NCBI GenBank assembly: GCA_002683405.1
Contig: NYTH01000046.1
Coordinates: forward strand, 1 to 36,242
DNA: 36,242 nucleotides
From: Salinisphaeraceae bacterium
GTDB taxonomy: Bacteria > Pseudomonadota > Gammaproteobacteria > Nevskiales > Salinisphaeraceae
Reading direction: 5' to 3'
In this document: positions 1 through 36,242 of the stretch, piece by piece
Layout of the letters: each line of letters starts with the position of its first letter
Position numbering within the stretch: the first letter of the stretch is position 1
Position numbers and translations under genes: made by a program
The notes under the pieces: model-generated
What the model saw: only the letters and a program-made list of their open reading frames with translations
The model's database searches: none
What the model was told of the DNA's origin: nothing

Positions 1-13
1 ACTTATACCGGCC

Positions 14-96
14 CCATTTTCCGCCATGCGGCGTTGCACCTCCTCGCCATAGCTACGGCTATGACTCGTCGGCGCGCCTTGCCTGACGAAAAATGG
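14..96. repeat. Imperfect 83-bp inverted repeat with a perfect core hairpin
   Basis: The two halves are imperfect reverse complements. The outer arms CCATTTT and AAAATGG pair, and the centre is a perfect 6-bp stem (CATAGC, loop TACG, GCTATG) at 48-63. No reading frame is supported across it. It resembles the dispersed intergenic palindromes seen in many proteobacteria, but copy number cannot be judged from one window. Confidence 0.55.
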
Positions 97-150
97 AACT
101 CGGTCTCATGTGCCATCAAATGTGGCGCACTCCACTAGAACGCCTGGATC

Positions 151-173
151 GGGCCGGATGATCAATCCGGTCC
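151..173. terminator. Hairpin, possible terminator of a gene left of the window
   Basis: CCGGAT (154-159) and ATCCGG (165-170) pair perfectly around a 5-nt loop. The stem extends to 9 bp if one G-U pair is allowed. No T-run follows on the plus strand, so an intrinsic terminator is only a possibility. The rest of 97-297 shows nothing else I can support. Confidence 0.3.
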
Positions 174-297
174 GGGTTGGCGCGCGCAAAGCGGTGCTGT
201 CCTACCACCGAATCAGATATTTCCTACAAAGCGCCGCGATGGCAGGGCCGATAATTCATACAAGTCATTAACGTCCTTGTTGAAGCCGGAGCTCGCC

Positions 298-486
298 ATG
301 TCCCGATCCACCTCACAGTCCCGTTCCCGCGGTAACACGCTCATCATTGCCGCCCTGGTCGGTCTGTTCGGCTACGTCTGCATGGGCTTCGGCCCGTTCA
401 GCGCCGACAGCTACGACAGCAAGGGCGCGCCCATTCACGTGCAGCACTACGGCAGCTCCTCGGACTACCGCTTCATCGGTTATTGA
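298..486 (+). CDS. Small single-helix membrane or secreted protein, 62 aa
   Basis: I do not recognise a family. The ATG at 298 is preferred over an upstream in-frame TTG because GGAG lies six bases before it. The protein has a basic Ser/Arg-rich N-terminus (about residues 1-12), one hydrophobic segment (about 13-33), and then a polar tail rich in Tyr, Ser and Gly. This suggests a type II anchored peptide with the tail in the periplasm, or a weak signal peptide. It stands alone, about 100 bp before queH on the same strand. Its size, ribosome site and the hydrophobic helix support a real gene; function is unknown. Confidence 0.5.
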   Translation: MSRSTSQSRSRGNTLIIAALVGLFGYVCMGFGPFSADSYDSKGAPIHVQHYGSSSDYRFIGY

Positions 487-589
487 TGCAAACAACCGGC
501 GGGGCAGCGCGTGACGTGCTGTCCCGCGGTCCACAGCGGCCGCCTGACTGCGTTACCATCCGCGACCGATTTGCCGATGGTCGCGTGTC

Positions 590-1270
590 ATGAATCCCTA
601 TTCGCTGGATACCTACGAACGCCCCGTGCTCACGCCGCCTGACGGCGCCGAGCGGGTGCTGGTGCATTCCTGCTGTGCGCCCTGCGCGGGCGAGGTGCTG
701 GAGGCGATCGCCGCCTCTGAGGTGGATATGACGGTGTATTTCTACAACCCGAATATCCATCCGCGCGACGAGTACGAGATGCGCAAGCAGGAGAACCGCC
801 GATTCTGCGAGGATCGCGGGATCGAATGCATCGACGCCGACTACGACACCGACAACTGGTTTGATCGGGTCAAGGGGCTAGAAGCCGAGCCCGAGCGCGG
901 CGAGCGCTGCACGGTGTGTTTCGACATGCGCTTCGAGCGTACGGCGCTGTACGCGGCCGAGCACGGCTTTCCCGTGATCACGAGCACGCTCGGCATCTCG
1001 CGCTGGAAGAACATGGCGCAGATCAACGATTGCGGCGTGCGCGCGGCCGACCGGTACGCCGATCTGAGCTACTGGACCTTCAACTGGCGCAAGAAGGGCG
1101 GGTCGCAGCGGATGATCGAGCTCTCAAAGCGTGAAGGGTTCTACCAGCAGGAATACTGCGGTTGCGTATTTTCACTGCGGGACACCAATCGCTACCGCCT
1201 CGAGAGTGGTCGCGAGCGCATCGAGCGCGGCATCAAGTTCTATGGTCGGGACGAAATCTGCGGTCGCTGA
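590..1270 (+). CDS. queH: Epoxyqueuosine reductase QueH
   Basis: QueH (former DUF208) reduces epoxyqueuosine to queuosine in tRNA, the last step of queuosine synthesis, and is the non-homologous replacement of cobalamin-dependent QueG. The 226-aa protein shows the family's cysteine signature: CCAPC at residues 28-32, CTVC at 107-110 and CGC at 190-192, which together bind the 4Fe-4S cluster and a second metal site. The segment [12 protein letters not shown] (about 130-141) is also typical. Length matches the family. The start ATG has no strong ribosome site. No other queuosine genes are nearby, so it is probably transcribed alone. The next gene is convergent, 15 bp away. Confidence 0.93.
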
Positions 1271-1285
1271 CCTGCGGGGCCGGTT

Positions 1286-1873
1286 TCAGTCGGTCGGCTC
1301 GGCCAGCAGTTCACGGATGCGCGCCTCTATCTCGACGGCGCGCTCGTCGCCCGCGTGCGTTTCGCCCACGAAGTAATGCCGCACACGGCCCTGCCTGTCG
1401 ATGAGGTAGTAGGCCGGCCAGTAGCGATTGCCCATCGCCTTCCAGTAGGCGTGGTCGTTGTCCACCATGATGGGGTGATGCAGCCCGAAGTGATCGGCGC
1501 GTTCGGCGATCCTGGCGCGGTCCTTTTCGGCCTCGAATTCCGGCGTGTGCACGCCTATCACGCGGAAGTCCCTGTCCTTGAGCCGCTCTTCCAGGCCTGT
1601 CAGCCAGGGAAAGGACCGGTAGCAGTTCCAGCACATGAAGGTCCAGAAATCCAGAAGGACAACCTGGCCGCGCAGGTCGGACCACGCCAGCGGCGGCGAG
1701 TTGAGCCAGTCCTGAGGGCCTTGCTGCGTGAATGCAGGCGCCTGCGGCTGGCCATCCACAGCGTGGGCGCCAGCCTCCGGGGCCGCCCAGTAGGCCGCGA
1801 GAAGGCCGGCCACCAGCGCCGCGGCCATCAGAAAGGACAGGCCGGGCCGGCGGATGCGGTTCATCGTTTTCAT
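1286..1873 (-). CDS. Thioredoxin-fold thiol-disulfide protein with N-terminal membrane anchor
   Basis: This is a redoxin/TlpA-like protein of about 195 aa. A basic start and one hydrophobic stretch (about residues 8-28) should export it or anchor it facing the periplasm. The thioredoxin-fold core has the redox motif CWNC within FWTFMCWNCYRSFPWL. It also has the VIGVHTPEFE stretch seen in DipZ-type and NHL-linked redoxins, and a later WPAYYLIDRQG segment carrying the cis-proline region. The expected role is thiol oxidoreduction in the envelope; the substrate is unknown. I chose the ATG at 1873 because the signal segment follows it. An ATG three codons later is equally possible, and neither has a clear ribosome site. 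The gene lies 58 bp downstream of gshA on the same strand, so the two may be co-transcribed, which would fit a shared thiol theme. Confidence 0.8.
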   Translation of the reverse strand: MKTMNRIRRPGLSFLMAAALVAGLLAAYWAAPEAGAHAVDGQPQAPAFTQQGPQDWLNSPPLAWSDLRGQVVLLDFWTFMCWNCYRSFPWLTGLEERLKDRDFRVIGVHTPEFEAEKDRARIAERADHFGLHHPIMVDNDHAYWKAMGNRYWPAYYLIDRQGRVRHYFVGETHAGDERAVEIEARIRELLAEPTD

Positions 1874-1931
1874 GAAACAGCAGACCGCGTCAGCGGGTCT
1901 GCCATTGCAGCGGCCTGGTTGAGGCCGTTGC

Positions 1932-3296
1932 TCAATAGGCGAATTCCTCGTAGATCGGCTTGACCGATTGCTTCCACGGACCGTGGTACAGCGACAGCAG
2001 GTGGTCGGCTGCGGTTTGTCCCGACTCGGCGATTTCCACCAGTTGCTCGAGGAACTGCTGTTCGTCACGGCCGCTTTCGCCCAGCCGTCGCCGTGCCTTC
2101 AGGCCGTCCAGCGCAATTTCGAGCACGTCGCGAGCGACGTGGCGCAAGTCATGCCGCCGGAAGCGGGTCTTCAGACCGGTTCTGGGGACCTGGCGCCGCA
2201 GTTCGTCCTGCTCTTCCACTCGCCAATCGCGCACCAGGGCCCAGGCCGCTTCCAGCGACGGTGCGTCGTAGCACAGGCCGGCCCAGAGCGCGGGCAGGGC
2301 GCACAGGCGTCGCCACGGACCGCCGTCCGCGCCGCGCATTTCCATGAACCGCTTCAGACGCACTTCGGGAAAGATGGTCGTCAGGTGCGCGTCCCAGTCG
2401 CTGAGTAGCGGGCGCTCGCCAGGCAGGGCGGGCAGCTTGCCGTCCAGAAAATCACGAAACGACTGGCCGGCGGCGTCGACATACCGGCCGTCGCGATAGA
2501 CAAAATACATGGGGACATCCAGCGCGAACTCCGCGTAGCGCTCGAAACCCATTTCTTCCTTGAACGCCCAGGGCAGCATGCCGCAGCGATCATTGTCGGT
2601 GTCGGTCCAGATCTGGCTTCGGTAGCTGAGAAAGCCGTTCGGCTGGCCTTCGGTGAACGGCGAGTTGGCGAACAGTGCGGTGGCCACGGGCTGCAGGGCC
2701 AGCCCGACTCGAAACTTCCGGATCATGTCCGCCTCGGAGGCGTAATCCAGGTTCACCTGCACCGTGCAGGTCCGCAGCATCATGTCCAGGCCCAGGCTGC
2801 CCACCTGCGGCATGTAGCGACGCATGACCTCGTAGCGCTGTTTGGGCATCCACGGAATGTCCTCGCGCCGGCCTTCCGGAATGAAGCCCAGGCCGATCAG
2901 TCCCAGGTCGAGCTCGGCCGCCACTTCCTTGACCTGCGCCAGGTGCGTGTGGACCTCGTCACAGGCCTGGTGCACGTTGTCCAGCGGCGCGCCGGCCAGT
3001 TCGAGCTGACCGCCGGGCTCCAGTGTGATGTGACAGCCGCCGTGCGCCAGCGCGATGGGCTTGTCGTCTTCATGCAGGGGCGTCCAGCCGAAGCGTTCCA
3101 GGCCCTCAAGGAAGGCGCGAATTCCGCGCGCGTCGTCATAGGCCGGCGGCCGGTTGTCCGACTGCCTGAAGACGAACTTTTCGTGCTCGGTACCCAGCCG
3201 CCATTGCTGCTTGGGTTTGCAGGCCGCGTCGAAATACTCGATCAGCTGGCGCCGGTCTGTGATTGGCTCACCGCCACCGGTGGATGGTGCGGACAT
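1932..3296 (-). CDS. gshA: Glutamate-cysteine ligase, plant/alphaproteobacterial GCS2-like type
   Basis: The enzyme joins glutamate and cysteine with ATP to form gamma-glutamylcysteine, the first step of glutathione synthesis. The 454-aa protein has the family's N-terminal GTEHEKFVF motif (about residues 39-47) and the ITLEPGGQLELAGAPL block (about 90-105), both characteristic of the plant-like class and not of the E. coli GshA class. A conserved MMLRTCTVQVNLDY segment lies further on. The length is right for this class (about 450 aa). No gshB is visible here. It starts at an ATG and is divergent from ubiA across a 159-bp gap that must hold both promoters. Confidence 0.92.
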   Translation of the reverse strand: MSAPSTGGGEPITDRRQLIEYFDAACKPKQQWRLGTEHEKFVFRQSDNRPPAYDDARGIRAFLEGLERFGWTPLHEDDKPIALAHGGCHITLEPGGQLELAGAPLDNVHQACDEVHTHLAQVKEVAAELDLGLIGLGFIPEGRREDIPWMPKQRYEVMRRYMPQVGSLGLDMMLRTCTVQVNLDYASEADMIRKFRVGLALQPVATALFANSPFTEGQPNGFLSYRSQIWTDTDNDRCGMLPWAFKEEMGFERYAEFALDVPMYFVYRDGRYVDAAGQSFRDFLDGKLPALPGERPLLSDWDAHLTTIFPEVRLKRFMEMRGADGGPWRRLCALPALWAGLCYDAPSLEAAWALVRDWRVEEQDELRRQVPRTGLKTRFRRHDLRHVARDVLEIALDGLKARRRLGESGRDEQQFLEQLVEIAESGQTAADHLLSLYHGPWKQSVKPIYEEFAY

Positions 3297-3455
3297 TCAT
3301 GCTCCCGAATTCGTGACGGCTCTCGCCTGCGCCCCTGGCAGGTGAGCCGGCGCAAAAGCTACCATGCGTGACCCGTTTTGCCGAACCCGGTGAAATCACA
3401 GGTCTTCCCGTGCCGCCGGATGGCGGGTGGACGGGTGGGCTGACGCAGATGATCT

Positions 3456-4325
3456 ATGGACTTGCCCGGACCCCGAAAATTCCACGCCTGCCTGCGTTTA
3501 ACGCGCATCGACCGTCCGATTGGCATCTTTCTGGTGGGCTGGCCCATGCTCTGGGCACTGTGGGTGGCGGCTGACGGCCTGCCTGACCTCTGGGTGCTGA
3601 CCGTCTTTGTCGTGGGCTGCGTGGCCATGCGTTCGGCCGGCTGCGCAATCAACGACTATGCGGATCGCCACATCGATGGCCACGTCCAGCGCACCCGAGC
3701 GCGGCCGCTGGCCACCGGTGAGCTGACGCCCGCTGATGCCCTTGCGGTGTTCGCCGGCCTGTGTCTGCTTTCGTTCCTGCTGGTTCTCACGCTCAATGGC
3801 CTGACCATCAAGCTGGCCCTGCTAGGCGCCGTGCTGGCTGCGCTTTACCCGTTCACGAAACGCTGGACGCACTGGCCTCAGCTGTTCCTCGGTCTGGCTT
3901 TTGCGTGGGCAGTGCCCATGGCCTTTGCCGCCGAATCGGGCGGGGTGCCGATCGGTGCATGGTACGTCTTTGCCGCGGCGGTGGTCTGGGCGCTGATCTA
4001 CGACAGCATGTACGCGATGGTCGACCGCGATGACGATCTGAAGATCGGCGTGAAGTCCACGGTGGTGCTCTGGGGGCGCTTCGATCGGCTGCTCATCGGC
4101 GTGTTTCAGTTGCTGATGCTGGCTATTCTGGTGGCGGCGGGCCAGGCGTTCGGTTACGGCCTGCCGTATCTTTGCGGCCTGGCCGCGGCGAGCGCGGTCG
4201 GCGTATATCACCAGTGGCTGATCCGCCGCCGCGACCGCGACGCCTGTTTTCGCGCGTTCCTGCACAACAACTGGCTGGGCGCCTGCGTGTTTGCCGGTAT
4301 TGCCTGGCAGGTTCACCTGGCCTGA
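3456..4325 (+). CDS. ubiA: 4-hydroxybenzoate polyprenyltransferase
   Basis: UbiA attaches the polyprenyl tail to 4-hydroxybenzoate in the inner membrane during ubiquinone synthesis. The 289-aa protein carries both Mg-diphosphate binding motifs: NDYADRHID at residues 66-74, and [17 protein letters not shown] at 182-198 with Asp190, Asp192 and Asp194. About eight hydrophobic helices surround them. Length and motifs fit bacterial UbiA closely. Chorismate lyase (ubiC), which often sits beside it, is absent here. The quinone produced is the electron acceptor of the Nqr pump encoded further on, although the two are not physically linked. Confidence 0.95.
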
Positions 4326-4819
4326 GCAGACCTCCGGAATTCAGGATAATCAGGGCAGGCTCGACCCTTTACGGCCCACATCGCCTGAGTCGCTCGAATA
4401 AAAACAGTAGAGCGTCTCAAGGCAAAACAATCAATTAAAAACAGGGTTATGGGCGCTTAACCTGACAGGTTGGATGAGCATTAAAAATGAAAAATAGCCT
4501 GCCGATGGTGAATTTCCTACAACAAATGCCTACAGAATATGACGGAGTGCATGGAGGGTCACCGATTCCGTGCTCATGAATAAGGCTGCATGATCGAAGC
4601 AAGTCAATATTCACCAGTGGTTCGGGCCGCATCAAACGGCTGTAGACGGCGAGGGCGGGGACGACGTGAAACACAAGTTTGCGGGCCCTCAAGATCGCTC
4701 CGGACCGGCCGATGACTGGAAAACCCGACCTGGGGTGCCTATACTGCACGATCTTTTCCGCCAGTCCGACAATCTGCGGCCTGGCGGAATTGCGATAAGA
4801 ATAACGGGGGCCGGCCGAC
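4326..4819. other. 494-bp intergenic stretch between ubiA and the transglycosylase gene
   Basis: This stretch is less GC-rich than the surrounding genes, with A-rich tracts at about 4395-4442. An open frame on the minus strand runs across it into the next gene, but it has no recognisable motif and overlaps the better-supported plus-strand start, so I do not call it. I see no tRNA or clear terminator. A candidate promoter near the right end is listed separately. Confidence 0.5.
4717..4745 (+). promoter_or_regulatory. Candidate sigma-70 promoter for the transglycosylase gene
   Basis: TGGAAA (4717-4722) and TATACT (4740-4745) are separated by 17 bp, matching the -35 consensus at 4 of 6 positions and the -10 at 5 of 6. 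The start codon lies about 75 bp downstream. This is by eye only. Confidence 0.35.
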
Positions 4820-5983
4820 ATGTCGCTGGGCGATGAATTTCGTGAAATGTACGTCAATAGCCGCGCCTCGACGGGCCCGGTGAGACGCGCCCTGGTGCTC
4901 GGCAAGCACTGGTGGCAGACGAGACAACGCACGCGGCAGATGCCGCGACTGGGTCAGCTGCTGCTGTCGCAGGGGTTGGTCCAGCCCCACCAGCTTGAAG
5001 ACGCGCTGCGTACACAGCAGGCCAGCGGCAAGCGCCTGGGCGAGGTTCTGCTGGCGGCCGGCGTCATCAGCCGGACCGAACTGGCTGGCGCGCTGCGCCG
5101 GCAGGACAAGGTCTCTGCTGCCTTTACGGCGCTCATGCTCAGCCTGGCGCACACGACGGCGGCCGACGCGGAAGGCGTCAGTACCGAACTGGGCCGGCAC
5201 GAAGCCATGGCGGTGGTCGACGATGAGACTCGTGCGGTGTCCGCCCCGCCGGCGATTCAGAAAGACGCCACCCCGCGACGCAGCGATGCATCCCGGGCCG
5301 TCGCCGCGGAGGCGGCTGCCGAAGCCAGGGCATTGTTCGGCCAGAAGAATCGCCAGGCCGCCGCCGCGGATGTCGTGGTCGAGCGCGATGCCGATCGGGT
5401 GTCCGGAGATCTGTTCGAACTGGTGGACCGTCTGGCCATCCACAGCCGGTTCAAGACCCGGGTGAGGGATGTGCTGCCGGCCGTGCGGCGCGCCTCGGCC
5501 GAATTCGACGTGCCGGTGGAGCGGATTCTGGCCATCATCCACACCGAATCAAGCTTTCGCGACAACGCCACGACCAACTGGAAGGCGGTCGGTCTGATGC
5601 AGGTGGTGGCCAAGAGCGGTGGCGCGGAAGCCATTCGGCTGATCAAGGGGCGCCGCGGCTTTCCGTCCCATTCGGCGCTGCTCAAGCCGGCCATCAATAT
5701 TCGCATCGGTACGGCTTATCTGCGCTCGCTGGAGGACCGGCATTTCGCCTTCATCACGAATGACGACGTCCGTGAGGCTGCCGTTATAGCGGCCTACAAC
5801 CAGGGGCCCACCAAAATCCGCAATATCCTGCGCAAGCATGGCGTGCCGCGCGATCGCGCCGGTTTTCGGGCCCTGCTGGCGCGGTACTCCGTGCCGCAGA
5901 CCAGCGATTACCTGGTGAAGGTGACGCGCCGCGAGGCGCTGTACCGGCCGCTGGCGGATAACCTGATCGCCAGCGCACGCTAG
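4820..5983 (+). CDS. MshEN-like domain / transmembrane / SLT lytic transglycosylase fusion
   Basis: The 387-aa protein has three parts. Residues about 43-95 (LGQLLLSQGLVQPHQLEDAL and what follows, then KRLGEVLLAAGVISRTELAGAL) match the paired-helix pattern of MshEN/GspE N-terminal domains, some of which bind cyclic di-GMP. After basic residues RRQDK comes a short hydrophobic stretch (about 98-112) that looks like an internal membrane or signal segment. Residues about 215-375 form an SLT lytic transglycosylase domain with catalytic Glu243 in HTESSF, GLMQV at 258-262 and AYNQGP at 325-330, closest in feel to the MltC type, which cleaves peptidoglycan glycan strands. The predicted topology puts the MshEN-like part in the cytoplasm and the enzyme in the periplasm. 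A G-run at 4806-4810 is the likely ribosome site. The linker (about 118-195) is Ala-rich and probably flexible. Confidence 0.85.
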   Translation: MSLGDEFREMYVNSRASTGPVRRALVLGKHWWQTRQRTRQMPRLGQLLLSQGLVQPHQLEDALRTQQASGKRLGEVLLAAGVISRTELAGALRRQDKVSAAFTALMLSLAHTTAADAEGVSTELGRHEAMAVVDDETRAVSAPPAIQKDATPRRSDASRAVAAEAAAEARALFGQKNRQAAAADVVVERDADRVSGDLFELVDRLAIHSRFKTRVRDVLPAVRRASAEFDVPVERILAIIHTESSFRDNATTNWKAVGLMQVVAKSGGAEAIRLIKGRRGFPSHSALLKPAINIRIGTAYLRSLEDRHFAFITNDDVREAAVIAAYNQGPTKIRNILRKHGVPRDRAGFRALLARYSVPQTSDYLVKVTRREALYRPLADNLIASAR

Positions 5984-5985
5984 TC

Positions 5986-6012
5986 GCCCTGCCGCGGCGG
6001 GCCCGGCAGGGC
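5986..6012 (+). terminator. Strong GC hairpin just after the transglycosylase stop
   Basis: GCCCTGCCG (5986-5994) pairs perfectly with CGGCAGGGC (6004-6012) around a 9-nt loop, starting three bases after the stop codon. There is no T-run, so it may be an mRNA-stabilising or Rho-linked hairpin and not an intrinsic terminator. Confidence 0.45.
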
Positions 6013-6102
6013 CGCCTTGCCAGCACGGGACGGCGCGTTACACTCCGCCGCGCCCACATCCGGCCCGCCGCCGGATAAGTCCATTTCAACAAGCCGCTTG
6101 CC

Positions 6103-7452
6103 ATGAACAACGAAGAGCTCATCCGACGCGATCTGTCGGTGGTCTGGCATCCCTGTACCCAGATGAAGGACCACGAAACGCTGCCGTTGGTGCCGATTCG
6201 GCGCGGCGAAGGCGTCTGGCTGGAAGATTTCGACGGCAATCGCTACATCGACGCCGTGTCGTCCTGGTGGGTCAACATCTTCGGCCACGCCAATCCGTAC
6301 ATCAACGATCGCATCAAGGCACAGCTGGACAGTCTGGAGCACGTGATACTGGCCGGTTTCTCGCACGAGCCGGCCGTGCGTCTCGCCGAACGCCTGAAAG
6401 ACATTACGCCCGAGGGTCTCACGCGCTGCTTTTATGCCGACAACGGCTCCGCGGCCGTCGAAGTGGCCCTGAAGATGAGCTTTCACTACTGGCACAACCG
6501 CGGCCGGGGGCAGAAGACGCGCTTCATCAACCTGTCGAACAGCTACCACGGCGAGACCCTGGGCGCGCTGGCGGTCGGGGATGTCGATCTGTACAAGAAG
6601 ACCTACGAGCCGCTGCTGCTCAAGCCGCTCACCGTGCCGTCCCCGGACTGCTTTGCGCGGGAGGCGGGGCAGTCCTGGGAGGCGCACAGCCGCGCCATGT
6701 TCGCCCACATGGAGCAGGCCCTGGCCGAGCATGCCGACGAGACCTGCGCCGTCATCGTCGAGCCGCTCATCCAGTGCGCGGGCAATATGCGCATGTACCA
6801 CCCGGTTTATCTGGAACTGCTGCGCGAGGCCTGCGACCGCTACGGCGTGCATCTGATTGCCGACGAGATTGCCGTGGGTTTCGGTCGTGCCGGGACGCTG
6901 TTTGCCTGCGAGCAGGCCGGCATTTCGCCCGATTTCATGTGTCTGTCGAAAGGCCTGACAGCGGGCTATCTGCCGCTGTCGGTCACGCTGACGACCGAGG
7001 ACGTGTACGACGCCTTCTACGACGAATACGAAAATCTCAGCGCGTTCCTGCACTCGCATTCCTACACGGGTAACCCGCTGGCCTGTGCGGCCGCACTGGC
7101 CACGCTGGACCTGTTCGAGCAGGAAGACACCGTGGCGCGCAATCGGGCGCTGGCGACCACCATGGCCGAATCGGTCGCCCACCTGGCCGACCACCCCCAC
7201 GTGGGTGAAATCCGCCAGACCGGCATGGTGCTGGCCATCGAGCTGGTGGCCGACAAGGCGGGCATGACGCCGTTTGCCTGGCAGGAACGCCGGGGGCTGG
7301 CGGTCTATCGCCATGCGCTCACGCGTGAGGCGCTGCTGCGGCCGCTGGGCAACGTGGTCTATTTCATGCCGCCCTATGTGATCACGCCCGAGCAGATCAA
7401 ACATCTGGCTGCCGTGGCCACCGAGGGCATCGAGCGCGCCGTCTCGACGTAA
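6103..7452 (+). CDS. bioA: Adenosylmethionine-8-amino-7-oxononanoate aminotransferase
   Basis: BioA makes 7,8-diaminopelargonate, transferring the amino group from S-adenosylmethionine in biotin synthesis. It is a cytoplasmic PLP class III aminotransferase. In the 449-aa protein, SSWWVNIFGHANP (about 53-65) is the substrate-side motif distinctive of BioA. IADEIAVGFGR (252-262) holds the PLP-contacting Asp254, and Lys283 in CLSKGLTAGYLP is the Schiff-base lysine. SYHGETLGA (about 147-155) is also conserved. No other bio genes (bioB, bioF, bioC, bioD) are present nearby, so biotin genes are dispersed in this genome. A hairpin with a T-run follows the gene. Confidence 0.93.
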   Translation: MNNEELIRRDLSVVWHPCTQMKDHETLPLVPIRRGEGVWLEDFDGNRYIDAVSSWWVNIFGHANPYINDRIKAQLDSLEHVILAGFSHEPAVRLAERLKDITPEGLTRCFYADNGSAAVEVALKMSFHYWHNRGRGQKTRFINLSNSYHGETLGALAVGDVDLYKKTYEPLLLKPLTVPSPDCFAREAGQSWEAHSRAMFAHMEQALAEHADETCAVIVEPLIQCAGNMRMYHPVYLELLREACDRYGVHLIADEIAVGFGRAGTLFACEQAGISPDFMCLSKGLTAGYLPLSVTLTTEDVYDAFYDEYENLSAFLHSHSYTGNPLACAAALATLDLFEQEDTVARNRALATTMAESVAHLADHPHVGEIRQTGMVLAIELVADKAGMTPFAWQERRGLAVYRHALTREALLRPLGNVVYFMPPYVITPEQIKHLAAVATEGIERAVST

Positions 7453-7480
7453 TCTGCGCTGATTGCTAGGCTTTGAGCGA

Positions 7481-7519
7481 CCGGCGCGGCCCGCGCCGGC
7501 GACTGTTACCCCGTTTTTT
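7481..7519 (+). terminator. Probable intrinsic terminator after bioA
   Basis: CCGGCGCG (7481-7488) and CGCGCCGG (7492-7499) form a perfect 8-bp stem with a 3-nt loop. A run of six Ts follows at 7514-7519, about 14 bases beyond the stem, which is further than ideal. Confidence 0.5.
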
Positions 7520-7575
7520 CGTTTTCACGGTTGCCGGCCGTGCCGGACCGGCTTTGTTGACGAGGTTTTGCGAAC

Positions 7576-8061
7576 ATGGACAAGACGCCACTCACCCAGA
7601 AGGGGGCCGATGAGCTGAAGGCCGAACTCAAGCGCCGCAAGTCGGTGGAGCGCCCGCGCATCGTGCAGGCGATCGAGGAGGCGCGCGCGCACGGCGATCT
7701 GAAGGAAAACGCCGAGTACCATGCCGCCAAGGAAGAGCAGGGCTTCAACGAAGGGCGTATTGCCGAAATCGAAAGCAAGCTGGCGACCGCCCAGATTGTC
7801 GACGTGGCGCGCGCCGGCGCCCAGGCCAATGGCCGCATCATCTTCGGCGCGGTGGTGGACCTGATGGACGAGGATTCAGGCGAGGAACTGCGCTACCAGA
7901 TCGTGGGAGAAGATGAATCGGACATCAAATCCGGACTGCTGTCCTTTGCATCCCCCATCGCGCGGGCGCTCATCGGCAAGAGCGAAGGCGACAGCGTGGA
8001 GGTGCAGGTGCCCGGCGGCGCCCGGCATCTGGAAATCGTCGGTGTGCGCTACGACGGCTAG
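7576..8061 (+). CDS. greA: Transcript cleavage factor GreA
   Basis: GreA enters the secondary channel of RNA polymerase and stimulates cleavage of backtracked transcripts. The 161-aa protein has the usual N-terminal coiled coil with the tip motif [16 protein letters not shown] (about residues 39-54), whose acidic residues act in catalysis, and a C-terminal FKBP-like domain (about 83-160). Length is standard (E. coli GreA is 158 aa). CGAGG at 7561-7565 is a ribosome site. The upstream carAB genes often found beside greA are not here. Its stop codon shares the CTAG tetranucleotide with the stop codon of the convergent yhbY. Confidence 0.96.
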
Positions 8062-8378
8062 CCCGCCCCGGCGTCATCCTCCGGTCGGGCACGGTAGAGC
8101 ACGCATACATGACCAATCTGCTGAATGTTCACGGCCTGCAGGCTGTCGCACAGGAACGTGATCATCTCCTTGCGGTCGGCGCGGCTGTCGGCAACCAGGC
8201 GAATCTTGATCAGCTCGTGCGCGGTCAGAGCGTTGTCGATCTCGGCGGTCACGGCATCGGTCAGCCCCGCGGCGCCCGTCTGCACCACCACATCGAGATG
8301 ATGAGCACGCTTCTTGAGGGCGCGAATGTCGGCGGCGTCAGGCTTGTTTTCCACGATGCGGTCGGGTCCGTGAGGCAT
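8058..8378 (-). CDS. yhbY: CRS1-YhbY ribosome assembly RNA-binding protein
   Basis: YhbY associates with pre-50S particles and binds 23S rRNA during assembly. The 106-aa protein shows the CRM-domain pattern: [21 protein letters not shown] (residues about 23-43), with GLTDAV standing in for the GxxG-type loop, then [16 protein letters not shown] and a final IGHVCVLYR strand. Size and order fit E. coli YhbY. It is divergent from rlmE, its usual neighbour, with only about 40 bp between the chosen start codons, and it converges on greA with overlapping stops. The last dozen residues are acidic and not conserved. Confidence 0.92.
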
Positions 8379-8419
8379 GGGGCATCGCAGTGTACGCGCA
8401 AGCGCCGCCGGTGGCAGGC

Positions 8420-9043
8420 GTGAGCAAGCGCAGCAGCACCCGCCGCTGGCTGGACAAGCATCGCAACGACCCGTACGTGAAGGCGGCCCGCGCCGGTCAC
8501 TGGCGTTCGCGGGCCGTATTCAAGCTCTCCGAGATCGACGAAAAAGATCAGCTGCTGCGGCCCGGCATGACCGTGGTCGATCTGGGCTGCGCGCCGGGCG
8601 GATGGAGTCAGTACTGCGCCAGCCGGCTGGGTGGGCGGGGCCGGATAATCGGTATCGACCTGCTGGCCATGGACGCGCTTGAGGGCGTCGAGTTCCTGCA
8701 GGCCGACTTTGCCGCACAGACGGGGCTGCAGGCGCTGGAGGCGCGCCTGGGCGATGTGCCCGCAGACCTTGTGCTTTCCGATATGGCCCCCAACCTAAGC
8801 GGTGTGACCGTGACCGACCAGATGCGGGTAATGCATCTGGCCGAACTCACCCTGGCCTTCTGCGAAGACTGGTTGCGTCCCGGCGGCTCGCTGCTGGTCA
8901 AGGTGTTCCAGGGCGAGGGTTTCGACGAGTTGCTGCAGACCATGCGCCGGCTGTTCGCCAGCACGGCCGTCAGGAAGCCGGATGCCTCACGGGACGGCAG
9001 TCGCGAGATGTATCTGCTGGGCAAAACGTTCCGGTCGGGCTGA
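8420..9043 (+). CDS. rlmE: 23S rRNA (uridine-2'-O-)-methyltransferase RlmE (RrmJ/FtsJ)
   Basis: RlmE methylates U2552 of 23S rRNA in the 50S subunit using S-adenosylmethionine. It is a heat-shock protein in E. coli, where it also precedes ftsH. From the GTG at 8420 the protein is 207 aa and its N-terminus (SKRSSTRRWLDKH) lines up with the E. coli protein. GGTGG five bases upstream supports this start over the GTG at 8390, which would add ten residues. Motifs are VDLGCAPGGWSQ for cofactor binding and the catalytic K-D-K-E set: Lys in SRAVFKL, Asp in SDMAPNLSG, Lys in LLVKVFQG and Glu in SREMYLLG. Confidence 0.94.
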   Translation: MSKRSSTRRWLDKHRNDPYVKAARAGHWRSRAVFKLSEIDEKDQLLRPGMTVVDLGCAPGGWSQYCASRLGGRGRIIGIDLLAMDALEGVEFLQADFAAQTGLQALEARLGDVPADLVLSDMAPNLSGVTVTDQMRVMHLAELTLAFCEDWLRPGGSLLVKVFQGEGFDELLQTMRRLFASTAVRKPDASRDGSREMYLLGKTFRSG

Positions 9044-9064
9044 CGAGGCAACTACCGAGCCGTT

Positions 9065-9094
9065 TAGACGCCGTCATAGTTTGGGCCTTATACT
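9065..9094 (+). promoter_or_regulatory. Candidate promoter upstream of ftsH
   Basis: TAGACG (9065-9070) and TATACT (9089-9094) are separated by 18 bp, with the -10 matching consensus at 5 of 6. It lies in the 135-bp gap before ftsH. I looked for a sigma-32 type CCCCAT -10 element here and did not see one. Confidence 0.35.
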
Positions 9095-9178
9095 CGCCTA
9101 TCGGTATTTAGGGTTGTTAAATCTGACCATCAGGATGCACGGCAGCGCCGCTGCCATCTGTTGTCCGGGAAGAAGACT

Positions 9179-11134
<1,956 letters not shown>

Positions 11135-11166
11135 CGCTCGACGTCTGCCGAGTCATCCTCTCCAAT

Positions 11167-11203
11167 GCGGTAGCCGGCCTGTGCCGGCGCCGCGTTTTTT
11201 TTT
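11167..11203 (+). terminator. Intrinsic terminator after ftsH
   Basis: GCGG (11167-11170) and GCCGGC (11173-11178) pair with GCCGGC (11183-11188) and CCGC (11190-11193) around a 4-nt loop, with a small internal bulge. A run of nine Ts (11195-11203) follows directly. This is the most convincing intrinsic terminator in the window. Confidence 0.8.
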
Positions 11204-11250
11204 GCCGGCCGCGCCGGTCAAGCGCCTTGCCGCCGCTGAATGCCTGAACC

Positions 11251-12108
11251 ATGTCAAGTGCTCCGGTTTTCTTGAAGGGTCCGCGCGGCCCGCTTGATCT
11301 GGATCAGGCGGTGGTCATGGGCATTCTGAACGTCACGCCCGACTCGTTTTCCGATGGCGGCGAGTTCGTCACGCCGGCCGCGGCGGTCGACCGCGGACTG
11401 GCGATGGTCGAGCAGGGCGCTCGTATTCTTGACGTGGGCGGCGAGTCCACACGGCCCGGCGCCGAGCCTGTGTCCGCAGCGCAGGAGCTTGAACGGGTGC
11501 TGCCGGTGGTCAGGGCCCTGCGGCAGCAGACCGACGCCTGGATTTCCGTCGATACCACCAAACCCGAGGTCATGCGCGCAGTGGCCCGGGCCGGTGCGGA
11601 CATGATCAACGACGTCACGGCGCTGCGCGCGCCGGGCGCGCTCGAGGCGGTTCAATCGGCCGGCATGGCGGCCTGCCTGATGCACATGCAGGGCGAGCCG
11701 CGCAACATGCAGGCCAATCCCGTATATGCCGATGTGGTGGCTGATGTGGTCGCATTCCTGGCCGGCCGCAGGCAGGCCGCGCTGGACGCCGGTATCGCCG
11801 AGGCGGCCCTGTGCCTGGATCCGGGCTTGGGCTTTGGCAAGACGCTGGCGCACAATTTGTCGCTCATGGCGAATCTGCACGCCTTTGATGCGCTGGGCGC
11901 CCCGCTGCTCGTCGGCATGTCCCGCAAGTCCCTGTTCCGGGCTCTGCTGGGGCGCGATGATCCGCTGGCCCGTGTGCCGGCAAGTCTTGCGGCCGCGGGG
12001 CTGGCGGTCTGGCAGGGGGCCCGGATCGTGCGGGTCCACGATGTGCGTGAAAGCGTGGACGCCGTATCCCTGGCCAACGCCATGCGGCGGTCTGCGTCGG
12101 GGACATGA
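11251..12108 (+). CDS. folP: Dihydropteroate synthase
   Basis: FolP condenses p-aminobenzoate with 6-hydroxymethyl-dihydropterin diphosphate in folate synthesis and is the sulfonamide target. The 285-aa TIM-barrel protein has GILNVTPDSFSDGG (about residues 24-37), the DVGGESTRPGA loop (about 61-71), INDVTAL, LDPGLGFGKTLAHN and GMSRKS, all at their usual places. Length is standard. It is the first gene after the ftsH terminator and is followed closely by glmM, the conserved gammaproteobacterial pair. The promoter should lie within the short gap behind the terminator. Confidence 0.96.
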   Translation: MSSAPVFLKGPRGPLDLDQAVVMGILNVTPDSFSDGGEFVTPAAAVDRGLAMVEQGARILDVGGESTRPGAEPVSAAQELERVLPVVRALRQQTDAWISVDTTKPEVMRAVARAGADMINDVTALRAPGALEAVQSAGMAACLMHMQGEPRNMQANPVYADVVADVVAFLAGRRQAALDAGIAEAALCLDPGLGFGKTLAHNLSLMANLHAFDALGAPLLVGMSRKSLFRALLGRDDPLARVPASLAAAGLAVWQGARIVRVHDVRESVDAVSLANAMRRSASGT

Positions 12109-12167
12109 GGCCCATCAATTCCGGGACAATCGCAACGGCGCGTCCGGGCGCAACGGCAGGAACAGAA

Positions 12168-13547
12168 ATGAGCAGACAGTATTTCGGAACAGACGGCATT
12201 CGCGGACGTGTCGGCCAGCCCCCCATGACGCCGGATTTTGCGCTGCGCCTGGGCTGGGCGGCCGGTCGCGTGCTGGCCCACGAAGGGCGCGAGCGCGCAC
12301 CCAAGCCGGGTGAGCGGGTTCGGGTCGTTATCGGCAAGGACACGCGGTTGTCCGGGTACATGTTCGAGTCCGCGCTGGAGTCTGGGCTGTCGGCCGCCGG
12401 GGTGGACGTGCTGCTGGTCGGGCCCATGCCGACCCCCGCCATTGCCTATCTCACCCGCACGTTCAGCGCCGCAGCCGGCGTGGTCATCAGCGCGTCGCAC
12501 AATCCCTATTACGACAACGGCGTGAAGTTCTTCTCGTCCAGCGGGCGCAAGTTGCCGGACGCGGTGGAGCAGGCCATCGAAGCGAAGCTGACTGACGAGC
12601 TGGTATGTGTGGGCTCGGCCGAGCTGGGACGGGCCCGCCGGCTGGACAGCGCGCCGGGCCGGTACATCGAATTCTGCAAATCAACGTACCGCGGCGGTGT
12701 CGGCGGCTTGTCGGGCATGCGGCTGGCGGTGGACTGTGCGCACGGCGCCACCTATCACGTTGCGCCGCATGTCTATCGCGAGCTGGGCGCCGAGGTCGAC
12801 AGCATGGGCGATCAGCCCGACGGGCTGAATATCAACCGTGACTGCGGCTCCACGCATATGGAGGGGCTGCGCGAAAAAGTCCGGACCGGCGGCTACGATG
12901 CCGGCATAGCGCTGGATGGTGACGGCGATCGCTGCCTGATGGTCACTGCCGACGGCAGCCTGGTGGACGGCGATCAGCTGCTGTACGTGATTGCCCGGGC
13001 GCGGCAGCGGGCAGGTGCACTGCAGGGGCCGGTGGTCGGCACCCTCATGAGCAATCTCGGCCTCGAGCTGGCGCTTGCAGACGCGGGAATCGCGTTCGAG
13101 CGTGCCCGGGTGGGCGATCGTTACGTTTTCGAGATGCTGATGAACAGCGGCGGCATGCTGGGCGGGGAAGCGTCCGGACATACGCTCTGCCTGGATCGTG
13201 CCTCGACCGGGGACGGGATTGTCAGCTCGCTTCAGGTGCTGGAAGTCATGGCGGCCACCGGCGCCTCGCTGGCGGAGCTGATTGCGGAGGTGCGCCAGTG
13301 CCCGCAAACACTCATCAATGTCCCGCTGGCCGGCCGCAGCGCCGATGACCTCATGCAGGCGCAGTCGGTCATGGATGCGGTAGCGGCCGAGGAGCAGTCG
13401 CTGGCCGCGAGCGGGCGTGTTCTGCTCAGGCCCTCGGGGACCGAGCCGCTCCTCCGCGTCATGGTGGAAAGTACCGACGCCGGCGCCTCGCGCGAGGCGG
13501 CGCAGCGCATTGCGGCGGCTATCGAGGCCGCCGTCGCCAGCCCCTGA
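12168..13547 (+). CDS. glmM: Phosphoglucosamine mutase
   Basis: GlmM converts glucosamine-6-phosphate to glucosamine-1-phosphate for UDP-GlcNAc, and so for peptidoglycan and LPS. The ATG at 12168 is chosen because MSRQYFGTDGIRG is the conserved family N-terminus and AGG lies seven bases upstream. An in-frame ATG at 12105, overlapping the folP stop, would add 21 unconserved residues. The 459-aa protein has the phosphorylated serine Ser110 in SASHNP, the metal loop DGDGDR, the sugar loop GEASGH and the phosphate loop RPSGTEPLLRVM near the C-terminus. It is slightly longer than E. coli GlmM (445 aa) owing to a small charged insert at about residues 41-50. Confidence 0.95.
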   Translation: MSRQYFGTDGIRGRVGQPPMTPDFALRLGWAAGRVLAHEGRERAPKPGERVRVVIGKDTRLSGYMFESALESGLSAAGVDVLLVGPMPTPAIAYLTRTFSAAAGVVISASHNPYYDNGVKFFSSSGRKLPDAVEQAIEAKLTDELVCVGSAELGRARRLDSAPGRYIEFCKSTYRGGVGGLSGMRLAVDCAHGATYHVAPHVYRELGAEVDSMGDQPDGLNINRDCGSTHMEGLREKVRTGGYDAGIALDGDGDRCLMVTADGSLVDGDQLLYVIARARQRAGALQGPVVGTLMSNLGLELALADAGIAFERARVGDRYVFEMLMNSGGMLGGEASGHTLCLDRASTGDGIVSSLQVLEVMAATGASLAELIAEVRQCPQTLINVPLAGRSADDLMQAQSVMDAVAAEEQSLAASGRVLLRPSGTEPLLRVMVESTDAGASREAAQRIAAAIEAAVASP

Positions 13548-13690
13548 ACGCCGGGGCAGGGCCCCCGGCTGTGCTAAGCTCGCCGCCGTTCGGGTGCGGC
13601 GCCACAGGGGGTCGCCTGACAGGCCGCGGCGTGGCCTGACGACGCGTCGTGTCGCCCGAATCCATCACGTATTCACGGGGAGACGGCCGT

Positions 13691-14443
13691 ATGGGCAGAA
13701 ACAGACTGGTTGCGGGCAACTGGAAGATGAATGGCTCCAGTGCGTTGATTCAATCCTTCTTCGACGACATGAAGAACCAGTCGCTGCCCGACCAGGTCGG
13801 TTTGCTGCTGTGTCCGCCGCTTGTCTACCTGCCCGAGATGCTCGCCGCCGCCCGCGGCACCGGCATTTCGGTGGGCGCGCAGACGGTTTGCGAAACGGCC
13901 GAGGCGGGGGCGTTCACCGGCGAAGTCAGCGCCGAAATGCTGTCGGATATAGGTGCCAGCCACGTTATCGTGGGTCATTCCGAGCGTCGCCATATTTACG
14001 GCGAGTCCAGCGATATGGTCGCAAGCAAGTTTTCCGCGGCGCAATCCGCGGGCCTGGTGCCGATTCTCTGCGTGGGTGAAACGCTGGAAGAGCGCGAAGC
14101 CGGCAACATGGAAACGGTGCTGGCAGAGCAGCTGGGCTGCGTGCTGTCGCAATGCGGCGCGTCGGCGCTTGGGCAGGCCATCGTGGCCTATGAACCGGTG
14201 TGGGCGATCGGCACCGGCAAGACGGCTTCCCCCGAGCAGGCGCAGGCGGCGCACGCATTCTTGAGAAGCCAAGTGGCCGCGCAAGATGATACAATTGCCG
14301 CAGGGCTACAGATTCTCTACGGCGGCAGCGTCAAGCCTGACAATGCGGCCGAGCTGTTCGCCTGTGAAGACGTTGACGGGGGCCTGATTGGTGGCGCCTC
14401 GTTGAAGGTGGAATCCTTTCTCGGCATTGCGCGAGCGGGCTAG
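13691..14443 (+). CDS. tpiA: Triosephosphate isomerase
   Basis: TpiA interconverts dihydroxyacetone phosphate and glyceraldehyde 3-phosphate in the cytoplasm. The ATG at 13691 is chosen over an in-frame GTG at 13649 because it has GGGGAGA upstream and places AGNWKMNG at the N-terminus as in other TpiA proteins. The 250-aa protein has catalytic Lys12, His96 in VGHSERR and Glu168 in VAYEPVWAIGTGK, plus the phosphate-binding YGGSVKP and GGASL loops. The glmM-tpiA-secG order is the usual one. It is followed after 33 bp by secG. Confidence 0.97.
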   Translation: MGRNRLVAGNWKMNGSSALIQSFFDDMKNQSLPDQVGLLLCPPLVYLPEMLAAARGTGISVGAQTVCETAEAGAFTGEVSAEMLSDIGASHVIVGHSERRHIYGESSDMVASKFSAAQSAGLVPILCVGETLEEREAGNMETVLAEQLGCVLSQCGASALGQAIVAYEPVWAIGTGKTASPEQAQAAHAFLRSQVAAQDDTIAAGLQILYGGSVKPDNAAELFACEDVDGGLIGGASLKVESFLGIARAG

Positions 14444-14476
14444 CGCCCTCGCGCCGTCAAATACTCAGTAGCGCTC

Positions 14477-14839
14477 ATGCTTTACACCATTCTCGTTGTC
14501 GCTCAAGTCGTTGTCGCGATCAGCCTTGTGGGGCTGATTCTCGTGCAGCACGGCAAGGGCGCCGATGCCGGCGCCGCATTCGGCAGCGGTGCATCCGGCA
14601 CGGTATTCGGATCACGGGGCTCGGCCAACTTCCTCAGCCGCTCGACCGGCGCTCTGGCCACGTTGTTCTTCGCGCTGAGCCTGACGCTGGCTTATCTGGT
14701 CAGTGGCGGTGGCCAGACGCAGCCACAAAGCGTGACCGAGCAGCTCAAGGTGCCGGGGTCGGAACTGTTCGAGGAACAGCCGGCGAATCCGCCAGAAGAA
14801 GCGGCGCCGCCCGCGCCGGCCGACACGCTGCCGGAATAG
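14477..14839 (+). CDS. secG: Protein translocase subunit SecG
   Basis: SecG is the small accessory subunit of the SecYEG translocon in the inner membrane. The 120-aa protein has two hydrophobic helices (about residues 1-22 and 53-75) flanking the conserved VLLQ-like region. That region reads LVGLILVQHGKGADAGAAFG here, followed by GSGASGTVFGSRGSANFL. The tail is Pro/Glu-rich, as is common. Only 33 bp separate it from tpiA, suggesting co-transcription. The leucine tRNA that follows secG in E. coli is absent; the nqr operon comes instead. Confidence 0.95.
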   Translation: MLYTILVVAQVVVAISLVGLILVQHGKGADAGAAFGSGASGTVFGSRGSANFLSRSTGALATLFFALSLTLAYLVSGGGQTQPQSVTEQLKVPGSELFEEQPANPPEEAAPPAPADTLPE

Positions 14840-14901
14840 CAGCGGCGGGCGGCCCAAGAGGGCGCATGACAGGATATCGCCAGCGAACAACCAGGAATCA
14901 C

Positions 14902-14923
14902 GGTGGGCTTTTGACAGCCCGCC
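14902..14923 (+). terminator. Hairpin between secG and nqrA
   Basis: GGTGGGCT (14902-14909) pairs with AGCCCGCC (14916-14923), an 8-bp stem with one G-U pair and a 6-nt loop. No T-run follows, and nqrA starts only 18 bases later. It may end the secG transcript or sit in the nqr leader. Confidence 0.35.
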
Positions 14924-14941
14924 AGTAATCGGGAAAGTGCT

Positions 14942-16300
14942 TTGAAATCGACGCGGTTTACCATCAAGAAAGGGCTTGATTTACCGATCGACGGAGCGCC
15001 TGAGTCGATCATCGAAGACGCCAGGCCCGTCACCTCCGTTGCCGTCATCGGTCGGGACTTCGTGGGCATGAAGCCCACCATGATGGTGAACGAGGGTGAC
15101 CGCGTGAAGCTCGGTCAGCCGCTATTCGAGGACAAGAAAACCCCGGGCGTGTTCTACACCGCGCCGGGCGCCGGTGAAATCGTCAGCATCAACCGCGGCG
15201 CCAAGCGCGTGCTGCAATCCGTTGTCATTCGCCTGGATTCCGACGAAGAGGAAATCGAGTTCGAGGGCCACGACGACGGCGCGCTCGACAGCATCGGCCG
15301 CGATGCCATCCAGCGGCAGCTCATCGACTCGGGCCTTTGGGTCGCGATTCGCACCCGGCCTTTCAGCAAGGTGCCTTCGCCGGGCGCCGTGCCGCGCTCG
15401 ATCTTCGTCAACTGCATGGATTCCAATCCGCTGGCGGCGGACCCGCAGGTCATCATCCGCGAGCGGGCGGACGACTTTCAGAAAGGCCTGCGCATTCTCG
15501 CCCAGCTGACCGATGGCAAACTGTTCATCACGCACGCGACAGGCGCGCAGATCCCCGCCGTGCAGAGCAGCCGGCTCGAAACCGCCGAGTTCGAGGGGCC
15601 GCATCCCGCAGGCCTGGTGGGCACCCATATCCACCATCTCGATCCGGTGTCGCTGGATGGCTGCGTCTGGCACGTCGGCTATCAGGACGTGATTGCCATG
15701 GGCACGCTGTTCAGCACCGGCCGCCTGGATGTGCGCCGGGTCATCGCGCTGGGCGGCCCCAGCGTCGAGCGGCCGCGGCTGCTGCGCACCCGGCTGGGCG
15801 CCAACACTGAAGAGCTGCTGACCGACGAGCTCAAGAGCGTGGAGTCCCGCGCGATTTCCGGCTCCGTGCTGTCGGGCCGCCGTGCGGCGGGCTGGGGCAC
15901 CTATCTGTCGCGCTACGATGTCCAGCTGACGGTGCTGCCCGAGGGGCGCGAGCGCGAATTCATGGGCTGGATCATGCCCGGGCGCAAGAAGTTCTCCAAG
16001 ATCAACGTTTTTCTTTCCAGCCTGCTCAAGCCGTCCAGCTATCAGTTCACCACGTCCCAGAACGGCAGTCCTCGCGCCATGGTGCCCATCGGCAACTACG
16101 AGGAAATCATGCCGCTGGACATTCTTCCCACGCAGCTGCTGCGGTCGCTGCTGGTGCGCGACACCGATATGGCCCAGGTGCTGGGCTGTCTGGAGCTGGA
16201 CGAAGAAGACCTCGCGCTGTGCTCCTTTGTCTGCGTGGGCAAATACGACTACGGCCCGCATCTGCGCGGTAGTCTGGATATGATCGAGAAAGAGGGTTAA
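14942..16300 (+). CDS. nqrA: Na+-translocating NADH:quinone reductase subunit A
   Basis: NqrA is the cytoplasmic-side, cofactor-free subunit of the six-subunit sodium pump that oxidises NADH with ubiquinone and exports Na+. The 452-aa protein opens with [15 protein letters not shown] and contains FEDKKTPGV (about 60-68), the [13 protein letters not shown] stretch and NCMDSNPLA, all family hallmarks. It starts at a TTG with GGGAAAG just upstream. No other start would keep the conserved N-terminus. The sequence is in frame to the end and of normal length. It is the first gene of a compact operon, with only three bases to nqrB. Confidence 0.96.
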
Positions 16301-16303
16301 GCC

Positions 16304-17572
16304 GTGAGTGGTCTGAGAAAAGCGCTTGATCGTGCCCATCCGCTGTTCGCCAAGGGCGGCAAGCTGGAAAAGTACTACGCCCTGTACGAGATGGTGGACA
16401 CGTTCTTCTACACCCCGCCGGACGTAGCGCGCACCGCGCCGCACGTGCGCGACGGGATCGACCTCAAGCGGGTCATGATCTACGTCTGGCTGGCCACCTT
16501 CCCCTGCATGTTCATGGCCTGCTGGAACACCGGCTATCAGGCCAACATGGCCATGGCCGGCATGGGGCTGGACGAAGTGGCGAACTGGCGTGAAATTCCG
16601 CTGCATCTGCTGGGCGTCGGATTCAGTCCGGACAGTTTCTGGGACAACTTCATCCACGGGCTGTGGTATTTCCTGCCCGTCTATATCGTGACCTTCGTGG
16701 TGGGCGGCGTCTGGGAAGTGCTATTTGCCGCCGTGCGCAACCACGAGATCAACGAGGGTTTCTTCGTTACCTCGATTCTGTTTGCGCTGACGCTGCCGCC
16801 GTCCATCCCCCTGTGGCAGGTCGCCATGGGCATCAGCTTTGGCGTGGTGGTCGGCAAGGAAGTGTTCGGCGGCACCGGCAAGAATTTCCTCAACCCGGCG
16901 CTCACCGGCCGCGCGTTTCTGTTCTTTGCGTTCCCGGCGCAGCTCTCGGGTGATTCGGTGTGGACCGCCGTGGACGGCTATTCCGGCGCCACGGCGCTGG
17001 GCGCCGGCGCCGCCGAGGGCTTCCAGGGCATTCTGGCGCAGATGACCTGGTGGGACGCCTTCTTCGGCAACATTCAGGGCTCGCTCGGCTCGACCTCCAC
17101 GCTGGCCATTCTGCTGGGCGCTGCGTTCCTGCTGTATACGCGGGTGGCCTCCTGGCGAATCATGCTGGGCTGCGTGGTGGGGCTGGTGGCGACCACCATG
17201 TTCCTGAACCTGTTCGAAAGCGACACCAACATGATGTTCTCGGTGCCCTGGTACTGGCACCTGGTGATCGGCGGCTTTGCCTTTGGCACCGTGTACATGG
17301 CCACCGATCCGGTGAGCGCCTCGATGACCAACATGGGCCGCTTCATCTACGGCGTGCTCATTGGCCTGATGACCGCCCTGATCCGGGTGGTCAACCCGGC
17401 GTTTCCGGAAGGCATCATGCTCGCGATCCTGTTCGCGAACATCTTCGCGCCGCTGATCGACTATTTCGTCATGCAATCCAACATCAAGCGCCGCATGGCG
17501 CGCACGCAGAAGGCACAGGCCTCGGCGCCCGAGTCGGCGTCGCCGCCCGTGGCCCAGCCTGCGGTGGAGTAA
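16304..17572 (+). CDS. nqrB: Na+-translocating NADH:quinone reductase subunit B
   Basis: NqrB is the large membrane subunit that carries a covalent FMN and riboflavin and forms part of the sodium path and quinone site. The 422-aa protein has about ten hydrophobic helices. The flavinylation motif SGAT is at residues 227-230, so Thr230 should carry the phosphoester-linked FMN added by ApbE, whose gene is in the same cluster. [17 protein letters not shown] (about 189-205) is the conserved segment upstream. It starts at a GTG with GAGGG upstream. The final 30 residues (Ala/Pro/Ser-rich) are variable in the family. Confidence 0.96.
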
Positions 17573-17575
17573 CCC

Positions 17576-18382
17576 ATGCCCGGAATTCTCAACATGTCCC
17601 GTGACGGCATCGGCTACATCGTCGTCATGGCGGTGGGCGTCTGTCTGGTCTGCTCGGTGTTCGTATCGGGCGCGGCCGTCTACCTCAAGCCGCTGCAGAA
17701 CGTGAACAAGGCCGCCGATCGCCAGAGCAATATTCTGGAAGTGGCCGGCCTGATGGAGCCCGGTATCGATGTGCGTCAGCGTTTTGACGAACGCATTGAC
17801 ACGAAAATTGTCGAAATCGAAACCGGCGAATACGTTGAATCGATCGACCCGGAGGATTTCGAGCAGCAGGAAGCTGCGCGGGATCCGGAAATGAGCGTGA
17901 AAGTGCCGCGCGAAGAGGATATCGCCGGCATCAAGCAGCGCTCCAGGTACGCCGAGGTTTACCTGGTGAAGGGCAACGGCGACGAGATCGAGAGCATTAT
18001 CCTGCCGGTACACGGCTATGGCCTGTGGTCGACGATGTACGGCTTCATCGCGCTCGAGCCCGATGCCAACACCGTCCAGGGCCTGAAGTTCTATCAGCAG
18101 GGCGAGACGCCGGGTCTGGGCGCCGAGGTTGAAAACCCCAAGTGGCGCGATCTGTGGCCCGGCAAGCTGGTTTACGGGCCGGAAGGCGAGCCGCAGATCC
18201 GGGTCATCAAGGGCAGCGTCAGCGAAGGCACGCCCAATTCCGAATACAAGGTGGACGGGCTGTCCGGCGCGACCATTACCAGCCGGGGCGTGAGCAACAT
18301 GCTCGAGTACTGGATGGGCGAGCGCGGCTTCCAGCCGTTCCTGAAGCGTATCCGCCAGGGCTCGCTGACCGCAGCGAAATAA
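17576..18382 (+). CDS. nqrC: Na+-translocating NADH:quinone reductase subunit C
   Basis: NqrC carries a second covalent FMN on its periplasmic domain and passes electrons between NqrD/E and NqrB. The 268-aa protein has one N-terminal transmembrane helix (about residues 12-36) and an FMN-binding domain ending in the SGATITS motif at 230-236, making Thr233 the likely FMN attachment site. [11 protein letters not shown] (about 147-157) and GETPGLGAE (176-184) are also conserved. It starts three bases after nqrB ends. A 43-bp gap follows before nqrD, with no terminator seen. Confidence 0.96.
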
Positions 18383-18425
18383 CCCGCGTACCCAGCCAGC
18401 CAGTCAAGCAAGCAAGGTTCTAATC

Positions 18426-19088
18426 ATGGCAAGTCAAGCCTGGAAAGTTACAACCGACCCGTTGTTCAACAACAACCCCATCGCGCTGCAGATCCTGGGC
18501 ATCTGCTCGGCGCTGGCGGTGACGAGTCAACTCGCTACATCGCTGCTGATGTGTGCTGCGCTGACGGCCGTGGTGGCGTTCTCGAATCTGTTCATCAGCA
18601 TGATTCGGAACTACATCCCGTCGTCGATCCGAATCATCGTGCAGATGACGATCATCGCCTCGCTCGTGATCGTCGTCGACCAGATTCTCAAGGCCTTTGC
18701 CTACGACCTGGCCAAGCAGCTTTCGGTCTTCGTGGGGCTGATCATCACCAACTGCATCGTGATGGGGCGCGCCGAAGCCTTCGCCATGAAGGAGCCGCCG
18801 GGTCTGTCGTTCCTGGACGGTATCGGCAACGGCCTGGGCTACAGTCTGATTCTCGTCGTGGTGGGCACCATCCGCGAGCTGTTCGGCTCCGGGTCGCTGC
18901 TGGGCTACCAGATCATGCCGCTGGTCAAGGACGGCGGCTGGTATGTTGCCAACGGCATGATGCTGCTACCGCCTTCCGCGTTCTTCATCATCGGCTTCTT
19001 CATCTGGGCCTTGCGCGCCTGGAAGACCGAACAGGTCGAGAAGGCGGACTACCAGATTCATCAGGTTCACAGAACCGAAGTCATTTAA
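18426..19088 (+). CDS. nqrD: Na+-translocating NADH:quinone reductase subunit D
   Basis: NqrD pairs with NqrE in the membrane to hold the intramembrane iron centre. The 220-aa protein has about six hydrophobic helices, with the conserved cysteines in LGICSALAV (about residues 24-32) and [13 protein letters not shown] (about 108-120), which are the expected ligands of the iron centre. The N-terminus with [12 protein letters not shown] is typical. It is followed by nqrE after 22 bp. Confidence 0.95.
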
Positions 19089-19110
19089 CCGGACCAACGG
19101 GAACGCAATC

Positions 19111-19719
19111 ATGGAACAACTGCTGAGCCTCCTGGTTAAATCGATTTTTGTCGAAAACCTCGCGCTGGCCTTCTTTCTGGGCATGTGCACTTTCCTGGCG
19201 CTGTCCAAGAAAATTTCGACCGCCTTCGGGCTGGGTATTGCCGTCATCGTCGTGCAGGGGCTGACCGTGCCGGTCAACAACCTCATTTATCAGCACCTGC
19301 TCAAGGAAGGCGCGCTGGCCTGGGCCGGTTTGCCGGACGTCGACCTGAGCTTTCTCGGCCTGATCAGCTACATCGGCGTCATCGCGGCCATGGTGCAGAT
19401 TCTGGAAATGTTTCTGGATCGCTTTGTGCCGGCGCTGTATAACGCCCTGGGCATCTTTCTGCCGCTGATTACAGTGAACTGCGCCATCCTGGGCGGCTCG
19501 CTGTTCATGGTCGAGCGCGACTACGGGTTTGCCGAGAGCGTGACCTACGGTGTGGGCAGCGGTATCGGCTGGGCGCTGGCCATTACAGCGCTGGCCGGCG
19601 TGCGTGAAAAGCTCAAGTATTCCGACGTGCCGGACGGACTGCAGGGCCTGGGCATCACTTTCATCACGGTGGGGCTCATGTCGCTCGGTTTCATGGCCTT
19701 TTCTGGCATTCAGTTATAG
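19111..19719 (+). CDS. nqrE: Na+-translocating NADH:quinone reductase subunit E
   Basis: NqrE is the structural partner of NqrD, inserted in opposite orientation, and supplies the other two iron ligands. The 202-aa protein has six hydrophobic helices, with cysteines in [14 protein letters not shown] (about residues 22-35) and [11 protein letters not shown] (about 126-136). The ELLS-like start, [12 protein letters not shown] and [16 protein letters not shown] at the end are all family-typical. A 70-bp gap with no evident signal separates it from nqrF. Confidence 0.95.
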
Positions 19720-19789
19720 GAGGACGAGGACGACGGATGGCGAGGCCGCAGGGCGGTGACGCAATCGGAACATCTTCGACTAGATTCTC

Positions 19790-21019
19790 ATGGGTGAGTT
19801 AGCACAGATTCTGCTGGGTGTTGGCGTGTTTACCGGCGTGGTCCTGGCGCTGGTGGGCGTCATTCTTGCGGCCAAATCCAGGCTGGTGGCCACGGGCAAC
19901 GTGAACATCGAGATCAACGGCGAGAAAACCATCCAGGCGCCGGTGGGCGCGAAGCTGCTGGGTGCGCTGGCCGATTCCAAGCTCTACGTCTCGTCGGCCT
20001 GCGGCGGTGGCGGCACCTGCGCGCAGTGCAAGGTGAAGATCACCGAAGGCGGCGGTTCGATCCTGCCCACCGAGGAAGAGCACATCAACAAGCGCGAAGC
20101 CCGCGAGGGCGATCGCCTGTCCTGCCAGGTCACCGTGAAGCAGGACATGAAGATCAAGGTTCCCGAGGAGGTGTTCGGGGTCAAGCAGTGGAAGTGCAAG
20201 GTCCGCTCCAATGACAACGTCGCCACCTTCATCAAGGAGCTGGTGCTCGAGCTGCCGGAAGGCGACTACGTCGATTTCCGCGCCGGCGGCTACATCCAGA
20301 TTCAGTGCCCGGCGTTCGAGGTCGATTTCAAGAACTTCGACATCAACGAGCGCTTCCACGAAGACTGGGACAACCACAACGTCTGGCAGTACAAGTACAA
20401 GTTCAAGGAAGGCGCCACCCGCGCCTACTCCATGGCGAACTATCCGGAAGAGAAGGGCATCATCATGCTCAACGTCCGTATAGCCACGCCGCCGCCCGGG
20501 CAGCAGGACGTGGCGCCGGGCATCATGAGCAGCTACATCTTCAACCTGAAGGCGGGCGACGAGGTCACAATCTCCGGCCCGTTCGGCGAATTCTTTGCCA
20601 AGGACACCGACGCTGAAATGGTGTTCATTGGCGGCGGCGCCGGCATGGCGCCGATGCGCTCGCACATCTTCGATCAGCTGCGCCGCATCAAGACCGACCG
20701 CAAGATGACCTTCTGGTACGGCGCCCGCAGCAAGCGTGAAATGTTCTACGTGGACGATTTCGACATGCTGGACGAGGAGAACGACAACTTCACCTGGCAC
20801 GTCGCCCTCTCCGACCCCAAGGAAGAGGACGACTGGGACGGAGACACCGGCTTCATTCACGACGTGCTGTACGACCGGTACCTGAAGGATCATCCGGCGC
20901 CGGAGGACTGCGAATACTATCTCTGCGGTCCGCCCATGATGAACGCCGCGGTGGTGAACCTGCTGGAAGATCTCGGCGTGGAGCCGGAAAACATCATGCT
21001 TGATGATTTCGGTGGCTGA
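19790..21019 (+). CDS. nqrF: Na+-translocating NADH:quinone reductase subunit F
   Basis: NqrF is the electron entry subunit. It takes hydride from NADH on FAD and passes electrons through a 2Fe-2S cluster. The 409-aa protein has an N-terminal helix (about residues 5-28), a ferredoxin domain with cluster ligands Cys71, Cys77, Cys80 and Cys112, an FAD-binding domain with [11 protein letters not shown], and an NADH domain with [12 protein letters not shown] and YLCGPPMM. The C-terminal IMLDDFGG is the family ending. Sequence and length are complete. apbE begins in the same frame three bases after its stop. Confidence 0.96.
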
Positions 21020-21022
21020 CGT

Positions 21023-22081
21023 TTGCCGCGGCTGATCCGCAAGCCGTCTTCGCTGAACGCCGCGGTCCTCCGCGGCGTTCTTATTGGTGTCTGCCTGATG
21101 GGCCTGACCGGCTGCCAGCCCGCCGAGGCCCCGCTGCCCGTACTGACCGGCAGCACGATGGGCACCACCTATCGCGTCACGCTGGCCGATCAGCCGCTGA
21201 CGGTCGAGCCCGACGATATTCGGCAGGCCATCGACGAGCGTCTGGACCGGCTGGAAGACCGCCTGTCGACCTATCGACCCGAATCGGATATTTCGCGTTT
21301 CAACCAGGCCGCTCCGGGACCCTGGATCGATGTGGCCGAGCCGCTGGTCCGCCTGGCGCGATACGCTAAGACGCTTTACACCGCCAGTGGCGGCGCCTTT
21401 GATCCGACGGTGGGCCCGCTGGTGAATCTCTGGGGCTTCGGCCCCGAGGCCGGCAGCCAGGCCCTGCCCACCGATCAGGTGCTGGCCCAGGCCCGCGACC
21501 GGGTGGGCATGACGCATCTGCAGTGGCGCGACGCGCCGCCCGCGCTGCGCAAGTCCGCCCCGGTCTATCTGGACTATTCGGCCATCGCCAAGGGTTATGG
21601 CGTGGACGTGGTGGTCGAACTGCTCGAAGCCCGCGAGCTAGGTAACTTTCTCGTTGAAATTGGCGGTGAACTTGTCGGGCGCGGGCACAAGCCGGGCGGG
21701 GAGCCCTGGCGGGTCGCCATCGAGCAGCCGGTGGACGAAGCACGGCAGATCGGCCAGGTGCTGCGGCTGCCCGACCGGGCGCTGGCGACCTCCGGGGACT
21801 ACCGCAATTTCCGCGTGATCGACGGCAAGCGCTACTCCCACACCATCGATCCGCGCACCGGTTACCCGGTTGGGCACGACCTGCACTCGGTCTCCGTGCT
21901 GGCGGATAGCTGCCTGGAAGCCGACGGACTGGCCACCATGCTCCTGGTAATGGGCCCGCAAGAGGGCCTGGCTTACGCGCGCAAGCACGGTCTGGCCGCC
22001 TTGTTTATCAGCGGAGAGCAGGGCGCGTATAATAAAGCGCATACGGATTCATTTGCCGCCTATATGGAAAAAGCGCAATGA
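21023..22081 (+). CDS. apbE: FAD:protein FMN transferase, lipoprotein
   Basis: ApbE attaches FMN to the threonines of NqrB and NqrC using FAD and Mg2+, in the periplasm. The 352-aa protein has a lipoprotein signal with lipobox LTGC and Cys31. The enzyme domain has TGSTMGTTYRVT, SDISRFN, DPTVGPLVNLWGFG, DYSAIAKGYGVD, SGDYRNF and HTIDPRTGYPV, all at standard spacing. It starts at a TTG with GGTGG seven bases upstream inside the nqrF end. No later start would leave room for the signal peptide. It overlaps nqrM by ATGA, so the two are translationally coupled. Placement directly after nqrF fits its role in Nqr maturation. Confidence 0.94.
   Translation: MPRLIRKPSSLNAAVLRGVLIGVCLMGLTGCQPAEAPLPVLTGSTMGTTYRVTLADQPLTVEPDDIRQAIDERLDRLEDRLSTYRPESDISRFNQAAPGPWIDVAEPLVRLARYAKTLYTASGGAFDPTVGPLVNLWGFGPEAGSQALPTDQVLAQARDRVGMTHLQWRDAPPALRKSAPVYLDYSAIAKGYGVDVVVELLEARELGNFLVEIGGELVGRGHKPGGEPWRVAIEQPVDEARQIGQVLRLPDRALATSGDYRNFRVIDGKRYSHTIDPRTGYPVGHDLHSVSVLADSCLEADGLATMLLVMGPQEGLAYARKHGLAALFISGEQGAYNKAHTDSFAAYMEKAQ
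21055..21080 (+). promoter_or_regulatory. Perfect 11-bp hairpin inside the start of apbE
   Basis: The 11-base arms at 21055-21065 and 21070-21080 are perfectly complementary around the tetraloop TCCT and are followed by TTATT. It begins 36 bases after the nqrF stop and lies within the codons for the ApbE signal peptide. It could act as an attenuator or mRNA-end stabiliser that lowers apbE relative to nqrF. Confidence 0.5.
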
Positions 22082-22269
22082 CAACCTTTCTGATCGCATT
22101 CGCCGTCATGGCCCTGGTCGTTCTGATGATGGCCGTGGGCGTTATTTTCTCCGGCCGCGAGATCAAGGGCAGCTGCGGCGGCATCAACGCCATGGAGGGC
22201 GGTTCCTGCGAGTTGTGCGGCGCAACCGAGCCCTGCGACAGCGACAAGCCGGCGGACGCCCGGACCTGA
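22078..22269 (+). CDS. nqrM: Nqr maturation protein NqrM
   Basis: NqrM (former DUF539) is a small membrane protein needed to assemble the Nqr complex, probably by delivering iron to the NqrD/E centre. The 63-aa protein has one N-terminal helix (about residues 3-24) and then the conserved cysteine cluster Cys33, Cys44, Cys47 and Cys53 in IKGSCGG and GGSCELCG. It overlaps the apbE stop by four bases. Its presence completes the set of known maturation factors for the pump. Confidence 0.93.
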   Translation: MTTFLIAFAVMALVVLMMAVGVIFSGREIKGSCGGINAMEGGSCELCGATEPCDSDKPADART

Positions 22270-22308
22270 TCGCCTTCGAAGCAAAGCCACAATAAAAACG
22301 CCAATCTC

Positions 22309-22716
22309 ATGGTCAATAAAATGCGTCATTCGCTTGTTGTGCAGGACCACATGTCGGCGGCACTGGTGACGTTCACGCCAGATATGGACGTGACCCAGGC
22401 CATCCACCTGCTGCTCGAGAACCACATCTCCGGTGGGCCGGTCACCGACAAGCTGGGCAACGTGGTGGGTTTTCTCTCCGAACGCGACTGTATGGAAGTC
22501 GCCCTGCGCGCCGCCTATCACGAGGAAAAGGGCGGCCGCGTCGAGCAGTACATGACGCCCAATGCCGTCACCGTGGAGGCCGATCAGAACGTGCTCGAAG
22601 TGGCGCAGATTTTCCGCAACACCTCGTTCAATGCGCTGCCGGTGCTGGAAGACAATCGGCTGGTTGGCAGTATTCGGCGTGCGGATGTCCTAAAGGCCTT
22701 CCAGAGCATTCGCTGA
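22309..22716 (+). CDS. Tandem CBS-domain protein
   Basis: The 135-aa protein consists almost entirely of two CBS domains (about residues 12-66 and 75-133), which as a pair usually bind adenine nucleotides and act as regulatory modules. The hallmarks are VQDHMSAALVTFTPDMDV, GGPVTDKLGNVVGFLSERD and then VEQYMTPNAVTV, FNALPVLEDNRLVGSIRRADVL. The start ATG has a poor ribosome site; a second ATG four codons on is possible. It sits 39 bp after nqrM on the same strand and may be in the same transcript. Its partner is unknown. Confidence 0.85.
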   Translation: MVNKMRHSLVVQDHMSAALVTFTPDMDVTQAIHLLLENHISGGPVTDKLGNVVGFLSERDCMEVALRAAYHEEKGGRVEQYMTPNAVTVEADQNVLEVAQIFRNTSFNALPVLEDNRLVGSIRRADVLKAFQSIR

Positions 22717-22776
22717 CCGGCCGGACCTGCGCTGCCGGCAAATGGCGGCCCGCCCGACGCCCATCACCGATCCCGG

Positions 22777-23568
22777 ATGATCATGACGACAGATGAGCCC
22801 GGCAGCCGACCACCCCGACAAATCCTGGTGACCGGCGGCACCCGCGGTATCGGTCTGAATATCGCGCTCGAATTCGCGGAACCCGGCAACACCCTGTTTC
22901 TCAACTATGCCCACGACGCGGCGCGTGCAGGCAGCGCGGCCGACCGTATCAGACGGGCCGGCGCCACCTGCCATCTCGTCCAGGCGGATCTGGGATCGGC
23001 CGAGGGTTGCCGGGCGCTGGCACGGGGTGTCGAGACTGCCGAATACGGCAAGGCCGCGGCGCTGGATCTGGTGGTGCATGGCGCCGTGGACGCGCTGGCC
23101 GGCCCGCTGCTGACGCTGGAAGACGAGGCGCTGGTTCAGGCGCTGATGGTCAACGGGCTGTCTCTGCACCGCATCACCCGTGCGCTGCTGCCGCAGCTGC
23201 AGCGCGGCAGCAGTATCGTGTTTGTCACCAGCACCGGCGGCAAACGGGTCGTCCCCAATTACGCCGCCATCGGCATGGGCAAGGCCCTGTCGGAATGCGC
23301 CATGCGCTATCTGGCAGGCGAGCTGGCGCCGCTGGGCATCCGCATCAACGCCATCTCGCCGGCCGTGACCGACACGGACGCGCTACGTCAGGTGTTTGGC
23401 GATCAGGCGGAACGCGTCGTGCAGCAGGCGGCCGACGCCAACCCCAGCGGCCGCGGCGTCGAGGCCGCGGACTACACGCGCCTGGTTCGATGGCTGGCCT
23501 CGCCCGATGCGGCGTTCATTCAGGGCCAGGTTATCGCCGTCAACGGCGGCAGCGGCCTGACCGCCTGA
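22777..23568 (+). CDS. SDR oxidoreductase of the FabL (enoyl-ACP reductase III) type
   Basis: The 263-aa Rossmann protein has the dinucleotide loop TGGTRGIG (about 19-26). Its active site reads NYAAIGMGKAL with Tyr162 and Lys169, spaced Y-x6-K as in enoyl-ACP reductases FabI and FabL, and not Y-x3-K as in ordinary SDRs. The stretch RYLAGELAPLGIRINAISPAVTDTDALRQVF resembles Bacillus FabL. This suggests NAD(P)H-dependent reduction of enoyl-ACP in fatty acid synthesis or in a secondary acyl pathway. The assignment is from motif and remembered similarity. An ordinary ketoreductase is less likely. It begins 60 bp after the CBS gene. The N-terminal ten residues are poorly conserved, and an ATG at 22783 is an alternative start. 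Confidence 0.75.
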   Translation: MIMTTDEPGSRPPRQILVTGGTRGIGLNIALEFAEPGNTLFLNYAHDAARAGSAADRIRRAGATCHLVQADLGSAEGCRALARGVETAEYGKAAALDLVVHGAVDALAGPLLTLEDEALVQALMVNGLSLHRITRALLPQLQRGSSIVFVTSTGGKRVVPNYAAIGMGKALSECAMRYLAGELAPLGIRINAISPAVTDTDALRQVFGDQAERVVQQAADANPSGRGVEAADYTRLVRWLASPDAAFIQGQVIAVNGGSGLTA

Positions 23569-23606
23569 CGCCCACCGGCGATGCCCTGCCTGTCCTGCCA
23601 TTGCGT

Positions 23607-24347
23607 TCAGGCCAGAAGGCGGGCGCCCATCCACAGCCCCATGAACATCATCATGAGGTTTTCGGTGAGCGATACGAAGCCCAGCGGCACGTTGCTGCCG
23701 CCGCCCACACAGGCGCACTTGAGTTCGCGCTTGTCGATGTAAACGGCCTTGAAGACCGACACGGCGCCTACCGTGCCGATGAACAGCGCCACCGGCGCGG
23801 CGATCCCGAGCAGGGCGCCGGCGATCATGAGCACGCCGGCCAGCGCTTCGGCGAACGGATAGATATAGCCGTAGCGCACCCAGCGGCGGGCGAGCAGGTC
23901 GTAGTTCAGGAACATCGTCGAGAAGCTCTCGACGTCCTGCAGCTTCTGAATGGCCAGCAGGCTCATCGAGATGGCGATGAACCACTCGAAGGCGCGCAGG
24001 GTCAGCAAATCGCCGAAGGCGGCCCAGCTGGTCGCCAGCGCCATCAGAAAGCCCATGCCGAAGATGGCAATAACCGGCTTGTAGCTGGTCTGCCCATCTG
24101 CGGGCGCACCCTTGCCGAAGTACTCACGCAGGGCGTCGTAACCGCCGACGCGCTGGCCGTCGATGAAGGTCTGCGGCGTGGTCTTCACCTGATGTTCGCG
24201 CTTGAAGGCATCTACCTCTTCGCGGGTTTTGAGATGGTGATCCTCGATCTCGAAGCCCTGCTTCTCCAGCAGGTCCTTGGACTTCAGGCCCGAGGGGCAA
24301 AGATGGTCGGGCATGACCATGCGGTGAAGTATTGCGGTTTTTGCCAT
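23607..24347 (-). CDS. Glutaredoxin-MauE fusion membrane protein
   Basis: The 246-aa protein has an N-terminal glutaredoxin domain (about residues 1-76). It contains a monothiol-like CPSG motif at Cys17, the cis-proline turn KTTPQTFIDG, and GGYDALREYF. It is joined to a MauE/DoxX-like membrane domain of about four helices (residues about 90-245) that ends with the CACVGGGSNVPLG loop typical of that group. The ATG at 24347 is fixed by AGAGGTG six bases upstream. Such fusions are predicted to move electrons across or within the membrane for envelope thiol chemistry; the partner is unknown. It converges on the FabL-like gene with a 38-bp gap. Confidence 0.82.
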   Translation of the reverse strand: MAKTAILHRMVMPDHLCPSGLKSKDLLEKQGFEIEDHHLKTREEVDAFKREHQVKTTPQTFIDGQRVGGYDALREYFGKGAPADGQTSYKPVIAIFGMGFLMALATSWAAFGDLLTLRAFEWFIAISMSLLAIQKLQDVESFSTMFLNYDLLARRWVRYGYIYPFAEALAGVLMIAGALLGIAAPVALFIGTVGAVSVFKAVYIDKRELKCACVGGGSNVPLGFVSLTENLMMMFMGLWMGARLLA

Positions 24348-24734
24348 GTCGTCACCTCTGCATGTGTGGGGTTGATGGGCGCAGTCGTCTGACATCAGTA
24401 TCGGATACCCGAGTCCATCACGAGTGAGAGTGAGCCACTGTGCTGGTCGTTGGGTTGCGCCGTATAGCTGGTGCTGCCCTGAATATGAGGCGAATTGGCG
24501 TCTATAAAAGGGTCTTGTGGTCCGCCTGCTCACGGCGCGCGCAATCACCGGGTTGCGGCAGATGAGTCGTCCGATACACGCTCGGCAATACCCGGACCAC
24601 ATTCATGACAGTTGCCGGAGGCCTGACCAATCAGCGGATGTTCAGCTGATCGCCCCATCCATGAGCAGCCCGGTGGTTGTTCGTATCGCGGCCAGGCAGC
24701 GGTCGGTCCCAGCTCACTACGCATTGCCTGCGCC
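24348..24734. other. 387-bp gap upstream of the glutaredoxin fusion and the CARDB fragment
   Basis: The promoter of the minus-strand glutaredoxin gene must lie at the left end. An 11-bp near-palindrome GTATCGGATAC at 24398-24408 is a possible regulator site. An open frame without a start codon continues from 24627 into the CARDB fragment. I see no RNA gene. Confidence 0.4.
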
Positions 24735-25025
24735 GTGACGCAGCGGGTGGGTGGGCCGCCCAACGCGGCTTGCGCCACCGGTGCCTGGTACAGCGACTAC
24801 ACCAGCGCCGAATACGACACCGTCGCCACCGTCGATGTGCCGACGTTGAAGCCGGGAGAGGCCGCGCGGGTCACGGCCCCGTTTCGGAAAGACATGACGC
24901 TCTTGCCGGAGGGTCTGGCCTATCGATTTGCCGTGGAGGCCGATCCCGACAATGCGATTGAGGAGAGTGACGAAGACAATAATCTCGCCAGGGCCAGGCG
25001 CCTGCGCGAGCCGGCCAGGCTCTAG
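24735..25025 (+). CDS. CARDB-like domain protein, probably 5'-truncated
   Basis: The 96-aa frame matches the C-terminal half of a CARDB (cell-adhesion-related, Ig-like) domain: ATVDVPTLKPGEAARVTAPF, then YRFAVEADPDNAIEESDEDNN, whose DPDN..ESDEDNN ending is the family signature. There is no signal peptide and no convincing start. The GTG at 24735 lacks a ribosome site, and the frame stays open upstream to a TGA at 24624 without an ATG. I read it as the remnant of a larger secreted adhesin-like protein, or a small protein with an unusual start. Its stop codon lies in the left arm of an inverted repeat that also contains the stop of the convergent gene. Confidence 0.45.
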   Translation: MTQRVGGPPNAACATGAWYSDYTSAEYDTVATVDVPTLKPGEAARVTAPFRKDMTLLPEGLAYRFAVEADPDNAIEESDEDNNLARARRLREPARL

Positions 25026-25053
25026 GGCGTACCAACGGTTCACACGCCCTAGA
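25021..25053. terminator. Bidirectional inverted repeat holding two stop codons
   Basis: TCTAGGGCGT (25021-25030) is the exact reverse complement of ACGCCCTAGA (25044-25053), with a 13-nt loop. The TAG of the CARDB frame (25023-25025) and the TAG of the convergent glutamate-synthase-like gene (25049-25051) both fall in the arms. There is no T-run on either side, so this is a terminator-like hairpin, not a textbook intrinsic terminator. Confidence 0.55.
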
Positions 25054-26623
25054 ATCGATCCGCCGAAGCCTGCTGCCAGGCGGCTGCGAATGCGTCGGGC
25101 GGCGGCGTTTCGAGCAGGGCGCCGCGGCCAAGCCCTGGATACAGCTGGGCGTAGGTCATGGCCGGGCCGGATTCCTGGCGGTGATAGATCATCTCGGCAT
25201 TCAGCTCTTCAGGCCGCGAGCAGCCCAGCGCACCGGTCATGTCCAGAAACGCCTGAACGGTGGCGGCGTGGAAACGCTGCACGCGCAGGGCCTTTTCGTC
25301 GACGTTGAGCGCGCGGGCCCGCCGCGCATCCTGTGTGGCCACGCCGGTCGGGCAGCTGTTGTTGTGACAGCGCCGCGCCTGGATGCAGCCCACGCTGAAC
25401 ATGAAGGGCCGCGCCGCAGCGCACAAGTCTGCGCCCAGCGCCAGTTTGGTGACCATGTCAAACCCCATGGCCACCTTGCCGCTGGCGACCACGCGTATCT
25501 CGTTTCGCAGGCCCACGCCCGTGAGCGCGGCATGGACAAAGGGCAGGGCCTCGTTGATATAGGTGCCCAGCCGGTCGGAAAACTCCACCGGCGCGGCGCC
25601 GGTGCCGCCTTCGGCGCCGTCAATGGTGATGAAATCAGGGCGGATGCCGGTCTGAAGCATGGCCTTGCAGATACCCAGGAATTCCGAGCGGCGCCCCAGG
25701 CAGAGCTTGAAGCCCACCGGCTTGCCGCCGGCCAGCGACCGCAGCCGGGCCACGAATTCCAGCAGACCGGTGGGGCTGTCGAATTCCGGATGCGTGGCCG
25801 GCGAATGACAATCCCGGCCGATCTCGATGTCGCGCACGCGGGCGATTTCGGCATTGACCTTGCTGCCCGGCAGCAGACCGCCGTGAGAGGGCTTGGCCCC
25901 CTGCGACAGTTTGAGCTCGATCATGCGAATGCGCGGGTCGACCGCCTTGTCCGCGAACTCGGCGCTGTCGAAGCGGCCTTCGCCGGTGCGGCAGCCGAAG
26001 TAGGCCGTGCCCAGCTCCCAGATCACGTCGGCGTCATGCGCCAGATGGTAGGGCGATAAACCGCCCTCGCCGGTGTTGTGGGCGAAGCCGCCCAGGCGGG
26101 CGCCCTTGTTCATGGCCAGGATGGCGTTGGCCGAGAGCGAGCCGAAACTCATGGCGGAAATATTCAGGCGGGAGCTCAGGTAAGGCTGGTCGCATTGCGG
26201 CCCGCCGATCAGCACACGTCCGTGCTGCGCATCCACGGTCCTGGCGGCGAGCGAGTGGTCCGCGAAATCGTAGCCCGCGGCCTCGATATCGCGGATGGTG
26301 CCGAAGGGGGAGGTGTCGCCTTCGCCGTCACCCCGGGCGTTGATGACGTCCCGCTGCACGCGGTTGAACGGGCGCCCGCTGATGTCGGACTCGAAAAAGT
26401 ATTGCCGCAGCTCGGGTCGGATGAATTCGAGCATGTACCGCAGATGCCCGATCACCGGGTAATTGCTGAGCACGTTGTGCTTGCAGAGGATGTCGTACAC
26501 GCCCAGCGCCACGAGGCCCAGAACCGGAATAAGCAGCCAGAGCGCCGGTGGCCAGAACCACGTCCACAGCCCCAGACAGGCGGGCGCCGTGACGGCCAGT
26601 ACCATGAACACGATTCTTGCCAT
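25049..26623 (-). CDS. Membrane-anchored FMN-binding glutamate synthase family protein
   Basis: The 524-aa protein has one or two N-terminal hydrophobic segments (about residues 4-45), followed by a GltB-type FMN TIM barrel (about 130-470). The barrel has NISAMSFGSLS, NTGEGGLSPYH, GAKPSHGGLLPG, DGAEGGTGAAP and the iron-sulfur ligands Cys413, Cys419 and Cys424 in CIQARRCHNNSCPTGVATQ. The glutaminase and central domains of true glutamate synthase are missing. Family members of this stand-alone type are called glutamate synthase-like or ferredoxin-dependent, and their reaction is largely unknown. It lies 111 bp downstream of the TetR gene on the same strand; the gap has no obvious signal. Confidence 0.88.
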   Translation of the reverse strand: MARIVFMVLAVTAPACLGLWTWFWPPALWLLIPVLGLVALGVYDILCKHNVLSNYPVIGHLRYMLEFIRPELRQYFFESDISGRPFNRVQRDVINARGDGEGDTSPFGTIRDIEAAGYDFADHSLAARTVDAQHGRVLIGGPQCDQPYLSSRLNISAMSFGSLSANAILAMNKGARLGGFAHNTGEGGLSPYHLAHDADVIWELGTAYFGCRTGEGRFDSAEFADKAVDPRIRMIELKLSQGAKPSHGGLLPGSKVNAEIARVRDIEIGRDCHSPATHPEFDSPTGLLEFVARLRSLAGGKPVGFKLCLGRRSEFLGICKAMLQTGIRPDFITIDGAEGGTGAAPVEFSDRLGTYINEALPFVHAALTGVGLRNEIRVVASGKVAMGFDMVTKLALGADLCAAARPFMFSVGCIQARRCHNNSCPTGVATQDARRARALNVDEKALRVQRFHAATVQAFLDMTGALGCSRPEELNAEMIYHRQESGPAMTYAQLYPGLGRGALLETPPPDAFAAAWQQASADRF

Positions 26624-26734
26624 ATTGACGATCCGTTGCGAGTCGCGGGTGGCGGCAGACTATCAGGCGGCTACGCCCACGCCGAAGCGGCCGACTACGG
26701 AGCGCGTCGCGCCTGCGCAAAAACGAGGTTCGGC

Positions 26735-27346
26735 TCACAGCGACATGCCGGCGCTTTTCTCCATGTAGCTGGTCACCATATCCGCCAGACCCTCGGCCAG
26801 CTCATCGAATCCGAGCGCCGATTCGGGATCGGACAAATGGTGAATCAGCGTGAAGGTGCCGCCGTAGATGAAGATATAGCTCATGGCGGCCAGATTGGTC
26901 GCGCGCATCAGTTCCGGGTGGCGCAGCACGTACTGCATCATCAGCTCGTTCAGTACCCGCTCCAGAGGGCGGAGCTTGTAGTGGCGCGTCAGGTTCATGC
27001 CGTGGCGCAGGCAGTACAGATAGCGGCCATCGTTTTCCTCCAGCAGCGCCCGCACCGCGTCGAGCAGGCGAATGATGCCATCGCGGATGGGTAGCTCGAC
27101 CAGTGCCGGAATCAATGGCCGGATGCGCGCCACCGCGTCCTTCGTAATGCGCCCGAACATGGCGCCGTAGACCGCCTCACGGTTATCGAAGTACTCGTAC
27201 AGCGACCCCACGCCCACCCCGGCGACGCTGGCGATCTTGCGGGTTGTCACGTTTTCCGGCCCTTCGCGGGCCAGCACGATCAGGCCGGCCTCGACGATGG
27301 CGTCCACGGTCGCCCTGGAGCGGGCCTGCTGGGGTTTTCGCGTCAT
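26735..27346 (-). CDS. TetR-family transcriptional regulator
   Basis: The 203-aa protein has an N-terminal TetR helix-turn-helix (about residues 10-57), with ATVDAIVEAGLIVLAREG and then TTRKIASVAGVGVGSLYEYFDNREAV, and an all-helical ligand domain after it. The start is fixed by AGAGGT about eight bases upstream. It is divergent from the SDR - ferritin-like - monooxygenase operon with 102 bp between, and a 22-bp palindrome lies in that gap. I infer that it represses both itself and the operon and responds to a hydrophobic substrate of the monooxygenase. Confidence 0.92.
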   Translation of the reverse strand: MTRKPQQARSRATVDAIVEAGLIVLAREGPENVTTRKIASVAGVGVGSLYEYFDNREAVYGAMFGRITKDAVARIRPLIPALVELPIRDGIIRLLDAVRALLEENDGRYLYCLRHGMNLTRHYKLRPLERVLNELMMQYVLRHPELMRATNLAAMSYIFIYGGTFTLIHHLSDPESALGFDELAEGLADMVTSYMEKSAGMSL

Positions 27347-27360
27347 GCTGATCGACCTCT

Positions 27361-27393
27361 AATCCGAATTGAATCCGAACAATGTTTCGGATT
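27361..27393. promoter_or_regulatory. Palindromic operator for the TetR regulator
   Basis: AATCCGAA (27372-27379) and TTCGGATT (27386-27393) form a perfect palindrome with a 6-bp centre. A further AATCCGAA half-site starts at 27361, exactly 11 bp (one helical turn) before the first. The site is between the divergent regulator and SDR genes, the expected place for a TetR-type operator. Confidence 0.65.
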
Positions 27394-27448
27394 AACTTGC
27401 CATCGATCAATGTAACAATCAATCGGATCGCCAGAGGCACACCCCAGC

Positions 27449-28312
27449 ATGTTCAACAGCAAACCTATCAGCCGTGAGGCCAGGGCAGTCATCACGGGCG
27501 CCGGCAGCGGCATCGGCCGCGCTTTTTCGCTGGAACTCGCCGGGCGCGGCGGCGAAGTGCTCTGCGCCGATATCAATCTGACCTCGGCCAAGGCCACGGC
27601 TGCCGACATTCGAAAAGCCGGCGGCAGCGCCTGGGCGACCACCTGTGACGTCACCGATCTGGCCGCCGTGGAGGCTCTGGCGCAAACCGCGAAAGACCGC
27701 TTCGGGCAGCCCGCGAACCTGATCATCAACAACGCGGGCATCGGTACCGGCGGGCGACCGATCGGCGAAACCTCGATGGACGACTGGAAGGCCACGCTGG
27801 ACATCAACCTCTGGGGCGTCATCTACGGCTGCCACGTGTTCACGCCGCAGCTTCGCCAGGCGGGGCGAGGCGGCATCATCAACGTGGGCTCCACCGCCAG
27901 CTTCGCCGCGGCGCCGCTGATGGGGCCATACAACGTGAGCAAGGCCGGCGTGCTGGCGCTCAGCGAAACCCTGGCGGCCGAGCTGGCCGGCACGCGCGTC
28001 AACGTCTGCGCGCTGTGCCCCACGTTCGTGAAGACCAACATCGTCAAAGATGGCCGCATCAGCGGCGAACAGTCGAAGTTGGCCAGCCGGGTCATGGCAT
28101 GGACGGGCGTGTCGGCCGATGGCGTGGTGCTCGCCGCGCTGAAGGCCCTGGACAAGGGTCAGCTCTACGTCATGCCGCAGCTCGACGCCCGCACCGTCTG
28201 GCGCATGAAGCGCTACGCCCCGGCCGGCTATCTGCAGGGCACGCGGCTGGTGTCGCGGCTGATGTCCCGAAACGCAAAAACCGCAGGCAAAGGAGAACCC
28301 GATGCAGCTTGA
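27449..28312 (+). CDS. Classical SDR oxidoreductase
   Basis: This 287-aa short-chain dehydrogenase has the cofactor loop TGAGSGIG (16-23), NNAG (94-97), catalytic Ser148, Tyr161 and Lys165 in YNVSK, and a C-terminal extension of about 40 residues (WRMKRYAPAGYLQGTRLVSR) common in SDRs beside monooxygenases. It probably oxidises or reduces a hydrophobic alcohol or ketone that is processed with the downstream Baeyer-Villiger enzyme. AGAGG about ten bases upstream is the ribosome site. Its last 11 bases overlap the next gene, so the two are translationally coupled. Confidence 0.9.
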   Translation: MFNSKPISREARAVITGAGSGIGRAFSLELAGRGGEVLCADINLTSAKATAADIRKAGGSAWATTCDVTDLAAVEALAQTAKDRFGQPANLIINNAGIGTGGRPIGETSMDDWKATLDINLWGVIYGCHVFTPQLRQAGRGGIINVGSTASFAAAPLMGPYNVSKAGVLALSETLAAELAGTRVNVCALCPTFVKTNIVKDGRISGEQSKLASRVMAWTGVSADGVVLAALKALDKGQLYVMPQLDARTVWRMKRYAPAGYLQGTRLVSRLMSRNAKTAGKGEPDAA

Positions 28313-29228
28313 TCTCGACAACATGCTGGCCAAGATCAAGGCCAGCCAGTGGGCGCTGGCCGATTTTGACTGGGACGCCCCGGGCCGCGAAACCGTCACC
28401 GAAAATCCCGAGCTATACGCCAAGCTGAAGGTGTTCATGGCCGATCTGATGTGGATCGAGCACGTCGGCGCGCGCGGCTTCGCCGCCATGGCCAAGAAGG
28501 CCGAGGACCCCACGCTGGCCGAAATCTACCGCTACTTCCACGCCGAGGAGCAGCGCCACGCCAACGCCGAGCTGGCTCTCATGAAGCGCTGGGGCATGAT
28601 CGAGGGCGACGAGCTGCCCGAACCCAACATCAACATTCGCCTGGTGGTGGACTGGCTGGATACCTGTGCCGATGACCAGCCGCTGGACGTGCTGGGCTCG
28701 GTGATTCCGATGCTGGAAATCACCCTGGACGGCGCGCTGTGCAAGTTTTTGCTGGACACGGTGGACGACCCGCTGTGCCACGAGGTCTTTGGCGCCATCA
28801 ATGCCGACGAAGCCCGCCACCTGGGCGTGGACTTCCACGTGCTGGAAACCCTGGGCTACAGCCCGCTGTACCAGTCGTCCATCCGCGCCGTGGCGAACAT
28901 CCTCAACCCCAAGCTGATGATCGGCATTCTGGCCTATCTGCCGCTGCTCAACCGCATGCGCGACAACCTCGTGGCGCTGGGCCTGAAGGAGGAAAAGCTC
29001 TACGACGCCATGCGAAAGTACGAGCGCGTGGGCGGCACGGAGCAGGGCCGTCGCAACGCCTGGTTCCGCATCATCAGCCTGCAGGGGAAGATGGTGATCG
29101 ACCGCGGCAACCGGCTGTATCACGTACCGGTGGATGCGCTGGTGAAGCTGTCCGACCGTTATCCGCGCCGGCTGGTCCGGCCGCTGCCGTCCTGGTTCAA
29201 GCAGCTTTCGTGGAGATCGCAGGTATGA
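28302..29228 (+). CDS. Ferritin-like diiron protein
   Basis: The 308-aa protein has the helical-bundle diiron pattern. Glu53 in WIEH, Glu83 and His86 in EEQRH, Glu139 in MLEITLD, and Glu170 with His173 in DEARH are the likely six ligands. This is the layout of ferritin-like oxidases and oxygenases. Homologues are often annotated only as ferritin-like domain proteins or reductases and sit beside SDR and monooxygenase genes. A C-terminal region (about 205-308) is basic and may touch the membrane. It overlaps the SDR gene at its start and the monooxygenase gene (ATGA) at its end, which argues for stoichiometric expression. Substrate unknown. Confidence 0.85.
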   Translation: MQLDLDNMLAKIKASQWALADFDWDAPGRETVTENPELYAKLKVFMADLMWIEHVGARGFAAMAKKAEDPTLAEIYRYFHAEEQRHANAELALMKRWGMIEGDELPEPNINIRLVVDWLDTCADDQPLDVLGSVIPMLEITLDGALCKFLLDTVDDPLCHEVFGAINADEARHLGVDFHVLETLGYSPLYQSSIRAVANILNPKLMIGILAYLPLLNRMRDNLVALGLKEEKLYDAMRKYERVGGTEQGRRNAWFRIISLQGKMVIDRGNRLYHVPVDALVKLSDRYPRRLVRPLPSWFKQLSWRSQV

Positions 29229-30709
29229 ATGCCAAAGTCACGCACGTGCATGACGTGCTGATCGTCGGCGCCGGCTTTGCCGGCCTGGGCAGCGCCATCC
29301 GGCTGCGGCAACAGGGCGTCGAGGACATCGTCATTCTCGAGCGCGAAAGCGAGGTTGGCGGCACCTGGCGGGACAACCAGTACCCGGGCGCGGCCTGCGA
29401 CATTCCGTCCAACCTGTATTCCTATTCCTTCGTGCCCAACCCGGGCTGGCCGCGCAGCTTCTCGGGCAGCCGCGACATCCTGGCCTACATCCACGACATG
29501 GTGGATCAGTTCGAGCTGATGCCGCTGATTCATTTCAACAAAAATGTCACCGGCGCCAGTTTCGATGAAGCGCAGGGCCTGTGGACGATCAAGCTGCAGC
29601 GGGGCAGGGCCTACAAGGCGCGGTCCGTCATCATGGCCCAGGGGCCGCTGTCCAACGCCAGTCTGCCCAACATCACGGGCATTGATGATTTCGAGGGCCA
29701 CCGGATTCACAGCGCCCGCTGGGATCACGACTACGACTTTGCCGGCAAGCGTGTGGCGGTTATCGGCACCGGCGCCAGCGCCGTGCAGATCATCCCGGAG
29801 CTGGTGAAAAAGGCCGAGTTCGTCAAGGTGTTCCAGCGCACGCCGGGCTGGGTGCTGCCGCGTCCGGACCTGCGCACCCCCGAGTGGAACAAGAAGCTGT
29901 TCGAGCGCCTGCCCATCACCCAGAGCGCGGTGCGCGAAGCGCTGTTCTGGGGTCACGAGTCCATGGCCACGGCGCTCATCTGGGACACGCCCGTAACCGG
30001 CCTTCTGGAACGCGTCGCCAAGGCGCATCTGAAACACCAGGTGGCCGACCCCTGGCTGCGGCGCCAGCTCACGCCGGACTACCGCATCGGCTGCAAGCGT
30101 GTGCTCATGTCCAGCGATTACTATCCCGCGCTGCAGGCCAGCAACTGCCAGCTTGTTACCTGGCCCATCGACAGGCTATCCGCCGCCGGCATTCGCACCG
30201 CCGAAGGGCTGGAACACGTGGCCGACTGCATCGTCTTCGCCACCGGTTTCGACGTGAACAAGACCGGCACGCCGTTCCCCGTGACCGGGCTGGACGGTCG
30301 TCGCCTGGAAGAGGAGTGGCGGGGCGGGGCCCAGGCCTACAAGAGCGTGAACGTGTCCGGCTACCCGAACCTGTTCTTCACCTTCGGCCCGAATTCCGGC
30401 CCGGGCCACAACTCCGCGCTGGTCTACATGGAAGCGCAGATCGACTACATCGTGCAGGGCATCAGGACGCTGCTGGACAACAACCTGCGCGCGCTGGACG
30501 TGAAACCCGAAGTGCAGCAACGCCACAACCGCCGCATCCAGAAACGCCTTGCCAAAACCAACTGGAACTCCGGCTGCAGCAGCTGGTATCTCACCGAAGA
30601 CGGTTTCAACGCCACCATGTATCCGGGCTTCGCAACCCAGTACCGGCGGCAGATGAAGACGCTGAAGAAGCGGGACTACCGCATGCAGCCAGAGGGGATC
30701 ACGTCATGA
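29225..30709 (+). CDS. Flavin-dependent Baeyer-Villiger monooxygenase
   Basis: This enzyme class inserts oxygen next to a ketone with NADPH, FAD and O2 to give an ester or lactone. The 494-aa protein has two Rossmann loops, GAGFAG (15-20) and GTGASA (181-186). Between them is the type I Baeyer-Villiger fingerprint FEGHRIHSARWD (156-167), fitting F-x-G-x3-H-x3-W-D. GGTWRDNQYPGAACDIPS (45-62) is also typical. The frame is open further upstream, but the ATG at 29225 overlaps the previous stop and starts the Rossmann domain. Together with the SDR and TetR it resembles the layout of the mycobacterial mymA region. The likely substrate is a hydrophobic ketone. Confidence 0.93.
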   Translation: MNAKVTHVHDVLIVGAGFAGLGSAIRLRQQGVEDIVILERESEVGGTWRDNQYPGAACDIPSNLYSYSFVPNPGWPRSFSGSRDILAYIHDMVDQFELMPLIHFNKNVTGASFDEAQGLWTIKLQRGRAYKARSVIMAQGPLSNASLPNITGIDDFEGHRIHSARWDHDYDFAGKRVAVIGTGASAVQIIPELVKKAEFVKVFQRTPGWVLPRPDLRTPEWNKKLFERLPITQSAVREALFWGHESMATALIWDTPVTGLLERVAKAHLKHQVADPWLRRQLTPDYRIGCKRVLMSSDYYPALQASNCQLVTWPIDRLSAAGIRTAEGLEHVADCIVFATGFDVNKTGTPFPVTGLDGRRLEEEWRGGAQAYKSVNVSGYPNLFFTFGPNSGPGHNSALVYMEAQIDYIVQGIRTLLDNNLRALDVKPEVQQRHNRRIQKRLAKTNWNSGCSSWYLTEDGFNATMYPGFATQYRRQMKTLKKRDYRMQPEGITS

Positions 30710-30762
30710 TGCCGGCGCCGTTGTTGTCATCGTGTCGAATCGTCGCGGCCGGTCGCAAATAG
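30706..30762 (+). pseudogene. 18-codon remnant coupled to the monooxygenase stop
   Basis: An ATG overlaps the monooxygenase stop as ATGA, with GAGGGG eight bases upstream. These are the signals of a fourth coupled gene. The frame (MMPAPLLSSCRIVAAGRK) ends after 18 codons. I infer the start of a lost downstream gene; in similar operons this would often be an alpha/beta hydrolase. No more of it is visible. Confidence 0.3.
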
Positions 30763-30783
30763 TCGCGCGGCGTTGGACGCCCG

Positions 30784-31218
30784 TCAGCGCCCGTCGCCGC
30801 GCCGATCGGGTCCTTGCCGGCGATCTGGAAACGGCAGATCGGCGGACGCCTGCCCGCGGCGCTCACTTCTGCGGCGCTCTATCGTTTTCTGAAAAGCGCA
30901 ACGGCATGCGCCCGGTGCGGAGCAGTCGGGGAGCGGCAATGCCGGCGCTGTGCCGGGCCGATAGCGGTGCGTAATGAGCCGATCGGCAGACCGACAGCAC
31001 AGAGGATGCGCGTGCAGCGCGAGCAGCACGTGGTACTGACGCGTGCCGACCGGGCCCTGGGTGAGCACGCGCACCAGGTTTTGCCGCTTTTCCGAGAGGG
31101 TGGTAATGCCACAGGCGCGGTTGATCCACCGTTTCTGGGGGCTGAACCGCATCACGACCCCCGATACCAGAATTGCCAGGAGTGCCACGGCCTCGAAAAC
31201 TTCGTTGTAAAGGTCCAT
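30784..31218 (-). CDS. Small membrane protein with an Arg-rich tail, unknown function
   Basis: I do not recognise the family. The ATG at 31218 is fixed by a perfect GGAGGT four bases upstream, which is strong evidence for a real gene. The 144-aa protein has one hydrophobic helix (about residues 8-24, VFEAVALLAILVSGVVM), a middle segment with QGPVGTRQYHVLLALHAH, two adjacent cysteines at about 74-75, and a strongly basic tail with RRRSERR and DRRQGPDRR. Arg-rich DRR repeats like this occur at the ends of various small proteins of unknown role. It converges on the monooxygenase operon. Confidence 0.55.
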   Translation of the reverse strand: MDLYNEVFEAVALLAILVSGVVMRFSPQKRWINRACGITTLSEKRQNLVRVLTQGPVGTRQYHVLLALHAHPLCCRSADRLITHRYRPGTAPALPLPDCSAPGACRCAFQKTIERRRSERRGQASADLPFPDRRQGPDRRGDGR

Positions 31219-31231
31219 GCCTACCTCCGTG

Positions 31232-31247
31232 TAGTCAAAATGGACTA
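31232..31247. promoter_or_regulatory. Palindrome just upstream of the small membrane protein gene
   Basis: TAGTC (31232-31236) and GACTA (31243-31247) are inverted around six bases and lie 13 bases before the start codon, next to the ribosome site. This is a plausible operator, but the short arms make chance possible. Confidence 0.3.
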
Positions 31248-31959
31248 TGTCATATCGCCAGGGATACGCCCTCGGGTGAGGCGGCGCCATAGGGATTAAT
31301 ACTTGTTACCAGGCGCTGATTGCGCCGTTCGGTCCGTTGTCGACGGTGCAGCAAGCGGCAAGGGCTGTGGTTGTGGCAGGCCGTGTCTGGCTGGCGTGCG
31401 CATTTCGGGCTTGATGGGTAATGCTTGCGGCGCCCGGCAGGTCGCGAATTTGGTGATGGCGTCAGGGCGCTGTGGTCACCCAGGGAATACCCTTGAATGC
31501 CGTCGGAAACAGCGGCTTCGGCTGCAAACGCGCGCTGCTGTGCCCGTGAGCTCGCGCGAACCCGAACGCACGATGCGCTCGGACCGGCAGCGCCATTCAC
31601 GATTGCCGGGCCAGGCTGATCTTGTCCGCGAGGCAGACGGGCAGCCGCCAACACAGGCCGGCGTGCGCGGGCGCCGCGGGGCAGACCATTTGACGATGGC
31701 GGGCCCCTGGACTAGTTTCGACCCGTTAAAACTCCGGTCGCCCGGCCTCTGGCAGGGCAGGCCACCGGGGCGGCGACGCACTGGTCAATCATCAATCAGC
31801 CGGTCTTATCGTGGCGTCGGCTACGTGCCGCAGGTCGGTTGGCGCGGTGTACTGCAGGGAGTTGCCCGGCTGCGCCCCCCGACTTGAATCGACCGGCGCT
31901 GCCCCGACAATCGGACCACACTCACGCAGGCTCGACTGCTCAGAAGGAACCCATTCCCC
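31248..31959. other. About 710 bp without a supported gene
   Basis: Several open frames exist on both strands, up to 194 codons, but none has a recognisable motif, and their composition (Arg, Gly, Pro and Ser-rich) is what non-coding GC-rich DNA gives. I see no tRNA or terminator. AAGGA at about 31944 belongs to the next gene. Confidence 0.5.
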
Positions 31960-33051
31960 GTGTCCAACGATTCCACGCTGCTCGATCAAGACGCTCTCGA
32001 TTTTCTCGCCCGCTATCTGAACAACGCGGCCCCCACGGGCTACGAACTGCCCGGTCAGAAGCTCTGGATGGAGTATCTGCGGCCCTACGTCGACACGTTC
32101 CTTACCGACAGCTACGGATCGGCCGTGGGCGTGGTCAATCCCGACGCCGAGTACAAGGTGGTCATCGAAGGCCACGCGGACGAGATTTCCTGGTACGTCA
32201 ACCACATTACCGACCAGGGGCTGATCTACGTGCTGCGTAACGGCGGGTCCGATCACCAGATCGCGCCGTCCAAGCGCGTGAATATCCACACCGCAAACGG
32301 CATCGTCGAGGGCGTGTTTGGCTGGCCAGCCATTCACCTGCGTGATCCGATGAAGGAGCAGGCCCCGAAGAAGGACAACATCTTCGTGGACATCGGCGCC
32401 GAGTCGAAGGAAGAAGTCGAAAAGATGGGCGTGCACGTGGGCTGCGTCATCACCTATCCCGACGAGTTCTTCGTGCTGAACAACGACAAGTTCGTCTGCC
32501 GCGCCATAGATAACCGCATGGGCGGCTTCATGGTCGCCCAGGTGGCGCGGCTCATTCACGAAGCCGACAAGCGCCCGGATTTCGGCCTGTATATCGTCAA
32601 CTCGGTGCAGGAAGAAGTGGGCCTGAAGGGCGCCACCATGATCGCCGAGCGCATCAAGCCGGATGTGGCCATCGTGACCGACGTAACCCACGACACCACC
32701 ACGCCGATGATCGAACAGAAGAAGACCGGCACCGCCAAGATGGGCGCCGGCCCGGTCATCACCTACGCCCCGGCCGTGCAGAACCGCGTGCGCGAACACC
32801 TGATCAGCACCGCCGAAAAACACGACATCCCCTTCCAGCGGCAGGTTAGCGCCCCGGCGACCGGCACCGACACCGATGCCTTCGCCTACAGCAACCAGGG
32901 CGTACCCTCGGCGCTGATATCGCTGGCGCTGCGCTACATGCACACCACCGTCGAGATGGTGCACCGCGAAGACGTGGAGAACATCATTCGCCTGATTCAT
33001 CAGGGCGTGATGGGGATCGAAAGCGGCGAGCGGTTCAGCTATTTCGACTGA
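31960..33051 (+). CDS. M42-family metallopeptidase (glutamyl aminopeptidase-like)
   Basis: M42 enzymes are cytoplasmic dodecameric dizinc or dicobalt aminopeptidases of the TET type that trim peptides. The 363-aa protein has the metal ligands in order: His72 in EGHADEISW, bridging Asp184 in AIDNRMGG, the general base and ligand pair Glu218-Glu219 in SVQEEVGLKG, Asp241 in VTDVTHD and His328 in RYMHTTVE. Length matches the family. It starts at a GTG with AAGGA about a dozen bases upstream. It is the last gene of normal base composition before the lower-GC cassette region. Confidence 0.93.
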   Translation: MSNDSTLLDQDALDFLARYLNNAAPTGYELPGQKLWMEYLRPYVDTFLTDSYGSAVGVVNPDAEYKVVIEGHADEISWYVNHITDQGLIYVLRNGGSDHQIAPSKRVNIHTANGIVEGVFGWPAIHLRDPMKEQAPKKDNIFVDIGAESKEEVEKMGVHVGCVITYPDEFFVLNNDKFVCRAIDNRMGGFMVAQVARLIHEADKRPDFGLYIVNSVQEEVGLKGATMIAERIKPDVAIVTDVTHDTTTPMIEQKKTGTAKMGAGPVITYAPAVQNRVREHLISTAEKHDIPFQRQVSAPATGTDTDAFAYSNQGVPSALISLALRYMHTTVEMVHREDVENIIRLIHQGVMGIESGERFSYFD

Positions 33052-33112
33052 TGGCGAGTGGGATGAACTGCAGTCGGCGACAGGGGTTGAAGCGGTCGAA
33101 TCTTAAATGAAT

Positions 33113-33134
33113 ATTTTACTCTGACCCCATTTTT
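33113..33134. repeat. Dispersed repeat of the GGGGTCAGAGTAAAAT type
   Basis: On the minus strand this reads AATGGGGTCAGAGTAAAAT. I recall this motif as a recurrent intergenic and mobile-element-associated repeat in many proteobacteria. It sits exactly where the rest of the third attC site would be expected. Confidence 0.45.
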
Positions 33135-33142
33135 CTGTAGGT

Positions 33143-33149
33143 GTTAGGC
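33143..33149 (-). other. attC half-site (R'' box) overlapping a stop codon
   Basis: GCCTAAC on the minus strand fits the attC consensus RYYYAAC and includes the TAA stop of the nuclease gene, a common arrangement in cassettes. The expected partner GTTRRRY box is not found in the following 120 bases, so the site is truncated. Confidence 0.55.
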
Positions 33150-33953
33150 CACAAGTGCTTTGAGATCAATACCAAACTCGCTTTCTAGAAACTCTATGGT
33201 TTTGGGCTGACTATCTAACGACGCTCGGACGTGCGTGGTGGTATACAACCCGGATTTTGGTTTCCATTTTGCCTCGGACCTATTAACGGTCTTTATCCAT
33301 TCGGTGATAGCAACGTACTCGCAAGTTTCGTTAGAATCTACATTACTGGCTAAGCCCGGGCGTGAAAGTTCATGCTTGAGCAGCGGCAAGCCGTTGATTG
33401 TGACTTCGCGGACAGGTTTGGCTCGTTGCTTGATGCGCCCTATACCCACAAAACCATGCCTCTTTAGGTATGCGGCAACAATATCCCCTGGTTGGAACCC
33501 GAGCATTGCGTCTCTGAAGCGCGTCGCCTGCCCAGCAGATATAAAACCGAATTGCACATAGTCTTCCCAGCAGCGCGTAGGGCCATCGCCGACGTTGTAA
33601 TAGTAGATGCCTTTCTCAAAATCGAACCCTGATAGTTCGGCGTGTAACGTGTTGTGGCGCCGAAAGTTTTGCGAATAATGGCCCGACGAAATATTTGTAA
33701 GTTGTCGGCCAAGCTTCCATAGCAAGGTTTTTTCAACTAGCAGTGCGTCGTGCTCAGAGAGATTGCGAGCTATTACCCTAACGATTGGCTTAAGGCCGGC
33801 TTTGTGGATGGCGTTTATACGTTTGGACTTCTCTGAATCTGAATCTTCAAAAAGATGGGCATTCTTACGCGACCCACGGCCTTTCCCATAGTAGAACTCC
33901 TCGAAATTGCGAGGATCTATATACACGTAAACGTAATAGCTACCTTGCGCCAT
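33144..33953 (-). CDS. GIY-YIG nuclease with C-terminal PUA/EVE-like domain, cassette gene
   Basis: The 269-aa protein joins two domains. Residues 5-85 form a GIY-YIG nuclease of the LEM-3-like type: YVYVYIDP (7-14) in place of GIY, FYYGKG (20-25) in place of YIG, then Arg26 and Arg29, and Glu74 in LVEKTLLWKLG as the likely metal-binding glutamate. Residues about 116-235 (YYYNVGDGPTRCWEDYVQFG, then GFISAG and GDIVAAYLKRHGFVGIGRI) resemble the PUA/EVE-like module found at the ends of some defence and DUF proteins and thought to read modified bases. That match is from memory. It starts nine bases after an attC and ends inside the next, so it is a cassette gene. Its GC is well below that of its chromosomal neighbours. 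A role in defence is an inference. Confidence 0.75.
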   Translation of the reverse strand: MAQGSYYVYVYIDPRNFEEFYYGKGRGSRKNAHLFEDSDSEKSKRINAIHKAGLKPIVRVIARNLSEHDALLVEKTLLWKLGRQLTNISSGHYSQNFRRHNTLHAELSGFDFEKGIYYYNVGDGPTRCWEDYVQFGFISAGQATRFRDAMLGFQPGDIVAAYLKRHGFVGIGRIKQRAKPVREVTINGLPLLKHELSRPGLASNVDSNETCEYVAITEWIKTVNRSEAKWKPKSGLYTTTHVRASLDSQPKTIEFLESEFGIDLKALVA

Positions 33954-33962
33954 ATTCTTGGG

Positions 33963-34034
33963 GCCTAACGCTAAAGCTGAGTTGACGCTGCGAAGCGTAG
34001 CGGAGCAGCGGTCAACTCGAGCGCCTTGTTGGGC
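33963..34034 (-). other. Complete integron attC recombination site
   Basis: On the minus strand the 72-bp site runs from GCCCAAC (34034-34028, RYYYAAC) to GTTAGGC (33969-33963, GTTRRRY). Inner arms at 33979-33991 and 34005-34018 are complementary except for one extra base in the longer arm, matching the extrahelical base of folded attC sites. The ends AACAAGGCGC and TAGCGTTAGGC are typical and set the orientation. Confidence 0.85.
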
Positions 34035-34101
34035 CTTGTGCTTTTCTTAACACAGTAGGGCATACGCCTGGGAATTCTTTTAAGGAGACGTAGTTCTTGA
34101 C

Positions 34102-34302
34102 CTATACGAACGGGGAGATAGCCCATACGACGCCCAGAATCATTATTGCGATTGATGATCTCACCATCCAGTAACCGTAACGATCACGATAATAATTGAG
34201 CGCTGCCTTATCTTTGGCGTCGAGGTCAGTGTGGCCGGTCGAGAACAGGATGGCTACACAACCAAAAATAAAAATAGCCGCACCAATAATGATATTTAGC
34301 AT
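34102..34302 (-). CDS. Two-helix small membrane protein, cassette gene
   Basis: The 66-aa protein has two hydrophobic helices (about residues 2-20 and 46-65) joined by a charged loop, DLDAKDKAALNYYRDRYGYW. I do not recognise a family. It lies between two attC sites in the same orientation as the other cassette gene. It lacks a clear ribosome site, which is usual for cassette genes. A 67-bp untranslated stretch separates its stop from the attC that follows. Small two-helix proteins are common in cassette arrays, sometimes as toxin- or stress-related genes, but nothing here shows that directly. Confidence 0.6.
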   Translation of the reverse strand: MLNIIIGAAIFIFGCVAILFSTGHTDLDAKDKAALNYYRDRYGYWMVRSSIAIMILGVVWAISPFV

Positions 34303-34394
34303 CCAGCGGCCCGGGGGTGCGAATACGAGAATTTCATATTTCTAATTTACGTCAATCCTGCAACCGAGGCTTTCATGCGAATCTTTGGCATGAG

Positions 34395-34511
34395 GCCCAA
34401 CGCTTAGTTAAGTGGCGTGCCCGAGGGCAAAAAAGAGAAGTGCGGCGGCCCGGTATCGCCCGACAGGGTGTTGGGTCTGCTGGGCACGCCCACTTCAACG
34501 CCTTGTCGCAC
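34395..34511 (-). other. attC site interrupted by the IS91-family element
   Basis: On the minus strand it ends in GCGTTGGGC (GTTRRRY at 34401-34395). Arms at 34410-34422 and 34482-34495 are complementary with one extra base in the second, the same bulge as in the complete site, around a 59-nt loop. At the other end ACAAGGCG matches the complete site, but the preceding GCCCA is replaced by GTGCG, marking the junction with the transposase gene. Confidence 0.7.
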
Positions 34512-35585
34512 ACGCCGCGGCGCGGATACCTGATATAGGTAATTTCCATGAAAGCGCCAGTGCCGTGACTGATAAGGGCGCTTGCACTGGCGGCATCGCG
34601 GTGGCTGAAAAAGACGTGTTCGTGTGCGGGCGATTTGTGGTGCATGCATTTGCTCGCCTAGCCGCGAGCGAAGCTGGCGGCGGTGGCTATGGTAGAGACC
34701 ATAGTAGCGTACCCGCTGCCGCCAGGCAGGGGGTACATGAGAGAGCAATCGGGCCAGGAATTGCTGCCTTTCCAGGGTAAGCCAGCGATGCTGGTGACTG
34801 CGATGATCAAAGTAGCGAAACCGCAGTTTGTTCTGTGCCGTGCATGTCAGACGGCGGTTGCCGATTGGACCGCCTTTGACGTAGCGAGCCAGATAGCCGG
34901 CGACACCGCGCCCATGGCTATAGCGTTTTTCGATCCGCACATGCCGGGGCTTACGGGCCAGCAAGAATAAAAGCCGTCTGATGTCTCTAACGGAACAGTC
35001 TCCCGGCAGAGCCAGCTTTCGTATGTCCAGGGCCCGACCCGGTAGCAGGAAATCGGAATCTATGGCTCGCCATTGATCTGCTGCATCCACGCCGCCAGCA
35101 GTCACCAGGCAGTGGACGTGCGGATGAAAAATCAGACTCCGGCCCCAGGTATGCTCGGCCAGCATCAAACCGGGTATAGCACCCAGGTGTCGAGGGTCCA
35201 CCAGCATCTGCTTCAGGCTATCCGCGGCACAGGCGAACAGCGTCTGAGAAAACCAGACTCGATTGTGCCGCCATAAATCATTGAGCTCGTGCGGCAACGT
35301 CATAACCACGTGGAAATGGTCACAGGGCAGCAAACGATCCAGAGTCTTATCCAGCCAGGCGGCTTTGGCCTGGCCGTTACATTGCGGGCAGCTACGATGA
35401 TGGCAACTATGGTGCCCTTGCCAGGATTCATGCCCTTCAGGGCAGGAGTATTCGAAACTGCCCATCACCGAGGTACGGCAGGCCATCATGGCTTGGGCCG
35501 CTTTATGCTCTTCGATCCTGAGTTTTCTTCGGGCGGCGTAGGCCGGAAATTCCTGTCTAATCAGCTCGGAAACAGTGGTGCGCAT
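34404..35585 (-). CDS. IS91-family (Y2 HUH) transposase with attC-derived C-terminus
   Basis: IS91 transposases initiate rolling-circle transposition from a single-stranded nick. The 393-aa protein has an N-terminal zinc-binding region (Cys48, Cys61, Cys66 and Cys69 around HHSCHHRSCPQC), HFHVVMTLPHEL, the HUH motif HPHVH (154-158), and the two tyrosines Tyr231 and Tyr235 in YLARYVKGG. AGAGGAAGAG precedes the start. The last 33 residues, from QGVEVG on, are encoded by the attC site, so the native C-terminus was replaced or extended at the insertion point. On the minus strand the tetranucleotide CAAG (34505-34502), a known IS91-type target, sits exactly at this join. Confidence 0.88.
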   Translation of the reverse strand: MRTTVSELIRQEFPAYAARRKLRIEEHKAAQAMMACRTSVMGSFEYSCPEGHESWQGHHSCHHRSCPQCNGQAKAAWLDKTLDRLLPCDHFHVVMTLPHELNDLWRHNRVWFSQTLFACAADSLKQMLVDPRHLGAIPGLMLAEHTWGRSLIFHPHVHCLVTAGGVDAADQWRAIDSDFLLPGRALDIRKLALPGDCSVRDIRRLLFLLARKPRHVRIEKRYSHGRGVAGYLARYVKGGPIGNRRLTCTAQNKLRFRYFDHRSHQHRWLTLERQQFLARLLSHVPPAWRQRVRYYGLYHSHRRQLRSRLGEQMHAPQIARTRTRLFQPPRCRQCKRPYQSRHWRFHGNYLYQVSAPRRVRQGVEVGVPSRPNTLSGDTGPPHFSFLPSGTPLN

Positions 35586-35690
35586 GAGCTGCTCTTCCTC
35601 TGCACGCGGAGCGTGCCTATGTGCAACAGCTGATTAGAAGGAATACATATAAATCTATATATGCAGTATTTATAGCGCTGTTTCGAATTG
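34506..35690 (-). mobile_element. IS91-like insertion sequence, far end uncertain
   Basis: The element starts at the CAAG target next to the attC. Near that end are the palindrome CGCCGCGGCG (34513-34522) and a hairpin TACCT-GATAT-AGGTA (34527-34541), suitable for an origin end downstream of the transposase. Upstream of the transposase, a GCACGC-GGA-GCGTGC hairpin (35602-35616) and an AT-rich stretch (35640-35680) lie near the probable other end, but I cannot place it exactly. No target duplication is expected for this family. Confidence 0.5.
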
Positions 35691-35962
35691 TTTGGTGGTG
35701 CATTGGCTCGGTTTGGATGTTGGCGCCTTCATCAAGAGTATCGACCACGCTTTAGGGTTCTTGACCCGGAGTACTTCGACATCTTGAGCGCTTTGTTGCA
35801 CATCGCTATCTTCGCGATCTGCCATAGGCTGCTCCGCGGTAGGTGTCGTGCCCATCTACTTGGTCGGAAAGCCCGGACGAGGTGCCCAAGCAGAGTTGAT
35901 TCGGCTATGGAGAGGGGCGCGTCAGCGGGATCCCCGGCCGGACGATCTGCGCTCGGTGGGGT
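35586..35962. other. 377-bp stretch between the IS91-like gene and the methyltransferase
   Basis: It contains the transposase leader and an AT-rich segment with TATA-like runs that may serve as its promoter. Frames of 61 codons (minus) and 92 codons (plus) overlap at 35670-35966. Neither has a recognisable motif or a convincing start, and they may be debris of another mobile element. Confidence 0.4.
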
Positions 35963-36242
35963 CTAGGCGCTGTGGTGGCGGAACAGGTAGTCGTGCGGGC
36001 TGAGCTGGTCGGCGACCTGGTAGCCCAGCGGGCCTAGGTAGTCTTCCAGGCGCTGCCGGTTACGGCATTCGATGAGCGCGTAGCGGAAGATTCGCTGGCT
36101 GTGGTCCACGCCTTTCAGCACTTCCAGCTCGGCGCCTTCGACGTCCAGCGATAGCAGATCGATTCGGGCGGGCGCGTCGGCCTGCTTCAGCAGATCTTCA
36201 AGCGGTGCGGCCAGGGCGCCGAAGCGGTAGCCGGCCTGTGGC
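35963..36242 (-). CDS. FkbM-family methyltransferase, C-terminal part
   Basis: The gene runs off the right edge. The 92 visible residues include RIDLLSLDVEGAELEVLKG and then RYALIECRN, the late FkbM methyltransferase motif (the DVEGAE turn and the following strand). The protein ends HDYLFRHHSA before a TAG. FkbM enzymes are SAM-dependent O-methyltransferases, often acting on sugars of surface polysaccharides or on secondary metabolites. Base composition is again high GC, so this is back in ordinary chromosome. Confidence 0.85.
   Translation of the reverse strand, partial: PQAGYRFGALAAPLEDLLKQADAPARIDLLSLDVEGAELEVLKGVDHSQRIFRYALIECRNRQRLEDYLGPLGYQVADQLSPHDYLFRHHSA

Follow-up and report, generated by a model that had tools for sequence, protein, structure and literature searches.

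The window, that is, the whole stretch of DNA analysed here, has 36,242 nucleotides and comes from a Salinisphaeraceae bacterium. The ORF list places in it, at 33144-33953 on the minus strand, a reading frame with an ATG start and a product of 269 amino acid residues, delimited by the ORF, a 39-row alignment and family matches. It is a real gene, as a further 38 relatives of full or almost full length align along it, at 43-69% identity to the window protein. The protein consists of a GIY-YIG nuclease domain of residues 6-91 (33681-33938, minus strand; PADLOC, PDB and column counts) and an EVE/YTH-like domain of the PUA superfamily, a candidate modified-base reader, of residues 114-262 (33168-33614, minus strand; domain model and PDC-S11 match). 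Residues 92-113 (33615-33680, minus strand) form a linker of low model confidence, and an acidic stretch, EDSDSE, occupies residues 36-41 (33831-33848, minus strand; alignment to 9u75 and Asp/Glu counts in the 39 rows). The AlphaFold2 model of the whole protein, made with the 39-row alignment, has a pLDDT of 81.7 and a pTM of 0.60, and its poor section spans residues 80-112 (pLDDT below 50). The mean pairwise identity in the 39 rows is 75% for residues 6-91 and 50% for residues 114-262, so the reader half varies more. NCBIfam has no family for the 269-residue protein, and Rfam at gathering scores finds nothing in the window.

Cassette setting of the gene

A complete attC site of 72 bp, belonging to the preceding cassette, is found at 33963-34034, and the ATG of the nuclease gene lies 9 nt further on. 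A relative of this site, 84% identical, occurs on contig C50 (167-235). Read from the sequence, the stop codon of the nuclease gene lies within GCCTAAC (33143-33149, minus strand); this is the left box of the attC that belongs to the gene itself, and the right half of that site is missing. Directly after the truncated attC stands the motif TGGGGTCAGAGTAAAAT (33113-33129, minus strand), as at a junction on contig C54; the motif is found at 6 places in the genome with at most one mismatch, and at 0 in the control. The preceding cassette contains a 66-residue ORF (34102-34302, minus strand), to which family searches assign no credible family, and an IS91-family transposase gene lies beside the cassettes (34404-35585, minus strand; NF033538, 4.6e-86). 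An integron integrase gene is present in the same genome (C45:3144-4076), scoring 393.6 bits with TIGR02249, above the cut-off, and 306.5 of 435 bits with PRK15417, below it. Since the window is the whole of contig C46 and the integrase is on C45, the arrays cannot be joined here.

The original prediction described the gene as cassette-borne. For this genome the description is supported at DNA level by the attC upstream, the stop codon in a truncated attC and the integrase in the genome, but it does not extend to the family as sampled. Cassette carriage is not supported as a family trait: none of the 40 related loci, and none of 390 random stretches taken as a control, showed an attC-like site up to 200 bp from the gene in a home-made consensus-plus-fold test that was gauged for sensitivity on the window's own site only, is blind to sites reaching past 200 bp and had just 112 bp of upstream sequence at L018. 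A looser threshold also marks 19083-19141 and 34395-34476 in the window, and single matches are no proof.

Judged by eye, the arrays at 33113-33149 and at L076:4494-4527 (C54) both end with a stop codon in GCCTAAC and no further attC. The motif GAAAAAT(G/C)GGGTCAGAGTA then follows in both arrays; on contig C42 it flanks an IS200-like Y1 transposase gene, presumably REP-associated. A segment of 51 bp at 35625-35675 recurs with 96% identity at C54:101659-101709, close to where a further cassette-like array begins. In the array beside the integrase on C45, a gene for a TIR-domain protein (L065:1448-2350; TIR_2, 2.5e-28, also ThsB_TIR) adjoins an attC-like site and is possibly a second defence cassette.

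Nuclease and reader domains

The Pfam family LEM-3_GIY-YIG matches the window protein above the gathering score (E 1.4e-8), the PADLOC model PD-T4-3 matches residues 5-97 with its positions 15-114 of 256 (E 5.7e-13), and phrog_5356 of PHROGs is found at residues 5-96. In the PDB, the CMoRE structure 9u75 is matched with an E value of 7.5e-7 by sequence and 1.1e-11 by the 39-row profile, and 9U7U with 5.7e-10 by the same profile. The profile match to the CMoRE structures spans profile positions 7-100 and ends at residue 100, and a structure search with the predicted model matches the nuclease half to CMoRE by fold too. As described in PMC12923530, CMoRE is the new name of PD-T4-3, a type IV restriction enzyme that has a single component and acts on DNA with 5hmC or glucosylated 5hmC, which protects against T-even phages and was characterised in 2026 (PDB codes 9U75, 9U7U, 9U7Z and 9U8D). 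The same text gives it an extra tyrosine (GIYxY-YIG) and, in most but not all CMoREs, an inhibitory acidic loop.

The residues expected for catalysis are retained. All 38 rows that extend to positions 7 and 9 have Y7 and Y9, and all 39 rows have Y21, R29, E74 and N87. Position 26 is variable (Lys in 26, Arg in 4, Thr in 4 and Cys in 2 of the 39 rows), hence R29 is the right one of two candidate arginines, and with this choice made the prediction of intact catalytic positions (Y7, Y9, Y21, R29 and E74) was correct. Residues Y7, Y9 and Y21 align with Y17, Y19 and Y31 of CMoRE, the numbering offset being worked out by hand, and R29 and E74 align with Arg and Glu of 9u75 in the profile alignment. 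The third tyrosine of the GIYxY-YIG motif is present in the window protein and its relatives. Among residues 34-43, two or more acids are present in 38 rows out of 39, while no row has a run of four acids like that of CMoRE. On this sequence evidence, residues 6-91 are assigned as a GIY-YIG nuclease domain of the PD-T4-3/CMoRE kind.

These counts depend on how the relatives were collected. A single peptide-pattern scan of genome contigs gave 40 distinct loci, fetched by six short patterns (residues 16-23, 46-53, 110-117, 148-155, 207-214 and 226-233); invariance inside these patterns, including that of Y21 and A228, is partly built in, while Y7, Y9, R29, E74, N87, W129 and W219 lie outside them. 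The 39 rows leave out the broken copies L031 and L041, and L001 is the window itself. In L083, which was found without the patterns, position 17 is Ser and Y21 is kept.

The C-terminal half could not be placed in the same way. Pfam gives nothing credible there; its EVE profile has no match in the window protein and weak ones in 4 members of the 39 (best E 0.039). Compared by profile with ordinary EVE proteins, 25 in number, the domain aligns in the segment GD..Y...GxVGI at a probability of no more than 20-23% (E about 0.001 for a single comparison), and the C-terminal sequence profile has no credible match among PDB sequences (best E 0.063). Because Pfam EVE is not reached and the profile comparison is weak, the assignment of the sensor rests on the predicted fold. 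The AlphaFold2 model of the C-terminal domain by itself has a pLDDT of 92.7 and a pTM of 0.87. Foldseek relates this model in the PDB to VcaM4I (2.6e-4), YTHDF2 (3.4e-4) and PH1033 (8.8e-4), the last of which we take to be an EVE protein. Ranked by Z, the leading solved structures among the matches listed are PH1033 (11.2-11.5), MJECL36 and the EVE domain of the restriction enzyme VcaM4I (10.3-10.8). In a second structural alignment, among the matches listed, PH1033 has a Z of 11.2 (rmsd 2.9 over 120 residues), MJECL36 10.8 and VcaM4I 10.3; the EVE prototype 2eve there has 9.4 and YTH domains 9.0-9.9. Two tryptophans, W129 and W219, are present in every one of the 39 rows. Residues 114-262 are predicted from this model to have the EVE/YTH fold of the PUA superfamily, rather than one unrelated to PUA/EVE. 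The proposal of a nuclease joined to a PUA/EVE-like module is in agreement with these results, through Pfam, PADLOC and PDB matches for the GIY-YIG part and through the predicted fold for the C-terminus.

Relatives, neighbours and domain exchange

The C-terminal domain is also found with another nuclease. The C-terminal part of one PDC-S11 model of PADLOC matches residues 115-262 (3e-31) and that of a second matches residues 113-265 (1.1e-23); we take PDC-S11, from the PDC label, to be a PADLOC candidate. Proteins with a NucS_C-like nuclease and the same C-terminal domain occur on plasmids and in relatives of the window's genome. Each of the four tested (L079, L043, L045 and L051) has a lengthwise match to PDC-S11, with E values between 1e-107 and 1e-153; NucS_C is above the gathering score in three of them (L043, L045 and L051), and the score of L079 lies below it. 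An alignment of 28 rows that combines both kinds, 20 rows being taken from the 39 GIY-YIG proteins and 8 from others, has W129, F137, G141, G167, G170, G172, W219 and A228 as invariant residues. A second match in the window's own genome, C49:26524-26850 (5.6e-5), has the C-terminal domain only. The presence of the sensor on a NucS-like nuclease as well fits the expectation for a modular reader, and these results indicate that an EVE/YTH-like reader is common to two unrelated nuclease types.

The nuclease half is likewise found without this reader, in 6 phage records representing four different phages, in 2 viral contigs and in genome G038; the proteins of G038 and Vibrio phage PVA23 match the PD-T4-3 model. 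In view of these phage relatives, the nuclease by itself is no proof of host defence. In PVA23, the protein (L082:2001-3656, 552 residues; LEM-3-like GIY-YIG 6e-16, PD-T4-3 2.5e-15) is encoded next to genes annotated as DNA methyltransferase, GTP cyclohydrolase 1 and 6-pyruvoyl-tetrahydropterin synthase, and this set looks like a DNA base-modification cluster.

The family is sparse and scattered. There are 12 phylum names among the 39 rows of the tree, three rows being without a phylum. The tree requires 12 phylum changes, where the least possible number is 11 and shuffled labels give a mean of 19.9, with a value as low in 0 of 200 shuffles. The labels are clustered beyond chance, so the gene is for the most part inherited within phyla, or passed among neighbours, and is not rampantly transferred from one phylum to another, a point against the defence explanation. 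Some transfer is suggested by 5 changes each in Pseudomonadota and Bacteroidota and by Oceanimonas, which sits within a starred group otherwise of Marinobacter. Any match is found in 9 of 61 genomes (the window's and its relatives), full-length only in the window's own. Of 369 genomes of the class, 2 match at 1e-30, namely the window's own and G364, which has a broken copy (L083:1501-2016) with most of the nuclease deleted, a frame change and the reader part still open. L031 is broken by two stops, L041 is also broken, and a plasmid copy starts at residue 23 and adjoins an IS3 transposase. In all, four broken copies were seen, in which assembly errors are possible. Sparse occurrence and broken copies fit a defence gene.

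The neighbours of the relatives were surveyed in 146 ORFs of 90 to 1500 residues, at most two per side, from L002-L040. For the 25 commonest families, the commonest PADLOC model occurs in no more than 4 of the 146 at 1e-15 and the commonest Pfam family in no more than 3 at 1e-8. The search for a fixed operon partner gave none; an all-against-all comparison of 279 neighbour ORFs links ten locus pairs: L006/L008, L006/L030, L025/L026 and L034/L037 at more than 70% identity, and L008/L030, L012/L039, L016/L034, L016/L037, L022/L033 and L029/L036 weakly. With unfixed neighbours and matches in 2 of the 369 class genomes, one of them a broken copy, the homologues are not core genes set among housekeeping genes.

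Twenty neighbour proteins, chosen by the author and without a control, were searched singly; 7 match a PADLOC model at 1e-15 and 13 match nothing. Type III restriction, with an N6/N4 methylase adjoining the type III enzyme, is found at L008, type I restriction and an AriA/Old-like protein at L012, and a type II methylase at L020; the other matches are Ppl (L009), mad3 (L016) and RecD (L036). In this chosen, uncontrolled sample, restriction genes beside some relatives are a hint of defence. An odd setting for a defence gene, which counts against this role, is found in two Chloroflexota (L034 and L037), where the next gene encodes a molybdenum hydroxylase (MoCoBD_1; L034:7983-11620, 1e-84, and L037:7992-11632, 2e-82) and overlaps at its start with the nuclease gene; in L034, the gene of the FAD subunit of this hydroxylase directly precedes the nuclease gene.

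Proposed action and alternatives

The architecture is that of a nuclease with a candidate modified-base reader, with no obligate methylase partner in the neighbour survey. The nuclease half is matched by CMoRE, a type IV enzyme with the same order of N-terminal nuclease and C-terminal sensor, and by this analogy the protein is probably a single-gene modification-dependent (type IV) endonuclease. We consider it quite likely that one gene here encodes an EVE/YTH-like reader with a CMoRE-type nuclease that would cut modified phage DNA and spare the host. The C-terminal domain would flip out and bind a modified base in incoming phage DNA. Until then the GIY-YIG domain would be restrained by the acidic loop, and perhaps also by the sensor and linker; after base binding it would cut the DNA, with Y7/Y9/Y21, R29 and E74 arranged around one metal ion. 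Host DNA without the mark would escape cutting. DNA cleavage, base flipping, the base read, autoinhibition and phage protection are inferred. GIY-YIG enzymes work with a single metal ion and with a water molecule that a tyrosine activates (PMC11037411). The EVE domain of VcaM4I has a hydrophobic pocket into which it flips 5mC/5hmC, and once EVE and linker are deleted, the nuclease becomes unspecific and toxic (PMC7897488).

The window's own genome sets no constraint on the target base, since neither the Dam nor the C5-cytosine methylase models searched gave a match in it. Among 12 genomes with relatives, one of which (that of L031) has a broken copy, Dam was found in 3 (L004 Oceanimonas, L007 Psychromonas and L009 Pseudoalteromonas) and a C5 methylase in 4 (L005, L007, L009 and L030). 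If Dam is active in those three, Dam-type 6mA is not the target there. A phage-specific modification is the more likely target, provided that the methylase copies are active, and orthologues may differ.

Other explanations have to be weighed against this one. The protein could be a divergent CMoRE that shares both the 5hmC/glucosyl-5hmC target and the mechanism of that enzyme, since nuclease half, motif and domain order agree. Whole-protein structural alignments to CMoRE also span both domains (172-187 residues, though with an rmsd of 18-19 Å), a hint that the CMoRE sensor might be a hidden EVE. However, the sequence match to CMoRE stops at residue 100, the PD-T4-3 model is matched at positions 15-114 of 256 only, and the CMoRE authors report no sequence or structure homologue of their sensor (PMC12923530). 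CMoRE is not among the 50 structural matches listed for the C-terminal domain alone; by fold, its sensor may be related or unrelated. On balance this explanation is improbable.

GIY-YIG nucleases are known as DNA enzymes, and this weighs against a reader of modified RNA, comparable to YTH on m6A, whose nuclease would act on RNA or nearby DNA, for example in an abortive system. YTH domains are indeed among the nearest folds; however, DNA is what the nearest nuclease to have been characterised cuts, and its protection does not involve abortive infection (PMC12923530), and such a role is very unlikely. We give just as little credence to a homing-type or repair nuclease of the LEM-3-like kind, in which the EVE-like domain would read damaged or structured DNA. 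The Pfam family name, the annotation of one phage relative as 'putative homing nuclease' and the metabolic gene cluster in the two Chloroflexota could be cited for it, but neither insertion site nor neighbour is fixed, and the distribution in the class is too sparse for a repair gene.

The favoured reading, a reader-guided type IV enzyme, can be compared with known systems. Like CMoRE, the window protein is the product of a single gene, of about 260-270 residues, with an N-terminal GIYxY-YIG nuclease and a C-terminal sensor, and has an acidic stretch at the place of the inhibitory loop. However, this stretch is shorter, its acids are interrupted by serines without a four-acid run, and the EVE/YTH-like sensor does not match the CMoRE sensor in sequence. 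As the CMoRE sensor looks unrelated, the window protein appears to represent a sensor swap. VcaM4I shares the fusion of an EVE reader to a nuclease and the type IV logic, and is among the best fold matches, but in the accessible text of PMC7897488 its nuclease is HNH, its EVE domain is N-terminal and it binds 5mC/5hmC. The PDC-S11 proteins have the same C-terminal domain and invariant residues in common with the window protein, while their nuclease is NucS_C-like and not GIY-YIG. Ahi29725I and Apa233I are single-gene GIY-YIG nucleases with a modification reader, which differs in being a winged helix for 6mA in GATC (PMC11037411, accessible part). The accessible text of the 2020 EVE/DCD survey (PMC7641849) reports EVE-GIY-YIG fusions computationally and predicts modification-dependent restriction; the same two superfamilies are fused there, a comparison by description with members unnamed.

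The original prediction of an undescribed system goes too far, as the nuclease half groups with the published CMoRE (PMC12923530) and GIY-YIG/EVE fusions were already reported (PMC7641849). The parts are known, and what is new is their combination, a CMoRE-type nuclease with an EVE/YTH-like reader. In a search excluding most subscription journals, we found no paper on the testing of this pairing. A broader proposal, to be regarded as tentative and rather doubtful, is that the proteins represent a separate one-gene restriction family, in which a self-inhibited CMoRE-type nuclease is joined to an EVE/YTH-like reader that circulates among unrelated nucleases, also in the NucS-like PDC-S11, and reads a modified phage base that is neither Dam-type 6mA nor ordinary 5mC nor 5hmC.

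The combination indicates that the CMoRE nuclease is a module that a different reader can aim. It also provides a concrete mechanism to test for the candidate PDC-S11, and the small enzyme may serve in detecting a modified base.
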